This document shows, one piece after another, positions 1 through 64,000 of a DNA stretch of 64,000 nt (positions are counted from its first letter, which is position 1; each line of letters starts with the position of its first letter). The stretch spans positions 1 to 64,000 of the forward strand of contig NZ_JXBW01000007.1 of the NCBI RefSeq assembly GCF_001447355.1, read 5' to 3'. This stretch comes from Alicyclobacillus tolerans. Lineage in GTDB: Bacteria > Bacillota > Bacilli > Alicyclobacillales > Alicyclobacillaceae. The position numbers were made by a program, and so were the translations under genes. The notes under the pieces were generated by a model. The model was given only the letters and a program-made list of their open reading frames with translations, did no database searches and was not told the DNA's origin.

Positions 1-90
1 TTTGCATCGCTCACTCACTTGCGAGCTCAACATCTTCACCGACTAGCCACTGGGCGTTGCCGTAGGGCGCCGTCCCAAGCTGCATCGACT

Positions 91-119
91 ACTATACTAC
101 GCAGGATGGAGATTGTCCA
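91..119 (-). promoter_or_regulatory. Sigma-A promoter, downstream of a tandem pair (leftward)
   Basis: On the minus strand TGGACA (114-119) is separated by 17 nt from TATAGT (91-96). It lies 95 bp downstream of a second, stronger promoter. Tandem P1/P2 promoters are typical of Bacillota rRNA operons. Confidence 0.55.
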
Positions 120-210
120 CTAGAAGATGTTGGTGAACCACCTCATCTTTGAGGAACCTCACAACGCGTAGTTTGGCAAGATGAGCGCCGCCATCACAGC
201 GGCGAAAAGG

Positions 211-239
211 ATAGTAACACCCTTCGCCGCCTGTGTCAA
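211..239 (-). promoter_or_regulatory. Sigma-A promoter, upstream of a tandem pair (leftward)
   Basis: Minus strand TTGACA (234-239), 17-nt spacer, TACTAT (211-216). The -35 is exact consensus. It begins directly after the lysS stop codon and drives transcription out of the left edge, probably of an rRNA operon. Confidence 0.65.
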
Positions 240-262
240 GTGCCCGCCACACATGCTGTGGA

Positions 263-2303
<2,041 letters not shown>

Positions 2304-2444
2304 ATGCCTTCTCTCCTTTACACAAGCCAGTGAACGATTCATATGCGACAAGCGTGCCTACCATGTATATGGCAGCACGCGCATTCCAAGGGCCATCGCT
2401 GTCGAGAAGACGCCGAGCGAGAGGCTGTCGATGATCTATGCGCC

Positions 2445-2473
2445 ATTATAGAGACGGCCCCACAGATTGTCAA
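2445..2473 (-). promoter_or_regulatory. Consensus sigma-A promoter for greA-lysS
   Basis: Minus strand TTGACA (2468-2473), exactly 17 nt, TATAAT (2445-2450). Both hexamers match consensus. The -35 overlaps the stop codon of the upstream HTH gene, so greA-lysS can be transcribed strongly and independently of the folate genes. Confidence 0.75.
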
Positions 2474-2724
2474 CGGACGTTCCGCTTGGCTTCTGTGTCA
2501 TCATTGTCCACAGCTTCCGACACGGAACGACCAAACAACTCATCTTCACTAGTCTGCAAGATGCGGGATATTTCGCCGATCAGCTGGGGCGTAGGAACTC
2601 GAGTGCCACGTTCGAGTGAGCCCACAATCGCGACACTGACACCTAACTTCTGCGCTAATTCGACCTGCGTCAAGTTTTTCAATTTCCGAAACGCCCGTAG
2701 CTTTCTACCAAAAACGTCCGACAT
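2470..2724 (-). CDS. yazB: XRE-family helix-turn-helix protein (YazB-like)
   Basis: An 84-residue protein with one lambda-repressor-type HTH: FGRKLRAFRKLKNLTQVELAQKLGVS, then a GSLERGTRVPTP recognition region. The acidic tail follows the DNA-binding domain and there is no second domain. Position after folK matches B. subtilis yazB, whose function is not defined. Start ATG 2724 follows GAGGTG and overlaps the folK end by 20 nt, indicating translational coupling. Confidence 0.85.
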   Translation of the reverse strand: MSDVFGRKLRAFRKLKNLTQVELAQKLGVSVAIVGSLERGTRVPTPQLIGEISRILQTSEDELFGRSVSEAVDNDDTEAKRNVR

Positions 2725-3211
2725 ATCGCACCTCATCTCCAGCCTGCAAAGACCTTGCAAGTTCTGCCATCCGGATACCTCCCAACGCCGGGCGATCCGG
2801 TGTCATATCCGCCAGCGGAACGATCACAAAAGCCCGCTCCCACATTCGCGGGTGGGGAATCTGCAAATCGGAAACGCAATAGTAGTCGTTGTCATACAAC
2901 AGGATGTCGAGATCGAGCGTACGTGGTCCGAAGCGGATGATGCGTTCACGTCCCGCCTCCTGTTCAAGGCGAGACAGGTGTCCAAGGATCTCACGCGGCT
3001 TGGCGTTGGTGCGCAAATGAACGACCATATTGAGAAACTTGCCTTGATTTAGATATCCCACGGGTTCTGTTTCATAGACAGGTGAGCATTGCACAACTGT
3101 TCCAATGTCGCTTAACCCACACACTGCGGCATCGAGATGAAACAGGCGCTTGCCCACATTGGAGCCTGCCCCAATGTAGACATCATGTGCCTCATCATGC
3201 GCCTGAAGCAT
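2705..3211 (-). CDS. folK: 2-amino-4-hydroxy-6-hydroxymethyldihydropteridine pyrophosphokinase
   Basis: Transfers pyrophosphate from ATP to 6-hydroxymethyl-7,8-dihydropterin in folate synthesis, making the substrate of FolP. Family motifs are clear: YIGAGSNVG, SPVYETEPVG, and FGPRTLDLDILLYD with the metal-binding DLD. ATG 3211 is preferred over the TTG two codons upstream because GGAGG sits 9 nt before the ATG. It overlaps folP by 17 nt. A separate folB, which normally stands between folP and folK, is absent. Confidence 0.95.
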   Translation of the reverse strand: MLQAHDEAHDVYIGAGSNVGKRLFHLDAAVCGLSDIGTVVQCSPVYETEPVGYLNQGKFLNMVVHLRTNAKPREILGHLSRLEQEAGRERIIRFGPRTLDLDILLYDNDYYCVSDLQIPHPRMWERAFVIVPLADMTPDRPALGGIRMAELARSLQAGDEVRYVGRFW

Positions 3212-3971
3212 GGACAATCGCCTCCATCATCCGACACAACCGAACCGTCGCGCGCACATCGTGAACGCGGATGATCTCGACACCTTGAGTCACTGCGTAA
3301 GCAGCGGTCGCAAGGCTGCCCTCGAGCCGTTCGCCCACCGGCAGCCCCAACACGTTACCTATCACGCGTTTTCGACTCGTCCCGAGCAAGACCGGGTAAC
3401 CCAAACCACGAAACTTGTCGATCTCGCTTATGCAAGCAAGGTTTTGCGCCTGGGTTTTCGCAAAACCCACCCCCGGATCGACGATCAGCTGCCCTGGTTG
3501 CACGCCGCTCTCCAAAAGGCGATCAATTCCGTAACGAACTTCAGCCACGAAGCCGTCGACAGTAAGCGACGGCTCGATGTGCGAACGGTTGTGCATATAC
3601 ACGTACTGTGCACCAGTCTCACGAACGATGCGGGCCATATCGGGATCCGCAGCAGCAGACACATCATTGATAATGTCGACGCCCATGTCGGCAGCTCGAC
3701 GCGCTGTCTGTGCGTGATACGTATCGACAGAAATCGGCACCGATAGTTCGCGACACAACCTCGTAAGGACGGGCTTTAATCGTTGCCACTCCGTATCGGG
3801 ATCGACAGGCTTGAATCCCGGGCGCGTGCTTTCCGCGCCGATGTCGACCAGCTCAGCCCCCTCTTCGACCATGGCGAACGCCCGCTCAATTGCGGCTCCT
3901 GGATCAGCATAACGCCCGCCATCAGAAAACGAATCCGGCGTGACATTCAAGATGCCCATCACACGTGTCAT
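3195..3971 (-). CDS. folP: Dihydropteroate synthase
   Basis: Condenses p-aminobenzoate with dihydropterin pyrophosphate. The TIM-barrel signature begins at the N-terminus (MGILNVTPDSFSDGG, residues 5-19), followed by GAESTRPG, NDVSA, MHNR, DPGVGFAKT and GTSRKR. The 258-residue length is slightly short but complete; B. subtilis Sul is about 285. ATG 3971 overlaps the hslO stop by 4 nt (ATGA) and has GAAGG upstream. The pab genes and cysK found before sul in B. subtilis are not here. Confidence 0.95.
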   Translation of the reverse strand: MTRVMGILNVTPDSFSDGGRYADPGAAIERAFAMVEEGAELVDIGAESTRPGFKPVDPDTEWQRLKPVLTRLCRELSVPISVDTYHAQTARRAADMGVDIINDVSAAADPDMARIVRETGAQYVYMHNRSHIEPSLTVDGFVAEVRYGIDRLLESGVQPGQLIVDPGVGFAKTQAQNLACISEIDKFRGLGYPVLLGTSRKRVIGNVLGLPVGERLEGSLATAAYAVTQGVEIIRVHDVRATVRLCRMMEAIVHASGA

Positions 3972-4873
3972 ACGGTTCCTTCACCCTCAAGGTCCGCGGT
4001 TGTCTGCAGTGTCGTCATCATCGATTCGAGTTCTTCTTCTTCAAACGTGTAGACGTTCCCACAAAAGTGGCAAGTAACTTCGGCAATGCCCTGGTCCCTG
4101 CGGATGGATGCAAGCTCATCCGTTCCCAAACTGAGCAAAATCCGTTTAATGCGCTCATACGAGCACTTACAGCGAAAACGTACATCTTGCATAGCCAATA
4201 TCTGGGCATCGGGGCAAAGTTCGTGTAGCAGAGCCTCTGCACTCGCATGTGACTCGAGGAACGAAGTCACACTCGGCACTCGCTTCAGCCCTTCTTCAAC
4301 GTAGGCAATATCGTCCTCACGATGATCTGGCATCAATTGAATAAGAAATCCTCCGGCAACGATGGGTACGTCATCGGTGCCAACGAGCACGCCCGCGCCA
4401 ACGGCGGATGGCGTCTGTTCGGATGTTACGAAATAATACGTAAAATCATCGGCGATCTCACCTGTCTGCAGTTCGCTACTGCTGGTGTAGTAATCCCGCA
4501 AGCCAGTGTCTCGAATGACATACAATTGACCACGCCCGACGGCGCCACCAACGTCCAATTTGCCAGCCGCGTTGAGAGGAAGATCGACATACGGGTTGTC
4601 CACATAACCGCGGACGTCTCCGTTGGGCAGAGCCTCAACCCAAATTTGCCCGATCGGGCCATCCCCTGCGACTTTGACGGTGAGCGACTCCTCATTTTTC
4701 AACAGCATGGCCATCATGGCCGAGATAGAAGCTGTACGGCCAAGTGCGGCGGTGGCTACAGGCCACGTGTCGTGGCGCTTTTGTAATGTCCCAACGAGTT
4801 CCGTCGTCACACAGGTGAGCACACGCACGCGGCCTTCGCGAGCAATAGCTCGAATGATTCGATCCGTCGTCAT
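3968..4873 (-). CDS. hslO: Redox-regulated chaperone Hsp33
   Basis: Cytoplasmic holdase activated by oxidation. The C-terminal zinc switch is intact: C235-x-C237 and C268-x2-C271. The N-terminal Hsp33 fold is recognisable (RIIRAIAREGRVRVLTCVTT, LGRTASISAMMAMLLKNEE). 301 residues is typical. ATG 4873 follows GGAGG at 7 nt. It heads a tight run hslO-folP-folK-yazB with overlapping ends. Confidence 0.96.
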   Translation of the reverse strand: MTTDRIIRAIAREGRVRVLTCVTTELVGTLQKRHDTWPVATAALGRTASISAMMAMLLKNEESLTVKVAGDGPIGQIWVEALPNGDVRGYVDNPYVDLPLNAAGKLDVGGAVGRGQLYVIRDTGLRDYYTSSSELQTGEIADDFTYYFVTSEQTPSAVGAGVLVGTDDVPIVAGGFLIQLMPDHREDDIAYVEEGLKRVPSVTSFLESHASAEALLHELCPDAQILAMQDVRFRCKCSYERIKRILLSLGTDELASIRRDQGIAEVTCHFCGNVYTFEEEELESMMTTLQTTADLEGEGTV

Positions 4874-4913
4874 GGTATTCCTCCAACCCCCATATCTGAG
4901 TTAAGACTGCTTG

Positions 4914-5993
4914 TTAAGATTCACACGCTTCAATCCGAATATCACTTACAGTTGCTAGGTCGATTTCATATGGGACAATCGCTTGGCCATGTTCATCTTC
5001 GATAACCCGCACAATGGGAAACTGAAGATTCTCTGAGGAACGCACAACAACGGCAAGATGCCCATTTGAAAGACGCACGGACATCCCGATTGGGTAAATC
5101 GAGATGGTTTCCAAGAACGCCCGTACCGCAAAATCCGAAAAGCGCCCTTTCGCGTGATCCTCTTGGATCACCCTCATCGCATCATGAGGCAAAAACGCCC
5201 GCCGATACACGCGGTTTGCGGTCAAAGCTTCGTACACGTCAGCGACCGCCGACAACTGGCTGAATGGATGGATGTCCTTACCCGTTAAGCCGCCTGGGTA
5301 CCCGCTGCCATCCATGCGCTCGTGATGTTGCAGCGCAATGATGGAAGATCGCGCAGAGATGTCCCCCTGCCGGCTGAGTATGTCATAACCGAGCTGCGCA
5401 TGGCGCTGAATTTCTTGAAATTCCTCATCTGACAAGCGCCCAGGCTTTTGAAGCACGCTGGCATCGACGCACAGCTTACCCACGTCATGTAGTAAGGTGC
5501 CGATACCAAGATCAATTAATTCCGATTTGTTCAGCCCCATGTGCATACCCAACGCAAGTGCATAAAACGTCACATTCACGGAGTGGTGGAAAAGTTCACC
5601 ATCCGCCACATATACCGAGCTGAGTTGGTCGCCCGCGGCGCCACTCTCTCTAAGTTGCGCGATCACGTCCTCGACCACCGGGGCAAACGACTGGCGCAAC
5701 CGCTTGGGCTGAACATAAGGCGTAAATTGAGTGGTGGCAAGTTCGTGCAAGGTATCGTACGTCATGCCTAGCAATTGCACTTTCGTGCGCTCGTCGACAA
5801 TTTCACGTACCAAAATGTCATCGGTCGCCCGATTTTCGATGCAGACCGCACGGACGCCCACCTCGCCAAGACGGCGAATCAGACTCTCGGTCAGTACAAC
5901 GCCCCGTGCCAACAGGGTCCTTCCTCGCTTGTCCGCCACCCTTTGTGCTAACACAGAGTTTGGCTTAACGTATTGTAAGGCGACCCACCTCAC
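4914..5993 (-). CDS. HD-GYP domain protein, probable cyclic-di-GMP phosphodiesterase
   Basis: A 359-residue protein with an N-terminal region of unassigned fold (1-130) and a complete HD-GYP domain. It shows HHSVN, metal-binding HDVGK (His169-Asp170), the HHE triad (223-225) and the defining GYPGG (231-235), which indicates hydrolysis of c-di-GMP. No transmembrane or receiver domain is seen, so it is cytoplasmic. GTG 5993 follows GGAGGG. It occupies the place of coaX (type III pantothenate kinase) between ftsH and hslO in B. subtilis. Confidence 0.88.
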   Translation of the reverse strand: MRWVALQYVKPNSVLAQRVADKRGRTLLARGVVLTESLIRRLGEVGVRAVCIENRATDDILVREIVDERTKVQLLGMTYDTLHELATTQFTPYVQPKRLRQSFAPVVEDVIAQLRESGAAGDQLSSVYVADGELFHHSVNVTFYALALGMHMGLNKSELIDLGIGTLLHDVGKLCVDASVLQKPGRLSDEEFQEIQRHAQLGYDILSRQGDISARSSIIALQHHERMDGSGYPGGLTGKDIHPFSQLSAVADVYEALTANRVYRRAFLPHDAMRVIQEDHAKGRFSDFAVRAFLETISIYPIGMSVRLSNGHLAVVVRSSENLQFPIVRVIEDEHGQAIVPYEIDLATVSDIRIEACES

Positions 5994-6051
5994 GGGAAAA
6001 ATCCCTCCATCGCGATATCATGATTGTTGTCGAATCCCATAAGTATTTCAC

Positions 6052-6081
6052 AAAAAAGCCTCCGAGTTCCTGCCTCGGAGG
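6052..6081 (-). terminator. Rho-independent terminator after ftsH
   Basis: Stem CCTCCGAG/CTCGGAGG (8 bp, 7-nt loop), followed on the minus strand by six T residues. It separates ftsH from the HD-GYP gene. Confidence 0.85.
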
Positions 6082-6099
6082 TACAATTTGTGATTCAAA

Positions 6100-7908
6100 T
6101 CAGCCACAGCTTTCCATGATCTCACGAACTTCTTGTTCGTCAATCGTCTCTTTTTCCAGCAGTCGCTCTGCCAACGCATTGAGACAAGCTCGCTTCTCCG
6201 TCAGAATCTTGCGCGTACGTTCATGGCACGCTTCGACAATATCGCGCATTTCTTTGTCGATCTCGAAGGCGACCTGGTCGCTGTAATTCTGCTCTCCCTG
6301 CAAATCTCGCCCCAAGAAAATCTGTCCGCCTTGACGGCTCCCGTATTGCAACAGACCAAGTCGGTCGCTCATGCCATATTCGGTAATCATTTGGCGAGCA
6401 ACCGTGGTCACGCGCTCCAAATCGCCAGATGCACCGGTACTGATTTCTCCAAACACGATTTCTTCTGCAACCCGGCCACCCAAGGTCATACAAATTTCAT
6501 CGAGCATTTGCTGTTTCGTAATGAAGTACCTGTCCTCTTTGGGTAACGATAGGGTATAGCCGCCAGCCATGCCGCGCGGCACAATGGTCACCTTATGTAC
6601 CGTGCGCTCGGGTTGTACGAAATAGCCAACCACCGCGTGCCCCGCCTCGTGAAACGCCACCAACCGGCGTTCCTGTTCACTCATGACACGACTGCGCTTC
6701 TCAGGCCCAGCCATCACGCGGTCAATAGCTTCGTCGATATCGCCTTCCGTGATCTCCCGCTCCCGTCTGCGCGCCGCCAATAAAGCGGCTTCGTTCAGGA
6801 CGTTTTCAAGGTCAGCACCGGTAAACCCTGGCGTACGCTTCGCAATGGTCTCCAAGTTAATACCCTTGGCGAAGGGTTTGTTGCGCGCGTGCACGCGTAG
6901 AATCTCTTCGCGTCCCTTGACGTCGGGACGGTTAACGACAATTTGGCGATCCATGCGTCCAGGCCGAAGGAGAGCCGGATCAAGAATGTCAGGTCGGTTT
7001 GTCGCCGCGATAATAATAATGCCCTCATTGGCCGAGAAACCGTCCATCTCGACTAACAACTGGTTGAGCGTCTGTTCGCGCTCGTCGTGCCCACCGCCTA
7101 GACCAGCGCCCCGGTGGCGACCCACGGCGTCGATTTCATCGATAAAAATAATGCAAGGTGCATTCTTCTTGGCATTATCAAATAAGTCGCGCACGCGAGA
7201 TGCACCGACACCCACAAACATTTCGACGAAGTCAGAACCACTGATACTGAAAAATGGAACACCAGCTTCCCCGGCTACAGCCCGTGCAAGCAAGGTTTTA
7301 CCTGTACCAGGTGGCCCAACGAGCAAGACACCCTTCGGAATACGGGCACCAAGTGCCGAAAAGCGTTTTGGATCCTTCAGGAACTCGACGATCTCCTCAA
7401 GTTCAGCTTTTTCCTCATCCGCTCCTGCAACGTCCGCAAACGTGACCTTCCGCTTTTCCTCAGAATAGAGGCGAGCGCGACTCTTGCCAAAGTTCATCAC
7501 CCGGCTGCCTCCACCCTGAGCCTGATTAAACAGGAAGAACATCAGGATGAACAGGAACACAAAAGGAACCACTTGCTCTAAAAACGAAATCCAAACACTG
7601 CCGCGAGGTTGTGGCGTCACGTTGAACGAGACGTTGTGGTTCGTCAAGAAGGGACCTAGGTTGTTGTCATATAGGGCTCGCGTCTCAAACTTTTGCCCGT
7701 TTTTCAGCGATCCATCAATGGTTGCGGTCAGCCCTTCTGGCGTCACCTGCACCGTCCCACTGATGTCGCCCTCTTTCACGTACGTCACAAATTGCGTGTA
7801 TGGAATTGGCCCGCGCGCCCGTTCTGAGCCAGTCAGATATTGCACGACGCCAACGAGTACCAACAAAATCAGCACGTATAACAGGATGCTCCGGTAAAAA
7901 CGGTTCAT
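6100..7908 (-). CDS. ftsH: ATP-dependent zinc metalloprotease FtsH
   Basis: Membrane-anchored AAA+ protease for quality control, also needed for sporulation in Bacillus. Two transmembrane helices (about 7-25 and 112-130) flank an extracytoplasmic domain. The AAA domain has Walker A GPPGTGKT (198-205), Walker B IIFIDE (253-258) and the SRH arginine region. The protease site is HEAGH (420-424). 602 residues is slightly shorter than B. subtilis FtsH because the C-terminal tail is short. ATG 7908 follows AGGAGG. Confidence 0.98.
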
Positions 7909-7938
7909 GCCTTACCTCCTCTCGGTCATGGCGCGACT

Positions 7939-7947
7939 ATTGTACCA
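7939..7947 (-). promoter_or_regulatory. Possible extended -10 promoter for ftsH
   Basis: Minus strand TGG-TACAAT, an extended -10, lies 31 bp before the ftsH start. No convincing -35 is present at 17 nt. Confidence 0.35.
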
Positions 7948-7974
7948 TACCCATATAGGCGTTCCTAGCAATCG

Positions 7975-8541
7975 TCAAGCCTGTTTCGGCTTATCCGAAT
8001 TGCCTGTCGCATAGATGTCAGATTTCAACACGCCGACGAATGGGAGGTTCCGATACCGTTCCGCATAGTCGAGTCCATAGCCGACAATAAATTCATTAGG
8101 CACGGTAAAGCCATAGTAATCCGGGGCAATCTCCACCTTGCGGCCGCCAGGTTTGTCGTACAAGGCTACGATACGAACCGATGCCGCTTGCCGACGAAGT
8201 AATGTATCTCGTAAATAGGCCAGCGTAAGACCGGTGTCAACAATGTCCTCAACAATAATGACGTCTCGCCCCTCAATCGGTTTACCAAGGTCATTCAAAA
8301 TGCGAACCGCGCCGGAGGATTGCGTGGAAGCGCCATAGCTGGAAATCGCCATGAAGTCCATCTCCATCGGAACCGTTACCCGCTTGACCAAATCGGCCAT
8401 GAACAGCGCGGCACCCTTCAAAATGCAAATAAACAGCGGATTTTTATCATAGTAGTCCGCGCTCAACTGTGCGCCTAGCTGGCCCACCTTTTCTAGAATC
8501 GTTTGTTCATCAAATAGGATGCGTTCTAAATCCGGATGCAT
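7975..8541 (-). CDS. hprT: Hypoxanthine-guanine phosphoribosyltransferase
   Basis: Salvages hypoxanthine and guanine to IMP and GMP using PRPP. The PRPP-binding signature VIIVEDIVDTGLT is at about residues 94-106, with ILKGAALFMADL earlier and the purine-binding VGYGLDYAERYRNLP near the end. 188 residues is typical. ATG 8541 is preferred because GGGAGG precedes it. tilS-hprT-ftsH order is conserved in Bacilli. Confidence 0.96.
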   Translation of the reverse strand: MHPDLERILFDEQTILEKVGQLGAQLSADYYDKNPLFICILKGAALFMADLVKRVTVPMEMDFMAISSYGASTQSSGAVRILNDLGKPIEGRDVIIVEDIVDTGLTLAYLRDTLLRRQAASVRIVALYDKPGGRKVEIAPDYYGFTVPNEFIVGYGLDYAERYRNLPFVGVLKSDIYATGNSDKPKQA

Positions 8542-8622
8542 GAGTGCCTCCCAAAACACCTGTGGTTTCTTTATCATACGCTGACCCTTTGCCGCACATG
8601 TCCCGACCCTTGCGATCCTGTC

Positions 8623-10041
8623 CTAGGCTCTCGACGGCCGCGCAAACAATACGTACCCCCCGCTTGCGCCATCCCACCTTAGCACATCTGTGCGAATCGC
8701 GCCTGGAATCCAGACGATCTCGCCACCTACGCGAATGATGGGCCACGCAGGGCGAAGCCGACGCGGAATTTTGCTGTCTGAAAACACGTCTTGCAGTTTC
8801 TTACTGCCAGCCAGTCCTAGCGGACGAACGCGTAGACTTGTCGGCAGACCACAGACGATTTCCACCCGTTCCACATCGGGAACATATGCTCGCCAAGGCG
8901 ACCTGCGTAGTTGTGCTGGACGTCTCGCGAGCGGAACCGCGCGAAAACGCCAGAACACACCCGCAGAAGCAAATGACAACTGCCGCACGCGCACCAGATC
9001 CCATTGTACAAGTGAACGGGTACCTAGCGCTTCACAGCCATGCGGTGGTGCCTGATGTCCTATGTATATGCGCCCATACTCTCGCCAAGCGCCTAAACCA
9101 TGTGGCAAGCTCACAGCAGCCGAGGCAGCATCTTGACGCAGGGCGATCTTTCGGATTGGCTCGACATGCGAAAAAAGCCAATCCTGCGCGAAGAAACAAT
9201 TCAATAGTATGTGAATAACCCTGCGTTGTAAAGAAAGGTGAAGCGCGGCAAACGCCTCGGTTGAAATTTCGACGAATCGCTCGGAGCGACGCACAACCAC
9301 CTGTTCGAGCGCACGCTCCGCTTGTTCCTGCAAAAAGGATTCATCCGCCTGTAATTGTGTGGTCAGATCAAGGGTTCGCGCTTCGATGGCAGGTTGAAAC
9401 GTTTCGAGAATAGGAAGCAATTCGTGCCGAATGCGGTTGCGAAAGAAGCGCGTATCGGCATTTGTCTCATCTTCTCGAAACGGAATACCCCACGCTTTTG
9501 CATACTGTTCAATCTCACTGCGCCCCGTCTGTAATAAAGGCCGGAACAAGCGCACGCCCTCCCGCATGGCAACAGCGCGCATGGCTCCGAGGCCTGCGAG
9601 GCCTGTTCCGCGCAACCAACGCATGACAAACGTCTCCAACTTGTCTCGACTGTGATGGGCAACCAAACAAACGCCATGGTGGTGTGATCGCGCCTTGGTC
9701 AACAAAGCCTCATAGCGAGCACGTCGTGCGGCAGCCTCAATTCCTTCACCGCGATGGTCCCTGACTTGTACAGGGACGATCTCGCACGCGACCCCGAATC
9801 GAGCACATTGGTCGGCCACGAACTTCGCATCTTCGGCCGCAGACGGTCGCAGCCCGTGATCGACATGGACGACAGAAAAGCCGCCTAAAAGCGGCTCATT
9901 TCCCTGCGTGGCGCGATGGCATAAGTGCAGCAGCACCATGGAATCGACACCACCCGAAACGCCAATCACGGCGTGGGCAGATTGAAGTTGATGGACTTTG
10001 CAAAAATGAGCAAATTCGCGTTCGAGCTGGCCGTTGTTCAA
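8623..10041 (-). CDS. tilS: tRNA(Ile)-lysidine synthase
   Basis: Modifies C34 of the minor tRNA-Ile to lysidine so that it reads AUA. The PP-loop SGGVDSM lies at residues 29-35. The N-type ATPase core (VVHVDHGLRP, AHHSRDKLETFVMRWLRGTGLAGL) is followed by the TilS middle and C-terminal domains (SKKLQDVFSDSKIPRRLR). The frame is open upstream. TTG 10041 gives 472 residues, the usual length, with AAAGG 12 nt upstream; ATG 10128 is the alternative. The start is the uncertain part. Confidence 0.93.
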   Translation of the reverse strand: MNNGQLEREFAHFCKVHQLQSAHAVIGVSGGVDSMVLLHLCHRATQGNEPLLGGFSVVHVDHGLRPSAAEDAKFVADQCARFGVACEIVPVQVRDHRGEGIEAAARRARYEALLTKARSHHHGVCLVAHHSRDKLETFVMRWLRGTGLAGLGAMRAVAMREGVRLFRPLLQTGRSEIEQYAKAWGIPFREDETNADTRFFRNRIRHELLPILETFQPAIEARTLDLTTQLQADESFLQEQAERALEQVVVRRSERFVEISTEAFAALHLSLQRRVIHILLNCFFAQDWLFSHVEPIRKIALRQDAASAAVSLPHGLGAWREYGRIYIGHQAPPHGCEALGTRSLVQWDLVRVRQLSFASAGVFWRFRAVPLARRPAQLRRSPWRAYVPDVERVEIVCGLPTSLRVRPLGLAGSKKLQDVFSDSKIPRRLRPAWPIIRVGGEIVWIPGAIRTDVLRWDGASGGYVLFARPSRA

Positions 10042-10130
10042 TCGCGGTCCGCGCCTTTCGATGACATATCCATCATTGTAGCAAATATGCCACTCAGCTT
10101 TGCAAACTACGGCAAACAGGACATCCATTT

Positions 10131-11036
10131 TTATATCAGGCGCAAATACAGTGCCCAAGCACAGGCTGTCGATAATGTTGCGCTGGCAAGACTTCCCCAC
10201 ATCAGTTTTGCCGACCAATCAGGCCGCTCCGGATCCTTTGGTAACGGAATGCTGTGCAGTGCCGTTGCAAAGGTGGTGGCATCTGTCACCGAACCGCGCA
10301 ACACCTTTTGCAGAATGCTCTGCCAGCGCGCTCCCGGCGCTTGCGCAATGGCCTTGTTGAGCCATGCTCGCCGCTGTTCTTGGGATTGACTGGATAGATT
10401 CACGGGAGGTTTGACGTCGAGCAGCAACGCCATAAGCGCGACGCCGACGAGATCGTACTGCGCGCAAGCGCGGCGCTCGCAGACGCCCCAAAATGCCCCG
10501 TCCGAAGTCGGCGTGAACTGCCTTACGGCTTTGCCAAACGGCGTGACACCCCCCGCGTCCACGAAACGTACACGCATGTCGTCGGATACATCCACTAAGA
10601 TATTTTGTGCCTTCACGTCGCAAAATGCATATCCGGTCTCGTGCAATTGGACTAACCCTGCCACAATGTCGAGTAACACACGTTGGCGATCCGCCGGTGT
10701 CAATCCAGACCACACTTTGTCGAGAGATTTACCCCCCACCCGCTCCATCACGTAAAAATATTGCGCTAGCGGATGGTCACTGTCATCGATTTGCTGGGGC
10801 GCAGGAAACGGAGAACGGGCACCTTTTACGCGCTCCAGCAAAGACCATTCGAACGCGACTTGTCCCGCGCCCGCACAGACCTTCATCGCCCCCGGCAGAC
10901 CATCATCGCGATCGACAGCGTAGACCACGCCATTGGCACCAACGCCCAGGCAACCACGCACGCGCCAGCGGCGACCGGTCCACTTCCCGCGGATCCACGT
11001 GCCACTTGGAATCTGCTTCTGGGACTTATCGCTCAT
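10131..11036 (-). CDS. yabT: Membrane-anchored Ser/Thr kinase (YabT-like)
   Basis: A Hanks-type kinase with glycine loop GVGANGVVY (31-39), Lys52 and a catalytic loop CDVKAQN with Asp140 and Asn145. The magnesium motif is VDAGG (Asp160) rather than DFG. HRD is replaced by FCD, as in divergent kinases of this type. A C-terminal transmembrane helix (about 278-301) and no extracellular domain match B. subtilis YabT, a DNA-activated sporulation kinase. It overlaps yabS by 4 nt (ATGA). Confidence 0.88.
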   Translation of the reverse strand: MSDKSQKQIPSGTWIRGKWTGRRWRVRGCLGVGANGVVYAVDRDDGLPGAMKVCAGAGQVAFEWSLLERVKGARSPFPAPQQIDDSDHPLAQYFYVMERVGGKSLDKVWSGLTPADRQRVLLDIVAGLVQLHETGYAFCDVKAQNILVDVSDDMRVRFVDAGGVTPFGKAVRQFTPTSDGAFWGVCERRACAQYDLVGVALMALLLDVKPPVNLSSQSQEQRRAWLNKAIAQAPGARWQSILQKVLRGSVTDATTFATALHSIPLPKDPERPDWSAKLMWGSLASATLSTACAWALYLRLI

Positions 11037-11755
11037 GCAAAGTCACGCCTTGGCCCGTCAAACTCGGCGACTTCGCCGCGGCGTTCGATAATCAGGGCTA
11101 CTGCATAGTCAATGGCAGGCCCAGACGGCGTCCCCCCACGCGCGACCAATGCCGATTCAAGAGCGGCAACATCAACCTTGTCCGAGAAAGGTTGCACGAG
11201 TTTTGTCATTTCCTCTCCTTTCCCGGGAAAACTCAACACGGCGACCGCAAGCGATCCGGTTCTGACCTGCAACGATAATGAAAGATCGCGCACTGCTTCG
11301 CGCACGGTAGGTATCTTGTCGCGCATGCTCGCGCTCATATCGAGTGCGACGACGAGTTGCAATGCAACCTCTTCCTCGAGTTTCTCGACCACCTGCATCA
11401 CGCGCGAACGCTCCGTGGGTGGCAAATCCTCGGTTGTTTTCCCCATAACAGACATGAGTTCCTGATTGACGACCTGCTGCAGGGTCATCTGCATCGTCTG
11501 ATGCGTCATCATCTGTGCAGTAGCCGAAATGTCCGCCGGTTGCACGATCCGGCACATACCGCCACCGGCATCCGCTATGGATTGCGCTTCTTCATATCCT
11601 TTTTGTGCCGCTTCACCGTCGCCAACAATGCCAATGACATTGACGACAATTCCTCGCCCATAGGCACGTCTTGCGGCATCCCCCGGATCCGGCCCGATAT
11701 TAGAACAACCGTCGGTAATCACGAGAATTTGTCGAATCGTTGCCTCTTTACTCAA
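11033..11755 (-). CDS. yabS: von Willebrand factor A domain protein (YabS-like)
   Basis: A 240-residue soluble protein with vWA-type beta strands: RQILVITDGCSN at the N-terminus, and a MIDAS motif DMSASM followed by GGTPSGPAIDYAV in the second half. The biochemical role of YabS is unknown; in B. subtilis it is sporulation-associated and adjacent to spoIIE and yabT, as here. TTG 11755 is preferred over GTG 11764, because GGAGG lies 8 nt before the TTG but overlaps the GTG. Confidence 0.85.
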   Translation of the reverse strand: MSKEATIRQILVITDGCSNIGPDPGDAARRAYGRGIVVNVIGIVGDGEAAQKGYEEAQSIADAGGGMCRIVQPADISATAQMMTHQTMQMTLQQVVNQELMSVMGKTTEDLPPTERSRVMQVVEKLEEEVALQLVVALDMSASMRDKIPTVREAVRDLSLSLQVRTGSLAVAVLSFPGKGEEMTKLVQPFSDKVDVAALESALVARGGTPSGPAIDYAVALIIERRGEVAEFDGPRRDFA

Positions 11756-11854
11756 CGAATCCACCTCCGTATGTCTAGTTGCCAGTATCGCCGACCAATC
11801 GGCGGTTCATTCCAAAAAAGAGAGTAGATTCGCTTGCACAAAAAGCGCGGACAT

Positions 11855-14311
11855 TTACGCGCCGCGCTTGCTCTTGTGTGATTTGCGCAGACTGGGGATG
11901 TTCGGCAGTTTAATGGCCGCCCATTCCTCTTGACTGCGTTCGACTACGGCTACAACGACGGTCATATCGTCGCGCACAAGGCCGTGATTCATGCGTACCG
12001 CGTGTTCAATCAATTCGTCGGCAATGGCCTGCGGTTCCATCACCGCCAGATCCGCAATCACTTTCTTCAACCAACTGTCACCGTCGTATCGATGCAAAGG
12101 AGCGTCGTACAGACCATCCGAGACAAGGATGAGGATATCCCCTGGATACAACTGTTGCTCGATGGCCTGTACCTCGATGTCTTGCAAAATGCCGATGGGC
12201 ACGTTGCTACCAGTAATTTCGATAACATCGTTCCCACGCTTCACATAGCTGGGTGCAGAGCCGACCTTTAAGAATTCCGCCTTTGCGTTAAATAAGTCGA
12301 TCAACGCCATGTCGAGCGTTGTGAACATCTCATCGCGGGATCGCAGTAAAAGCGTCGAATTGACGGTGCGGATGGCTAGTTTCTCGTCAAATCCGGCCTT
12401 CATTAGCTTTTTTAACAGATCGATGGCTGCCTTCGACTCCTGGCGCGCTCGTTCGCCGTTACCCATACCGTCGCTGACGGCCACTGCATACCGTCCATTG
12501 CCGAGATCGACTGTCGTGTGCGTGTCGCCGGAAACTAAGCGGCCATCGCGAGCGACTGCAGCCACTGCAGTGTTCACCTGGAACAAACGGGCGGAAGCAA
12601 AGACGCTCGTGCATGGGCCTCCTCCTTCGGACACATGGACGTGCGAGACCGAGATATGCTCGCCCAACACGCCAGACAGCAGGGGCGCAATCATCTTGGC
12701 TGCCGTCTCATAGGCCCCCTCGGTCGGTTGCACGACTTCGATCTCGACCTTGCCTGGTTCTAAGCTGACGATATGTACATCGTCGACGTATAGCCCAAGC
12801 TGCTCCAAGGCCCCAATGATTTGCTCCTCATCCGACAAGAGCGTCTGTTGTTCGGCATCGAGTTCGCGAGCCATTGTACGCACGACTTCCGCGACCCCGG
12901 AAAGTTGAGCGGAGAGTAACGTCCGCTGATCGCGCAACTTTTGCAACCACTTGGCATCGCGATGCGTGATGTCAAGGTTGTAGCGAAGCGTACCAAGCAA
13001 TGGGTCAAGTCGGATGCATCGTTCGCGCAACTCCGGGCTGGGAACGGCGCGACGCCCAGCGGACATTTCGAGATTGCGCAACGTATTCGCGATTGCGTGA
13101 TACGTCTGCACGCTTTCTTTTTCCCAACAGCGGGATCGCCGCGGACACAACGAGCATACCGTCTGCCTTGTCGCCTCGACCATTTGCGTCACGAGTTGCT
13201 GGGCCGTCTGAAATTCGCTGCCGCTCGTATCGGCAAAGCTCTCGGACAGTTCGTCAAACACGAGGCTGACCTCACTGATCTTTTCCGTAAGTAGAGCATG
13301 CACTCGATGCGCGCGGGCGCGCTCCTCCGCCGAATGTTCCGTCGTGCCAGGCACGAACGAACGCAATTCGCGGGACAGGCTGACAGGGGTGATAAGAAAG
13401 CCAATCGAAGCGACGCCGGCAGCAATCATTTGATCCAAGAGCAATGTATAGCCATGTGCATAGGTCAGTGTCAAAACAGTCGTGGCCAGCACGAATGCCA
13501 AGGCAATCAAAACCTTGTGTGTATCGCGTAATAGTCCGCACAACAGCCCAGCAAAACCAAAGATGGCCACTTCCGGAAGCGAGGACTGGTGGTTGAGTAG
13601 CGTGAGCATGCTCACGGCGATGGCACCTGCGGCACACATGCCCATGCCACCGGCACTCATGACCAGCACCAACCAATCGACGGCAACAAGCGCGACAGAC
13701 ACGTTGTGCACCTGCAGGCCATCAAAGCCCATAATCACTGAAGCAATCAAGATGATGACACTTAAGAGTTGTTCATAGCGCAATGTGCGTGATGTTTCCT
13801 GTCCGACAAACAGGTTCATGCACTGAATGAAAATCAACGATAATATGGTGACGAGCGCTCCTTCGGCGAAGCTGACAAGCACTTCGAGTCCGGTGATTCC
13901 TGTACCATACATCCCGAGTTTGGCCAAAAAGCCAACTCCGCCTGCAGCGATGGGGATCCACATCAGATCGGTTGATTCGCGGCGAATGACGAAACGCCGG
14001 ACAAGCTTATAAAGCACGAGCGAGGCAAACATCAAAAATCCATTGTCGATACCGGTGGTCAGCGCTCCAATCACAGCGGCATAGGCAGGCCAAGCGCGGC
14101 GCTGGCCTGCCACCTCGGCGAGCACAGCAAAATAGGCAAGGCCAAACGGAGATACAACGTGATCGATGTTGGCTCGTCCGAGCAATAAGCCAAGTACCGC
14201 CAACAGAGCTACGCGCCGCCACGCCCGCCAAGTCCACCGTGGGGAGACCGCCGTACGAACGGGCGCTTGCTGATTTTTCTGGCGCTTGTGAAGCGATGAG
14301 AGTTGGACCAT
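11855..14311 (-). CDS. spoIIE: Stage II sporulation protein E, PP2C phosphatase
   Basis: Dephosphorylates SpoIIAA to release sigma-F in the forespore and takes part in polar septation. The 818-residue protein has a polytopic N-terminal half (about 10 helices between residues 30 and 320), a central region, and a PP2C domain from about 598. That domain shows SDGMGNG (613-619), ILVSDG (about 730) and RDDMTVVV (about 783). Length and order match B. subtilis SpoIIE (827). ATG 14311 follows GAGGGAG. Its promoter is at 14345-14378. Confidence 0.97.
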   Translation of the reverse strand: MVQLSSLHKRQKNQQAPVRTAVSPRWTWRAWRRVALLAVLGLLLGRANIDHVVSPFGLAYFAVLAEVAGQRRAWPAYAAVIGALTTGIDNGFLMFASLVLYKLVRRFVIRRESTDLMWIPIAAGGVGFLAKLGMYGTGITGLEVLVSFAEGALVTILSLIFIQCMNLFVGQETSRTLRYEQLLSVIILIASVIMGFDGLQVHNVSVALVAVDWLVLVMSAGGMGMCAAGAIAVSMLTLLNHQSSLPEVAIFGFAGLLCGLLRDTHKVLIALAFVLATTVLTLTYAHGYTLLLDQMIAAGVASIGFLITPVSLSRELRSFVPGTTEHSAEERARAHRVHALLTEKISEVSLVFDELSESFADTSGSEFQTAQQLVTQMVEATRQTVCSLCPRRSRCWEKESVQTYHAIANTLRNLEMSAGRRAVPSPELRERCIRLDPLLGTLRYNLDITHRDAKWLQKLRDQRTLLSAQLSGVAEVVRTMARELDAEQQTLLSDEEQIIGALEQLGLYVDDVHIVSLEPGKVEIEVVQPTEGAYETAAKMIAPLLSGVLGEHISVSHVHVSEGGGPCTSVFASARLFQVNTAVAAVARDGRLVSGDTHTTVDLGNGRYAVAVSDGMGNGERARQESKAAIDLLKKLMKAGFDEKLAIRTVNSTLLLRSRDEMFTTLDMALIDLFNAKAEFLKVGSAPSYVKRGNDVIEITGSNVPIGILQDIEVQAIEQQLYPGDILILVSDGLYDAPLHRYDGDSWLKKVIADLAVMEPQAIADELIEHAVRMNHGLVRDDMTVVVAVVERSQEEWAAIKLPNIPSLRKSHKSKRGA

Positions 14312-14344
14312 GAGACGTAACTCCCTCCTCGAATGTGTATGGCC

Positions 14345-14378
14345 ATTATACGGGTGGTATGCCTGAATAATTTGTCAA
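14345..14378 (-). promoter_or_regulatory. Spo0A-type spoIIE promoter with 22-bp spacer
   Basis: Minus strand TTGACA (14373-14378) and TATAAT (14345-14350) are both exact consensus but separated by 22 bp. The same unusual 21-22 bp spacing is known for B. subtilis spoIIE and spoIIG, where Spo0A~P compensates for it. TTTGACA over the -35 is one base from a reversed 0A box (TTCGACA). The layout is seen; Spo0A control is inferred. Confidence 0.75.
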
Positions 14379-14450
14379 ACGGCGTCCGTGGAGGGAACAA
14401 AAATTGTGACATGATACGAGAAGGTTCGCATAAGAAGGGGAGAAACCGAC

Positions 14451-14933
14451 ATGGAACAAACACCGTCGCGCGAACGCATGGATTGGCATACGTTCTTTGC
14501 CTCACAGAGCCGCGTGATGGCGGCGAGATCAACCTGTTCACGGCTCGCGGTGGGATGTGTCATTGTGCGCGAAAAGCGGATCATTGCCAGTGGCTACAAC
14601 GGAAGCATCCACGGCGATGAACACTGTATCGATGTTGGCTGCAAGGTCATCTCCGGCCATTGTGTACGAGCTGTGCACGCCGAACACAACGCGTTGCTGC
14701 AGTGTGCCCGCTTTGGCATCGCGGCGGAGGGTGCGGATCTGTACGTAACACATACACCGTGTCTTAACTGCACCAAAAGTTTGATTCAAGCCGGGATCGC
14801 AAGGGTATTTTACGAGTTTGCATATCGTCCCGATCCATACGCGCAGGAACTGTTGGACAAAGCGGGGATTTTTGTCGAACAGGTCACGAGTAGGCTGGGT
14901 TTGCTTTTGGACCTTCCCGAAGCAAACCGATGA
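14451..14933 (+). CDS. comEB: Deoxycytidylate deaminase (ComEB-like)
   Basis: Zinc enzyme deaminating dCMP to dUMP for thymidylate synthesis. Active-site motifs are HAE (76-78) and PCLNC (Cys104, Cys107), with an additional Cys/His-rich segment (HGDEHCIDVGC) typical of dCMP deaminases. ATG 14451 follows AAGGGGAG. It is on the plus strand, divergent from spoIIE, and is not part of the B. subtilis arrangement here, so it is a local insertion. Confidence 0.9.
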   Translation: MEQTPSRERMDWHTFFASQSRVMAARSTCSRLAVGCVIVREKRIIASGYNGSIHGDEHCIDVGCKVISGHCVRAVHAEHNALLQCARFGIAAEGADLYVTHTPCLNCTKSLIQAGIARVFYEFAYRPDPYAQELLDKAGIFVEQVTSRLGLLLDLPEANR

Positions 14934-15170
14934 GGTCGATTTTCGGCGGTCAAGTGAGAAGAATTTAGTCATTCTGGGCGCAGATTGGAGGCATCGTGCG
15001 TAGACTAACAACAAACACCGAACAACCGCGGAGCACACCGCGATGGGCGAGGTGAAGTGGAATGCCAGAATGGCTTCGTAGTCAGCTCAGGCGAGCGTTC
15101 CTCAATCGCGATCGAAAGTCCATCCTGATGCTTAATCAAGCGTTCTACCGTTATCGCCAGACGCGAACAT
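14934..15170. other. Non-coding spacer after the dCMP deaminase gene
   Basis: No ORF, tRNA-like fold or strong promoter was recognised. In B. subtilis tRNA genes occupy this site upstream of spoIIE; none is seen here. Confidence 0.4.
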
Positions 15171-15196
15171 AAAACGGGCGGCCACACTGGGCCGCC
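15171..15196 (-). terminator. Hairpin after the 61-codon ORF
   Basis: Stem GGCGGCC/GGCCGCC with a 6-nt loop, followed on the minus strand by CGTTTTATG. It is a moderately good terminator. Confidence 0.6.
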
Positions 15197-15229
15197 TCGA
15201 AAAGCCCGCTGACCTTGCACCGCTCAACG

Positions 15230-15415
15230 CTAGCTGGCAATACGGCCATTGAACTTGTTTACAATGCGCGACAACACTTCTTCTGTGACAGGACCAAGTT
15301 GGGCTTTATACATATCGAGAGATATGTGGCACCCATCGCGGTCGTTCTCCTCATCAAAGGCTAGAATCACGCGTTGGCCGTCAGACAACTCATATTCTAA
15401 ATAATAGGTATCCAT
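15230..15415 (-). CDS. Small protein of unknown function (61 aa)
   Basis: ATG 15415 is chosen because MDTYYLEYELSDGQRVIL starts cleanly and a purine-rich GGAGAGG precedes it. The product is acidic, alternating hydrophobic and polar like a small beta protein, with no cysteines or membrane segment. It is flanked by terminators on both sides, so it is probably its own transcript or read-through from yabR. I do not recognise the family. Confidence 0.6.
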   Translation of the reverse strand: MDTYYLEYELSDGQRVILAFDEENDRDGCHISLDMYKAQLGPVTEEVLSRIVNKFNGRIAS

Positions 15416-15436
15416 GAGCAACCAACCTCTCCACAG

Positions 15437-15473
15437 CAAAACACCGGGCCTTGCTTCCAAGCCCGGTGTTTTG
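15437..15473. terminator. Bidirectional rho-independent terminator
   Basis: A perfect 13-bp stem CAAAACACCGGGC/GCCCGGTGTTTTG with A and T tracts on either side, so it can act on both strands. It ends the yabR transcript on the minus strand. Confidence 0.85.
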
Positions 15474-15481
15474 CTTGTGCA

Positions 15482-15901
15482 TTAGCCCCGGCGTCCGCCG
15501 CGCCCACCGCGTTTGCTTTCATTGCGGCGTAGCGCTGAAAGGCGCTCTTCGCTGTCCTTTAGAAACCGGTTCATGATCTGTTCGAACCCCGGTCGCCGCC
15601 CATCACCGCGATGACCGCCCCCACGCGGACCACCGTGTCCACGGCCCGATTGGCCGCTGTTGGAAGACTCATTGGCCTGGCGAATGGAAAGGGCAATTTT
15701 GCCATCCCCACCGATGCTGATGATCTTCACTGTGACTTCGTCGTCGACTTTCAAAAAGTCGTGGACGTCCTTCACGTAGCTGTCCGAAATCTCGGAGATG
15801 TGCACCAATCCAGTTGCGCCCTCGGGCAAAGTTACAAAAGCTCCAAACTTCGTGATGCCTGTAACTTTCCCTGTCACCTTGCTGCCGACCTCAATGGCCA
15901 T
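15482..15901 (-). CDS. yabR: S1-domain RNA-binding protein (YabR-like)
   Basis: One S1 domain fills residues 1-75 (VGSKVTGKVTGITKFGAFVTLPEGATGLVHISE). A Gly/Arg-rich tail with RGG-like repeats (GRGHGGPRGGGHRGDGRR) and a basic end follow, both suited to RNA binding. ATG 15901 fits the family start MAIEVGSKV; the GGAGG is rather far, about 13 nt. Position next to divIC matches yabR, whose role is not established. Confidence 0.88.
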   Translation of the reverse strand: MAIEVGSKVTGKVTGITKFGAFVTLPEGATGLVHISEISDSYVKDVHDFLKVDDEVTVKIISIGGDGKIALSIRQANESSNSGQSGRGHGGPRGGGHRGDGRRPGFEQIMNRFLKDSEERLSALRRNESKRGGRGGRRG

Positions 15902-16043
15902 AAAGACGTCTGTTCCTCCCTGTTCGCATGAGACGAAAGAATCATTTCTGATGAGTGCGAAGCTATCCAACGAGTCATCCTTGGATCAGGATATCCTCTT
16001 TGCAAGAATGGAACACAAGGACCGACTGCGAATTACGACAATC

Positions 16044-16385
16044 TTAGCCTTTATGACCATTCGGTTGCAAATCGAACGGAACTTGATTTGGCATCACCAA
16101 ATTTTGATGTTCCGTTGCGTACTTTTCAATATACGATGGATCATTCAATTGTTGCTTCTCTTTTTGAAGGGTTTGCTGCTGTGTCTGTATGCGGTGCAGT
16201 TGATTCTGAAGCTCGACGTTTTGGGCCTGAAGTTGCTTCAACTGAGGACGCTCCGCATGTAGAAAGTACACTGCGGCCCAACCACAAATGACGATCATCG
16301 CAAGATAGCGTACGCGCATCCACGGATTCCGAACGGCACGGCTTCTATGTTGCTCGGCACCATAACGTTGACGGTCTGCTCGCAC
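16044..16385 (-). CDS. divIC: Cell-division protein DivIC (FtsB family)
   Basis: Bitopic division protein partnering FtsL and DivIB. A short basic cytoplasmic tail is followed by one helix (about residues 27-42, YLAMIVICGWAAVYFL). A coiled coil rich in Gln and Leu then extends to about 85. GTG 16385 is preferred because AGGGAG lies exactly 9 nt upstream; the in-frame ATG 16403 has no ribosome site and itself contributes the AGGGAG. 113 residues is usual. Confidence 0.85.
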   Translation of the reverse strand: MRADRQRYGAEQHRSRAVRNPWMRVRYLAMIVICGWAAVYFLHAERPQLKQLQAQNVELQNQLHRIQTQQQTLQKEKQQLNDPSYIEKYATEHQNLVMPNQVPFDLQPNGHKG

Positions 16386-16424
16386 GAGTATACGCTCCCT
16401 CATGGACGTTGACAAAGCTGAGGA

Positions 16425-17021
16425 CTACTGTACCGGCTTTCGAGTACGCCTTAACCATTTCGCCGTCAGTTGCCAAAACTCCTCTTGCCATTGCGAAAGT
16501 TTTTTCCGCCAAGCGGCTTCTTCCCCAACGTATCGGCGGATTGGAAACGTGAGTATCAAGAACAGAATTGACAACAGTCTGGCCATGGCATCCTCTAACC
16601 GACAGCCAAACCTATACAACAACGTGGCGAAGCCGCTGACCAATCGCCAAATCAAACGCGCTGGCACGCCAAACAGCATGTACAACATGCGGCCACATAT
16701 AAGTACGACAACGCGCATCACATGCAGGATGGCAAAGGCACTACCGACGACCCATCGCCTCAGGAGTAAGCGATACAAGGCATACCCGGTGATAAGCAAT
16801 AAGAATGTCCAAATGCGGAACGTACCGGAGATGGTGCGATACGTGCATACGTATACGACAACAGCGGCGACAAGCCAAAAGGCGAGATCGAACAATGGCC
16901 GGAACCGACGCAACCAACGCGATGCGCCTGTGATGGTATTGTAAAAGTCAAACGTCGCTCCCATAGCCATGCCGCACAGAGCCATCCATGCGACGTATGC
17001 GGCGTTTTGCGCAGTGTTCAT
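16425..17021 (-). CDS. yabQ: Spore cortex biosynthesis protein YabQ
   Basis: A polytopic membrane protein of 198 residues with four or five helices in the first 120 residues (AAYVAWMALCGMAMGATFDFYN, LAFWLVAAVVVYVCTY, IWTFLLLITGYALYRLLLRR), then a basic C-terminal portion. YabQ is required for cortex formation in the mother cell in B. subtilis. The start overlaps the yabP stop (ATGA), and yabP-yabQ-divIC is the conserved order. Confidence 0.85.
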   Translation of the reverse strand: MNTAQNAAYVAWMALCGMAMGATFDFYNTITGASRWLRRFRPLFDLAFWLVAAVVVYVCTYRTISGTFRIWTFLLLITGYALYRLLLRRWVVGSAFAILHVMRVVVLICGRMLYMLFGVPARLIWRLVSGFATLLYRFGCRLEDAMARLLSILFLILTFPIRRYVGEEAAWRKKLSQWQEEFWQLTAKWLRRTRKPVQ

Positions 17022-17278
17022 CGCAGCAACCGCCCCATCAAGCCCCGCGGCTTGCCATCGTCATAAACGATGGCCCCAATCTCGCCCTCGATGCACACGA
17101 TACCTGCTTGTCTATCAAACTGCTTCATGTGCAGCGACTGCCCTGCGATACGCATATTGCCTGCCGTGGTGGACAATTCAAACGCCTGGACGTCAAAGCT
17201 CTCGACGCGCTTGACCCCCGTGATTTGCAACTCGCGGCGCCCTGTCAAGTGCACATCGTGTTCCTCGGCCGCAGCCAT
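17018..17278 (-). CDS. yabP: Sporulation protein YabP
   Basis: An 86-residue beta-rich protein: EEHDVHLTGRRELQITGVKRVESFDVQAFELSTTAG, the signature of the YabP/YqfC family. YqfC/YabP proteins are mother-cell spore-coat and cortex associated. ATG 17278 follows GGAGGTGG. It is first of a probable yabP-yabQ-divIC unit, set off from rqcP by a hairpin at 17362-17382. Confidence 0.88.
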   Translation of the reverse strand: MAAAEEHDVHLTGRRELQITGVKRVESFDVQAFELSTTAGNMRIAGQSLHMKQFDRQAGIVCIEGEIGAIVYDDGKPRGLMGRLLR

Positions 17279-17361
17279 ACCGCCACCTCCATCGACCCAA
17301 GTCGTCCATCTTTAGTCTATGAGGGCATTTGCGATATAGAACGGCGGATATGCAAAAGGAC

Positions 17362-17382
17362 CGATCCGTTACAAACGGATCG
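17362..17382 (-). terminator. Hairpin between rqcP and yabP
   Basis: A perfect 9-bp stem CGATCCGTT/AACGGATCG with a 3-nt loop, followed on the minus strand by GTCCTTTTGC. A plausible weak terminator for rqcP-hup. Confidence 0.55.
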
Positions 17383-17392
17383 ATCCTCCAAT

Positions 17393-17701
17393 TTAGCGAG
17401 CGACGTCTTCTTCTTCGTCGTCGACAAACGCGGCATCTACTTGATCTTTGCGCGTCTCCACCGCGATCACGTCATACAGGGAAGCAGCCTCATCCCGGCG
17501 CGGATTCTCGGCCAGCTTGCGAACGACGACCGTCATGGTCTTGTTACCATAGCGAATGATGAGTTCGTCGTCGACCGCGACGTCTGTCGATGCTTTCGCT
17601 GTGCGCCCGTTGACGCTCACACGACCAGCGTCGCAAATCTGCTTCGCCAATGTACGTCGTTTGATGAGACGCGATACTTTGAGAAACTTATCGAGACGCA
17701 A
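17393..17701 (-). CDS. rqcP: S4-domain ribosome-quality-control factor RqcP
   Basis: Binds stalled 50S subunits and helps RqcH add poly-alanine tails. The S4 RNA-binding domain covers residues 1-60 (MRLDKFLKVSRLIKRRTLAKQ, then GRVSVNGRTAKAS). An acidic tail follows. It is 3 nt downstream of hup and 102 residues long, slightly more than B. subtilis YabO (86), due to the tail. Confidence 0.92.
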   Translation of the reverse strand: MRLDKFLKVSRLIKRRTLAKQICDAGRVSVNGRTAKASTDVAVDDELIIRYGNKTMTVVVRKLAENPRRDEAASLYDVIAVETRKDQVDAAFVDDEEEDVAR

Positions 17702-17704
17702 GGC

Positions 17705-18004
17705 TTACCGCGTGCTTTCCTTCAACTTGTTGCCTGGCTTAAATGCAGGAACGGTAGACGCCGGGATTTCAATGACTTCACCAGTCTGCGGATTCCGGCC
17801 GGAACGCGCGGCGCGCGAACGAGTTTCGAATGTGCCGAAACCGATGACCTGCACCTTTTCCCCTGCAGCCAGAGCTTCCTCCTTTTCCCCTGCAGCCAGA
17901 GCTTCCTCAATGGTGTCGAAGACGCTATTGACAGCCAATTCGGCGTCTTTCTTCTTCAGACCGGTCTTCTCGGCCACCTTGTTTATCAGTTCCATCTTAT
18001 TCAC
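17705..18004 (-). CDS. hup: DNA-binding protein HU with a 9-residue internal duplication
   Basis: The nucleoid protein HU is normally 90-92 residues; this one has 99. The fold is otherwise canonical: [26 protein letters not shown], and the DNA-inserting arm [15 protein letters not shown] ending in VPAFKPG. The extra length is an exact repeat of EEALAAGEK (33-41 and 42-50), encoded by a perfect 27-bp tandem repeat. It falls where helix 2 ends and strand 1 begins. GTG 18004 follows AAGGGG and gives the usual MNK start. hup lies between mazG and rqcP. Confidence 0.96.
17855..17908. repeat. Perfect 27-bp in-frame tandem duplication in hup
   Basis: Units 17855-17881 and 17882-17908 are identical (plus-strand CTTTTCCCCTG... 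ending GAGCTTCCTC). One neighbouring base also matches. Each unit encodes EEALAAGEK, so the reading frame of HU is kept. Confidence 0.95.
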
Positions 18005-18068
18005 TCGCGAGATACCCCTTTCGTGGGAATGTCGGGAATCTTATTCGTCCTTCGCCGCAGGAATCCTG

Positions 18069-19550
18069 CTAATTTTCCTTCGGAAGCGTTATTTTTGCTT
18101 CATTCCAGTAGCGATCGAGCGTTTCCGGCGATGCGTCTGACCAGGATTCGTTGCTTTCCGCCACACGCCGCTCCACGTACTGAAATCGATTGGTGAATTT
18201 GCGCGTCGCCGTTGCCAATAACGTCTCGGCATCCAGGCGCAGAAACCGGGCGATATTGACACAAGCGAACAGTAAATCCCCCAACTCTTCTGCCACCGCT
18301 GTATCACGCCTGCGATCGCGGACAAGCTCGATTTCAAGTTCATTCATTTCCTCTTTTATCTTGTCCCATACATCCTCGAGCTTTGCCCAGTCGAATCCGA
18401 CTTTGGCGGCGGCAACCTGAACGCCCTGTGCAACTGCGAGCGCAGGCCCTGCAAAGGATACCGTGGCAAGCACACTCTTCTGACTCTCTTGTTTTGTGCG
18501 CTCTTCCGCTTTCACACGCTCCCAAATGGCATTCACTTCTTCAGCAGATTGTGCAGATTTCTCACCAAACACGTGCGGATGGCGACGCACCAACTTTTCT
18601 GACAGCCGGGCGAATACGTCGCGCACGTCAAAATCGCCTACTTCGCTGGCAATCTGGGCGTGCAACAACACCTGCAAAAGCAGATCCCCGAGCTCTTCCG
18701 CCAGATGGTCTGGATCTCCCTCGTCGATGGCTGCCGCGACTTCGTATGCCTCCTCGATGACGTACTTGCGCAACGATTCGTGCGTTTGCTTCCTGTCCCA
18801 CGGACACCCATCCGGACCTCGCAACGTCTCGACGATGCCAATAGCCGCAAACGGATCTCGCCAGGTGAGCCGATCCTCCTGTACAGGCGGAACATACACA
18901 GTCGTCAGGTGATCGATCCAATCAAGCCTGTCCAATTCGTACAACGGCACGACCTCGATGCGCTCTTCCCCTGCCACACCGGCAGCGCGAACCACAGTAA
19001 CTGGGTAGTCGTCCGGATAGACATCCATGAGACTCAACTTCACATCAGTCGCTACTTGCCGTTGATATACCTGGGCGATAAGCGTGTGCAGGCGCGGGTG
19101 CAACAGACGGCTCGCCAATTGCGTTCCGTCGAGCAACAGGAGTCCCTCTATGGAGTCGATCCGCAACCTCGATGCGGCAACATCCAGAAAGCTCTGCCCG
19201 GGTCCGATTTCGATCGCGACCTCAGGGTCGTTCATGGCGAGTAGAAGCTGCACACTCAACTCCGCGATGAGCGGATGCCCTGGTACAGCGTAAATCACGT
19301 GATCGTGCGTTCGCGCGCGCTCCCGCACCCGCTCGGCCATCCGAGCGTAGGCCTCGTCAAACGTCTCGCTTGTTTCGTAGATGTCGTCAAGGGACTCATA
19401 TGCGACGCCGAGTTCGGGCAGCGAACTGACGACCGGATGCACGGCCGTGCGCAACACCACAGGCCATCCGGATTGTAGCAAACGATATGTGCCGAGGGGC
19501 AACCCGTTCAAATCCCCCGGTCCGAGCCCTACCACATGCACGATTCCCAC
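18069..19550 (-). CDS. yabN: SAM-dependent methyltransferase-MazG fusion (YabN)
   Basis: N-terminal tetrapyrrole-methylase-like domain (about 1-225: VHVVGLGPGDLNGLPLGTY, VIYAVPGHPLIAELS). It is fused to a tandem MazG nucleoside triphosphate pyrophosphohydrolase domain, with EEAYEVAAAI...EELGDLLLQV and KEEMNELEIEL...EELGDLLFAC metal-binding motifs. MazG removes non-canonical NTPs; the role of the methylase half is unknown. GTG 19550 (VGIVHVVG) gives 493 residues, close to B. subtilis YabN, with AAGGGCGG upstream. Confidence 0.92.
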   Translation of the reverse strand: MGIVHVVGLGPGDLNGLPLGTYRLLQSGWPVVLRTAVHPVVSSLPELGVAYESLDDIYETSETFDEAYARMAERVRERARTHDHVIYAVPGHPLIAELSVQLLLAMNDPEVAIEIGPGQSFLDVAASRLRIDSIEGLLLLDGTQLASRLLHPRLHTLIAQVYQRQVATDVKLSLMDVYPDDYPVTVVRAAGVAGEERIEVVPLYELDRLDWIDHLTTVYVPPVQEDRLTWRDPFAAIGIVETLRGPDGCPWDRKQTHESLRKYVIEEAYEVAAAIDEGDPDHLAEELGDLLLQVLLHAQIASEVGDFDVRDVFARLSEKLVRRHPHVFGEKSAQSAEEVNAIWERVKAEERTKQESQKSVLATVSFAGPALAVAQGVQVAAAKVGFDWAKLEDVWDKIKEEMNELEIELVRDRRRDTAVAEELGDLLFACVNIARFLRLDAETLLATATRKFTNRFQYVERRVAESNESWSDASPETLDRYWNEAKITLPKEN

Positions 19551-19633
19551 GTAAAAACCGCCCTTCCACAACGTAAACATGTCATTGGCCAGTATAAACA
19601 ATCCGTCGTTGCACAGGAAATCTCCTTACGCCG

Positions 19634-19671
19634 AAAAGGCCTGTTGCGGACTCTCCTGCAACAGGCCTTTT
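19634..19671. terminator. Bidirectional terminator between spoVT and yabN
   Basis: A 14-bp perfect stem AAAAGGCCTGTTGC/GCAACAGGCCTTTT with a 10-nt loop; A and T tracts are part of the stem. It ends the spoVT transcript on the minus strand. Confidence 0.85.
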
Positions 19672-19714
19672 CAGAAAAACAGCAGACAATACCAAGATTC
19701 CGTGAGCAAGCTCA

Positions 19715-20257
19715 TTATTGCTCCATTTGTTTACCAAGAAAGCCGGCTGCCGTTTCGGCAAGCTTCGTTTCCGTCTCTCCCATCCGCACATTGTCTTCGC
19801 GCGTCACCAGGATGACTGCACCAATTGGATCGCCAGCGGCGATAATGGGAGCGATCACGCGTGCACCAAAGCGCTCGCTCCGATCCCGGACAATCGAGTA
19901 GTCGCCGGGTGTGGAGTTGATCACCGTCTTGCGATCCTCCATCGCCTGTTCGATGTCTTCGCTGACCTGCTTCTCCAAGAAATCCTTCTTCGAGGCACCC
20001 GCAACTGCGATGATGACATCGCGATCGGCAATCATAGCGATATGTCCAGTCGACTCCGCCAATGAATCGGCGTACTCCTTTGCAAAATCACCGAGTTCGC
20101 CAATCGGCGAGTACTTCTTCAAGATGACTTCCCCGTCGCGATCGACAAAGATTTCTAAGGGATCGCCTTCGCGGATCCGCAACGTGCGTCGAATTTCCTT
20201 CGGAATTACAACACGACCGAGGTCATCAATTCTCCGTACGATGCCTGTAGCTTTCAA
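19715..20257 (-). CDS. spoVT: Stage V sporulation regulator SpoVT
   Basis: Forespore transcription factor modulating sigma-G genes. It has an N-terminal AbrB-type swapped-hairpin domain (KATGIVRRIDDLGRVVIPKEIRRTL, residues 2-26) and a C-terminal GAF-like domain (about 56-175). TTG 20257 is chosen because it gives the exact family start and has GAGGG at 8 nt; 180 residues versus 178 in B. subtilis. A sigma-G-type promoter lies at 20312-20341. spoVB, normally next, is missing here. Confidence 0.95.
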   Translation of the reverse strand: MKATGIVRRIDDLGRVVIPKEIRRTLRIREGDPLEIFVDRDGEVILKKYSPIGELGDFAKEYADSLAESTGHIAMIADRDVIIAVAGASKKDFLEKQVSEDIEQAMEDRKTVINSTPGDYSIVRDRSERFGARVIAPIIAAGDPIGAVILVTREDNVRMGETETKLAETAAGFLGKQMEQ

Positions 20258-20311
20258 GAAATGATCCCTCACCCTCATGAAGTTTGGTGCAACGGATGTC
20301 TGACGTGACTG

Positions 20312-20341
20312 TATTATGTGACACCATAAGATCCTCTATGC
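20312..20341 (-). promoter_or_regulatory. Sigma-G-type promoter for spoVT
   Basis: Minus strand GCATA (20337-20341), exactly 18 nt, CATAATA (20312-20318). Both match the sigma-G consensus GHATR-N18-CATWMTA. spoVT is a sigma-G gene in B. subtilis. Confidence 0.75.
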
Positions 20342-20365
20342 ACCAAGGAAGCATGAGGGTTGCCG

Positions 20366-23300
20366 TTAAACACCGGCCACTTCCTCCTGCGCTTTGGACT
20401 GGCGGACCATCTCCAGATAATCGCGCAAAAATGCGGAAAGCTTGCTTAGAATCTCTTCCCCAGGCATGCCCTTCGTGCGGAACGACACGAAGAATAGGCC
20501 ATTGGGTCGGCTTGTCGGCTGACCGTGGTGCTTCATCGCCATCGCCACCGCTTTGCTATAGTCGACAGGCCGCGATGCATCGTTGCCAAAGCGAATAGCT
20601 GTCTCAGCGCCATGCACCGAGATTTGATCGACGCCGGCGCTGGCGGCGAGGCTCTTGAGCCGCGTGACGTTGAGCAGGTTGCGTACCTCGGTGGGCAAAT
20701 CGCCATAGCGATCCTCGAGTTCTTCTTCGAGATCATCCGCCTCCATCAAGGTCTGAACCGCACGGAAGCGTTTATACATCGCGATTTTCTGCGCCGAATC
20801 AGAGATATAGGTATCCGGGATATACGCTTCAACCGGCAGATCGATACTCGGTTCGACGCCTTGTGCCACTTGCTCTCCGCGCAGTTCGCGAACCGCCTGC
20901 GCCAGCATCTCGGTATACATGTCAAAGCCGACGGAATTGATGAATCCGTGTTGTTCAGCGCCGAGCAAATTGCCTGCACCGCGAATGGACAGATCGCGCA
21001 TGGCAATCTTAAAGCCGCTGCCAAGTTCGGTGCACTCCTTAATGGCTGACAACCGCTTTTCTGCCACCTCGGTGAGCACTTTGTCCCGCTGATACGTGAA
21101 ATACGCGTAAGCGATCCGATTCGAACGCCCAACGCGCCCGCGCAATTGGTACAACTGTGAAAGCCCGAACTTGTCGGCATCGTAGACAATCAGCGTGTTG
21201 ACGTTGGAAATGTCGAGCCCCGTCTCAATGATGGTGGTCGTGACGAGAATGTCGATCTCGCCCTCGAGAAAATCGAGCATCACCCGCTCGAGTTCAGCCT
21301 CCTGCATCTGCCCGTGGGCAACAGTGACACGGGCGTCCGGCGCCATCTCCTGCACCCGCTCGGCCATACGATGAATGTTGTGAACCTGGTTGTAGACAAA
21401 GTACACCTGACCACCGCGCCCAAGCTCTCGCTCCAACGCTTCCCGAATCAACCCCTCGTTGTACTCGACGACATACGTTTGTACCGGAAAGCGATTCTCT
21501 GGCGGCGTCTCAATCACGGACAAGTCACGCACACCCATCATCGACATGTGCAGCGTTCGCGGAATAGGCGTTGCGGTCAAAGTCAAGCAGTCGACATTGG
21601 CGCGCAACTGCTTTAGGCGCTCCTTGTGCGTCACGCCAAAGCGCTGCTCTTCATCGACAATAAGCAGGCCAAGGTCCTTAAATTGAATGGACTTTTGCAA
21701 CAAACGATGCGTTCCGATCACGACGTCGACTGTGCCGTCCTTTAATCCCTTGATACAAGCCTGCGAATCCTTGCGCGATCGGAACCTGCTCAACATGTCG
21801 ATGGTCACCGGAAACCCAGCAAAACGCTCCTTAAATGTCTCATAGTGCTGTTGCGCCAACACAGTGGTTGGTACAAGGACGGCCACCTGCTTGCCATCCA
21901 TGACAGCCTTAAAGGCAGCCCGGACAGCGACTTCCGTCTTCCCATATCCGACGTCTCCGCACAACAGCCTATCCATTGGCCTTGCCCGCTCCATGTCGCG
22001 CTTAATATCCGCGATCGCACGCAATTGATCTGGTGTTTCCTCGTACGGAAACATATTTTCGAAGTCAACTTGCCATGGCGTGTCCGGTGAGAATGCATGT
22101 CCCGGCGTCGCCTCGCGCTGCGCGTACAACTTCACGAGATCGGCCGCAATATCCTTGACCGTCTTGCTGACGCGATTCTTGACCTTTTGCCATTCGCCAC
22201 TGCCCAGATGGTGTAGTTTGGGCTCCTTTTCGCCCGAGCCGATATAGCGCTGAATTTGATCGATCTGATCGACTGGCACATACAAGCTGTCGTTGCCTGC
22301 ATAGCTCAAGTACAAATAATCGTTGTGTCGTCCCTCGACTTCCAGCGTCTTGATGCCCATGTACTTGCCAATACCATGGTTGACGTGGACGACATAGTCG
22401 CCAACATTCAATTCCTGATAGCTTTTAATTCGCTCGGCGTCCGAGACGTTCGAGCGCGTGCGCCGGTGTTTGCGTTTGGCGGTAAACACCTCGGTCTCGA
22501 CGATGAGCGCGATATGCTGCATCGGCAATTCAAAGCCACTTGACAGGTTGGCGACGACGATTTGCGGCGCTTTGGCGCCAGGTGTGAACGACTCCACTTC
22601 GTCCGCATCGATCCGGTAATCGTCCAACACGCGCGCGAGATGCTCTGCACGCTCCTTGGTCGCAGCCGCAAACACGACGTTCATACCGGCGTGCTGCCAG
22701 CGTGCGACTTCCGCCTTCAAGACATTCATCTGGCCATGGAAGTTCTGCATACTCCGCGTCGTCAGATTGACAACCTGCCCGAAACGCGTGCCTGCCTGGC
22801 TGCGCGTGAATGTCGAGAAGTGCACCTTCGCTTTCGACAATTCTGCAATCTTCGCCTCATAGTCAACGGCTTCGACCGTGCCTGATAAGACTTCGCCACG
22901 CATGAGCGCACCCGAGAGCCACTCATTGAACTCCTTCTCTAAAGCTTGCGCACGCTCCAGCAATCGCGATGTCTCGTCCAGGCAGACAAACGTCGAACCC
23001 GTGACGTGATCGAACAGCGTATCCACGTGATCGGTGAGAAGTCCGCGGTATCGCGCGAGTCCTGGGAACGACTGCCCATTCTGCAACTTGCGCAAATCTG
23101 CACCAATCGCCGTCTGCAATCGATCGCGCACATCGGCGTCCGTCGTGGTGCGCAGGCGAGACTCAAGGTGTTCGGCAACGCGATCCGCCACCTCTGCCGC
23201 CACACTGGCGGGCACAGCCAAATCGATGGCAGGTCCGAAAGATACCTCGTTCAGCTTCTCAAGTGAGCGTTGCGTGTCGGGATCGAACGTGCGAATCGAA

Positions 23301-23917
23301 TCGATCTCGGTATCAAACCATTCCATCCGATAGGGCTGTGTCGCCGCCATCGGAAAAACGTCCAAAATGCCGCCACGAACGCTGAACTGGCCTCGACTCT
23401 CAACCAGGTCAACACGTTCATAACCGCCCTTCACCAACTGCGCCACAACATCGTCAAGTGTCTGATTCAGGCCAACCTCGAGCCGAACGAGCGTTTGCAT
23501 AAACTGACTACGCTTTGTAATAGGTTGCCAAGCAGCCAAAAGCGTCGTTACCACGACAACAGGGCCCTCCGCAACGAGGGCCTCCATCACATGCAACCGA
23601 TCTGACATGACGTCAGATGAAGCTGCGATATAGTCGACCAAAGCGTTTTCGCGCTCCGGAAACAGATAGACGCGCGCATCTGGAAGATACTCTTTCAGGT
23701 CTTCCCAAACGGTTTGCGCTTGACTCGCCGTATGCGTCACCACGATCATGGACTCGGGACCACGGGCATTGCGCAATGCGTACAGTGCGGCCATCGTCAA
23801 TTGTCGAGCCGCGCCTGTCACGCCTGTGATCAGTGCGTCATTGCGCCGTGGCCCCATCCCGCCGGCCAACGCTTGTAGCGCGTCATCAGCAGCCATGAGT
23901 TGGACGAGACCTTTCAC
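20366..23917 (-). CDS. mfd: Transcription-repair coupling factor Mfd
   Basis: A superfamily 2 translocase that removes stalled RNA polymerase and recruits UvrA. 1183 residues, full length. Domains in order: UvrB-like N-terminus (VTGVTGAARQLTMAAL, FPERENALVDYIAASS), RNA polymerase-interaction domain (LNVGDYVVHVNHGIGKYMGI), helicase core with GDVGYGKTEVA and DEEQRFGV, TRG motif region (DISNVNTLIVYDADKFGLSQLYQLRGRVGRS) and the C-terminal TRCF domain. GTG 23917 follows GGGAGGGGGAG. Confidence 0.97.
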   Translation of the reverse strand: MKGLVQLMAADDALQALAGGMGPRRNDALITGVTGAARQLTMAALYALRNARGPESMIVVTHTASQAQTVWEDLKEYLPDARVYLFPERENALVDYIAASSDVMSDRLHVMEALVAEGPVVVVTTLLAAWQPITKRSQFMQTLVRLEVGLNQTLDDVVAQLVKGGYERVDLVESRGQFSVRGGILDVFPMAATQPYRMEWFDTEIDSIRTFDPDTQRSLEKLNEVSFGPAIDLAVPASVAAEVADRVAEHLESRLRTTTDADVRDRLQTAIGADLRKLQNGQSFPGLARYRGLLTDHVDTLFDHVTGSTFVCLDETSRLLERAQALEKEFNEWLSGALMRGEVLSGTVEAVDYEAKIAELSKAKVHFSTFTRSQAGTRFGQVVNLTTRSMQNFHGQMNVLKAEVARWQHAGMNVVFAAATKERAEHLARVLDDYRIDADEVESFTPGAKAPQIVVANLSSGFELPMQHIALIVETEVFTAKRKHRRTRSNVSDAERIKSYQELNVGDYVVHVNHGIGKYMGIKTLEVEGRHNDYLYLSYAGNDSLYVPVDQIDQIQRYIGSGEKEPKLHHLGSGEWQKVKNRVSKTVKDIAADLVKLYAQREATPGHAFSPDTPWQVDFENMFPYEETPDQLRAIADIKRDMERARPMDRLLCGDVGYGKTEVAVRAAFKAVMDGKQVAVLVPTTVLAQQHYETFKERFAGFPVTIDMLSRFRSRKDSQACIKGLKDGTVDVVIGTHRLLQKSIQFKDLGLLIVDEEQRFGVTHKERLKQLRANVDCLTLTATPIPRTLHMSMMGVRDLSVIETPPENRFPVQTYVVEYNEGLIREALERELGRGGQVYFVYNQVHNIHRMAERVQEMAPDARVTVAHGQMQEAELERVMLDFLEGEIDILVTTTIIETGLDISNVNTLIVYDADKFGLSQLYQLRGRVGRSNRIAYAYFTYQRDKVLTEVAEKRLSAIKECTELGSGFKIAMRDLSIRGAGNLLGAEQHGFINSVGFDMYTEMLAQAVRELRGEQVAQGVEPSIDLPVEAYIPDTYISDSAQKIAMYKRFRAVQTLMEADDLEEELEDRYGDLPTEVRNLLNVTRLKSLAASAGVDQISVHGAETAIRFGNDASRPVDYSKAVAMAMKHHGQPTSRPNGLFFVSFRTKGMPGEEILSKLSAFLRDYLEMVRQSKAQEEVAGV

Positions 23918-23953
23918 ACTACTCCCCCTCCCAGTCCGCGCACGGAGTTGGAT

Positions 23954-24193
23954 CTATTGAATGATGTTGCCCTCTATCAAGAGCTCTGGATGCATAGCAA
24001 CAGCTTGTTCGCAGGCGTCGCAAACCGTCTGAATCTCATACTTGTCCGGGCCCGCATGAATCACGTCGCGCTGATGTTCAACGTCCAAATGATGCAACCC
24101 AAGCCGTGATACTGCGTCGGCATACGACCAAGCTTCGTGATCGACGACGCCCACCGGCTGTTTACAATACCGGCATACGTATTCAAAGCGCAT
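23954..24193 (-). CDS. fin: Anti-sigma-F factor Fin (YabK)
   Basis: A forespore protein that inhibits sigma-F to allow the switch to sigma-G. A 79-residue zinc protein with two CxxC pairs (Cys7/Cys10 in YVCRYC, Cys58/Cys61 in CDACEQA), and the family segment SRLGLHHLDVEHQRDVI. ATG 24193 is preferred because GGGGGTGG lies upstream. fin between mfd and pth is the conserved position; it has its own promoter at 24225-24254. Confidence 0.9.
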   Translation of the reverse strand: MRFEYVCRYCKQPVGVVDHEAWSYADAVSRLGLHHLDVEHQRDVIHAGPDKYEIQTVCDACEQAVAMHPELLIEGNIIQ

Positions 24194-24224
24194 CTGCGCC
24201 ACCCCCGACAACGATGTCTGCCAT

Positions 24225-24254
24225 TAGTATGGGGGTAGAACAAAATGGACATAC
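24225..24254 (-). promoter_or_regulatory. Sigma-F/sigma-G-type promoter for fin
   Basis: Minus strand GTATG (24250-24254), 18 nt, CATACTA (24225-24231). It matches GHATR-N18-CATWMTA completely. B. subtilis fin is transcribed by both sigma-F and sigma-G. Confidence 0.7.
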
Positions 24255-24290
24255 GTCACACAGCAAATTTGCACGCACAAGCCGATCCAA

Positions 24291-24863
24291 CTAAAACGAA
24301 ACGCGGTTATATTGATTCATCGCATGTTCAAAGCCGTGCTCAACGGCATGCATTGCCGCCTCTGCGGCGGCCGCAGCTGCCTTTTCCACCCGCACGCGCT
24401 CCTCTTCAGGAAAGGTGCCTAGCACATACGGAATGATGTCGGATCCGCGCGGCGGACGCCCGATGCCGATGCGAATACGGCAAAAAGTATCCGTTCCCAA
24501 CGACTGTATCAGCGATTTCACACCGTTGTGCCCGCCCGCCGAACCGTGCGCACGCAACTTGAGTTGACCGGGTGGAAAGTCCATATCGTCGTACATCACC
24601 AAGATGTCTCGCACGACATCCAATTTGTAAAAGCGGACGATCTCGGCGGCTGCAACTCCGCTTACGTTCATATACGTCTGCGGTTTCACGAGCAGAACTG
24701 GTTCCCCCGCAATCCGCGTTTCGCCGATGAGCGACTGAAATTTGGCGCGATCGACAACGACGCCGAGCCTTTGGGCGGCGTAATCAATCGCCCAAAAGCC
24801 GACGTTGTGCCGGGTTCGTTCGTATTTGAAGCCTGGGTTACCAAGCCCAATGATTACTTTCAA
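24291..24863 (-). CDS. pth: Peptidyl-tRNA hydrolase
   Basis: Releases peptides from prematurely dissociated peptidyl-tRNA. The signature is present: IIGLGNPGFKYERTRHNVGF with the catalytic His, VKPQTYMNVSG, MYDDMDFPPGQLKLRAHGSAGGHNGVKS. 190 residues is normal. The start is TTG 24863 with AGGAGG upstream. ctc/L25, which separates pth from prs in B. subtilis, is absent. Confidence 0.96.
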   Translation of the reverse strand: MKVIIGLGNPGFKYERTRHNVGFWAIDYAAQRLGVVVDRAKFQSLIGETRIAGEPVLLVKPQTYMNVSGVAAAEIVRFYKLDVVRDILVMYDDMDFPPGQLKLRAHGSAGGHNGVKSLIQSLGTDTFCRIRIGIGRPPRGSDIIPYVLGTFPEEERVRVEKAAAAAAEAAMHAVEHGFEHAMNQYNRVSF

Positions 24864-24892
24864 AAGTCTGTATCCTCCTGTGGCGATGGCGC

Positions 24893-25837
24893 TCAGTCAA
24901 ACAACTGGCTGATGGAGCGCTGTGTATGCACGCGGATGATGGCCTCGGCAATCAGTTCGGCTACGGATAAGACACGAATTTTATCGATCCGCTTATGTTC
25001 CGGCAAGGCAATCGTATTGGTGACCACGACTTCTTGGATCTCGGATTTCGCGATGCGCTCGACCCCAGCACCGGACAGCACCGGGTGAATGCAACACGCG
25101 TAGACACCTTTCGCCCCCCGTGCCAACAACTCGCTCGCCCCTGCCGAGATGGTTCCGGCGGTGTCGATCATATCGTCGATAAGAATAGCCGTCTTACCCT
25201 CAATATCGCCGATGATGTTCATCACTTTCGCTTCATTGACTTCGGGACGACGCTTATCGATGATGGCCAAAGGCGCCCCCAGCCGCTCGGCGAATGCGCG
25301 GGCCCGTGTCACACCACCCATGTCCGGGGACACGACGACGGGATTATCAATTTGCTTGTCCAGAAAATAATCAGCCAGAATCGGCATGCCAATCAGATGA
25401 TCCAGCGGGATGTCGAAGAAGCCCTGAATCTGGCCTGCGTGCAAGTCCATGCAGATGACGCGGGAAGCCCCTGCTGTCTCGAGCAGGTTGGCGACCAATT
25501 TTGCCGTGATCGGGTCGCGAGCGCGCGCCTTGCGGTCCTGACGCGCATATCCATAATACGGAATGACAACGTTGATGGTGCGCGCCGACGCTCGCTTGAC
25601 GGCGTCGATCAAGATCAATAACTCCATGAGGTGCTCATTGACCGGCGCGCTCGTCGGTTGAATAATAAACACGTTGCTGCCGCGAACGCTCTCGCCCAGC
25701 TTGATCTGCACTTCGCCGTCCTTGAAGCGGCTGACCTTGCACTCGGCCAAAGAGACGCCAATATAATCAGCAATTTCCTGCGCCAAGGCTGGATTGGCGT
25801 TTCCCGTGACAAGCTTCAAATCGCTGTCAATGGCCAC
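24893..25837 (-). CDS. prs: Ribose-phosphate pyrophosphokinase
   Basis: Makes PRPP from ribose-5-phosphate and ATP for nucleotide, His and Trp synthesis. Class I motifs are seen: [25 protein letters not shown], the flexible loop [14 protein letters not shown], the [11 protein letters not shown] motif, and the PRPP-binding [14 protein letters not shown]. 314 residues is typical. The GTG start at 25837 overlaps the end of glmU by 11 nt. Confidence 0.97.
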
Positions 25838-27239
25838 TGTCGTCCCCGCCTTTCACGAGATTCTGGTTCTGCTTGCGCGCTTTCCACGCTCGTACATAGT
25901 TCGGCTTCGTCGTTTGGGGAACGCGCGAAATGACAAACGCGTCATCCCCTACGTTGTCTGTGACGGTCGATCCGGCTGTGATGTACGCCCCCTCGCCGAT
26001 GACGAGCGGCGCGATAAGATTGACGTTCGATCCGACGAAGCTGTTGTCGCCAATCACCGTCCGGTGCTTGCGCTCGCCGTCGTAGTTGACCGTGATCACG
26101 CCGCAACCGACGTTCACTTGGTTACCCACGTCTGCGTCGCCCACGTACGCGAGGTGGCTTACCTTCGTATCGTCGCCAATGTTGCTATTTTTGACTTCGA
26201 CGAAATCGCCAATCTTGACGCGCTTACCAACGCGCGAACCCGGCCGCAGGTAGGCAAACGGCCCAACCTGCGCTTGCTCGCCAATTTCACTTTCCACCGC
26301 AACCGCATTCTGCACGACGGCACCCGCTTCAACCCGCGTGTCGACGAGTCTGGTATGCGGGCCGATCACCGCGCCTTCGCAAACTACCGTGCGACCGCTG
26401 AGCAACGTCCCGGGCAACAGTGTAACATCCGGAGCGAGCACCACGTCGGCATCGATATAGGTATTGCTTGGATCAACAATGGTCACACCTTCGCGCATCC
26501 ATCGGGTGGCGATGTTGTGGCGGCAAATCTGCTCGACGTGCGCAAGTTGTGCGCGATCATTAACGCTGGCGATTTCCAAAGGATCCTCGACCATCTGGGC
26601 AATTACGCGTTCGCCGTCGGAACGCAGGATGGCGAGCGTGTCCGTCAAATAATATTCACGTTGAGCGTTATCTGCTTGTAGCCTGCCCACCGACGCTTGA
26701 AGTGCGTCCAGCCTGTATGCGTAAATGCCGGTATTGATAATCCGCTGCTGCCGCTCTTCAACAGACGCGTCCTTTTCCTCGACGACGCGAAGAACGCCGC
26801 CCTCGTCATCCAGAAAGACGCGCCCTAATCCCGTCGGATCTGGAACAGAAGCCGTTAATACGACCGCCGCTGCACCAGTCGTTTCGCGCGCCTCAAACAT
26901 ACTTGCAATCGTCTGCGGACGGATGAGCGGCGCATCGCCGTACAGCACGACCACGGTATTTGTATCCGAACGCAATGTGGGAAGAGCCGCCTTGACGGCG
27001 TCGCCAGTACCAAGCTGAGCTTCTTGCACTGCGATGTCCGCACGCCCAGCGACTGCTGCCGCCACGCGTTCCCGCTGCTGGCCGACGACAACGACAATTT
27101 GGTCGACGCCCACCTCTTCCAGTGTGTCAAGAATATGGTGAATCATCGGTTTCCCGCAGACTGGATGCAACACCTTATGCGTCTGCGATTTCATGCGTGT
27201 GCCATGGCCAGCGGCCAACACAATGGCACTCCTCGTCAT
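25827..27239 (-). CDS. glmU: Bifunctional GlcNAc-1-P uridylyltransferase/GlcN-1-P acetyltransferase
   Basis: Makes UDP-GlcNAc for peptidoglycan. The N-terminal pyrophosphorylase has LAAGHGTRM (8-16) and VVLYGDAPL. The C-terminal left-handed beta-helix carries hexapeptide repeats and the acetyltransferase motif [23 protein letters not shown]. 470 residues. ATG 27239 ([11 protein letters not shown]) is chosen over a longer frame because GGGGGAG lies just upstream. Confidence 0.97.
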
Positions 27240-27344
27240 TCGGATCTCCCCCACACAACGTAACACTGCGGATCTTGACTGATGTTGTCGACCCCCAGTG
27301 TACCTGAAGGACATTTGCGATTTCAATTTCAAACGCCCTTGTCC

Positions 27345-27371
27345 ACAAAAAAGCCCTGGCATTTGCCAGGG
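27345..27371 (-). terminator. Rho-independent terminator after spoVG
   Basis: Stem CCCTGGCA/TGCCAGGG with a 2-nt loop, followed on the minus strand by six T. It separates spoVG from glmU. Confidence 0.85.
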
Positions 27372-27432
27372 ACTTTTCAAACAAGATTCAAAAGTTGTTC
27401 AAAAAGTTCAGTTTCCCTTCCAGGGGTATGCT

Positions 27433-27744
27433 CTACCTGGTCGTCTCACCGACCACTTGCTCTTCCGCCTGGATGGTTTCGCCAGGCTGTTGAGCATCGC
27501 GAAAATACGCATCGAGGACTGCCTCTTGAATCTTTTGCCGCGTCGATGCAGAAATGGGATGCGCGATGTCCCTGAATTCGCCGTCTGGGGTCTTTTTACT
27601 CGGCATCGCAACAAACATCCCATTGTTTCCATCGATAATGCGAATATCGTGGACTACGAATTCGCTATCAATGGTAATAGAAGCAATCGCCTTCATACGG
27701 CCTTCTGTCGCAACCTTGCGAAGCCTTACATCGGTGATTTGCAC
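27433..27744 (-). CDS. spoVG: Regulator SpoVG
   Basis: A small nucleic-acid-binding regulator affecting septation, sporulation and capsule or virulence genes in Bacillota. The conserved core is complete: [59 protein letters not shown] 27744 is taken as start because MQITDVRL aligns with the family and AGGGTGGT lies 7 nt upstream. The C-terminal tail is Gln/Glu-rich as in other SpoVG proteins. A sigma-H-like promoter is at 27793-27822. Confidence 0.95.
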
Positions 27745-27792
27745 CCTTTTCACCACCCTGATGTCGCGATTGGTCAGTTCTACCTAAAACAC

Positions 27793-27822
27793 CAATTCAA
27801 CATCGAGGCGGTAAACTCCTGC
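27793..27822 (-). promoter_or_regulatory. Sigma-H-type promoter for spoVG
   Basis: Minus strand AGGAGTT (27814-27820), then GAATT (27794-27798) 15 nt on. It resembles the B. subtilis spoVG promoter (AGGATTT, about 14 nt, GAAT) with one -35 mismatch. Position about 50 bp before the start is consistent. Confidence 0.55.
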
Positions 27823-27867
27823 ATCCAACGTCATACATTATTCAAAAATTTACGTACATGCGGTACA

Positions 27868-28242
27868 TCAACCACGATACGCAATCAATTCAATTTCTAC
27901 ACGCGCCCCGCGCGGAAGAGCCGCAACCTGTACCGTCGATCGCGCCGGTCGATGATTGCCAAAAAAGCTTGCGCACGCCTCATTGACGACCTGAAATTCC
28001 GCGAGATCCGTCATAAAAATGGTCGCCTTGACGACTTGCTCGCGCGTGCTACCTGCAGCTTTGAGCACTGCGTCCAAATTCGCAAACACCTGTGCGACCT
28101 GCTCGGCAATACCACCCTCAACGATATGGCCTTCCTTCGTCAGCGGTATTTGGCCTGAGGTATACAGAAACGGTCCAACACTGACTGCCTGTGAATACGG
28201 GCCAATCGCGGCCGGAGCGTCATTCGTTTGAATGATATCCAT
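27868..28242 (-). CDS. ridA: RidA family enamine/imine deaminase (YabJ)
   Basis: Hydrolyses reactive 2-aminoacrylate released by PLP enzymes. A 124-residue trimeric-type protein with IGPYSQAVSVGPFLYTSGQIPL, FANLDAVLKAAGSTREQVVKATIFM, and the signature RSTVQVAALPRGARVEIE with the catalytic Arg. It lies between purR and spoVG, as yabJ does in B. subtilis. Confidence 0.96.
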   Translation of the reverse strand: MDIIQTNDAPAAIGPYSQAVSVGPFLYTSGQIPLTKEGHIVEGGIAEQVAQVFANLDAVLKAAGSTREQVVKATIFMTDLAEFQVVNEACASFFGNHRPARSTVQVAALPRGARVEIELIAYRG

Positions 28243-28276
28243 GCTACATCCTCCTCAAAAGGTTTCTCGCCCACCA

Positions 28277-29080
28277 TCATTGTGTTAAGGGAAACGGGCG
28301 AACTTCAATACCAGCCTCACTGACTTCGTCCACTTGTAACAGAGCCACGTATGAATCGACCATCTTGGCTACCGGCATCGCAGTCGCCATAAATACGGCT
28401 GTGCCAACCACTTCGGCATCGAACTCGGCCAGCAATTGCGCCACTGCCCTCGCGGTCGCGCCCGCCCGCATGAAGTCGTCGACGATAAGGGCCCGCGCGT
28501 CGTTTGGCACCAGCCGCTTGCTGAGCGACATCGTCTGAATGCGCTTCGCCGATCCCGACACGTAATGCGTGGTCACGGAGGCCCCTTCGGTGACGCGTTG
28601 GTCGCGCCGTACAATCGCGATGGGAACGTGTAAGTAGCGAGCCACCGATGCGGCGAGCGTAATGCCCTTGGTCTCTACCGTGACGACGACGTTGACGCCA
28701 GCGTGTTGAAAATGCGCACTCACTAACCGCCCAACAAAATCGAGAACATCCGGATCTCCCAGAACGTCCGACAGGTAGACAAACTCCCCCGCTAACACCC
28801 TGTCCGGATCGGAAAGTCGCGCCGCAAGTTCACCCAGAAATGCATCTCTGTCGTCATGGGCAACGACGGGTCGGTAGCGCACGCCGCCCTGGACGCCTAC
28901 CATTGTCTCGACGTTCCCCGTTCCTGCGCCCGCAAACGTCTCCCGAATGAGTGCAATATCTTCACTTAGCGTCGATTTTGCGACTCCCCATCGATCTGCG
29001 AGCTGTGTCACATGAAGCGGCGCCGCAGGTTGTTCGACAAGGCGCTGGGTCAGGCGAATCAGTCGTTCCTGTCGCTGCAT
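28277..29080 (-). CDS. purR: Purine operon repressor PurR
   Basis: Bacillus-type PurR: an N-terminal winged-helix domain (about 1-70, RLIRLTQRLVEQ...QLADRWGVAKSTLSEDIALI) joined to a phosphoribosyltransferase-fold effector domain. The latter carries the PRPP motif ALIVDDFMRAGATARA, which senses PRPP rather than catalysing. 267 residues from ATG 29080, preceded by AAAGGAG. Confidence 0.95.
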   Translation of the reverse strand: MQRQERLIRLTQRLVEQPAAPLHVTQLADRWGVAKSTLSEDIALIRETFAGAGTGNVETMVGVQGGVRYRPVVAHDDRDAFLGELAARLSDPDRVLAGEFVYLSDVLGDPDVLDFVGRLVSAHFQHAGVNVVVTVETKGITLAASVARYLHVPIAIVRRDQRVTEGASVTTHYVSGSAKRIQTMSLSKRLVPNDARALIVDDFMRAGATARAVAQLLAEFDAEVVGTAVFMATAMPVAKMVDSYVALLQVDEVSEAGIEVRPFPLTQ

Positions 29081-29119
29081 GGCGACGCTCCTTTCCCGCA
29101 AACTGGGCGTTTCCTACTC

Positions 29120-30004
29120 TTACTCAGCGGCAGTTTTCCCCACCACTTCTTCAGCGCCGACAAAGCGGCATATGTACACGTCTTTCATAATCCCGCGCAA
29201 GGCGTTGTACATCCGCTGCGCCTGTCCCGACGTCACAGCAAGGCAAAACAACGTCGGGCCGCTGCCGGACATGTGCACAGGATGGCGCGTCACCGCTTCG
29301 ACCTTTTCGGCCAGGGCCCGCAATTCCGGATACATGTCAAACGTGACGCGCTGCAATGCGTTACGCACCAAGGGAGCGATTCCCTGTCCGTTTGCTTCCG
29401 CCAGACAACTCACCATCGCCGCACTTGCCGGGCTGTCCGTAAAGTCGTCCGGTCGCAGCCCCTGATACACCTCCGCCGTCGACACAAACAGACGTGGATG
29501 GATGAGCACCGCAAACATCGGAAGCAAGTAAGGAATGCGTGTCAATTGTTCGCCACGACCGCGCGCAATTGCCGTACCGCCATACATGCAAAACGGCACA
29601 TCCGACCCGATGCGAGCCCCTACTTCTGACAGTTCCTCGAGCGACATACCGGTTCCGAACAACTCGTTCAACCCGCGTAGAACCGCAGCCGCATCGCTCG
29701 ATCCGCCTGCCAATCCGGCCGCAATCGGAATGTGCTTCTCAAGCTGGATGTGCACGCCTGCAGCTATGCCTGTGTGCTCAAAAAAACAGTGCGCCGCCTG
29801 CACCGCGAGGTTGCGCTCGTCGACAGGAATGGCAGCCGATGTGCTTTCAATGGTCACCTCTCCCGCCGGGCGCTTATCGAGCCATACCAAGTCGGATAGG
29901 TCGATACTTTGCATGACCATGTCAACCTCGTGGTACCCGTCGCCGCGGCGACCCAATACGTCCAACGTCAAGTTGATTTTCGCGTACGCCCGCTTAAACA
30001 ACAA
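29120..30004 (-). CDS. ispE: 4-diphosphocytidyl-2-C-methyl-D-erythritol kinase
   Basis: A GHMP kinase of the MEP isoprenoid pathway. ATP-binding motif PIAAGLAGGSSDAAA is at 93-107, and the N-terminal AYAKINLTLDVLGRRGDGYHEVDMVMQ is diagnostic. 294 residues. The start is TTG 30004 (or TTG 30001), with GAGGTGG about 9 nt upstream; that ribosome site is in the 3' arm of a hairpin at 30011-30042. Confidence 0.95.
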   Translation of the reverse strand: MLFKRAYAKINLTLDVLGRRGDGYHEVDMVMQSIDLSDLVWLDKRPAGEVTIESTSAAIPVDERNLAVQAAHCFFEHTGIAAGVHIQLEKHIPIAAGLAGGSSDAAAVLRGLNELFGTGMSLEELSEVGARIGSDVPFCMYGGTAIARGRGEQLTRIPYLLPMFAVLIHPRLFVSTAEVYQGLRPDDFTDSPASAAMVSCLAEANGQGIAPLVRNALQRVTFDMYPELRALAEKVEAVTRHPVHMSGSGPTLFCLAVTSGQAQRMYNALRGIMKDVYICRFVGAEEVVGKTAAE

Positions 30005-30010
30005 AATGCC

Positions 30011-30042
30011 CCACCTCGACTAGGACTAGCATGCCGAGGTGG
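30011..30042 (-). promoter_or_regulatory. Hairpin covering the ispE ribosome binding site
   Basis: Perfect 8-bp stem CCACCTCG/CGAGGTGG with a 16-nt loop. The 3' arm contains the ispE Shine-Dalgarno GAGGTGG. It could end cphA transcripts or, since only GGGCATTTTG follows, hide the ispE ribosome site. Confidence 0.45.
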
Positions 30043-30063
30043 AGCGGCAAAGTCAAGATCCGG

Positions 30064-32709
30064 TTACAGCATCGCGTAACTAGGACCATCCGACTGCACC
30101 GGAAGCTCGTGGACGCGCACTGCACCCAACTGGGTCAGTCGTTGCTCAAGCGGTGCCAACTTTTCGTAGAAGACGCACAACACATCCCCGGCTTGCATGT
30201 CGCATAGTGCCGCCTCCATCGCCTGCACCTCCGACAAGACCACCGCCACTGGCTTGTGAGGCACCGCCTGCGCAATGGCTGTCTGCAGAATGCGGGCGAT
30301 CTCGCCCGGTTTGCGTCCCCGTAAATCCTGATCCTCTTTGACGATGAACTGATCGAACCATGGCGCCAACGCTTGTGCTGCCTGCTCGACGACGTGATCG
30401 GCCCGGTCTCCCGGAACGCCAACAACACCTAGCAGCCGCTTGTGCGGCACCCGCGCCAGCCACTCGCCGACGCGTTGAAAGCCCGCTGGATTGTGAGCAT
30501 AGTCAAGGATGACATGAGCGCCATTCTGCAACTGAAACATTGCACAACGCCCTTGATTGCGATCCGGTTCAAACGTCCGCAAGGCCTTTGCGACCAAGCG
30601 CCGAGGAAGGCCTGCCGCACGCATCGCCGCGGTCGCAAGCAAGGCATTTTCCACATGAAAACCGACAGTGCCGCCTAACGTAATGGGAATCTCGGCAACG
30701 GGAACAACGGTCCGCCGCACGCGCCCATTCGCCTCGACAATCTGTCCATCTTCCACGTAAAATGCAGTGCCGCCGGCTGCAATATGGCGGGCGATCCGCT
30801 CGTTCCGCTGCGACGAAGAGGTCAAAAAGGCCTCAGCCTGAAAGCGGGAACGCATCGCCATGACGCGATCGTCGTCGGCGTTGAGCACAACGATTCCACC
30901 CGGGCGCACACGCTCGCCTACCAATGCTTTGACATGCGCGATGTCATCGATGGAATCGAGGCAATCTTGACCGACGTGATCGAGCGAGATGTTTGTGATG
31001 ACCCCGACATCCGCGTAGTCGTAGGCAAGACCGCCACGGATGATGCCGCCGCGCGCGGTCTCGAGCACAGCGACCTCTACTTCTGGATGAGAGAGCACCA
31101 AGCGAGCACTGCGCGGTCCTGTCGTATCGCCTGGTTGTACCAACGTGCCGCCAATATAGACGCCGCCTGTCGACGTGTGACCCACCGTTTTGCCAGCCGT
31201 GGCAAAGCCGTGCGCAACCAGGCGCGAGGTCGTCGTCTTGCCGTTGGTGCCCGTGATGGAGATGATGGGAATACGCCCGTTCTGGCCATTTGGGAACAAC
31301 GACTCCACAATCGCCTCAGCCACCCGCCGCGGCTCGCCCTGGGAAGGATGTTCATGCATGCGGATGCCTGGCGCCGCGTTGACTTCGATCACCGCGCAAT
31401 TGCCACGCGCTGCAGGTTCATTCAGCGAGCGGATCACCATATCGACGCCACACACGTCGAGCCCAATGTGCATCGCACTCTGTTCCGCAATTCTCCGGTA
31501 CGTCGGGTGGATCACATCCGTGACATCACAAGCTTCGCCACCTGTTGATAGATTGGCACTGTCGCGTACCGTGACGCGTTCTCCCTGTGCCGGGACACTT
31601 TCAAGTGTGTAGCCAGCCTTTGCTAAAGCCGCTTCGACAACCGCGTCGATCGCGATGCGCGTGAGCGGCTTTTCGTGCCCGACTCCCCGCCTCGGATCCT
31701 GATTCACCCGCTCAATTAACTCGCGAATCGTCGCCTTGCCGTCGCCCTCCACCATCGCAGGTTGGCGCAACGATGCAGCCACACAGCGCCCGTCGACGAC
31801 GAGCAAACGGACGTTGGATCCAGGGATGTACTCTTCGATGACGGCGCTTCGCGAAAATTCCGACGCAACAGCAAACGCCTTGCGCACCTCGTCTTCTGTC
31901 GTTAAATTCAATGAGACACCCTGGCCCTGGCGACCATCCAGCGGTTTTACAACGACCGGCGCCCCCACGTCGTGCAACCAACCGACTGCCTCCTCGGGCG
32001 ATGTGGCAACCCCGCCATAAGGCACCGGAATCCCCACGTCTTCCAGCAAACGTTTGGTAAACGCCTTGTCACTCGCGATGTCGACACCGACGCATGACGT
32101 CTTTTGCGTAATCGTCGCTTCAACCCGCTTGCGATGGACGCCGTACCCCAGTTCCAAGAAACTGCCTTGCAGGCGGCGAACCGGAATGCCTCGTCGCTTA
32201 CAGGCATCAACGATGGCCTGGGTACTTGGGCCAAGTTGGTATTGCGCATAGATGTCGCGCGCCTCCGTGATGATCTGCGCAACATCTGGCGCGCGTTCGT
32301 TGCGACTGAGTGCGCGGACAAGTTCCACTGCTTGCAAGAGCAACCAGCGCTGCGTCTCAAAGCATGCACATTCCAAGACAATGTCGTAGATACCCGGACC
32401 ATCGGCATACACCGTCTTGCCATAGTTGACGCCGAGCCCAGCCAAGTTTGCCAACTCAATGGCGACGTGTTCACAGATGTGCCCGAAATATGTTCCGCCC
32501 TGAAGGCGCTCCACAAAGCCTCCTGGCGCACCTTTGGCACAGTGGTGCTCGGCAAGTCCCGGCAAAAGCGCGAGCAGGCGTTCCGTGAAGCCAGGGTAAT
32601 CCACGCTCTCTTTTTCCGTCCATTCACCCAAGTGAATGCGCGCGACAAGGATGGGTTTATACAGATAGACGTTCGGGCCTTCGAAATGCCGAACTGATTG
32701 AATGTTCAT
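30064..32709 (-). CDS. cphA: Cyanophycin synthetase
   Basis: Polymerises Asp and Arg into cyanophycin, an insoluble nitrogen and carbon reserve. 881 residues, full length for CphA1. It has an N-terminal cyanophycin-specific domain (1-200), an ATP-grasp domain (KPLDGRQGQGVS 255-266, EVNAAPG 442-448), and a C-terminal Mur-ligase-like domain with P-loop ITGTNGKTTT (485-494) and ILDYAHNPAGF. ATG 32709 overlaps the cphB stop by 4 nt and follows AAGGAG. It lies between ispE and sspF, which are adjacent in B. subtilis, so the pair is inserted. Confidence 0.95.
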   Translation of the reverse strand: MNIQSVRHFEGPNVYLYKPILVARIHLGEWTEKESVDYPGFTERLLALLPGLAEHHCAKGAPGGFVERLQGGTYFGHICEHVAIELANLAGLGVNYGKTVYADGPGIYDIVLECACFETQRWLLLQAVELVRALSRNERAPDVAQIITEARDIYAQYQLGPSTQAIVDACKRRGIPVRRLQGSFLELGYGVHRKRVEATITQKTSCVGVDIASDKAFTKRLLEDVGIPVPYGGVATSPEEAVGWLHDVGAPVVVKPLDGRQGQGVSLNLTTEDEVRKAFAVASEFSRSAVIEEYIPGSNVRLLVVDGRCVAASLRQPAMVEGDGKATIRELIERVNQDPRRGVGHEKPLTRIAIDAVVEAALAKAGYTLESVPAQGERVTVRDSANLSTGGEACDVTDVIHPTYRRIAEQSAMHIGLDVCGVDMVIRSLNEPAARGNCAVIEVNAAPGIRMHEHPSQGEPRRVAEAIVESLFPNGQNGRIPIISITGTNGKTTTSRLVAHGFATAGKTVGHTSTGGVYIGGTLVQPGDTTGPRSARLVLSHPEVEVAVLETARGGIIRGGLAYDYADVGVITNISLDHVGQDCLDSIDDIAHVKALVGERVRPGGIVVLNADDDRVMAMRSRFQAEAFLTSSSQRNERIARHIAAGGTAFYVEDGQIVEANGRVRRTVVPVAEIPITLGGTVGFHVENALLATAAMRAAGLPRRLVAKALRTFEPDRNQGRCAMFQLQNGAHVILDYAHNPAGFQRVGEWLARVPHKRLLGVVGVPGDRADHVVEQAAQALAPWFDQFIVKEDQDLRGRKPGEIARILQTAIAQAVPHKPVAVVLSEVQAMEAALCDMQAGDVLCVFYEKLAPLEQRLTQLGAVRVHELPVQSDGPSYAML

Positions 32710-33542
32710 GAGGAAAGCTCCTTGCGGTGAAGCCATTGTTCAAAATCGGGAATTGGTTTTCGATCGCGCAGTAAGAACCCGCACCCTTCGGGCAACATGT
32801 GCAACTGGACGCCGCATAAGGCCAGCGGCTCGTCCCGCCGCACGCGATCCAGATTTGAATATGACACCTTCCCTGCATCCACAATGCTTACGGCCCCCCG
32901 GCCAATCACTTGCAAGACGTGATCGCGCACAATGACGGCCGTATCTTCGTCGATCCCAAGGCCAAGATGATGCGGATACTGGGCGACTGCCGACAACAAT
33001 CTACCAAGCCTACCTCGCTGTGCAAAATGTTGATCGATTACGCAGCCGTCAAGAAACTCCATGCCCGGTGCCATGTCCACGATCGAGGGTCGCGGATTGG
33101 TTTCCGCCTGGCCATCGACAATCATCGTACTTGACATCATCGAGGCACCCGCGCTGGTCCCACCGAGCACAACGCCGCGGTGATGCGCCTCGTGTAGCGC
33201 TGCATCCACGCGTGTGCCGCCGAGCAGCTTCGTAATCCGGAGCTGATCCCCTCCAGTAAAGTAAATACAGGTCGCCTGCTCGATCATTTGAATCGCACTC
33301 GCAGCATTAGCGGCATCTCGATGCGACACGTCAAACGTCCGCACGTCTTCCACGCCGATGCGCTGAAACACGTCGATGTACTCCGCACCGACTTCCACTG
33401 GAAGTTTCGTTGCGACCGTAATCACGAGCACGCGCGCGTGCTTCCCGCCCCCGAGTTCGACGAACCTTCGAAGAATGCGGCACTCGCCCGTTTTATCTTC
33501 GGCGCCGCCGACAATAACCAATGGCCCCGACTGACTTGCCAA
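32706..33542 (-). CDS. cphB: Cyanophycinase
   Basis: An S51-family serine peptidase releasing beta-Asp-Arg dipeptides from cyanophycin. The nucleophile motif GGTSAGAS lies at 127-134 (Ser130), with FTGGDQ (95-100) and a His-rich QHFAQRGRLGRL segment. No signal peptide, so the intracellular form. 278 residues. TTG 33542 has GGAGGAG at 7 nt. It is first of the cphB-cphA operon. Confidence 0.95.
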   Translation of the reverse strand: MASQSGPLVIVGGAEDKTGECRILRRFVELGGGKHARVLVITVATKLPVEVGAEYIDVFQRIGVEDVRTFDVSHRDAANAASAIQMIEQATCIYFTGGDQLRITKLLGGTRVDAALHEAHHRGVVLGGTSAGASMMSSTMIVDGQAETNPRPSIVDMAPGMEFLDGCVIDQHFAQRGRLGRLLSAVAQYPHHLGLGIDEDTAVIVRDHVLQVIGRGAVSIVDAGKVSYSNLDRVRRDEPLALCGVQLHMLPEGCGFLLRDRKPIPDFEQWLHRKELSS

Positions 33543-33612
33543 ACGGTTCTCCTCCTCGCGTACCTATGAGCGCCGCCTGCGGATAGGCGATGCTAGTACT
33601 TTTTCCACGCAG

Positions 33613-33630
33613 GTTGGAGTATATTCCAAC
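33613..33630. promoter_or_regulatory. Palindrome upstream of cphB, possible operator
   Basis: GTTGGA, 6 nt, TCCAAC: a perfect 6+6 dyad located about 71 bp before the cphB start, just past the sspF terminator. On the minus strand it includes a TATACT -10-like hexamer. A regulator site is inferred only. Confidence 0.35.
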
Positions 33631-33658
33631 AAAAATGGCCGGGAACGCGCCCGGCCAT
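33631..33658 (-). terminator. Rho-independent terminator after sspF
   Basis: Stem ATGGCCGGG/CCCGGCCAT (9 bp, 6-nt loop) followed on the minus strand by TTTTTG. It isolates sspF from the cph operon. Confidence 0.85.
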
Positions 33659-33663
33659 CGTCG

Positions 33664-33849
33664 TCACCTCTGCCCGGTTTTGTCTGCCATAGCTTGCTCT
33701 GCGATCTCGATGGCGCGTTTGACCATGTTCCCTGCATCTCTCGCTCGAATTCCGCCCCATCCTTCTTTCTGGACGGTGTCGTAAAACCCGAGTTCCTTCG
33801 CAAGTTCCACTTTCAACGCATCGGACATCGTTCCGCCATGCCTTGCCAT
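33664..33849 (-). CDS. sspF: Small acid-soluble spore protein SspF
   Basis: A DNA-binding alpha/beta-type SASP relative of 61 residues. Conserved core: [43 protein letters not shown]. subtilis SspF is the same length and nearly identical in this core. ATG 33849 follows GGGAGGG. A sigma-G-like promoter lies at 33886-33915, consistent with forespore expression. Confidence 0.95.
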
Positions 33850-33885
33850 GCCAAATCCCTCCCTGAGTCAGAGGACGACAGTTCC

Positions 33886-33915
33886 TAATATGCCGCACTT
33901 GTGTCACCTTTATCC
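33886..33915 (-). promoter_or_regulatory. Sigma-G-type promoter for sspF
   Basis: Minus strand GGATA (33911-33915), exactly 18 nt, CATATTA (33886-33892). Close to GHATR-N18-CATWMTA, with one -35 and one -10 deviation. An inverted repeat wraps around its -35. Confidence 0.55.
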
Positions 33916-33935
33916 CAATATACGAGTGACACAAG
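33898..33935. promoter_or_regulatory. Inverted repeat over the sspF promoter, possible operator
   Basis: CTTGTGTCAC (33898-33907) and GTGACACAAG (33926-33935) form a perfect 10+10 dyad separated by 18 nt. One arm is in the -10/-35 spacer, the other just upstream of the -35. No T tract follows, so an operator fits better than a terminator. Confidence 0.45.
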
Positions 33936-33964
33936 CAGGCCTTTGGCACGACAATTCTCGACAA

Positions 33965-33987
33965 AACAAAAGCGAGGCTCGCGCCTC
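33965..33987 (-). terminator. Terminator after veg
   Basis: GAGGC, 4-nt loop, GCCTC, then GCTTTTGTTTTG on the minus strand. A second small dyad (ACGATG/CATCGT, 33995-34009) lies just before it. Confidence 0.6.
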
Positions 33988-34015
33988 CCCTACAACGATG
34001 TAACATCGTAATATC

Positions 34016-34291
34016 TCATTGTTCAACAGCGAACTTCGCGGTGTTGCCGTCCTCTGTGCACAGCATGAGCTCAACAGTTTCAGTCAGCACGTCAGCGTAA
34101 CTGTACGAAACGCGCTCAAACGATCCGTCAGGCGGGTCAAGCTTCACCACAAAGACAGACGGATACGTTTCTTCCAAAACCCCGAAGCGCTCAACCGTCT
34201 TACGACGTCCTCCGTTTGCACGAAGGAGTGCGCGTTCGCCGATGAGTCCATCCAGACTCTTTTTAATTTCGTGGGGCGCATTTTTGGCCAA
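34016..34291 (-). CDS. veg: Veg protein
   Basis: A small highly expressed protein that in B. subtilis promotes biofilm matrix expression by antagonising SinR. Core [27 protein letters not shown] and [18 protein letters not shown] is the family hallmark. TTG 34291 is preferred because GAGGTGG lies about 6 nt upstream; the GTG one codon earlier is too close. 91 residues. Two exact sigma-A promoters precede it. Confidence 0.93.
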
Positions 34292-34316
34292 CACACACCA
34301 CCTCTTTCCGCGCTTG

Positions 34317-34345
34317 ATTATAGCACGGCAAAGAGGCTATGTCAA
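34317..34345 (-). promoter_or_regulatory. Consensus sigma-A promoter P2 of veg
   Basis: Minus strand TTGACA (34340-34345), 17 nt, TATAAT (34317-34322). Both hexamers are exact consensus with ideal spacing. Confidence 0.8.
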
Positions 34346-34357
34346 CAAAATTCAAAC

Positions 34358-34387
34358 ATTATATCAGCGTATGTTTTTCGTTGTCAA
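34358..34387 (-). promoter_or_regulatory. Consensus sigma-A promoter P1 of veg
   Basis: Minus strand TTGACA (34382-34387), 18 nt, TATAAT (34358-34363). Both hexamers are exact consensus. It lies 41 bp upstream of P2, in phase for tandem use. Confidence 0.75.
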
Positions 34388-34414
34388 TGGGTAATTTACG
34401 ACGTTGACGGCCCG

Positions 34415-35275
34415 TCAATACGCTGATCTAGGCAACCCCAGCCTGTATTTCCCTCTTGATTCCAACCCTCCGATACCGTCGGTTCCCGTATATGTCGATT
34501 TGACGACATCGTACAAATTGACCGTTTCATGAATGGGTGTAAAGGCAATTTTCTCCGCAATGAACACCGGATCAAGCGCGTGGATCATAATGCGCTGCGG
34601 GGATGAGGCAAAGTTGGCCCCGGCATCGAGGATCCCCTCGAAGTGCGACTGACAGGCACCTGCAATAATCACGAGATCATCCATATTGCGCACATGCTTC
34701 CGTGCATTGGCGACCGTCCGCACGAAGTTTTGGGAGTTCCGGTAATTGCGTATATCCGACCAATCCTTGCCCTTTTTGATGACGCCGTCGTGACCGGTAA
34801 TAATCAAGATATCCGGCTCATACTGTTCCAGCAAGCCGATAACTTTATCAGGCATCTGCGATTCTGCCACGTGTTGGCCAACCGCCCGGATCCCGAGTTC
34901 CCGATACATGGCCATGCACTTTTGCAAATACGTGCCGTCGCCGTCCAAGTGCAGAACCCGGCCGGGCCGCTCAAAAAAATCCGGGTTGCTTTGGAAGCGG
35001 CTCTCGCGCCGCAGAGCTCGCTTTTCATACTCATGTGCGCGCCTTGACTGAATCAGGCGTAAACACTCGCCCTCAACCTGATTCCGGGCCGCCTCAAATT
35101 GACGAAGTTCATCTTCGCTCACGCGCTCCAAATCGTCAAAAGGCGCGTCTGCCATCAAACGCACGTCGATCCCCTTAAGGATTGCCGTTTCCGTGGCGTT
35201 ATCCACCTCGACGACGACGAAGCAGACGTCCTTGCCGTAGGACTTACGCGTGACCATTTCGCCCGCTTTCCACAT
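34415..35275 (-). CDS. yabG: Sporulation-specific protease YabG
   Basis: A mother-cell cysteine protease that processes coat proteins. The 286-residue product starts MWKAGEMVTRKSYGKDVCFVV, as in the family, and contains RPGRVLHLDGDGTYLQKCM, DILIITGHDGV, and the ACQSHFEGILDAGANFASSPQRIMIHALDPV block with conserved Cys and His. A longer frame overlaps the divergent glycosyltransferase gene and is rejected; ATG 35275 follows GAGGGGTGG. Confidence 0.93.
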   Translation of the reverse strand: MWKAGEMVTRKSYGKDVCFVVVEVDNATETAILKGIDVRLMADAPFDDLERVSEDELRQFEAARNQVEGECLRLIQSRRAHEYEKRALRRESRFQSNPDFFERPGRVLHLDGDGTYLQKCMAMYRELGIRAVGQHVAESQMPDKVIGLLEQYEPDILIITGHDGVIKKGKDWSDIRNYRNSQNFVRTVANARKHVRNMDDLVIIAGACQSHFEGILDAGANFASSPQRIMIHALDPVFIAEKIAFTPIHETVNLYDVVKSTYTGTDGIGGLESRGKYRLGLPRSAY

Positions 35276-35304
35276 GCAACCACCCCTCACGAACGACTCT
35301 GCCA

Positions 35305-35330
35305 TACGATATGCAAGGTCAGTTCGATGT
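35305..35330 (-). promoter_or_regulatory. Sigma-K-type promoter for yabG
   Basis: Minus strand -10 CATATCGTA (35305-35313) matches CATANNNTA exactly. An AC dinucleotide (35329-35330) lies 15 nt upstream, slightly closer than usual. yabG is a sigma-K gene in B. subtilis. Confidence 0.55.
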
Positions 35331-35350
35331 GACAGACGCGGAGGCGGCTC

Positions 35351-36160
35351 ATGAGCAAAGATGGAAGGCAAACCACCGTAGCTATCGTCGCGGCATACAA
35401 CGAAGCGCAAACCATTGGCAATGTGCTGCGCCAATTGCTGCGCGCAGGTGTCAAGAAAGTCGTGATCGTCGACAACGGAAGCGAGGACGCGACCAGTGAG
35501 AAAGCCTTGGCGGTGCATGGCATGGATGTGCGCATCATCAAGTTCCAGCGTGCGCTGGGGCACGACGTGCCACGCGCGATCGGCGCCATAGCTGCCTTGC
35601 GTGCATGGTCAAAGCAGGATCTGGCTGCGCTTTTATTCATTGACGGAGACTGGGGCGGTTCATTTGGACCGATGTTGCAGGCATTCATCGACGAAGCGCA
35701 AGCGGTACCAAGAGCCATTGTGGGTATTGATGCGGGTAGCTTGCAACACGGCCCCCTTGCCGAGGCCATTCGTTCCGCTTGGCTGCCGGTGTTGGACGTT
35801 GCTTTGACATGTGACAAGCCTATACCGTGCCTTCTGCCGCAATACGTGCCGCGCACGGTGTTCCAATCCGTGTCGCCTATTTGGCTAGGATCGCCCGGCG
35901 CCTGGTTTGCCGCGACGGTACAAGCCGGTTGGGTTTGGCGAGGATTTCGCGGTTGGAATATCGGCCTGGTCGGCAACCGCTCGCGCTCCGTATCCCACAA
36001 TCGCCGACTTGCCGACTTGATTCGCCTGGACGCCCGTATTGCAGCAACGCACCTTGGCCTTCAAGGCGACCGTATATCCGTTCTGTCGGCCCTGCCCGGT
36101 CGGGAGTGGTCCGTGCTGATCGATTATGCAAGTTCGTTCTGCACAGGACAAAAGCTATGA
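35351..36160 (+). CDS. Family 2-like glycosyltransferase
   Basis: A GT-A fold protein: VAIVAAYNEAQTIGNVLRQLL at the N-terminus, VIVDNGSED (38-46) and a metal-binding IDGD (97-100). No transmembrane helices are clear, and at 269 residues there is only the catalytic domain. The donor and acceptor cannot be told. ATG 35351 follows GGAGGCGG. It is divergent from yabG and convergent with the YkuK-like gene, and starts the insertion between yabG and rsmA. Confidence 0.82.
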   Translation: MSKDGRQTTVAIVAAYNEAQTIGNVLRQLLRAGVKKVVIVDNGSEDATSEKALAVHGMDVRIIKFQRALGHDVPRAIGAIAALRAWSKQDLAALLFIDGDWGGSFGPMLQAFIDEAQAVPRAIVGIDAGSLQHGPLAEAIRSAWLPVLDVALTCDKPIPCLLPQYVPRTVFQSVSPIWLGSPGAWFAATVQAGWVWRGFRGWNIGLVGNRSRSVSHNRRLADLIRLDARIAATHLGLQGDRISVLSALPGREWSVLIDYASSFCTGQKL

Positions 36161-36637
36161 CTTCGTGTAGCGATCCGCCACCTTGCTGGCGCCAAACGAA
36201 TCGGGCTTGATGTGGGCCTCGTAGCCATTGGCCTCGATCCAGGCGACAATTTCGCGAATCCACTGCTTGGTTTCGCCAGCCTCGCCGATGTCGAGATGAA
36301 CTTCGATGTGCCACTTGTCTGCGTCCTGTTGTAGATATTCGCTAAGGATACCGCCTGTCTGGATGGAGAGGGATGCTTCGGTGAACATGCGCTGCCTGAG
36401 CGCACGCATGTTGGTGTGGTTTTCCTTGTGGATATAATAGCGGGCGCCGTGTCCTACACGATGCAAGATCACCGCCGTAACAAACGTTGCTTCGTGTAGC
36501 CGCTCACGCGGCTGTGAATCGGTACCGATGATTAAACGGTACCTATCGGCTGCATGTAATCGCCGTTCACGAATGATATCGTCGGCGACTTGCGCCAACG
36601 TCAGTGTGCCTAGCGTCGGACTTCGGAACATCATCAT
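36155..36637 (-). CDS. RNase H-like protein, YkuK (DUF458) family
   Basis: 160 residues. The pattern RLIIGTDSQPRERLHEATFVTAVILHR, with an acidic residue at the end of strand 1 and HIEVHLDIGEAGETKQ later, fits the YkuK/DUF458 RNase H-like fold. The cellular role is unknown; members occur in spore formers. The second ATG (36637) is preferred over 36643 because GGGGG lies 8 nt before it. Its end overlaps the convergent glycosyltransferase gene by 6 nt. Confidence 0.7.
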   Translation of the reverse strand: MMMFRSPTLGTLTLAQVADDIIRERRLHAADRYRLIIGTDSQPRERLHEATFVTAVILHRVGHGARYYIHKENHTNMRALRQRMFTEASLSIQTGGILSEYLQQDADKWHIEVHLDIGEAGETKQWIREIVAWIEANGYEAHIKPDSFGASKVADRYTKS

Positions 36638-36738
36638 GCCCATCGCCCCCTATGCTATTACTAGTATATTCTTCCCAAAGGCGATGGTCACGTGTAAAAG
36701 CCGTTAGGCCCCGTGATAGGGCAGTGCGGACACAGTAT

Positions 36739-36752
36739 GGAAAGCGCTTGCA
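36739..36752 (+). promoter_or_regulatory. cre-like site at the APH-kinase promoter
   Basis: GGAAAGCGCTTGCA matches 12 of 14 positions of the cre consensus TGWAANCGNTNWCA. It overlaps the -35 at 36748-36753, a repressing position for CcpA. Confidence 0.45.
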
Positions 36753-36776
36753 TACAAAACTCCCGTTTCGCATAAT
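36748..36776 (+). promoter_or_regulatory. Sigma-A promoter of the APH-kinase gene
   Basis: TTGCAT (36748-36753), 17 nt, CATAAT (36771-36776). It lies 47 bp before the start codon. Confidence 0.55.
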
Positions 36777-36823
36777 AGAAACCGTATTTCCCAGATCACA
36801 CAATGTCCTGAGGGGTCCTCGCT

Positions 36824-37897
36824 ATGAACATACACGATATCCCGGGTACCATCGCCGTGCGGTCGGAAGATGCGTTTGATACCGAGGCTGTTCGGGCATA
36901 TCTCGTCCGCGAAAAGCTCATACCATCTGACCAAAGTGCACACTTAGATGTGGTGCAGTTTCCAACTGGTGCTTCCAATCTGACCTACTTGCTTCAATGC
37001 GGGTCATGGATGGCCGTGCTGCGTCGCCCCCCACACGGACCACTGCCTCCGCGAGCCCATGACATGAAGCGAGAATCCGCTTTTCTGGCCGAATTGCATC
37101 CACACTTCCCCAAGGCGCCGCAACCGTACGCTTTCTGTGAGGACACAACCATCATGGGAGTACCCTTCTTCCTGATGGAATATCGCCCAGGCATCTGCAT
37201 CGACACGGCCTTCCCGTCCCATGTGCCATTTACGCCGGAGAAAGCAAGAGCCGTTGGCGAACAAGCCGTGCACGCGCTCGTCGAGTTGCACAACGTAGAC
37301 ATTGCAGAGACAGCGCTTCATACTTTCGGACACCCCGATGGCTTTTTACGACGGCAGGCTGAGGGTTGGATGGAGCGTTTTCGACGATCGGGCACCGGTG
37401 AAAGCGTACCAGGAGCCGACGCCTTGATGACATGGCTTGCAGGCAACATCCCAGACACGCACAATCACACCGTCATCCACAACGATTTTAAGCTCAATAA
37501 CCTGCTCTTTGAGTCAAACTCGCTTGCGGAAATCGTCGGAATTGTCGATTGGGAAATGGCAACTATCGGAGATCCACTGTTCGATCTCGGTGTCATGCTC
37601 AGCTATTGGGTGGAGGCCTCTGATCCAGAGCCGCTGCGCAGCCTGCTGCCTTCCGCCACTGTCCTGCCAGGCTTTTTGCGGCGCGACGAAGTCGTACAGA
37701 TCTACGCTCGCACAAGCGGCCGCTCTGTCGATCATGTGAACTTTTATTATGTGCTTGGAACGTTTAAGTTGGCCGTGATCGTGCAACAGATTTATGTTCG
37801 TTACAAAATGGGAAAGACGACCGATCCGCGCTTTGCTCACTTCGGGGATGCGGTACGCACGCTGATCGAACACGCGGTTTGCACCGCCGGCGTATAG
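36824..37897 (+). CDS. APH-family phosphotransferase, LvaA/ACAD11-kinase-like
   Basis: A 357-residue small-molecule kinase of the aminoglycoside phosphotransferase/choline kinase fold. It has a Brenner-type catalytic loop IHNDFKLNN (218-226) and metal motif VDWEMATIGD (241-250). The segment VVQFPTGASNLTYLLQ is the nucleotide-binding start. Proteins of this type are fused to acyl-CoA dehydrogenases in ACAD10/11 or encoded with them (P. putida LvaA), where they phosphorylate 4-hydroxyacyl-CoA. Antibiotic resistance is unlikely. It sits divergent from the minus-strand operon but within the acyl-CoA cluster. Confidence 0.8.
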   Translation: MNIHDIPGTIAVRSEDAFDTEAVRAYLVREKLIPSDQSAHLDVVQFPTGASNLTYLLQCGSWMAVLRRPPHGPLPPRAHDMKRESAFLAELHPHFPKAPQPYAFCEDTTIMGVPFFLMEYRPGICIDTAFPSHVPFTPEKARAVGEQAVHALVELHNVDIAETALHTFGHPDGFLRRQAEGWMERFRRSGTGESVPGADALMTWLAGNIPDTHNHTVIHNDFKLNNLLFESNSLAEIVGIVDWEMATIGDPLFDLGVMLSYWVEASDPEPLRSLLPSATVLPGFLRRDEVVQIYARTSGRSVDHVNFYYVLGTFKLAVIVQQIYVRYKMGKTTDPRFAHFGDAVRTLIEHAVCTAGV

Positions 37898-37902
37898 GTA
37901 CC

Positions 37903-37942
37903 AAAAAGCCAGGCGCCACGCATGACTCGCGCGACGCCTGGC
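37903..37942 (-). terminator. Terminator of the acyl-CoA operon
   Basis: GCCAGGCG/CGCCTGGC outer stem with a partly paired 19-nt interior, followed on the minus strand by TTTTT. It lies downstream of the last MaoC gene and also closes the kinase gene from the other side. Confidence 0.75.
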
Positions 37943-38026
37943 GTCAATCTCAGATCGCTGTAGACTGCGTGCACGTGTGTCGGCAAAGGGCACAACGCCA
38001 CCCGCGCACAGCCTGTGCTGGCCAGC

Positions 38027-38449
38027 CTATGCAAATATACTAAAGCGCGCTGTACCCTGGACAACCTTGACGTCCCCAGGCGCTTTTGTCGCCCAAACAT
38101 CACATGTTACAATCTGCCCATTCGCCGCTTCTTCAACCTCTGTCACGACGCCCTCGCATGTGATGATATCGTCGGGCCTGACCATGTCGATAAAGCGGAT
38201 CCCGAAGGTCGACAGTTCCCCGGATTCCCCAAACAAATCGGTCAACATCTGCCCCACAAATGCCATCGTCAACATGCCATGCGCGATCACGCCGCCAAGC
38301 CCAGCCTCCTGTGCAAACGACTCGACTGTGTGTATCGGATTGAAATCGCCGGATGCCCCCGCGTACATCACCAACTGCGTGCGTGTCACTGGCGGCTTGG
38401 TGAGCGGCGCGAGCCGGTCGCCGACGCCAAAGCGCATGCCTTTAGTCAT
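38027..38449 (-). CDS. MaoC-like enoyl-CoA hydratase (half-size)
   Basis: A single hot-dog domain of 140 residues. Hydratase-2 motif YAGASGDFNPIH with the catalytic Asp and His, followed by AHGMLTMAFVGQML. Such proteins hydrate trans-2-enoyl-CoA to (R)-3-hydroxyacyl-CoA. It overlaps the upstream half-size MaoC gene by 8 nt, suggesting that the two form a heteromer, as ChsH1-ChsH2 do. Confidence 0.87.
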   Translation of the reverse strand: MTKGMRFGVGDRLAPLTKPPVTRTQLVMYAGASGDFNPIHTVESFAQEAGLGGVIAHGMLTMAFVGQMLTDLFGESGELSTFGIRFIDMVRPDDIITCEGVVTEVEEAANGQIVTCDVWATKAPGDVKVVQGTARFSIFA

Positions 38450-38906
38450 GACTGTTACCTCCCTCCGGCCGATAAATGATGGTCGATGTCGCCGTTTGTA
38501 CCAAGTCTCCCGCTTCGTTCTCCACCTTGTACGAAAACAAGAGTATAATCATGCGCCCAAGCTTTCCGGATCGCTCCTTGACATCGACCAGCGCCTGGCT
38601 CGCATATAACCCGTCGCCGGCTAAGATGGGGCGGTGGAACACATACGACTGCTCACCATGGATGAGTCCTGCCGTCGGCAATACGAGATTAGGGATACGG
38701 CCGTAGTCAAAGGTACGGCTGAATGTCGGCGGCGCCACGAGGCGTCCGTAACGGCTTTTCTTCGCAGCCTCCTCGTTGCTATAGAGGGGATTGTCATCTC
38801 CGATGGCCTGCGCAAACTTTCGAATTGCGCCTTTTTCCACTTCGTTTTTCACTGGCTCTGACCAGACGCCAACCAGCGGTAAAAAATCGTGCATATCCAC
38901 GCCCAC
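38442..38906 (-). CDS. MaoC N-terminal-domain-like dehydratase subunit
   Basis: A 154-residue hot-dog protein of the FAS1-like dehydratase type: PVKNEVEKGAIRKFAQAIGDDNPLY, then APPTFSRTFDYG. It lacks the Asp-x4-His catalytic pair in the place seen in its partner, so it may be structural or substrate-binding. GTG 38906 follows AAGGGAG. Confidence 0.82.
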   Translation of the reverse strand: MGVDMHDFLPLVGVWSEPVKNEVEKGAIRKFAQAIGDDNPLYSNEEAAKKSRYGRLVAPPTFSRTFDYGRIPNLVLPTAGLIHGEQSYVFHRPILAGDGLYASQALVDVKERSGKLGRMIILLFSYKVENEAGDLVQTATSTIIYRPEGGNSHD

Positions 38907-38924
38907 AGCTCGCTCCCTTCGCTT

Positions 38925-40556
38925 TTAATACGCGGACGCCAAACGACCTTGCTCCCACCATTCACGAAGCGTCTTTTTTGAGAATTTGCCAACACTCGTC
39001 TTTGGAATTTCCTCTAAAAACACCACATCGTCGGGGAGCCACCACTTGGCCACGCGACCAGACAGATATGTGAGGATTTCCTCCTTTGCGACCTTGCCGC
39101 GGGCGTCAGCGCGTAGCACGACACAGGCAAGCGGTCTTTCCTGCCACTTTTCATGCGGTATGGCAATCAGCGCCGCTTCAAGTACATCCGGGTGACCCAT
39201 CAGCGCATTCTCCAAGTCGACAGACGAAATCCATTCGCCGCCACTCTTGATCAAATCTTTGACGCGATCGACAATCTGCAAATAGCCGTGCTGGTCTATT
39301 GTCGCGATATCACCTGTGCGGAACCAACCGTCGATAAAGGCTTCGCGCGTCTTCTCGGCGTCTTTGTAATACGAGTCAATAATCCATGGTCCGCGTAACC
39401 ACAGTTCCCCCATCTCTTTGCCGTCGTGTGTAACATCTTTGCCGTCGGCATTGACAATGCGCATTTCGAGCCCTGGTACAAGCAACCCGGTTTTCGCCCG
39501 AAATTGGTACTTGTCCGGCTCCGGTAGGTCTTTGAGTGACGACTTGGGAAAGCTGACAAACGTGATGGGGCTGGTCTCCGTCTGACCATAGCCCTGATAG
39601 AGCTTGACGCCGAGTTCCTTTTCGTATGCCTCGGTCAATGTCGGCGATAGCGCAGACCCGCCAGACATGAAAAGACGAACAGAGGAAAAGTCGTACATAC
39701 CAGGATGCTCGCGCACATGGTTGAGCACGGCCATCCAGATGGTCGGCACGCCTGCGCTATACGTCACGCGCTCGTTGTGAATCAATGCACAAAGATCTTG
39801 TGCCTGCGGACGCGGACCCGGATAGACCTGCTTGGCTCCTATCCAAGTGTCTGAGTACGGTCGGCCCCAGGCGTTGACATGGAACATCGGCACGACCGGC
39901 ATTGTAACGTCCGCGTCGTCGACGCCAAGTTCTCCAATAAGCGACGTCAGACAATGCAGGTAAAGGCCGCGATGGCTGTAAAGAACGCCTTTGGGATTGC
40001 CAGTTGTGGCAGATGTATAGCCGATGATGGCCGTGGTGTTTTCATCGAACGTCGGAAATGCATAATCGTCCGGCGCTTGCGCCAACAATTCCTCGTACGA
40101 ATAGACAGGTGCAAGCGTGGTCTGAGGCAGCCTCGTAGCATCGGTCATGATTACGTACGCCTCAACCGTAGTAAGTTTCGGCGCAATGCTCTCGATGAGG
40201 GGCACCAAATCTTCGTCGATAAACAGCACCTTGTCTTCGGCGTGGTTGATGGTGTATACAATTTGTTCCTGAAACAAGCGAATATTGATGGTGTGCAGCA
40301 CGCGCTCTGAGCACGGCACAGCGAAGTACAATTCCAGATGGCGATGGTGATTCCAAGCGAACGATCCCACGTGCTCGCCGGGCTTTACGCCAAGCACTTC
40401 CCCAAGGACATGAGCGAGTCGACAGACTCGCTTGTACATATCACGGTACGTATATCGAAAGATGCCATGCAAACCTCGAGAAACGATTTCTTTCTCGGGG
40501 AATACCGTGTTCGCGCGATACAGTACAGATTTCAATAAAAGCGGATAGTCCATCAT
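38925..40556 (-). CDS. Fatty-acyl-CoA ligase, AlkK-like
   Basis: An ANL-superfamily adenylate-forming ligase of 543 residues. P-loop YTSATTGNPKGV (near 180), YGQTETSP, WFRTGDIATID, and the catalytic Lys context SVGKFSKKTLREW near the C-terminus. The sequence type resembles medium- and long-chain CoA ligases of the AlkK/FadD3-like group. It starts the substrate in the pathway by CoA activation. ATG 40556 follows AGAGGTTG. Confidence 0.9.
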   Translation of the reverse strand: MMDYPLLLKSVLYRANTVFPEKEIVSRGLHGIFRYTYRDMYKRVCRLAHVLGEVLGVKPGEHVGSFAWNHHRHLELYFAVPCSERVLHTINIRLFQEQIVYTINHAEDKVLFIDEDLVPLIESIAPKLTTVEAYVIMTDATRLPQTTLAPVYSYEELLAQAPDDYAFPTFDENTTAIIGYTSATTGNPKGVLYSHRGLYLHCLTSLIGELGVDDADVTMPVVPMFHVNAWGRPYSDTWIGAKQVYPGPRPQAQDLCALIHNERVTYSAGVPTIWMAVLNHVREHPGMYDFSSVRLFMSGGSALSPTLTEAYEKELGVKLYQGYGQTETSPITFVSFPKSSLKDLPEPDKYQFRAKTGLLVPGLEMRIVNADGKDVTHDGKEMGELWLRGPWIIDSYYKDAEKTREAFIDGWFRTGDIATIDQHGYLQIVDRVKDLIKSGGEWISSVDLENALMGHPDVLEAALIAIPHEKWQERPLACVVLRADARGKVAKEEILTYLSGRVAKWWLPDDVVFLEEIPKTSVGKFSKKTLREWWEQGRLASAY

Positions 40557-40607
40557 GCTCCATCAACCTCTCTTCAAGAGAATACCAGCATGAATGCATC
40601 GCACCGT

Positions 40608-41024
40608 CTATCGCTTAGCTTTCAAAATAGGTCGGAAGTATGGAAGTACCAGGCCATCATCGCGTTCGCTAAACACCACTTCGACCCTATCGCCAATCCC
40701 TATGCCCTCACCCGCGTCCACAATGCGCGTCATCATGCGAACACCTTCGTCGAGATCGACAAGCGCGATGGTGAACGGCACTTCGTCTTGAAACGGCCCG
40801 AACCCGCGATGCACGACCGTGTAGGTATAAACGGTGCCAAGCCCCTTGGCCTCAACAAAGACGAGATCGTCCGACATGCAGTGGGGACAGATGGAGCGCG
40901 GGTAAAATACGTACCGTGCGCAAGTTTTGCAACGTTGGATGCGCAGGACACCTTGGCGACACCCTTCCCAAAACGGGCGTGAGTCCGTGTCGAGAACGGG
41001 AACGGGCTTAGCCTGCATCGTCAT
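40608..41024 (-). CDS. DUF35 zinc-ribbon/OB-fold acyl-CoA-associated protein
   Basis: 138 residues. A rubredoxin-like zinc ribbon (CKTC...CPHC, residues 32-50) is followed by an OB fold (GTVYTYTVVHRGF, IALVDLDEGVRMMTRI). DUF35 proteins associate with thiolase-fold enzymes and bind acyl-CoA. The gene ends 15 nt after... the thiolase gene stops 2 nt before its start, so the pair is tightly coupled. ATG 41024 follows GGGAGGG at 7 nt. Confidence 0.88.
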   Translation of the reverse strand: MTMQAKPVPVLDTDSRPFWEGCRQGVLRIQRCKTCARYVFYPRSICPHCMSDDLVFVEAKGLGTVYTYTVVHRGFGPFQDEVPFTIALVDLDEGVRMMTRIVDAGEGIGIGDRVEVVFSERDDGLVLPYFRPILKAKR

Positions 41025-41026
41025 CT

Positions 41027-42172
41027 CTAATCCCTCCCTAAGACAACGGTTGCGCTCGAAGACAACTGGACGCCGGTTCCGTGAACGAGTGCAATTTGCG
41101 CGTTTGGCACCTGGCGCATACCCGCGTCCCCTCGCAACTGCAAGGCCGCCTCAATGAGCAGGAAGATCCCGTACATGCCTGGATGGCAATAGGACAGACC
41201 ACCCCCGTTCGTATTCATTGGGAAACTGCCCCCTGGTGCGATCCGCCCACCGCTGACGAACGCCCCACCTTCTCCCTGTTGACAAAAACCCAAAGCTTCG
41301 AGCGTTACAATCACCGTGATCGTAAACGAGTCGTAAATCTCGGCGACATCGACGTCGTCGTGGCGAATGCCGGCCATCGCCATGGCGCGTGGCCCGGTCA
41401 CGGCGGCACCGGTGGATGTCACGTCCGGCATCGAGAGCAATGTGTGATGCGTGTGCGTCTCGGCGTGCCCGAGTACCCAGATGGGCTTGTGCCGACACTG
41501 GCGCGCGACGCGTTCGGATGTGACAACAATGGCGCCGCCACCGTCTGTAACTAGACAGCAGTCATATAGATGAAGTGGCTCGCAAATCATTCGGGAGGCA
41601 AGGACGTCCTCGACGCTTAGCGGATCGCGCGCGAAGGCACGCGGATTTTGCATCGCCCACTGGCGCGCTGCAACGGCGACCTCGGCAAGCTGCTCGGGGC
41701 GCGTGCCGTATTCGTACATGTGCCGCATGGCCGCCATGGCGTACGCCCCTACGGGTACAGGCAATCCAAATGGAGCCTCGTACTGCTCGGTGAGACTGAC
41801 TTCCCCCGGCACCTTGCCACGCAGGCGCTGAGACCGTTGCGTACTGCCATAGACAATCAGGGCAACCTCGAACAACCCGGCCTGAATCCCGGCCACGGCA
41901 TGCCCTACATGCGCCTCAAACGAAGAACCACCGATGTTGGTCGAATCCGTATAGATGGGCTGTATGCCTAGATACTCGGCGAGCATCAGGTTGGTCCACG
42001 TGGTCCATGCCCCCGCACAAAACAGCGCCTGCACGTCGCGAGTATGCAATCCGGCATCGGTCAAGGCCCGCACCGCTGCTTGCGCCTGTAGCTGAAGGAC
42101 AGTCTTATCCGGTGTCACGCCAATATCCGATTCCGCGATACCGACAATTGCCGCGATCCGATCGCGCCTCAT
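41027..42172 (-). CDS. Thiolase-fold protein without the nucleophilic Cys, Ltp2-like
   Basis: 381 residues with SCP-x-type thiolase organisation. The region where thiolases carry the acyl-accepting cysteine reads STNIGGSSFEAHVGHA, with no Cys. The downstream active-site region NGGGLSYCHPGMYG keeps His, and the end has HGTGVQ. Cys-less members such as Ltp2 act as retro-aldolases with a DUF35 partner, which is encoded right next to it here. Thiolytic activity is therefore doubtful and aldolase activity is inferred. Confidence 0.78.
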   Translation of the reverse strand: MRRDRIAAIVGIAESDIGVTPDKTVLQLQAQAAVRALTDAGLHTRDVQALFCAGAWTTWTNLMLAEYLGIQPIYTDSTNIGGSSFEAHVGHAVAGIQAGLFEVALIVYGSTQRSQRLRGKVPGEVSLTEQYEAPFGLPVPVGAYAMAAMRHMYEYGTRPEQLAEVAVAARQWAMQNPRAFARDPLSVEDVLASRMICEPLHLYDCCLVTDGGGAIVVTSERVARQCRHKPIWVLGHAETHTHHTLLSMPDVTSTGAAVTGPRAMAMAGIRHDDVDVAEIYDSFTITVIVTLEALGFCQQGEGGAFVSGGRIAPGGSFPMNTNGGGLSYCHPGMYGIFLLIEAALQLRGDAGMRQVPNAQIALVHGTGVQLSSSATVVLGRD

Positions 42173-42184
42173 GACACAACCTCC

Positions 42185-42946
42185 TCAGCGCATCCTGCAA
42201 CCGTCGATGTAGATCACTTGGCCCGAGACATAGGCTGCATCGTCACTCGCGAGGAAGGCAACCACATTTGCCACATCCTCTGGTTTCCCGACTCTACGCA
42301 GCGCGATCGATTGCACCGCCATTTCCTTAAATTGCTCAAAGTCCATACCGACGCGATCCGCCGTCTGTTTCGTCATATCGGTCTCGATAAAGCCGGGCGC
42401 GACCGCGTTCACCCGAATGCCAAATGGCCCAAGTTCGAGTGCGAGGGTGCGCGTAAATCCCTGAATGCCTGCCTTCGCCGCGGCATAGTTGGCCTGCCCC
42501 CGGTTGCCAAGGGCGGACGTGCTCGACGTGTTCACGATTTTGCCTGAACGCTGTTGTACCATGTACGCTTGCGCGACTTTACTGCACAAAAACGCGCCTT
42601 TAAGATGCACATCCATCACAATGTCCCAGTCGTCCTCCGACATCTTAAAGAGTAGATTGTCGCGTATCACACCTGCGTTGTTCACGAGGATATCAAGCCG
42701 ACCGAAGCGTTCGACGACGGCCTGCATGGCGGTTTCCACCGCAACTTTGTCCGTCACATCACAACCGAACCCGATGGCCTCACCGCCACCGGCTTGAATG
42801 GCCTTCACCGTGTCCCCAGTCCACTCTTCTTTCAGATCGAACACAGCCACCTTCGCACCGTCCGCCGCCAGCCGTTTTGCTGTCGCCGCGCCGATCCCGC
42901 GTGCCGCACCTGTCACTACTGCTACCTGTCCCGTTAAACGTGCCAT
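42185..42946 (-). CDS. Short-chain dehydrogenase/reductase (FabG-like)
   Basis: 253 residues. NAD(P)-binding TGAARGIG, NNAG, catalytic Ser-Tyr-Lys (TSSTSALGNRGQANYAAAKAG) and APGFIETDM are complete. It probably acts as a 3-hydroxyacyl-CoA dehydrogenase in this context. ATG 42946 follows GAAGGGAG; a longer frame lacks family similarity. A cre-like site lies upstream at 42992-43005. Confidence 0.88.
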   Translation of the reverse strand: MARLTGQVAVVTGAARGIGAATAKRLAADGAKVAVFDLKEEWTGDTVKAIQAGGGEAIGFGCDVTDKVAVETAMQAVVERFGRLDILVNNAGVIRDNLLFKMSEDDWDIVMDVHLKGAFLCSKVAQAYMVQQRSGKIVNTSSTSALGNRGQANYAAAKAGIQGFTRTLALELGPFGIRVNAVAPGFIETDMTKQTADRVGMDFEQFKEMAVQSIALRRVGKPEDVANVVAFLASDDAAYVSGQVIYIDGCRMR

Positions 42947-42991
42947 ACAAATGACTCCCTTCTGTTTTTCCCAGCTTGACGACTCAACCAC

Positions 42992-43005
42992 AGTAAGCGT
43001 TTTCA
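42992..43005 (-). promoter_or_regulatory. cre-like site upstream of the SDR gene
   Basis: Minus strand TGAAAACGCTTACT matches 13 of 14 positions of the cre consensus TGWAANCGNTNWCA. It lies in the 164-bp gap between the acyl-CoA dehydrogenase and SDR genes, where CcpA could block transcription. Confidence 0.55.
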
Positions 43006-43110
43006 GTCCAATAAATTTACCGACATCTCCATGAGCCGCTTGCGACCGTGCTTCTTGAGCTGTGACCAAACTACATAGAGTAACGAACTTAGCAGAGGAT
43101 GTGTGCCAGC

Positions 43111-44274
43111 CTACTCAGCCTGCCGGCGTTGGTATTCCTTGTGTAATTGCGCGGCGATAATATTTTTCTGAATTTCGGACGTTCCTTCATAAATGCGCGT
43201 GATACGAGCGTCCCGATAAAACCGCTCGATTGGATACTCCGCGATATAACCAAGCCCACCGTGGATCTGGACCGCCTTGTCGGCAATTCGGTTGTACACC
43301 TCAGAACCGTAGAGCTTAAGCATCGCAGCCTCTTTCACCACATTCATGCCTTTGTCGGTCATCCAAGCCACACGGTGCACAAAACTGCGCAACAGCTCGA
43401 TCTCGGTCGCCATTTCCGCAAGGTAGTGCTGGATAATCTGCTGTTCAAAAATCGGCTTCCCGAACTGCACCCGCTCATGCGCATACTGAACGGATTTATC
43501 GAGCAGATACTCGCAGGATCCCAAGCACCTGGCGGCTAAACCTGCCCGGCCATTGGCCAGGATTTTCAAAGCATTGACATACCCATCGCCGGCCACGCCC
43601 AGCACGTTCTCTTCCGGCACTTCCATATCGTCGAAGAACAACTGGGCCGTGTGTGACCCATGCAGACCCATCTTTTTTTCAATGTGCCCTACGCGAAAAC
43701 CCGGGAAATCGCGCTCGACGATAAATGACGTGATCCCCTTAGCTCCCTTCTCGGGATCCGTCACTGCCATGACGGTGAACACGTGTGCCAAAGGCGCATT
43801 GGTGATATAAATCTTCTGCCCGTTCAGCACATAGCGATCACCCTTCTTCACGGCTGTCGTTTTCAGCGCCGCCGCGTTCGATCCCGCCTGCGGTTCGGTC
43901 AATGCGAATGCCCCTATCCACTCGCCGCTCGCCATCTTCGGAAGGTACTTCATCTTTTGTTCCTTGGTGCCAAACGCAACAATTCCGACAGAACCAATGC
44001 CATTGTGGGCTCCGATGATTGATGTGTAACCGTTGATGGTTTTGCCCAACTCCGTAAAGAGCGTGCATTTGCCAACCATGTCAAGCCCTAAGCCACCGTA
44101 TTCCTCCGGAATGCTAAGCCCAAAAAGACCCAGCCTTCGCGATGCTTCCATGATGTCATCGGGTACCTCATCCTCGTCCTCAATCTGCATCGCGCGCGGT
44201 TCGATCACGCCCTCAACGAATTCCCGGATGGCCCGGCGCAACATATCCAGTTCAGGCGTAAGTACATAGTCCAT
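43111..44274 (-). CDS. Acyl-CoA dehydrogenase
   Basis: 387 residues, normal for the family. FAD-binding signatures FALTEPQAGSNAAALKTTA and the catalytic-base context RIYEGTSEIQKN (the Glu of YEG) near residue 366 are intact, so this is a conventional alpha,beta-desaturating enzyme using an electron-transfer flavoprotein. ATG 44274 follows GGAGAGG. It is separated by 65 bp from the TetR gene upstream. Confidence 0.93.
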   Translation of the reverse strand: MDYVLTPELDMLRRAIREFVEGVIEPRAMQIEDEDEVPDDIMEASRRLGLFGLSIPEEYGGLGLDMVGKCTLFTELGKTINGYTSIIGAHNGIGSVGIVAFGTKEQKMKYLPKMASGEWIGAFALTEPQAGSNAAALKTTAVKKGDRYVLNGQKIYITNAPLAHVFTVMAVTDPEKGAKGITSFIVERDFPGFRVGHIEKKMGLHGSHTAQLFFDDMEVPEENVLGVAGDGYVNALKILANGRAGLAARCLGSCEYLLDKSVQYAHERVQFGKPIFEQQIIQHYLAEMATEIELLRSFVHRVAWMTDKGMNVVKEAAMLKLYGSEVYNRIADKAVQIHGGLGYIAEYPIERFYRDARITRIYEGTSEIQKNIIAAQLHKEYQRRQAE

Positions 44275-44339
44275 CGGCTCACCTCTCCATTCCAACAGGA
44301 CACTCACGTTCGCAACGCAGCCCGTATTTCACGGATCCT

Positions 44340-44939
44340 TCATCGATCTCGGGACGCCGGTTCAATACCTTCCAGCAACATCGCCGCGAATGCGTCTGCA
44401 ACTTCTTGATCCGACAGTTCGCCGTCGGGATGAAACCATTGGTAGCTCCAGTTTGCAATACCGAGCAGTGCAAACGCCGCAAGCTTTGGATTGGTTGTGT
44501 ACCGAAAAGCGCCAGCCACCACGCCCTCACGCACCATTTGCTCAATATTTAGGCGGAATTGGTTGCGCAATGGTACAATTTTGGCCTTTCGCTCGTCGTT
44601 GAGATGGCGCATTTCGCGGAAAAACACGCGCCCCCGAGCACCGCGCTTTTCGATGTCGCGAATCAACATGTACATGATGGCGCGAACCTTTTCTCGATAA
44701 GTCAAATCGGCATCCGCCAAAATTTTGCCCTGTTCCTCGAGCAACGTCACGATGTACTGTTCATGAATATCCATGAGCAGTGCCTCTTTGCTGGCGAAAT
44801 AGTAGTAAAACGTCCCTTTGGTGACACCCAGTTCATCACAAATGTCTTGGACAGACGTCTCCGTAAATCCACGTTTCTCAAACAGGGCAAGGCTCACCTC
44901 AGCGATGAGTGTTCTCATGTCTGGTTTCTCGTCGTTCAT
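44340..44939 (-). CDS. TetR-family regulator of the acyl-CoA operon
   Basis: 199 residues. The HTH is SVQDICDELGVTKGTFYYYFASKEALL (about 29-55), followed by a helical ligand-binding domain. Regulators of this kind in fatty-acid operons release DNA on binding acyl-CoA. It overlaps the acyl-CoA ligase gene by 4 nt (ATGA), so it is inside the operon it probably controls through the dyad at 48640-48655. Confidence 0.88.
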   Translation of the reverse strand: MNDEKPDMRTLIAEVSLALFEKRGFTETSVQDICDELGVTKGTFYYYFASKEALLMDIHEQYIVTLLEEQGKILADADLTYREKVRAIMYMLIRDIEKRGARGRVFFREMRHLNDERKAKIVPLRNQFRLNIEQMVREGVVAGAFRYTTNPKLAAFALLGIANWSYQWFHPDGELSDQEVADAFAAMLLEGIEPASRDR

Positions 44940-46561
44940 GCACCGTCCACTTTCGCTGTAGATTCTTCGCGCAAGGCACGCCGCAACAACTTGCCTACGC
45001 TGCTTTTGGGAAGCTCGCTGCGAAACTCGATTAGCTTCGGCACCTTATAGGGAGACAATCCCGCTTTACAGTGTGCAATGATTTCGTCTTCCGTCGCTTG
45101 CGCACCTGCCTTAAGGACGATAAACGCCTTCACCGTTTCCCCGCGGTACGCATCAGGTACACCGACGACAATGGCCTCCTGAACTGCCGGATGTTCGTAT
45201 AAAACCTCCTCGACCTCGCGCGGGTAGATGTTATAACCACTTGCGATGATCATGTCCTTTTTGCGGTCCACAATCGATACATAGCCATCTTCGTCGACGG
45301 TCGCAATATCGCCCGTATACAACCAGCCGTCACGCAGCGTCCGCGCGGTCTCCTCCGGCATGTTCCAATACCCTTTCATGACTTGCGGGCCACGAATGAC
45401 CAATTCGCCAATCTCCCCAACAGGCACCTCCGTGACGCCGTCTTCCAGATCGACGATTTTGTATTCGGTCGATGGATACGGCAATCCAATCGTTCCTGGC
45501 TTGCGTGGGGCAAATGTCGAATTGCAGTGCGTCACCGGCGAAGCTTCGGACAAGCCAAATCCTTCGTACACGGTAGTACCTGTTTTCGCTTCAAATGCGC
45601 GCATCAACTCGACTGGCATTGGAGCGCCTCCACTATTGCAAACGCGTATGCTGTTCAAGCCGTAATCTTCGATATTCGGCAAATGTAACAGCGCGGTATA
45701 CATCGTCGGCACCCCAGGGAACATCGTCGGTTGCTCCGCCTTGATAATCTGTGCCACCTCCGCCGGATCGAAGCGCGGTATCAAGAGCAAGCGTGCACCG
45801 TTATAAATGGAGACGTTCATACACACGGTCATACCAAAGACGTGGAACAGTGGGAGGACGGTTAGGCACGTATCGTTGCCGGGATGATAACTGTCGCGAA
45901 AGAAGTAATAGCATTGCAAGGTGTTGGCGACGAGGTTGCGATGCGTCAGCATAGCACCTTTGGAAAGCCCTGTCGTACCACCTGTGTATTGAAGCACAGC
46001 AACATCCTCTGCCGGATCGATCATCACTTCGTCCAATGGCCTTGCCAGACCGTTTTGTACCACGGCGGCAAACGGGGTGGTGCCCTGAGGTGTGACACTC
46101 TGATCCTGCAACGCAACACTGATGATGTGCGCCACATCCGTTTCACTTTGCACACCCTGTACGCGCGGCGCGAGGGTGTCGAGTGTCACCATCACCTTTG
46201 CCCCGGAATCGGCGAGAATGTGCTGGAGTTCGCGGGGCACGGACATCGGATTCACCTGCGCGACAACGGCACCGGCCGTCAGGATCCCGTAATACGCAAT
46301 GACATATTGCGGGCAATTCGGCAACATGATGGCAACTCTATCTCCCTTACCGACACCCAGTCCTTGAAGGCCTGCAGCAAAGGCATCGACTGCCTGTTGC
46401 AGCTCACCGTAGGTCATCTGTCGGCCGTAGAACCATGTGGCAACGCAGTCGCGATACGTCTTCGCCGATTGCCTGAGTAAATCGCGCATCGAGATTTCCG
46501 GCACGTCAATGCTCGTCGGAATGTGCGCGGGGTAATGCTGAAACCCATAGCCTTGTAACAT
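44936..46561 (-). CDS. Long-chain fatty-acid-CoA ligase (LcfA-like)
   Basis: 541 residues of the ANL superfamily. P-loop YTGGTTGLSKGAMLTH, GFGLSEASP, YTGDIATVDEDGYVSIVDRKKDMIIASGYNIYPREVE, and the C-terminal SSVGKLLRR catalytic Lys context. ATG 46561 (MLQGYGFQHYPAHIP) follows AAAGGAGG; the frame upstream is not family-like. It is the second ligase of the operon. Confidence 0.92.
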   Translation of the reverse strand: MLQGYGFQHYPAHIPTSIDVPEISMRDLLRQSAKTYRDCVATWFYGRQMTYGELQQAVDAFAAGLQGLGVGKGDRVAIMLPNCPQYVIAYYGILTAGAVVAQVNPMSVPRELQHILADSGAKVMVTLDTLAPRVQGVQSETDVAHIISVALQDQSVTPQGTTPFAAVVQNGLARPLDEVMIDPAEDVAVLQYTGGTTGLSKGAMLTHRNLVANTLQCYYFFRDSYHPGNDTCLTVLPLFHVFGMTVCMNVSIYNGARLLLIPRFDPAEVAQIIKAEQPTMFPGVPTMYTALLHLPNIEDYGLNSIRVCNSGGAPMPVELMRAFEAKTGTTVYEGFGLSEASPVTHCNSTFAPRKPGTIGLPYPSTEYKIVDLEDGVTEVPVGEIGELVIRGPQVMKGYWNMPEETARTLRDGWLYTGDIATVDEDGYVSIVDRKKDMIIASGYNIYPREVEEVLYEHPAVQEAIVVGVPDAYRGETVKAFIVLKAGAQATEDEIIAHCKAGLSPYKVPKLIEFRSELPKSSVGKLLRRALREESTAKVDGA

Positions 46562-46604
46562 CACGCAACCTCCTTTGCAATTGCGCGGCGATGCAGGCCG
46601 CAGA

Positions 46605-47384
46605 TCAGTGATGCGCCGAGACACCACCGTCGATCGTCAATAAAGCCCCTGTCATGTAATCGGATGCGGCGGATGCAAGAAAAACGGCAGCACCCTTTAA
46701 GTCAAAGTCGCCGCCAAAGCGCCCCAAAGGCGTCTGTGCCAAGAGTGCCTCGCCAGCCTGGGCGAGAACACCCCTCGACATCTTCGTGGGAAAGAAGCCC
46801 GGCGCAATGGCATTGACCGTGACGCCGTGCGGCCCCCATTTGACGGCAAGATCCTTGGTAAATGTCAAAATGGCACCTTTGCTCGTGTTGTAGCCAATGG
46901 CATCCATTAATCGTGGATCGACCCCGCCAAAGCCGGCGGTGGAAGCGATGTTGATGATTTTCCCGCCGCCTTGCTGAATCATGACGCGACCAACCGCCTG
47001 GCTCATCAAGAACGTGCCCGTCACGTTTGTGTCGATGACCTTACGCCACGCTTCAAGCGGCATGTCGACGGCAGGGGCTCCCCAAGTTGCCCCGCTGTTG
47101 TTCACCAAGATGTCGATCCGGCCAAACTCCGCCATGGCCCGCTCGACAACCCGAGCCACATCCTCAGGTTGCGCGATATCACAGGACATCGCAACCACCT
47201 TGACCCCTGTCTCGGCTGTAAGGCGATTCGCCACTTCTCTGCAAGCCTCGACCTTGCGCGAGCACAAAAGCAAATCCGCCCCCGCTTCCGCAAGCGCCTC
47301 GGCCAACTGTTCACCAAGTCCACGCCCGCCCCCTGTGACAATCGCTACCCTGCCATGAAGATCAAATAAATCACGGATATGCAT
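46605..47384 (-). CDS. Short-chain dehydrogenase/reductase (LvaD-like context)
   Basis: 259 residues. TGGGRGLG cofactor loop, NNSG, catalytic Ser in NIASTAGFGG, YNTSKGA for the Tyr-Lys pair, and a C-terminal LTIDGGVSAHH. Specificity is not readable; the context with an APH kinase and an ACAD10/11-type dehydrogenase suggests handling of a hydroxy- or ketoacyl-CoA. ATG 47384 follows GAGGGGA. Confidence 0.86.
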   Translation of the reverse strand: MHIRDLFDLHGRVAIVTGGGRGLGEQLAEALAEAGADLLLCSRKVEACREVANRLTAETGVKVVAMSCDIAQPEDVARVVERAMAEFGRIDILVNNSGATWGAPAVDMPLEAWRKVIDTNVTGTFLMSQAVGRVMIQQGGGKIINIASTAGFGGVDPRLMDAIGYNTSKGAILTFTKDLAVKWGPHGVTVNAIAPGFFPTKMSRGVLAQAGEALLAQTPLGRFGGDFDLKGAAVFLASAASDYMTGALLTIDGGVSAHH

Positions 47385-47398
47385 GGAGTTCCCCTCTC

Positions 47399-48625
47399 TT
47401 ATGGCGCCTCACGATACTTCCGCAACTCGTCGCGCGCGATTTGCATGAGATGTACTTCATCTGGCCCGTCCGCAATGCGCAGGGTTCGGGCGTTTGCCCA
47501 AAAGGCCGCAAGCGGATAATCGTCGCTCACACCGGCGGCGCCATGGGCTTGGATGGCTCGATCGATCACGCGGAGTGCGACGTTCGGCGCAACAGCCTTG
47601 ATCATTGCAATTTCAGTACGAGCCGCACGGTTGCCAACCGTGTCCATCATGTATGCGGCCTTGAGGGTCAACAGGCGCGCCTGCTCAATCTCCATTCGGG
47701 ATTGTGCAATCCAGTCTTGAATGACTCCTTGGCTGGCGAGGGGCTGGCCAAAAGCCACGCGCGATTGTACGCGCTTACACAAGAGCTCGAGCGCGCGTTC
47801 CGCCGCACCCAACAGGCGCATACAGTGATGAATGCGGCCAGGCCCCAAACGCCCCTGCGCGATCGCGAACCCCTTTCCTTCCCCCCAGATGATGTGACTT
47901 GCCGGGACGCGCACGTGATCAAATATGATCTCACCATGACCGTGTGGAGCGTGATCGTACCCGAAGACGGAGAGCATGCGTTCGACTCGTACACCAGGCG
48001 TATCAAATGGTACGAGAATCATAGACTGTTGTTCATGCCGCGGTGCCTCAGGGTTTGTGCGCCCCATGACGATGGCGAATTGGAAATGCGGGTCCCCCGC
48101 TCCCGTAGACCACCATTTGCGGCCGTTGGCGGTATATTCATCTCCCTCGCGAACAATGCTCGCCCTGATATTGGTGGCGTCGCTTGACGCGACATCTGGC
48201 TCGGTCATCGCAAAACAAGAGCGAATCTCGCCAGCTAAAAGCGGGCGAAGCCACCGGTCCTTCTGCTCATCGGATCCGTATCGCGCGAGAACTTCCATGT
48301 TCCCGGTATCAGGGGCATTACAATTAAAAATTTCAGGAGCGATGATAGATCGACCCATGATTTCACAAAGCGGCGCGTATTCGAGGTTTGTCAGGCCTGC
48401 TCCGTATTCACTATCGGGAAGGAACAAATTCCATAATCCTTGCTCCTTTGCCCGTGCCTTCAGCTCCTCCACAATCGGTGGTATGCTCGACCACCGTCGC
48501 GATTCACCAGTAAGCGCTTTCAGTTGGGCGACGTAAACAGCTTCGTTCGGGTACACATACGTCTCCATAAACTGCGTGAGCTTTTCTCGTAACCGAACGA
48601 CCTTCTCAGAATAGGAGAAATCCAT
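47399..48625 (-). CDS. Acyl-CoA dehydrogenase, ACAD10/11 type
   Basis: 408 residues. [16 protein letters not shown] and the WWSTGAGDP segment identify an ACAD. In place of the usual YEG catalytic Glu it has [10 protein letters not shown], a form typical of the ACAD10/11 group. In mammals and P. putida such enzymes process a phosphorylated 4-hydroxyacyl-CoA made by an APH-type kinase. ATG 48625 follows CAGGAGGGG. It is the first gene of the operon. Confidence 0.87.
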
Positions 48626-48639
48626 GAGCCCCTCCTGTG

Positions 48640-48655
48640 TACTGACCGGTTGGTA
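48640..48655. promoter_or_regulatory. Dyad operator candidate at the acyl-CoA operon promoter
   Basis: TACTGACCGGTTGGTA is an imperfect 16-bp palindrome (TAC-tg-ACC/GGT-tg-GTA, six of eight pairs). It lies 12 bp downstream of the -10 and 15 bp before the first gene, in the style of TetR-family operators. Confidence 0.5.
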
Positions 48656-48667
48656 TGTTACGGCGCT

Positions 48668-48673
48668 ATTATA
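48668..48673 (-). promoter_or_regulatory. -10 element of the acyl-CoA operon
   Basis: Minus strand TATAAT is exact. No good -35 is found 17 nt upstream, so an activator or extended contacts may be needed. Confidence 0.45.
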
Positions 48674-48979
48674 ACGCACCGATGCCTGTCTCGGCTACAT
48701 GGAGCGAGGGGAATTTGCACTTTGGATGGCAAACCCCGCCTGCCAGACCGCATCCAGAAGTTCATCGCGGTGGACAAGTGTCCTTCCCCAAAAAGACCAG
48801 AAGACATCGTAAATTTGCAATATAGTATACAAGTAGGAAGCCAAGCGCTCAGGCTTGCGTCTCCCTATGGACGGTTGCACGGTATCGTGCCGCCCACCGC
48901 AATGTTCCTTTCACTGTCAGCCATCTCAATCGTGATCGGGCTGGCTGGCAAATCATCTGTCTGAAGGGAGATATGAGCC
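48674..48979. other. Divergent intergenic region before the carboxylesterase gene
   Basis: About 306 bp without coding character. An AT-rich patch near 48815-48830 (TTTGCAATATAG) might be a plus-strand promoter for the esterase, but no acceptable -35 accompanies it. No repeat was recognised. Confidence 0.4.
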
Positions 48980-50521
48980 ATGCAAAGCATGCTGCGGGTC
49001 GTGAAGGTCGAGAACGGTTTCGTTCGGGGGCTCCCAGCAGCCGACCCTCGCATTACAAGCTTTAAGGGCATTCCCTTTGCAGCTCCGCCAGTCGGCGAAA
49101 ATCGCTGGCGAGCTCCCCAGCCCGCAAAGGACTGGGACGGCGTATTCGACGCTTATACATTCGCACCGATTTCCATGCAATCACCCATACACCACAACGA
49201 AAGCAACATCTATGGTCGAGAGTGGCATGTCGATCCGGATACTCCCATGAGTGAGGATTGTCTCTATCTCAACATCTGGACGCCGGCACACAGCCCTGAC
49301 GAAAAGCTTCCCGTGTTTGTTTGGTATTTCGGTGGCGGATTGCAGGTCGGTTACACATCTGAAATGGAGTTTGACGGCGAACGCCTCGCGCGCCGAGGAA
49401 TCGTCGTGGTTACCGTCAACTATCCCCTCAACGTGTTTGGTTTTTTGTGTCATCCGGAGATTACCGCAGAAGCCCCCGAAGCTCCGGCTAATTTTGGACA
49501 TCTCGATCAACAGTTTGCGACACAATGGGTCAAGCGCAATATCGCTGCATTCGGCGGCGATCCGGAGAACATCACGATTGGTGGCCAATCCGCTGGCGGT
49601 GGAAGTGTATTAAGCCAACTCACATCTCCCCAGAACGAAGGGCTCGTACAAAGGGCAATTATCCAAAGTGGACTGTTTGGCAGAGTTTATCCCGGCGGTC
49701 GTATGCCAGGTTATGGGAGAACACTGGCGGAAGCTGAAGCGGACGGAATGCAATTCTTTGCGTTTCTTGGCGTATCCTCCTTGGCCGAAGCCCGCCAGCT
49801 CGACGCTTTTTACATCCGTGACAAAGCGCTCGACTATAAGGGCTTCTGGGGGACTGTCGTGGATGACGTATTCTGCATGGGTGACGGATTTGATCTCTTT
49901 GTCGAGGGTAAACATTTACAGGTCTCCGTGCTTTTTGGTCACACGTCTGACGAATTTTACAGCGCCCCAAACGTCAAAGATTTAGATGAATTGAAGCAAA
50001 TGGCCGTCGAACGTTTTGGTGATGATGCCGCAACATATCTTGCGCTTTGCGAAGCGGATGCACATGATTTCGAAGACGTTCTGAAAAAAGCCACACTCCA
50101 TTCCTTGGAGTTTGCCATTCGCACCGCCGTGCAAGCCAGTAGCAACTGGAAGACGCAAGAACCATTGTACTATTACGTATTCGATGCAGAAATTCCGGGG
50201 TGGGATCAGCCAGGGGCCTTTCATTCGGTTGATCTGTGGTTTTTCTTCGAGACTCTGGCTAAGTGTTGGCGGCCGTTTGTCGGAAAACATTACGACTTGG
50301 CTCGCCAAATGTGCGATTACTGGGCCAACTTCATCCGTTCTGGAGATCCAAATGGGAAAGATATGACGGGTGAAGATTTGCCACCCTGGTATCCCTGCAC
50401 ACCCGATGCGCCATACGCCATGGTATTCGATGACGAGCCCAAATTTGTCCGACAAGAACCAAGTCCTCTTATGCAGTTCTTCGTGCAAGAGTACTTTAAG
50501 CAAAAACAGTACATTTTCTGA
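48980..50521 (+). CDS. Type B carboxylesterase
   Basis: An alpha/beta hydrolase of 513 residues without signal peptide. Family marks: FKGIPFAAPPVGENRW, EDCLYLNIWTP, oxyanion region VWYFGGGLQVG, nucleophile GGQSAGGGS, then FGHTSDEF and a late His (GAFHSVDLWFFF). Similar to B. subtilis PnbA-type esterases, cytoplasmic. It could release acids or alcohols for the neighbouring acyl-CoA pathway; this is inference. ATG 48980 follows GAAGGGAG. Confidence 0.92.
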   Translation: MQSMLRVVKVENGFVRGLPAADPRITSFKGIPFAAPPVGENRWRAPQPAKDWDGVFDAYTFAPISMQSPIHHNESNIYGREWHVDPDTPMSEDCLYLNIWTPAHSPDEKLPVFVWYFGGGLQVGYTSEMEFDGERLARRGIVVVTVNYPLNVFGFLCHPEITAEAPEAPANFGHLDQQFATQWVKRNIAAFGGDPENITIGGQSAGGGSVLSQLTSPQNEGLVQRAIIQSGLFGRVYPGGRMPGYGRTLAEAEADGMQFFAFLGVSSLAEARQLDAFYIRDKALDYKGFWGTVVDDVFCMGDGFDLFVEGKHLQVSVLFGHTSDEFYSAPNVKDLDELKQMAVERFGDDAATYLALCEADAHDFEDVLKKATLHSLEFAIRTAVQASSNWKTQEPLYYYVFDAEIPGWDQPGAFHSVDLWFFFETLAKCWRPFVGKHYDLARQMCDYWANFIRSGDPNGKDMTGEDLPPWYPCTPDAPYAMVFDDEPKFVRQEPSPLMQFFVQEYFKQKQYIF

Positions 50522-50630
50522 TTTAAGTACGACGATGCACATCGGCGGACAAAGTTGCGGCACCATTCGTGCCAGTTGGAACATCGGTGCCGCTGACGTT
50601 CGCCAGATAACCCTCTGGGCATAAGGGGCT

Positions 50631-51491
50631 CTAGGGCCCCATCTGCTCTGCTAAACGCACAAAATCCGCAATCGACAAGGCCTCCGCGCGTGCCGAGGGA
50701 TTGAGGCCCGCCCTCTGAATCAGGTCGGCTGCTTCCAACTTTGCGATGCCTAGACCGCCTGCCAGCGCATTTTCAAGCGTTTTCCGGCGCGTGGAAAAGG
50801 CTGCCCGTACGACTTGAAAAAACGTCTCCTCGTCAGGGGCGCGCAAAGGTGGACGATGCTCACAGTCGATCAGCACAACGGCCGACTCAACCCCGGGTTG
50901 TGGGAGAAAGGCACTCGGCGGCACGACAAATAACCGTTGCACCGCACCCCGATACTGTACGCCGACCGACAGGACGCCATAGTCTTTACCGCCCGGCGCG
51001 GCCACCATTCGATCCGCGACCTCGCGCTGGACCATGACGACGGCGCGACGAAGGGGCAACTTGGATTCGAGCACGGCAAACAGAATCGGCGTCGTGACAT
51101 AGTACGGAAGATTGGCGGCAAAGACGAGATCGTCATCCGCTTGCAAAAAAGGGGACACCAAGGTCTCGATATCGACCTTTAAACAATCCGCAAACACGAG
51201 TTCCACATTCCCTCGCCCGCCCAGCACGCCACCAAGCAGCGGCCGCAAGGTTTCATCCTTCTCGATAGCCACCACCTGTCGCGCCCGTTCCGCCAATTGT
51301 GTGGTAAGCGCGCCAAGCCCAGGCCCCACCTCAAGTGCCACCGTGTGGTCATCGGCGTTGACAGCGGTGACAATCTCGTCCAACACACGTGCATCAATGA
51401 GGAAGTTTTGCCCCAGTTGCTTCTTGGCGATCACGCCGTACTGCCGCAAGAGCTCTTTTGTCGCCCGCGGTCCAAAATCGACCCCAGCCAT
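50631..51491 (-). CDS. rsmA: 16S rRNA dimethyladenosine transferase RsmA (KsgA)
   Basis: Dimethylates two adjacent adenines in the 3' hairpin of 16S rRNA. KKQLGQNFLID, SAM site LEVGPGLGALT, and the catalytic NLPYYVTTPI are all present. 286 residues. The start overlaps the rnmV stop by one nucleotide (TGATG). In B. subtilis the next gene would be yabG; here 15 kb intervenes. Confidence 0.96.
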   Translation of the reverse strand: MAGVDFGPRATKELLRQYGVIAKKQLGQNFLIDARVLDEIVTAVNADDHTVALEVGPGLGALTTQLAERARQVVAIEKDETLRPLLGGVLGGRGNVELVFADCLKVDIETLVSPFLQADDDLVFAANLPYYVTTPILFAVLESKLPLRRAVVMVQREVADRMVAAPGGKDYGVLSVGVQYRGAVQRLFVVPPSAFLPQPGVESAVVLIDCEHRPPLRAPDEETFFQVVRAAFSTRRKTLENALAGGLGIAKLEAADLIQRAGLNPSARAEALSIADFVRLAEQMGP

Positions 51492-52057
51492 CAGTCAGTC
51501 AACCTTTCCACTGCTCGTTCGAATTCGTCGCGCGTGACACCATAGGCGTTTAACTTGTGCAAAAACGCCTTCGTGTTGCCGTAACCAATACCTAGGGCAT
51601 CACCGACTCGCTGCCTGCGGATTGCCGCTTGCGGGTGACCTGTTAAGCCATGCTGCAGCAAATCGTCGTAGGTATATTCCTCCTGGACGTATACCTGCTT
51701 TGCTACATTTGTCGATCGCGCTGCCAGCAACGCACATTTCACGTCTTCGGAACGTGCGTGTTCGACGCCAAGCCCGCCGTCTGCGATGGCCTTCGCACGT
51801 GGCAGATACGCATGTTTGCATCCGGGTGCCAATCTGTCGATGCGGCGCCTGATCCGCTCGCCGGCACCATCAGGATCGGTGAGCAAAATGGCCCCGCGCA
51901 CCGCGATCGCGCGGCGCAACAGCGCGAGCACCCGCTTGCTCAGCCGATCCCCGCCAAGAACAATGACGTCCGCCTCGACGGCTTCATCGACGCGCTGCTT
52001 GTCGTGAATGCCCTCGACCACCACCACTTCCGACAGCTTTGGCCGTTCCTCTGTCAT
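51491..52057 (-). CDS. rnmV: Ribonuclease M5
   Basis: Matures 5S rRNA. A TOPRIM domain with VVVVEGIHDKQ (catalytic Glu), VIVLGGDRLSKRVL and LLTDPDGAGERIRRRI (DxD) is followed by a C-terminal domain. 188 residues is usual. ATG 52057 is immediately adjacent to the tatD stop, with GGAAGG upstream inside tatD. Confidence 0.94.
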   Translation of the reverse strand: MTEERPKLSEVVVVEGIHDKQRVDEAVEADVIVLGGDRLSKRVLALLRRAIAVRGAILLTDPDGAGERIRRRIDRLAPGCKHAYLPRAKAIADGGLGVEHARSEDVKCALLAARSTNVAKQVYVQEEYTYDDLLQHGLTGHPQAAIRRQRVGDALGIGYGNTKAFLHKLNAYGVTRDEFERAVERLTD

Positions 52058-52837
52058 CTAGCGCTTCACCTTCCAGAACAGTCGATGAGCGTTCTCCCAG
52101 GTCTGCTCGGCGCAAGTTTGAATCGACTCACCGCGCGCATAGGCCACCGTATCGGCGACGAGCTTCACGCGTGCCGGCTCGTTGCGTTTGCCGCGAAACG
52201 GGTGGGGCGACAAATACGGGCTGTCCGTTTCGACGAGTAACCTGTCGGGCGGTACCTTCGCCGCGAGTAAGCGCAGATCGTCCGACTTCTTAAACGTAAT
52301 TGGGCCCGCAAATGAGATGTACATGCCGAGGTCTAAACATCGCACGAGGATCTCCTCACGCTCGTTGAAACAGTGCATGACACCTTCGACGCTCGTCCCG
52401 ACCTGAGTCTTGGCAATCAGCGCGATAACGTCCTCGGTTGATTCCCGGTTGTGCACGATGATGGGTAGCCCCACCCGCTTGGCTATCTCAATCTGTCGTT
52501 CCATGACCTCCTGTTGAACGGGCCGCGGTGCATGATCCCAGTAATAATCGAGGCCAATTTCACCAATTGCGACGACTTTTTTGTGCTTGGCGAGGCGCTC
52601 GATCTCATCATAGACCTCGCTCTTGACGTCCGCTGCCGACTCTGGATGAATGCCAACCGCTGCATAGATGCCTTCGTGTGCTTCGGCGATGCGGATGGCC
52701 GCATGCGCCGTCACGAGGTCGACCGCCGGAATGACCACGCGGTCGACCCCCTCCTCGCGCGCTCGGGCGATTACCTCGTCGAGATCGTCCGAAAACTGCC
52801 CATCCATCAAGTGGCAGTGCGTATCAAACAGTCTCAC
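52058..52837 (-). CDS. tatD: TatD family deoxyribonuclease
   Basis: A TIM-barrel metal-dependent DNase (B. subtilis YabD). Metal ligands are visible in FDTHCHL, AIGEIGLDYYWD, VHNRES, HCFN and LVETDSPYLSP. 259 residues. The GTG start overlaps the metG stop (GTGA). yabE/rpfB, which lies between tatD and rnmV in B. subtilis, is missing. Confidence 0.95.
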   Translation of the reverse strand: MRLFDTHCHLMDGQFSDDLDEVIARAREEGVDRVVIPAVDLVTAHAAIRIAEAHEGIYAAVGIHPESAADVKSEVYDEIERLAKHKKVVAIGEIGLDYYWDHAPRPVQQEVMERQIEIAKRVGLPIIVHNRESTEDVIALIAKTQVGTSVEGVMHCFNEREEILVRCLDLGMYISFAGPITFKKSDDLRLLAAKVPPDRLLVETDSPYLSPHPFRGKRNEPARVKLVADTVAYARGESIQTCAEQTWENAHRLFWKVKR

Positions 52838-54792
52838 TTGACAATCGCTCCGTTTGGCATGGAGTCGGGTACCGAGACAATGGAGAGCTTATCGCCTTCC
52901 GAGGCGCACAAAATCATGCCCTGTGATTCGACGCCGCGCAACTTCGCAGGCTTTAGGTTCGATACGACAACCACCTTTTTGCCGACGAGTTCCTCCGGCT
53001 GATAAAACTTCGCGATACCGGAAACAATTTGCCGCTTCTCCGCGCCGAGATCGATATCGAATTGGAGCAGTTTGTCCGCACCCTCGACCTTTTTTGCGGT
53101 CAAAACCTGGCCGACGCGAAGTTCGACTTGGTCAAACGCGTCAATGCCGATTTGCGGCTTGCCGGTTGGCGCAACCTTTGCCGCCTCCTGTGGCTCTGCC
53201 TTGGCTGTCGTATGCTGGTTGGTCGTCATTTCAGTCAATGCTTCAATCTCCTTTTCTACATCGAGTCGCGGGAACAAAGGCGCCGCTTCGGCAACATGCT
53301 TGCCGGCACCGCCCATCCCGATGACAGCTGCTGTCCAAGCAAATTCGTCAGCCGTCCATCCGAACTGCTGCCGGATTGCCTTCGGTGCATCTGTCATAAA
53401 CGGCTGTACTAAAATCGTCGAAACGCGGATGGCCTCGACCATGTGATACAACACCGTCTGTAGGCGATCCGCCTGTCCTTCTTTGTGCAAGCGCCACGGC
53501 TGACACTCGTCAATGTACTTATTCGCGGCGCGCACAAGGTTCCAAATTTCCGTCAATGCGAGGGAAAACTGCATTTTGTCCATGTACTCTTCGACTTTCG
53601 CCCGCGTCGACTCAGCCAACTCGGCCAATGCCTCATCCTGTTCCACCCGTGCGCCCGGCTCAGGCACAATCCTGTCGGTGAACCGTCCGAGCATCGCCGC
53701 CGTGCGATGCACCAGGTTGCCAAAGTCGTTTGCGAGATCGTAATTGAGGCGCTCGACCATGGCTTCAGGCGTGAAAACGCCGTCCTGGCCAAACGGAATC
53801 TCACGCAGCAGGAAGTAACGAAACGCGTCGCGGCCATATCGGTCGATTAAGCGCAGTGGATCGATCACGTTACCTTTCGACTTACTCATCTTCCCACCCT
53901 TGGCCAAGAAGAAGCCGTGGCCGAACACCTTTTTCGGCAGCGGCAAGCCTAGTGCCATGAGGATGATGGGCCAGTAGATGGTGTGAAAGCGAACGATGTC
54001 TTTGCCGACGACGTGTACGTCGGCCGGCCAATACTTCTCAAACTTCGCCCGTTGTTCCGGGTCGTCAGAACCGTAACCAATCGCTGTGATATAGTTGGTC
54101 AAGGCATCGAGCCACACATAGACAACATGCTTCGGGTCGCTCTTGACGTGGACGCCCCAATCAAACGACGTGCGTGATACGCATAAATCCTGCAACCCCG
54201 GCTCGATGAAGTTTTTCAGCATTTCCGTCTTGCGGCCAACGGGTTCGATAAACTCTGGATTCTCGTCGTAGTATTGCACCAATTTGTCGACATACTTGCT
54301 CATCCGGAAGAAATACGAAGCCTCGCGGACAAACTGTACCTCGCGGCCGCACTCAGGACACTTTCCATCCTTCAGTTCCCGCTCCGTCCAAAACGACTCG
54401 TCAGGCGTGCAGTACCAGCCTTCGTACTCAGAGAGATAAATGTCGCCCTGCTGCAAAAGGCGTTCAAAAATGTCGGCGACCACCTTCGTATGCCGCTCTT
54501 CTGTCGTCCGTATGAAGTCGTCATAAGAAATGTCGAGTTTCTTCCACAACGATTGGATCCAGTCGATAATCGGATCAAGAAACTGTTTGGGCGGTAGCCC
54601 GGCCTGTGCGGCGCGTGTCTGGATTTTCTGGCCGTGCTCATCTGTCCCGGTCAAGAAATAGACGTCATAACCGCGCAATCGCTTGTAGCGCGCCATCGCG
54701 TCCGCTGCAACGGTGGTATAGGCATGGCCAATGTGCAGCTTGTCATTGGGATAATAAATCGGTGTCGTGATGTAAAACGTCGGCTTTGCCAA
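52834..54792 (-). CDS. metG: Methionyl-tRNA synthetase
   Basis: 652 residues. A class I catalytic domain with HIGHAY and KMSKSKG (GGKMSKSKGNVIDP), a zinc-binding CPEC, an anticodon-binding domain, and a C-terminal tRNA-binding OB domain (VELRVGQVLTAKKVEGADKLLQF). TTG 54792 is preferred over ATG 54822 because AAGGGGGA lies directly upstream of it and MAKPTFYITTPIYYPN is the family start. Expression is controlled by the T-box leader upstream. Confidence 0.96.
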   Translation of the reverse strand: MAKPTFYITTPIYYPNDKLHIGHAYTTVAADAMARYKRLRGYDVYFLTGTDEHGQKIQTRAAQAGLPPKQFLDPIIDWIQSLWKKLDISYDDFIRTTEERHTKVVADIFERLLQQGDIYLSEYEGWYCTPDESFWTERELKDGKCPECGREVQFVREASYFFRMSKYVDKLVQYYDENPEFIEPVGRKTEMLKNFIEPGLQDLCVSRTSFDWGVHVKSDPKHVVYVWLDALTNYITAIGYGSDDPEQRAKFEKYWPADVHVVGKDIVRFHTIYWPIILMALGLPLPKKVFGHGFFLAKGGKMSKSKGNVIDPLRLIDRYGRDAFRYFLLREIPFGQDGVFTPEAMVERLNYDLANDFGNLVHRTAAMLGRFTDRIVPEPGARVEQDEALAELAESTRAKVEEYMDKMQFSLALTEIWNLVRAANKYIDECQPWRLHKEGQADRLQTVLYHMVEAIRVSTILVQPFMTDAPKAIRQQFGWTADEFAWTAAVIGMGGAGKHVAEAAPLFPRLDVEKEIEALTEMTTNQHTTAKAEPQEAAKVAPTGKPQIGIDAFDQVELRVGQVLTAKKVEGADKLLQFDIDLGAEKRQIVSGIAKFYQPEELVGKKVVVVSNLKPAKLRGVESQGMILCASEGDKLSIVSVPDSMPNGAIVK

Positions 54793-54843
54793 TGCTTCTT
54801 CCCCCTTTTCTTTCTGGCACATCGCAGTTTCCTGGCAACCACG

Positions 54844-54875
54844 AAAAGGCCTCGCCCCAGATTGGGACGAGGCCT
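54844..54875 (-). terminator. T-box-controlled terminator of metG
   Basis: Stem AGGCCTCG/CGAGGCCT extended by a CCC/GGG pairing, followed on the minus strand by TTTTCG. It overlaps the antiterminator partner of the T-box sequence. Confidence 0.85.
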
Positions 54876-55140
54876 AGCTCGTGGTACCACCCAACTTCGC
54901 CGGTACACCGCAATTTGCGTTTACCGGCCTTGTTGCAGGCGCTCAGATTGCGCCCTGTTCTGTAACGGGAACGTCCGCGCCCGGCTTGGCCAAACTGTAA
55001 GCCTCACCGTGCGATTCTCCAGAACCATACTCCCCAACCGCTCTGTTACCGGCTTCCACCATCCCGGCTCGCTGTCAACCGCGTTTTGGGTCCCATTCCT
55101 TCACCGAATCACAATGTGCAGTTGCGACTTGATTTGCCCC
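54844..55140 (-). ncRNA. T-box leader RNA of metG
   Basis: Minus strand T-box sequence GGGTGGTACCACG at 54880-54892 precedes the terminator. Upstream is a Stem I-like region with a GGGATGGTGGAAGCC apical segment (about 55045-55065) and, 3' of it, an ATG (55026-55028) as candidate specifier for methionine. Uncharged tRNA-Met should stabilise the antiterminator and raise metG-tatD-rnmV-rsmA expression. The 5' limit is approximate. Confidence 0.85.
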
Positions 55141-55142
55141 CC

Positions 55143-55171
55143 ATAATACGCGATCCACCTGCATATCGCAA
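55143..55171 (-). promoter_or_regulatory. Promoter of the metG T-box transcript
   Basis: Minus strand TTGCGA (55166-55171), 17 nt, TATTAT (55143-55148). It lies just upstream of the folded leader. Confidence 0.55.
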
Positions 55172-55325
55172 CTGCCGGTTACCCAACACGCGTTTGCGCT
55201 CTGGCGTGTAGTTTGAAAGCGAAAGTACATCATGATACGACACATCGATATACTCCGAAGGCTTCATCGCACACGAAAATGGAAATCTGAATCATTCGAA
55301 CAGCTACCTTCAGAAATGTAAGGTC

Positions 55326-55353
55326 TTGCAAAATGCCAGATATCCAGTATAGT
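55326..55353 (+). promoter_or_regulatory. abrB promoter P1
   Basis: TTGCAA (55326-55331), 16 nt, TATAGT (55348-55353). A second promoter of the same design lies 44 bp downstream. Confidence 0.5.
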
Positions 55354-55369
55354 AAGACTATAGAAGTAT

Positions 55370-55397
55370 TTGCATGGCGTGATAGTGATGGTATAGT
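55370..55397 (+). promoter_or_regulatory. abrB promoter P2
   Basis: TTGCAT (55370-55375), 16 nt, TATAGT (55392-55397). B. subtilis abrB also has two tandem promoters, the downstream one repressed by Spo0A. Confidence 0.5.
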
Positions 55398-55459
55398 CGC
55401 TGCCGAGCTGTGCGATATTTCAAAAAGAAAAATATTATTTATTGATCGGGGATGGTACA

Positions 55460-55702
55460 GTGAAGTCTACAGGTATCGTGCGCAAGGTTGACGAGTTGGG
55501 CCGTGTCGTGATTCCTATCGAGCTGCGCCGCACGCTCGGCATTGGCGAAAAGGATGCTCTCGAAATCTATGTCGATGGGGATCGCATCATTCTGAAGAAG
55601 TATGAACCAGCTTGCATCTTCTGCGGACAAGCGGACGAGATTATCCACTTTAAAGGCAAGAACATCTGCCCGTCTTGCATCTCCGAAATGCAACACGCGT
55701 AA
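55460..55702 (+). CDS. abrB: Transition-state regulator AbrB with CxxC pairs
   Basis: 80 residues. The N-terminal swapped-hairpin DNA-binding domain is virtually identical to B. subtilis AbrB (MKSTGIVRKVDELGRVVIP, ELRRTLGI). The C-terminal half differs: CIFCGQ and CPSC form two CxxC pairs, suggesting a small zinc-binding dimerisation domain. GTG 55460 is the start by homology, with GGGGATGG upstream. Plus strand, between metG and rsmI, as in B. subtilis. Confidence 0.94.
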   Translation: MKSTGIVRKVDELGRVVIPIELRRTLGIGEKDALEIYVDGDRIILKKYEPACIFCGQADEIIHFKGKNICPSCISEMQHA

Positions 55703-55731
55703 GTTGAGACGAGTATAGGCCAAGGCCGCCG

Positions 55732-55759
55732 CAGGCAACCCCCTGCTGTGGCCTTTTTT
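55732..55759 (+). terminator. Rho-independent terminator after abrB
   Basis: GGCC and GCAGG arms pair with CCTGC and GGCC, followed by six T on the plus strand. Confidence 0.8.
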
Positions 55760-55778
55760 ACTAGACGCAAGACAGCAT

Positions 55779-56660
55779 TCAGTCCTCGCCTTGCGCCAGG
55801 GTCGCATTGTAAAGTTCTCGACGTTTCACGCCAAACCGCTCACTCGCCTCGGCCACAGCCTGTTTGTGCGACACCCCTCGCTCCATGGCGCGGTGAACTT
55901 CTTCAAAAGCTCGCTGCCACGCGCATTCAGCTTCCTCAGCACGGGCGCGTTGTGCATCCTCTGCGGTCAACCGATTGTCAATTAAGACGACATACTCGCC
56001 CCGTGGCTCCTCCTCAGCCACTTGCTCGCATAACGTGGACAGCGTTCCCCGCACAAACGACTCGTGCAGTTTTGTGAGTTCCTTGGCCAAAACCGCAGGC
56101 TTGTCACCAAGCGCCTCGCGTAAAAACGCAAGCGTACCCGGCAAGCGATGTGGCGCCTCATACATCACCAGTGTCGCCGGCACAGTCCGAAACGGTTCTA
56201 GCCATAACGTGCGCTCAGATTGCGACCGCGGTGGAAATCCCAGATAGACAAACGGCGTCATGGCGAGCCCACTACCCACCAATCCTGCCAGTACAGCGCT
56301 TGGCCCGGGAATGGGCACCACAGGAACTTTCATCGCGATGGCCGTTTCGACCACAACCGCACCTGGATCCGATACGAGTGGCGTACCTGCATCCGATACG
56401 AGCGCGATGCGACTGCCTGCAGCAAACTGCTCGCGCAACCACGCCTGACTTGCCCGCTCGTTATGCTGGTGGTAGCTGCGCAGTCGATCCGCTGGGATAT
56501 CGTAGCGGCTGAACAGCTTGCGGGTTTGCCGCGTATCTTCGCACAACACAAGATCTACCTCACGCAATACCTCAAGAAGCCGTAAACTGACATCCGAAAG
56601 ATTTCCAATCGGGGTACTGCACACGTATAGACAAGCTGATGACGTTACGCTCGTCTCCAA
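55779..56660 (-). CDS. rsmI: 16S rRNA 2'-O-ribose C1402 methyltransferase RsmI
   Basis: A tetrapyrrole-methylase-fold SAM enzyme: YVCSTPIGNLSDVSLRLLEVL, ALVSDAGTPLVSDPG, PIPGPSAVLAGLVGSGL, YEAPHRL. 293 residues. The start is TTG 56660 with AGGTGAA upstream. It lies between abrB and yabA; the methyltransferase yabB and yazA, neighbours in B. subtilis, are absent. Confidence 0.95.
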   Translation of the reverse strand: METSVTSSACLYVCSTPIGNLSDVSLRLLEVLREVDLVLCEDTRQTRKLFSRYDIPADRLRSYHQHNERASQAWLREQFAAGSRIALVSDAGTPLVSDPGAVVVETAIAMKVPVVPIPGPSAVLAGLVGSGLAMTPFVYLGFPPRSQSERTLWLEPFRTVPATLVMYEAPHRLPGTLAFLREALGDKPAVLAKELTKLHESFVRGTLSTLCEQVAEEEPRGEYVVLIDNRLTAEDAQRARAEEAECAWQRAFEEVHRAMERGVSHKQAVAEASERFGVKRRELYNATLAQGED

Positions 56661-56676
56661 CCATGTTCACCTACCG

Positions 56677-56743
56677 AAAAAAGGGCCTGTCGCAAGCCGA
56701 ACATCCATCCCAATGAACGGACGGCTTGATACCGACAGACCCT
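56677..56743 (-). terminator. Rho-independent terminator after yabA
   Basis: A long hairpin: GGGTCTGTCG with CGACAGGCCC, continued by CAAGCCG/CGGCTTG, and TTTTTT on the minus strand. Confidence 0.8.
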
Positions 56744-56782
56744 TAGTTGTTCTATCGCAGAAGGCACAGCCCGCCTGTGATT

Positions 56783-57091
56783 TCAGGCGCGATCGATAAA
56801 CGAAAGGCAAAACAGACATTCTCCTTCAGTACGCAAGCTCCCATACTTGACGTTGCAGATGTGGAATCCTTCTCGATAAATACGGCGCAAGTTCTCCTGC
56901 GCAGAGCTGGACTCCGGGTTGACCGTCTTGCCCAGCGATTCAGCTTGATAATGTTCATTCTCCCGTTGCAATCGCTGGTTTTCTTCGATGAGTTCCTGGA
57001 TCTTGTGCTTGAGCGATCCCAACTCCTCGTACAACTCGCCAATCCGCTCTTCCAAATTCGCAACTTGTACGAACAAAGATTGCTTGTCCAT
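56783..57091 (-). CDS. yabA: Replication initiation control protein YabA
   Basis: Binds DnaA and DnaN to restrain re-initiation. 102 residues: an N-terminal coiled coil for tetramerisation (LFVQVANLEERIGELYEELGSL, then a Glu/Lys-rich helix) and a C-terminal zinc site with HICNVKYG and CLFC. ATG 57091 matches the family start; AGAGGTTGG is upstream. It is 19 nt after ricT. Confidence 0.94.
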   Translation of the reverse strand: MDKQSLFVQVANLEERIGELYEELGSLKHKIQELIEENQRLQRENEHYQAESLGKTVNPESSSAQENLRRIYREGFHICNVKYGSLRTEGECLFCLSFIDRA

Positions 57092-57110
57092 GTGCGGACA
57101 CCAACCTCTT

Positions 57111-57770
57111 TTACGCCATCGCGTCTTGGTCTTGGTACGAATCGTTCTCAAATTTCAAACAACACATCAAACGGCCACACAAACCCGAAATTTTGGACGG
57201 GTTTAGTGATAAGCTTTGATCCTTGGCCATGCGAATGGATACAGGGTCAAATTCGCCCATCCACGTTGAACAACACAGCAGGCGGCCACACGGACCAATG
57301 CCACCAAGGATTTTTGCCTCGTCGCGGACACCGATTTGCCGCAACTCGATGCGAACGCGGAAGACACTCGCCAAGTCCTTTACGAGTTCGCGAAAATCGA
57401 CCCTGCCGTCCGCTGTAAAGTAGAAAATCAACTTGTTTCTGTCAAATGTATATTCAGCGTCGACCAACTTCATCTGTAGTCGGTGTTTCGCGACCTTTTC
57501 GCGAAATGTCACCATGGCTTGCCGTGCGCGCACACGGTTTTCCTCTACGGCCATCTCGTCTTCTGGCGTCGCCACACGCATCACCTGTTTCAAAGGCAGC
57601 ACGACCGAGTCCTCCGTCACTTGGCGACGACCGACAACCACGCGACCATATTCAACTCCGCGAGCCGTTTCGACGATGACGTGTGAATCCTTGTGTATCG
57701 GGAGATCACCGGGATCGAAATAATAGATTTTCCCGGCTGGCTTAAAGCGAACGCCGACAATGTCGTACAT
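57111..57770 (-). CDS. ricT: RicT (YaaT) PSP1-domain protein, short form
   Basis: Part of the RicAFT complex that affects RNase Y processing and sporulation. The PSP1 core is intact: VGVRFKPAGKIYYFDPG, VETARGVEYGRVV, and cysteine clusters GPCGRLLCC and GLCGRLMCC, which bind a [4Fe-4S] cluster. At 219 residues it ends soon after the second cluster (KFENDSYQDQDAMA) and lacks about 50 C-terminal residues of B. subtilis YaaT. ATG 57770 follows GGGAGG and overlaps the holB stop by one nucleotide. Confidence 0.92.
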   Translation of the reverse strand: MYDIVGVRFKPAGKIYYFDPGDLPIHKDSHVIVETARGVEYGRVVVGRRQVTEDSVVLPLKQVMRVATPEDEMAVEENRVRARQAMVTFREKVAKHRLQMKLVDAEYTFDRNKLIFYFTADGRVDFRELVKDLASVFRVRIELRQIGVRDEAKILGGIGPCGRLLCCSTWMGEFDPVSIRMAKDQSLSLNPSKISGLCGRLMCCLKFENDSYQDQDAMA

Positions 57771-58705
57771 TAGGATGAAACCTCCCGCAAACGGATGCAC
57801 ATCTGCTCGAAATTCAGCAAGGCCGCAACATGTGACTGTAGCCGTAGACGGCACTCCAGCACAATTTCAATCGCTTCGGCCCACTGGTGAATCTCGAGGA
57901 TGGGAGCGATGCGCAAAATGGCCTGTTCCCAATCCTGAAACCGACCGCACGGCATGCTGGCACGGACATTCAGGACTTCGCGCAACCACTCTGCGAGCAG
58001 TAACAGGCTGTCCTCTGCGGGTAATTGTTCAGATAACGACTGCCACGCTGCCGCCAGCATCCACGCCGGCGCGCGTTCGACGAGCCACATCTTCGTCCAT
58101 TTTATCATTTGATCGACGAAGCCATCAAACGAAGGATCTTCCGTCGCATGTAGCAAGCGGTGAAGCTGTTCAGCCGCCGCCGGATCCGTGGCAGTGTATG
58201 GACCTGCCGGTGCGAGATCGTACGCAAATGCCCGCGAACGAATGGTCGACAACACGTTCTGGCGACTCTTGGCCGTCATGATGGCATACACATGCGGTTC
58301 AGGCTCTTCAAGCGTCTTCAACATGCGGTTTGCCGCCACGCCAGTCATATGATCCACGCCGTGAAGTACGTAAACCTTGCGCCCGCCGTGGGCCTTTGTC
58401 GCCAGCCAGTCCTGTACGGCCTCGACATCCGCCGTCTTGAGCCCTTCGGCACCAACTTCGAGAAAGTCCGGATGCGCGCTCGCGGCCATTTGCACGCAAG
58501 CACGGCAGGTCCCGCAAGGGGCGTCCGCAGGCCTTTCACAGAGCAAATGGCGCGCAACAAACCCGGCCGCCCGCGCCGTATCCGTCGGTGTACCGACCAG
58601 TAGTACCGCATGCAACAGGCTCCTGGCCGTCAACGATGCCATCAGCGGCTCGGGTAAACCTACGAGTGACCCATTTGTTGCGTCCCCCGCTGCAGCCACA
58701 CGCAT
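57770..58705 (-). CDS. holB: DNA polymerase III delta' subunit
   Basis: A clamp-loader subunit. The zinc module CGTCRACVQMAASAHPDF, then LKTADVEAVQDWL, VYVLHGVDHMTGVAANRMLKTLEEPEPHVYAIM and STIRSRAF (sensor region) are recognisable. A standard Walker A is missing, as usual for delta'. 311 residues. The start is uncertain: ATG 58705 lies one base after GGAGG, while GTG 58699 has better spacing. yaaR is absent between holB and darA. Confidence 0.9.
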   Translation of the reverse strand: MRVAAAGDATNGSLVGLPEPLMASLTARSLLHAVLLVGTPTDTARAAGFVARHLLCERPADAPCGTCRACVQMAASAHPDFLEVGAEGLKTADVEAVQDWLATKAHGGRKVYVLHGVDHMTGVAANRMLKTLEEPEPHVYAIMTAKSRQNVLSTIRSRAFAYDLAPAGPYTATDPAAAEQLHRLLHATEDPSFDGFVDQMIKWTKMWLVERAPAWMLAAAWQSLSEQLPAEDSLLLLAEWLREVLNVRASMPCGRFQDWEQAILRIAPILEIHQWAEAIEIVLECRLRLQSHVAALLNFEQMCIRLREVSS

Positions 58706-58735
58706 TCCTCCGTCCTACATCCGCTAGCGCCGTGT

Positions 58736-59065
58736 TCAAAACTGATCAAATTGTTCAATGTCAAGGACAAAGACCGTCGCGCCACCAACCTGAACGTTGA
58801 CCGGGTAGGGAATATACGACTCCATGCTGGCGCCCATCGGCGACATTGGAGCCACGACTTGTTCCCGCGCCTTGCACGATTGCTGAATAATGCTTTTGAC
58901 GCGATCCACCATGTGATCTTCGGTACCAATCAAGAACGTGGTGTTGCCCGCGTGAAGAAATCCGCCTGTCGAAGCCAGTTTGGTTGCCCTGATATTTTCC
59001 TTAACCAAGTTTTGTGCCAGCCTTGCACTATCCTTGTCCTGTACGACTGCGATAATCAACTTCAT
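58736..59065 (-). CDS. darA: Cyclic-di-AMP receptor DarA (YaaQ)
   Basis: A PII-like trimeric c-di-AMP-binding protein of 109 residues. MKLIIAVVQDKDSARLAQNLV, ATKLASTGGFLHAGNTTFLIGTED and GGATVFVLDIEQF are the family landmarks. ATG 59065 is used rather than a longer frame, with a modest GGCGGG upstream. It follows tmk closely. Confidence 0.95.
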   Translation of the reverse strand: MKLIIAVVQDKDSARLAQNLVKENIRATKLASTGGFLHAGNTTFLIGTEDHMVDRVKSIIQQSCKAREQVVAPMSPMGASMESYIPYPVNVQVGGATVFVLDIEQFDQF

Positions 59066-59078
59066 GGGGGTCACCCGC

Positions 59079-59753
59079 CTATTCCAAGTCGTTGTTGATG
59101 TGATTCCATACAACCCGCTTGATTTCCTGCTGAATCGCTTCTACATCCAAACGCGCGTCAATCCGTCGGATACGCCCAGGTTCCGCAATCTGTAGCGCAC
59201 GAAAAGCGCTTGCTACGCGATCAAAAAAGTCCGCACCCCTCTGTTCGATTCGATCCAAACTACCAAGGCCACGCGCAGCCAAAAGGCGTTCCCTTGCTTG
59301 CGCCCAGTCGATGTCAAACCACAGCGTTAAATCTGGCATCAGATTGCCCAGTGCAAATGCATTTACGGCGCGCACTGCTTCTTCTCCGATACCAAGCCCT
59401 GCCCCTTGGTAAGCAATCGAAGCGTCGACAAACCGATCACAGAGCACCACGGCTCCTTCTTCAAGCGCCGGCCGTATGATCTGGTCAACCAGCTGAGCGC
59501 GCGAAGCTGCATAGAGCAACACCTCAGTCCGCGCCGCCATCTCCGTGTGTCGGGGGTTGAGCAACACAGATCGAACTGCATCGCCAATGCGCGTTCCGCC
59601 CGGTTCCCGCGTGCAGACGACGCGAAGCCCTTGTTCTTGAAGCCAGGCGGCCAGTCGCTGGATTTGCGTCGTCTTCCCAGCCCCGTCGATGCCTTCGAAC
59701 GTGATGAATGTTCCTCGTCTGTCAGTAATCGCACACCTCAATCTGATCGCCAA
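59079..59753 (-). CDS. tmk: Thymidylate kinase
   Basis: Phosphorylates dTMP to dTDP. P-loop EGIDGAGKTTQ, the TREPGGTRIGDAVR loop with the catalytic Arg, and DRFVDASIAYQGAG are clear. The start is unclear: the 224-residue frame opens with TTG 59753, overlapping the decarboxylase gene by 32 nt; GAGGTG occurs inside it without a standard start codon at the right distance. Confidence 0.94.
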   Translation of the reverse strand: MAIRLRCAITDRRGTFITFEGIDGAGKTTQIQRLAAWLQEQGLRVVCTREPGGTRIGDAVRSVLLNPRHTEMAARTEVLLYAASRAQLVDQIIRPALEEGAVVLCDRFVDASIAYQGAGLGIGEEAVRAVNAFALGNLMPDLTLWFDIDWAQARERLLAARGLGSLDRIEQRGADFFDRVASAFRALQIAEPGRIRRIDARLDVEAIQQEIKRVVWNHINNDLE

Positions 59754-61143
59754 GTTCGATGCCTATAAGCGTCTGTCCTGTGGCCCGAAGGCGCATCAGG
59801 ACTCTTACGGCCTCTGCGCTCACCAACTGCCCAGGCCAAATCGCTGGAACGCCCGGTGGATAGGGCGCGATCGCGCGCTTACAGACGCACCCTGCCGCCT
59901 TTGCGAGTGGCACCAGCCGCCCTGTCGCCTCTTCGACTTGGCGCGGGCGAAGCACATGCTCGCTACTACCGAGCTGGTACAAGGCCTCGAGACTATCCGT
60001 ATGTGAACGTCGGAGCGGCGATGCCTCAGATTCTTGCCATGCGCGATAGACCGTAAAAAAACGTGCCAATTCGCGCTCGTGTTGGCCGAATCCGAAGATT
60101 GCAAGCGCCCCTGTCGCATCGGCAAATTCAAGAAACATCCCATGCCTATGCAGTTCATCGGCCAATCTCTTGCTGGCGGCGTGATGACCCGTGGGGATCC
60201 AAAAGCGCATGGGATCCCTGCCCGGCTCTTGTTCGCGAAACTTCGCTAACGTCGTTAACGTTACTTCCGCGATATCGCGACCGATATGCAACCAGGCTTG
60301 CGCTGCGTCGAGTGAAGCGAGTAACAAGTAGGAAGGGCTTGTCGTTTGTAAAAAACTGAGTGCTTCGCGAACTGCACGTTGCCGTGCCGCATCGCCTACT
60401 ACATGCACCCACGCCGCTTGGGTCAAACAGGGCAACGTCTTATGCGGACTCTGAATGACAATATCCGCGCCTTGCACGACGCTGTGCGGTGGCAGCAGTG
60501 GATGAAGCCCAAAATGCGCCCCGTGTGCTTCATCGACAATGAGTGGCACATCGGCATCGTGACAAACAGCAGCAAGGCCTGCGACGTCTGCCACAAAACC
60601 TTGATACGTCGGGGATGTGACCACGACACAAGCAACGTGCGCATGTTTCTTTAGGGCAGCCCGTAGCGTGCTTGACTGTGGACACTCGAAAGCCTGTAAG
60701 TCCGGCCGCCATGGAGATGGCATCCATATAGGTTCCGCGTCAGCATGCACAAGACCGCGCCAGACACTGACATGACAAGGGCCTAGCAGAATGACCTGTC
60801 TCCGGCTCGGCGTCACACACGCGCGAATCGCAGCCATGATGCAAGCCGTCGCACCGTTGACACTATAGTACGTGGCATCGGCGCCAAAATAAGAGGCAGC
60901 CAACCGCTGGGATTCGAGAATGCAACCCTCTGTGGCGTGTAAGTTGTCCAATCCAGGCAGTTCCGTTACATCGATGCGCAACGCTTGGCCGAGCCAAGGG
61001 GACAAACCTTCGTAAAACAGGCGCCCACTGTGATGACCGGGAACATGAAGCGACGTTCGTTCGTCTTTCGCATGCTTCTCTAGTGCATCGAGAATTGGCG
61101 TTAGACCCAACCCATCGCCGGACACCCGAATGTGATCCAGCAC
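59722..61143 (-). CDS. Orn/Lys/Arg decarboxylase (YaaO-like)
   Basis: A fold-type I PLP enzyme of 473 residues. SLHVPGHHSGR, ATYYSVNGATACIMA, IVDEAHGAHFG, and the Schiff-base lysine in SPHKTLPCLTQ. A family C-terminal domain follows with PYPPGVPAIWPGQ. The amino-acid substrate cannot be assigned; the position next to tmk matches B. subtilis yaaO. GTG 61143 is chosen because GAGAGGAG lies 9 nt upstream. Confidence 0.9.
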   Translation of the reverse strand: MLDHIRVSGDGLGLTPILDALEKHAKDERTSLHVPGHHSGRLFYEGLSPWLGQALRIDVTELPGLDNLHATEGCILESQRLAASYFGADATYYSVNGATACIMAAIRACVTPSRRQVILLGPCHVSVWRGLVHADAEPIWMPSPWRPDLQAFECPQSSTLRAALKKHAHVACVVVTSPTYQGFVADVAGLAAVCHDADVPLIVDEAHGAHFGLHPLLPPHSVVQGADIVIQSPHKTLPCLTQAAWVHVVGDAARQRAVREALSFLQTTSPSYLLLASLDAAQAWLHIGRDIAEVTLTTLAKFREQEPGRDPMRFWIPTGHHAASKRLADELHRHGMFLEFADATGALAIFGFGQHERELARFFTVYRAWQESEASPLRRSHTDSLEALYQLGSSEHVLRPRQVEEATGRLVPLAKAAGCVCKRAIAPYPPGVPAIWPGQLVSAEAVRVLMRLRATGQTLIGIELGDQIEVCDY

Positions 61144-61312
61144 ACACTCGTTCTCCTCTCCAAGGTAAACGCACGACGGTGTAGCATAGCCATGCAAGGA
61201 CCATCGTGCGCCAAAGTGAAACGCAAACCGGAATATACGTAAGGAAGACGTTTTTGCAAGAATTGAATATAACGAACGGTGATTTACAGCGGACGAGGAA
61301 AGCTATCCAATG

Positions 61313-61341
61313 AAAAATCAGGGGACCACCGTTCTCCCTGA
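61313..61341 (-). terminator. Terminator after the 34-residue gene
   Basis: TCAGGG(GA)/(TC)CCCTGA stem, followed on the minus strand by TTTTTC. It separates this small gene from the decarboxylase gene. Confidence 0.7.
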
Positions 61342-61354
61342 CCCTTATGTACAA

Positions 61355-61459
61355 TCAATTCTTTCTTCGCTTCCACTCATTGCGAACCAATGAGACGAGC
61401 GCGACAACACTCGCCAGGGCATAGATGACGCCCCACAGCGGCCAAATGATTTTCGTCAC
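61355..61459 (-). CDS. Small single-helix membrane protein (34 aa)
   Basis: GTG 61459 opens a 34-codon frame encoding MTKIIWPLWGVIYALASV then VALVSLVRNEWKRRKN. It has one hydrophobic helix (about residues 4-24) and a basic end, a positive-inside pattern with the C-terminus in the cytoplasm. GAGGGGAG precedes the GTG and a terminator follows 14 bp after the stop, which supports a real gene. No family is recognised. Confidence 0.6.
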   Translation of the reverse strand: MTKIIWPLWGVIYALASVVALVSLVRNEWKRRKN

Positions 61460-61596
61460 GCCGAATCTCTCCCCTCTTAACGTAAAGCTTCTGCCCATAT
61501 AGTAGCATATGAAGAAACCGCGATCTTAGGCTCAGCGGAACGAACTCGAAAGGGCCATCGCCTCGTATGATCGGCTACATATCTGCACATATTGAA

Positions 61597-61620
61597 GCAA
61601 AAACGCACCTCGAAACGAGG
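61597..61620 (-). terminator. Terminator after csfB
   Basis: CCTCG, AAA loop, CGAGG, then TGCGTTTTTGC on the minus strand. Short but plausible. Confidence 0.5.
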
Positions 61621-61684
61621 AGGTCAGCTTTCTCCACCGCGTCCGACGTGCGCTTTCAACGACTTCGCTTTGAGTCCCCACCTG

Positions 61685-61891
61685 CTAAAGTGACAACGCA
61701 GATAGCCAAATGCGCTTCATTTCCTCGACGTAGTACGCATACGTCTCGTCCTCGACATCAGCATGGACAATCGCGCGCTCACAATCCAAGCAAATCATTT
61801 GGCCGCAAATGTGTATGCCGTACAACTTCGGCTTGTGACAGATGATGCATTCCGCCAGCGGCGGCTGCATGCTTTCCACTGGATCCATCAT
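61685..61891 (-). CDS. csfB: Anti-sigma-G factor Gin (CsfB)
   Basis: A 68-residue zinc protein that holds sigma-G inactive early in the forespore and also antagonises sigma-E. CIICHKPKLYGIHICGQMICLDCERAI shows the CxxC pairs and the YGIH context of the family, followed by YAYYVEEMKRIW. ATG 61891 is preferred since AAGGTG lies 7 nt upstream. B. subtilis csfB is also near tmk. Confidence 0.92.
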   Translation of the reverse strand: MMDPVESMQPPLAECIICHKPKLYGIHICGQMICLDCERAIVHADVEDETYAYYVEEMKRIWLSALSL

Positions 61892-61909
61892 CACACATCA
61901 CCTTCTTCA

Positions 61910-61938
61910 ACTTATACCAACATGCCATTGTTGCATAC
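61910..61938 (-). promoter_or_regulatory. Sigma-F-like promoter for csfB
   Basis: Minus strand GTATG (61934-61938), 15 nt, GGTATAAGT (61910-61918). It matches the sigma-F pattern (GYWTR, N15, GGNNANANT) except one -10 position. Confidence 0.45.
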
Positions 61939-61989
61939 CGTTGTTGGCGTCCCTCGTTCTAGTTTGTCTCACTTTGCTCTTGCCCATAC

Positions 61990-62598
61990 CTACCACACCT
62001 GGTGAATGCCGATGAGAATCAGCAGGGCTCCCGCGATGTAAGTTGCCTTGTCACCTAGGGCCTGCGCTGCATAACGGCGGCCCAGATACGCGGCAAGGCC
62101 CAACAGGATAAAGGAAAACGCCGTCACGGAGGCTGTCGTCGCCCAGATACTCAAATGTGTAACACCAGCGTCAAAACCACCGGCAAACGCGTTTAACGCA
62201 AGGGCAATGCCGAGAATGGACGCCTCCGTCAAGCTGATCGATTGCGAATTGTCAAAGTCGGCCGCCGCGGGATCGTCGAGAATCCGTCCGATCACGCTGC
62301 CATTTCGGCGACGTCGTTTCCGTCGACTGCGGATGGGCTCTGTGATAACCCAAAGGCCTACCGCCATAATGACAATGGCACCTAACCAGTTTGAAATCTG
62401 TGGGTGAATATAGTGGCTCACGGTATTGCCCAGCCAACCAGATAAAAGTGTCGCGACGCCGCTTATGGCCGCAATAAGCAAGTTTGCAATCGTCGAAATC
62501 TGAATTCGCCGCACGCCATATGCAATACCAACGCCTGCATTATCCAAGTTTGCCGCAATACCAAGCCCTACTAGGGTCAATATGGTTGCTGTCGTCAC
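61990..62598 (-). CDS. ytaF: Sporulation membrane protein YtaF (MntP-like)
   Basis: A six-helix protein of 202 residues related to the MntP/LysE-like transporters. Two homologous halves start GLGIAANLDNAGVGIAYGVRR and LGIALALNAFAGGFDAGV, each with an Asn/Asp-rich helix that could bind a cation. A basic loop (RSRRKRRRRNGS) lies between them. GTG 62598 follows GGGGGTGG. The transported ion is unknown. Confidence 0.85.
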   Translation of the reverse strand: MTTATILTLVGLGIAANLDNAGVGIAYGVRRIQISTIANLLIAAISGVATLLSGWLGNTVSHYIHPQISNWLGAIVIMAVGLWVITEPIRSRRKRRRRNGSVIGRILDDPAAADFDNSQSISLTEASILGIALALNAFAGGFDAGVTHLSIWATTASVTAFSFILLGLAAYLGRRYAAQALGDKATYIAGALLILIGIHQVW

Positions 62599-62724
62599 AC
62601 GTCGCCACCCCCGGTCTTCTCAGACACCTTATGTGTATGGCCAGTCCTTGTTTCTGGCGGAAGGATGGCTTTCCACGGCGATTTTCGGGCTGTGCTATAA
62701 TCTCATCGAAATGGAGGTGGAGAG

Positions 62725-64000
62725 GTGAGTCGACCGGGAACGTCCAGCCTCGCCCGCGGAGCCTCTCTCTATGTGATTTGTGTAGCCCTGGCCAAAGTGT
62801 TAGGGCTTGTCTGGATCATTCCGGTAACGGCCATCATTGGTCAGACCGGGAACGGCATCTACGGCAATGCGTACGCCATTTACAATATTCTTCAGCAGTT
62901 GGCGACAGCCGGCTTCCCACTGGCCATGGGAAAGCTGATCAGCGAACGGCGCGCCAACGGGGAACGGCCGGTTGTGGAACACATCTATCGCGTGACGATG
63001 AGATCACTATTGGTCTTTAGCGTCTGCGCGTTCCTCATCATGTGGTTCTCTCTCTATGTGATTTGTGTAGCCCTGGCCAAAGTGTTAGGGCTTGTCTGGA
63101 TCATTCCGGTAACGGCCATCATTGGTCAGACCGGGAACGGCATCTACGGCAATGCGTACGCCATTTACAATATTCTTCAGCAGTTGGCGACAGCCGGCTT
63201 CCCACTGGCCATGGGAAAGCTGATCAGCGAACGGCGCGCCAACGGGGAACGGCCGGTTGTGGAACACATCTATCGCGTGACGATGAGATCACTATTGGTC
63301 TTTAGCGTCTGCGCGTTCCTCATCATGTGGTTTGGCGCACCCTTGTTCGCTCATGTCATTTCGCTAAAAAGCGGCCAGGCGTCCATCGTGCAAAATGTGC
63401 CATCGATTCGAGCAGTATCGTTGATGCTACTCGTCGTTCCCGCGATGAGCGGTCTACGAGGCTACCTGCAGGGATTTCAAAAATTAGAAGGACCCGCGTA
63501 CTCACAGACATTCGAACAACTTTTTCGCGTCATCGCGATGGTGGTCGGGGCATATCTCGTTGTCGACGTCTGGCACCGCGATCGCGCTGTTGATGGCGCT
63601 GCGGCTGCCACGTTTGGCGGATTTGTGGGGGGCGTCGCCGGGCTTTTGTTGCTGATCGGCTTTGCTTGGAAGTTGCGGCGCAAGGAACGTGCTTTTGGCT
63701 ATGAGGACAGCCCGTTTCGCGATAGGCAAATTCTCCGGATGGTGTATCGACTGGCGCTACCAGTCAGCCTTGGCGGCCTCGTCGTACCCATTGCAAATCT
63801 CGTAGACTCTTGGACGGTTACCAATTTGCTTCAGGCAACTGGGCAAGGTTATTTGCAAGCAGTGGCGAATTACGGCATTCTGACGCGGCAAGCTATGTAT
63901 CTCGTCATGTTGCCGATGGCGTTCGCCTACGCCATCGGCGTCTCTGTGTTGCCAGCTGTATCGGCTGCCCGAGCGAGACGCAGCCATCAGGAACTACAGA
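62725..64000 (+). CDS. MurJ/SpoVB-family lipid flippase with internal duplication (partial)
   Basis: A MOP-superfamily polysaccharide/lipid II flippase running off the right edge; 425 residues are visible. GTG 62725 follows GGAGGTGG at about 7 nt, and a TATAAT lies at 62696-62701. MSRPGTSSLARGASLYVICV starts helix 1; later GLRGYLQGFQ, ALPVSLGGLVVPIANLVDS and VANYGILTRQAMYLVMLPMAFAYAIGVSVLP are typical of SpoVB/MurJ-like proteins. Residues 14-108 are repeated exactly at 109-203 because of a 285-bp tandem duplication. This adds the first two to three helices a second time. The frame stays open; function may be lost or altered. Confidence 0.88.
   Translation, partial: MSRPGTSSLARGASLYVICVALAKVLGLVWIIPVTAIIGQTGNGIYGNAYAIYNILQQLATAGFPLAMGKLISERRANGERPVVEHIYRVTMRSLLVFSVCAFLIMWFSLYVICVALAKVLGLVWIIPVTAIIGQTGNGIYGNAYAIYNILQQLATAGFPLAMGKLISERRANGERPVVEHIYRVTMRSLLVFSVCAFLIMWFGAPLFAHVISLKSGQASIVQNVPSIRAVSLMLLVVPAMSGLRGYLQGFQKLEGPAYSQTFEQLFRVIAMVVGAYLVVDVWHRDRAVDGAAAATFGGFVGGVAGLLLLIGFAWKLRRKERAFGYEDSPFRDRQILRMVYRLALPVSLGGLVVPIANLVDSWTVTNLLQATGQGYLQAVANYGILTRQAMYLVMLPMAFAYAIGVSVLPAVSAARARRSHQELQ
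62763..63332. repeat. Perfect 285-bp in-frame tandem duplication in the flippase gene
   Basis: Units 62763-63047 and 63048-63332 are identical over all 285 bp and directly adjacent. The first mismatches are at the outer borders (62762 versus 63047, and 63048 versus 63333). 285 is 95 codons, so the frame is kept. Confidence 0.95.

Follow-up and report, generated by a model that had tools for sequence, protein, structure and literature searches.

A predicted flippase gene in a draft Alicyclobacillus genome carries the same 285 bp twice, head to tail, and we asked whether the second copy belongs to the organism or was made in assembly. The window (the whole 64,000-bp stretch of DNA that was analysed) corresponds to positions 1-64000 of contig C53 in a 2.81-Mb draft of 55 contigs. 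The source organism is a heat- and acid-loving soil Alicyclobacillus, and the draft belongs to this genus, close to A. hesperidum. A. hesperidum DSM 12489 (record NZ_FNOJ01000006.1) was the nearest relative compared and was used as the reference. The DNA around the flippase unit was about 96-97% identical to this strain.

An exact in-frame repeat in a predicted flippase gene

As assembled, the gene comprised 657 codons and ran from a GTG start past the end of the window (Table 1). It scored above the cut-off for Polysacc_synt (PF01943), and the locus matched MurJ (PF03023) with 54.3 bits (cut-off 27.4). The equivalog cut-off of the SpoVB profile TIGR02900 (372.3 bits) was reached neither by the two-copy protein (215.6 bits) nor by the one-copy protein (187.1 bits), and neither protein reached that of the MurJ profile TIGR01695 (235.55 bits; 40.8 and 46.9 bits, respectively). 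The matches to both profiles spanned most of the length of the one-copy protein. When the one-copy protein was modelled with AF2 (pLDDT 83, pTM 0.80), the 50 Foldseek matches listed included MurJ, MATE and WzxE structures, and the best of these 50 were MurJ (7wax, TM-score 0.75 by query). The Pfam matches, the NCBIfam matches below cut-off and the MurJ fold match together point to a SpoVB/MurJ-like MOP flippase, and the gene is predicted to be one at the superfamily level, where the flippase call of a preliminary description of this DNA also holds. Because the scores lay under both NCBIfam equivalog cut-offs, the protein is to be read as a family relative, with neither SpoVB nor MurJ demonstrated. 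It shares the MOP fold with the known SpoVB/MurJ-like flippases but scores below the two equivalog cut-offs (187 versus 372 and 47 versus 236 bits).

The two copies of the 285-bp unit were 100% identical. The repeat search, TRF and direct string comparison agreed on this and on the exact coordinates, which confirmed the two adjacent, base-identical and in-frame copies that had been described earlier. The unit length is 3 x 95, and the reading frame was open across both copies. A chance origin of an exact repeat of this length is excluded. The flanks of the copies were those found in DSM 12489, and there was no N at the junction between the copies. Since the match stopped at the bases flanking the copies on either side, the junction has no microhomology.

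We further compared both copies with the single copy of DSM 12489. The results showed four differences, all common to both copies, and no change private to either copy, so that one event or artefact after the split from DSM 12489 is enough to account for the repeat. An older duplication with later homogenisation of the copies was also considered, and is not needed for the same reason.

Table 1. Positions of the flippase gene, its repeated unit and the other tandem duplications of the draft. Plain numbers are positions in the window; C53 and C4 are contigs of the draft.
Feature	Position	Strand	Remarks
SpoVB/MurJ-like MOP flippase gene (predicted), as assembled	62725..64000, on to C53:64698	+	GTG start at 62725; ORF, Pfam/NCBIfam profiles, fold match
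Flippase copy 1, 285-bp unit	62763..63047	+	In frame; repeat search, TRF, string comparison; gap in 27 aligned orthologs; either copy may count as extra
Flippase copy 2, 285-bp unit	63048..63332	+	In frame, identical to copy 1; repeat search, TRF, string comparison
Junction of copies 1 and 2	63038..63062	+	No microhomology; sequence present in this genome only, of 15 genus genomes searched
27-bp tandem duplication in HU gene (17705-18004)	17854..17908	-	9 codons, EEALAAGEK twice, in frame
315-bp tandem duplication	C53:153402-154031		3' end of gnd-like gene (named from translation) repeated behind the intact end
235-bp duplication	C53:140036-140514		Upstream of MIP-family (glycerol-facilitator-like) gene
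165-bp duplication	C4:10280-10628		Splits SBP_bac_5 binding protein
277-bp duplication	C4:12286-12841		Shifts LacI-family regulator
371-bp duplication	C4:18264-18918		Splits MFS transporter

Copy number in related genomes

A homologue of the flippase was present in all 61 genomes searched, the draft itself counted. The comparison with the orthologous gene of close relatives, which the preliminary description had proposed, gave a single copy throughout. All 14 other genus genomes compared, one per species, were single-copy for the 285-bp unit. The gene had 562 codons in DSM 12489 and 561-564 codons across these 14 genomes, versus 657 in the draft, with ortholog lengths read at 29 loci in all. 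In an alignment of 27 orthologs (12 of them from the genus, with the near-duplicates L012 and L014 left out), the 95-residue block was a gap in every one of the 27. The junction sequence was absent, at up to 2 mismatches, from the other 14 of the 15 genus genomes searched. An apparent second two-copy case in A. sendaiensis, with an open frame of 655, was rejected; this frame is long because it is open upstream only, and the protein has one copy.

The preliminary description had also suggested that the locus may toggle by recombination, and switching of single cells between the one-copy and the two-copy state would turn the flippase on and off. It is established that recombination can, in principle, readily collapse a direct repeat of this kind, exact over 285 bp. 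However, such a contingency switch presupposes that the duplication is real, the ends of the unit carry no short repeat from which the duplication could be regenerated, and the 14 other genus genomes all had the single copy. The toggle thus gained no support, and we consider it extremely unlikely.

In the same alignment, an observation was made just past the window, at C53:64093-64095, where the flippase has Arg (CGG) in the motif NEARFG. DSM 12489 has Leu (CTG) at this position and the other aligned genus orthologs have Leu or Ile. The Arg codon is possibly a base error.

Helices encoded by the repeated unit

The 285-bp unit encodes residues 14-108 of the one-copy protein, which take in part of model helix 6-61, helix 64-77 and most of helix 81-117. 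This agrees with the earlier statement that the first two to three helices are carried twice. For the 657-residue protein, AF2 built copy 2 into the fold, mostly at high confidence. Taken in blocks of ten, the pLDDT of copy 1 was about 30-62, and helix 3 of copy 1 was continuous with helix 1 of copy 2, forming one 76-residue helix. The low confidence of copy 1 arises partly because the alignment has no other sequence in that block, and the two-copy model is no proof of a loss of function. Simple hydropathy and positive-inside counts gave 12 and 13 helices, with charge nearly even. The altered topology that had been expected of the transporter found no support, as the model folds copy 2, with low confidence for copy 1.

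We considered what a real duplication would mean for this protein. If the sequenced clone carried a real and very recent tandem duplication, it would make the 657-residue protein, in which an extra N-terminal helical block is fused without a polar loop, and this protein would probably be partly or wholly non-functional. A damaged flippase could be tolerated if other MOP flippases of the genome cover for it; the draft has two further MurJ-family matches, at C1 and C55, which could do so. The open frame, the lack of private errors and the lack of N at the junction are likewise what a real duplication would give, and if it were true the locus would be a test case for how a MOP transporter copes with extra helices in odd number. 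There is also precedent, as short-junction tandem duplications that revert and that join genes in frame are documented in bacteria by the report on Staphylococcus aureus sigH, where the duplication is described as reversible, fused in frame and verified by sequencing (PMC3486894). However, the sigH units described for two clones in that report were 1210 and 1888 bp long and had flanking direct repeats of 8 and 7 bp, whereas the assembled flippase unit has no flanking repeat or junction microhomology.

A real duplication could also be read as a metastable in-frame allele of a cell- or spore-envelope flippase, with an extra three-helix block before an intact transporter, whose loss by recombination would act as a natural on/off switch. 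We regard this reading as very unlikely.

Further tandem duplications in the draft

Besides the 285-bp repeat, the scanned 1.11 Mb of the draft contained five large tandem duplications (165, ~235, 277, 315, and 371 bp), and each of these stretches was single in DSM 12489. The self-scan for tandem pairs covered 1,113 kb of the draft (40%), 750 kb of DSM 12489 and 400 kb of the single-contig relative G009. In the draft it returned periods of 285 bp (100% identity), 315 bp (99.4%), 277 bp (99.3%), 165 bp (95.7%), and 235 bp (93.0%). Under fixed limits (at least 93% identity and at least 150 bp, thresholds picked after the data had been seen), there were five pairs in the draft versus none in the 750 kb of DSM 12489 and 400 kb of G009, and the probability of finding none at the rate of the draft was 0.006. 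The self-scan of DSM 12489 showed a single pair, old and with a period of 102 (89%), and that of G009 showed three pairs of 85-92%. A looser earlier scan showed pairs of 92% and 83% on contig C9 of the draft and one of 84% in DSM 12489.

The draft was also compared directly with DSM 12489 over ~579 kb (the sum of alignment lengths, cut at 85% identity). This comparison showed five duplications specific to the draft (165, ~236, 277, 285, and 371 bp) and none specific to DSM 12489 (sign test p = 0.06). The excess over the controls is small, which counts against an artefact. The 315-bp duplication was missed by the pairwise scan because the DNA there is ~80-83% alike, under the 85% cut.

Three of the duplications (165, 277, and 371 bp) lay within 9 kb of contig C4, and each cut or shifted a gene that is intact in DSM 12489. 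The SBP_bac_5 protein has 552 aa in DSM 12489 versus 283 + 289 aa in the draft, and the MFS transporter has 502 aa versus 408 + 204 aa. The LacI-family regulator was shifted by a copy of 277 bp, which is not a multiple of 3. Four of the large duplications lie within genes, and the frame is kept in just one of them, the 285-bp duplication, which is about the chance expectation. Taken for the 285-bp site by itself, a kept frame has a chance of 1 in 3 and counts against an artefact.

Error-like changes at the duplicated sites

Both copies were compared with DSM 12489 at each large site and changes private to one copy were counted. There were 7 at the 165-bp site, 16 and one three-way column at the 235-bp site (14 in copy 1 and two in copy 2), 2 at the 277-bp site, 2 at the 315-bp site (one on either side of the junction), and 17 at the 371-bp site. 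The private changes at these five sites comprised 13 transitions and 31 transversions (n = 44), where random errors are expected at 1:2. In contrast, the divergence between the draft and DSM 12489 in the DNA flanking the flippase on the right comprised 314 transitions and 140 transversions (Fisher p = 4e-7 versus 13:31). When 8 ambiguous columns at the junctions of the 165- and 235-bp sites were left out, the ratio was 12:24 (p = 3e-5). The half of the unit on the side of the junction held 31 of the 44 private changes (p = 0.01), or 23 of 36 (p = 0.13) without the ambiguous columns. The private changes at the five sites look like random errors.

At the 371-bp site, the two copies are separated by a 117-bp stretch of the unit's own sequence in inverted orientation (95.7% identity), which produces a perfect 110-bp palindrome centred at C4:18642. 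Long palindromes are unstable, which makes it difficult to regard this one as genuine bacterial DNA.

These signatures bear on whether the flippase duplication is real. With no private errors and an unbroken frame, the 285-bp site could be a genuine duplication that happens to lie in a faulty draft. However, the other duplications of similar size in this draft show signs of error, three of the five breaking genes, and a real duplication in the sequenced clone is therefore unlikely.

Origin of the second copy

Because the draft holds several other doubled stretches with signs of assembly error, the doubling in the flippase is most likely not real biology, and we conclude that the second 285-bp copy is very probably a false duplication made in assembly. 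Two overlapping stretches, either contig ends or gap-filling extensions, would both have spanned the same 285 bp, and would have been placed one after the other without merging, which would leave the second copy. On this account the true gene would be single-copy, and its product a SpoVB/MurJ-like flippase of the ordinary kind with 562 residues, like those of the relatives. Since the 285-bp site itself has no private errors and keeps the frame, we infer its shared origin from the company of the other duplications; the exact assembly step is likewise an inference. The preliminary description had left two options, a very recent event and an artefact; this fork was right, and the evidence favours the artefact through the five other draft-specific duplications, their error-like changes and the three genes broken by them.

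False duplications of the homotype kind, as described for vertebrate assemblies (Ko et al. 2022, PMC9516828), are under-collapsed copies with errors that are misread as gains of genes or exons. Read depth, gaps and discordant pairs are named as criteria in that report, whereas here a bacterial draft was judged from its assembled sequence. The extra flippase copy was absent from close relatives, and other such copies occurred in the draft and not in the scanned parts of DSM 12489 and G009. In contrast, errors in the extra copy at the site itself numbered 0 versus 44 elsewhere. Private errors are not strictly required of a false duplication, as a clean overlap leaves none. The clustering of the lengths at ~165-371 bp and the lack of junction homology lean towards an artefact but are not proof of one.

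Assemblers normally collapse, and do not expand, an exact repeat longer than a read, and this counts against an artefact. We also compared 37 of the 55 contig starts and 14 of the 55 contig ends and found no unmerged overlap of neighbouring ends among them, only eight repeat-like matches of 30-352 bp with 90-97% identity. This result is against the simplest artefact model.

The draft thus appears to hold several false tandem duplications, which leave a fused flippase gene and broken regulator, transporter and binding-protein genes. Such duplications can pass for gene innovation or for pseudogenes.

Small tandem duplications

Smaller tandem pairs had periods of 13-51 bp in the draft and 12-14 bp in the scanned part of DSM 12489, with a 14-bp pair in both. 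One HU gene was found in the genome, and it carried a 27-bp duplication (Table 1) that is possibly the same kind of error. Like the flippase duplication it is in frame, which counts against an artefact. The HU protein has 99 aa here versus 90 aa, with a single unit, in DSM 12489.
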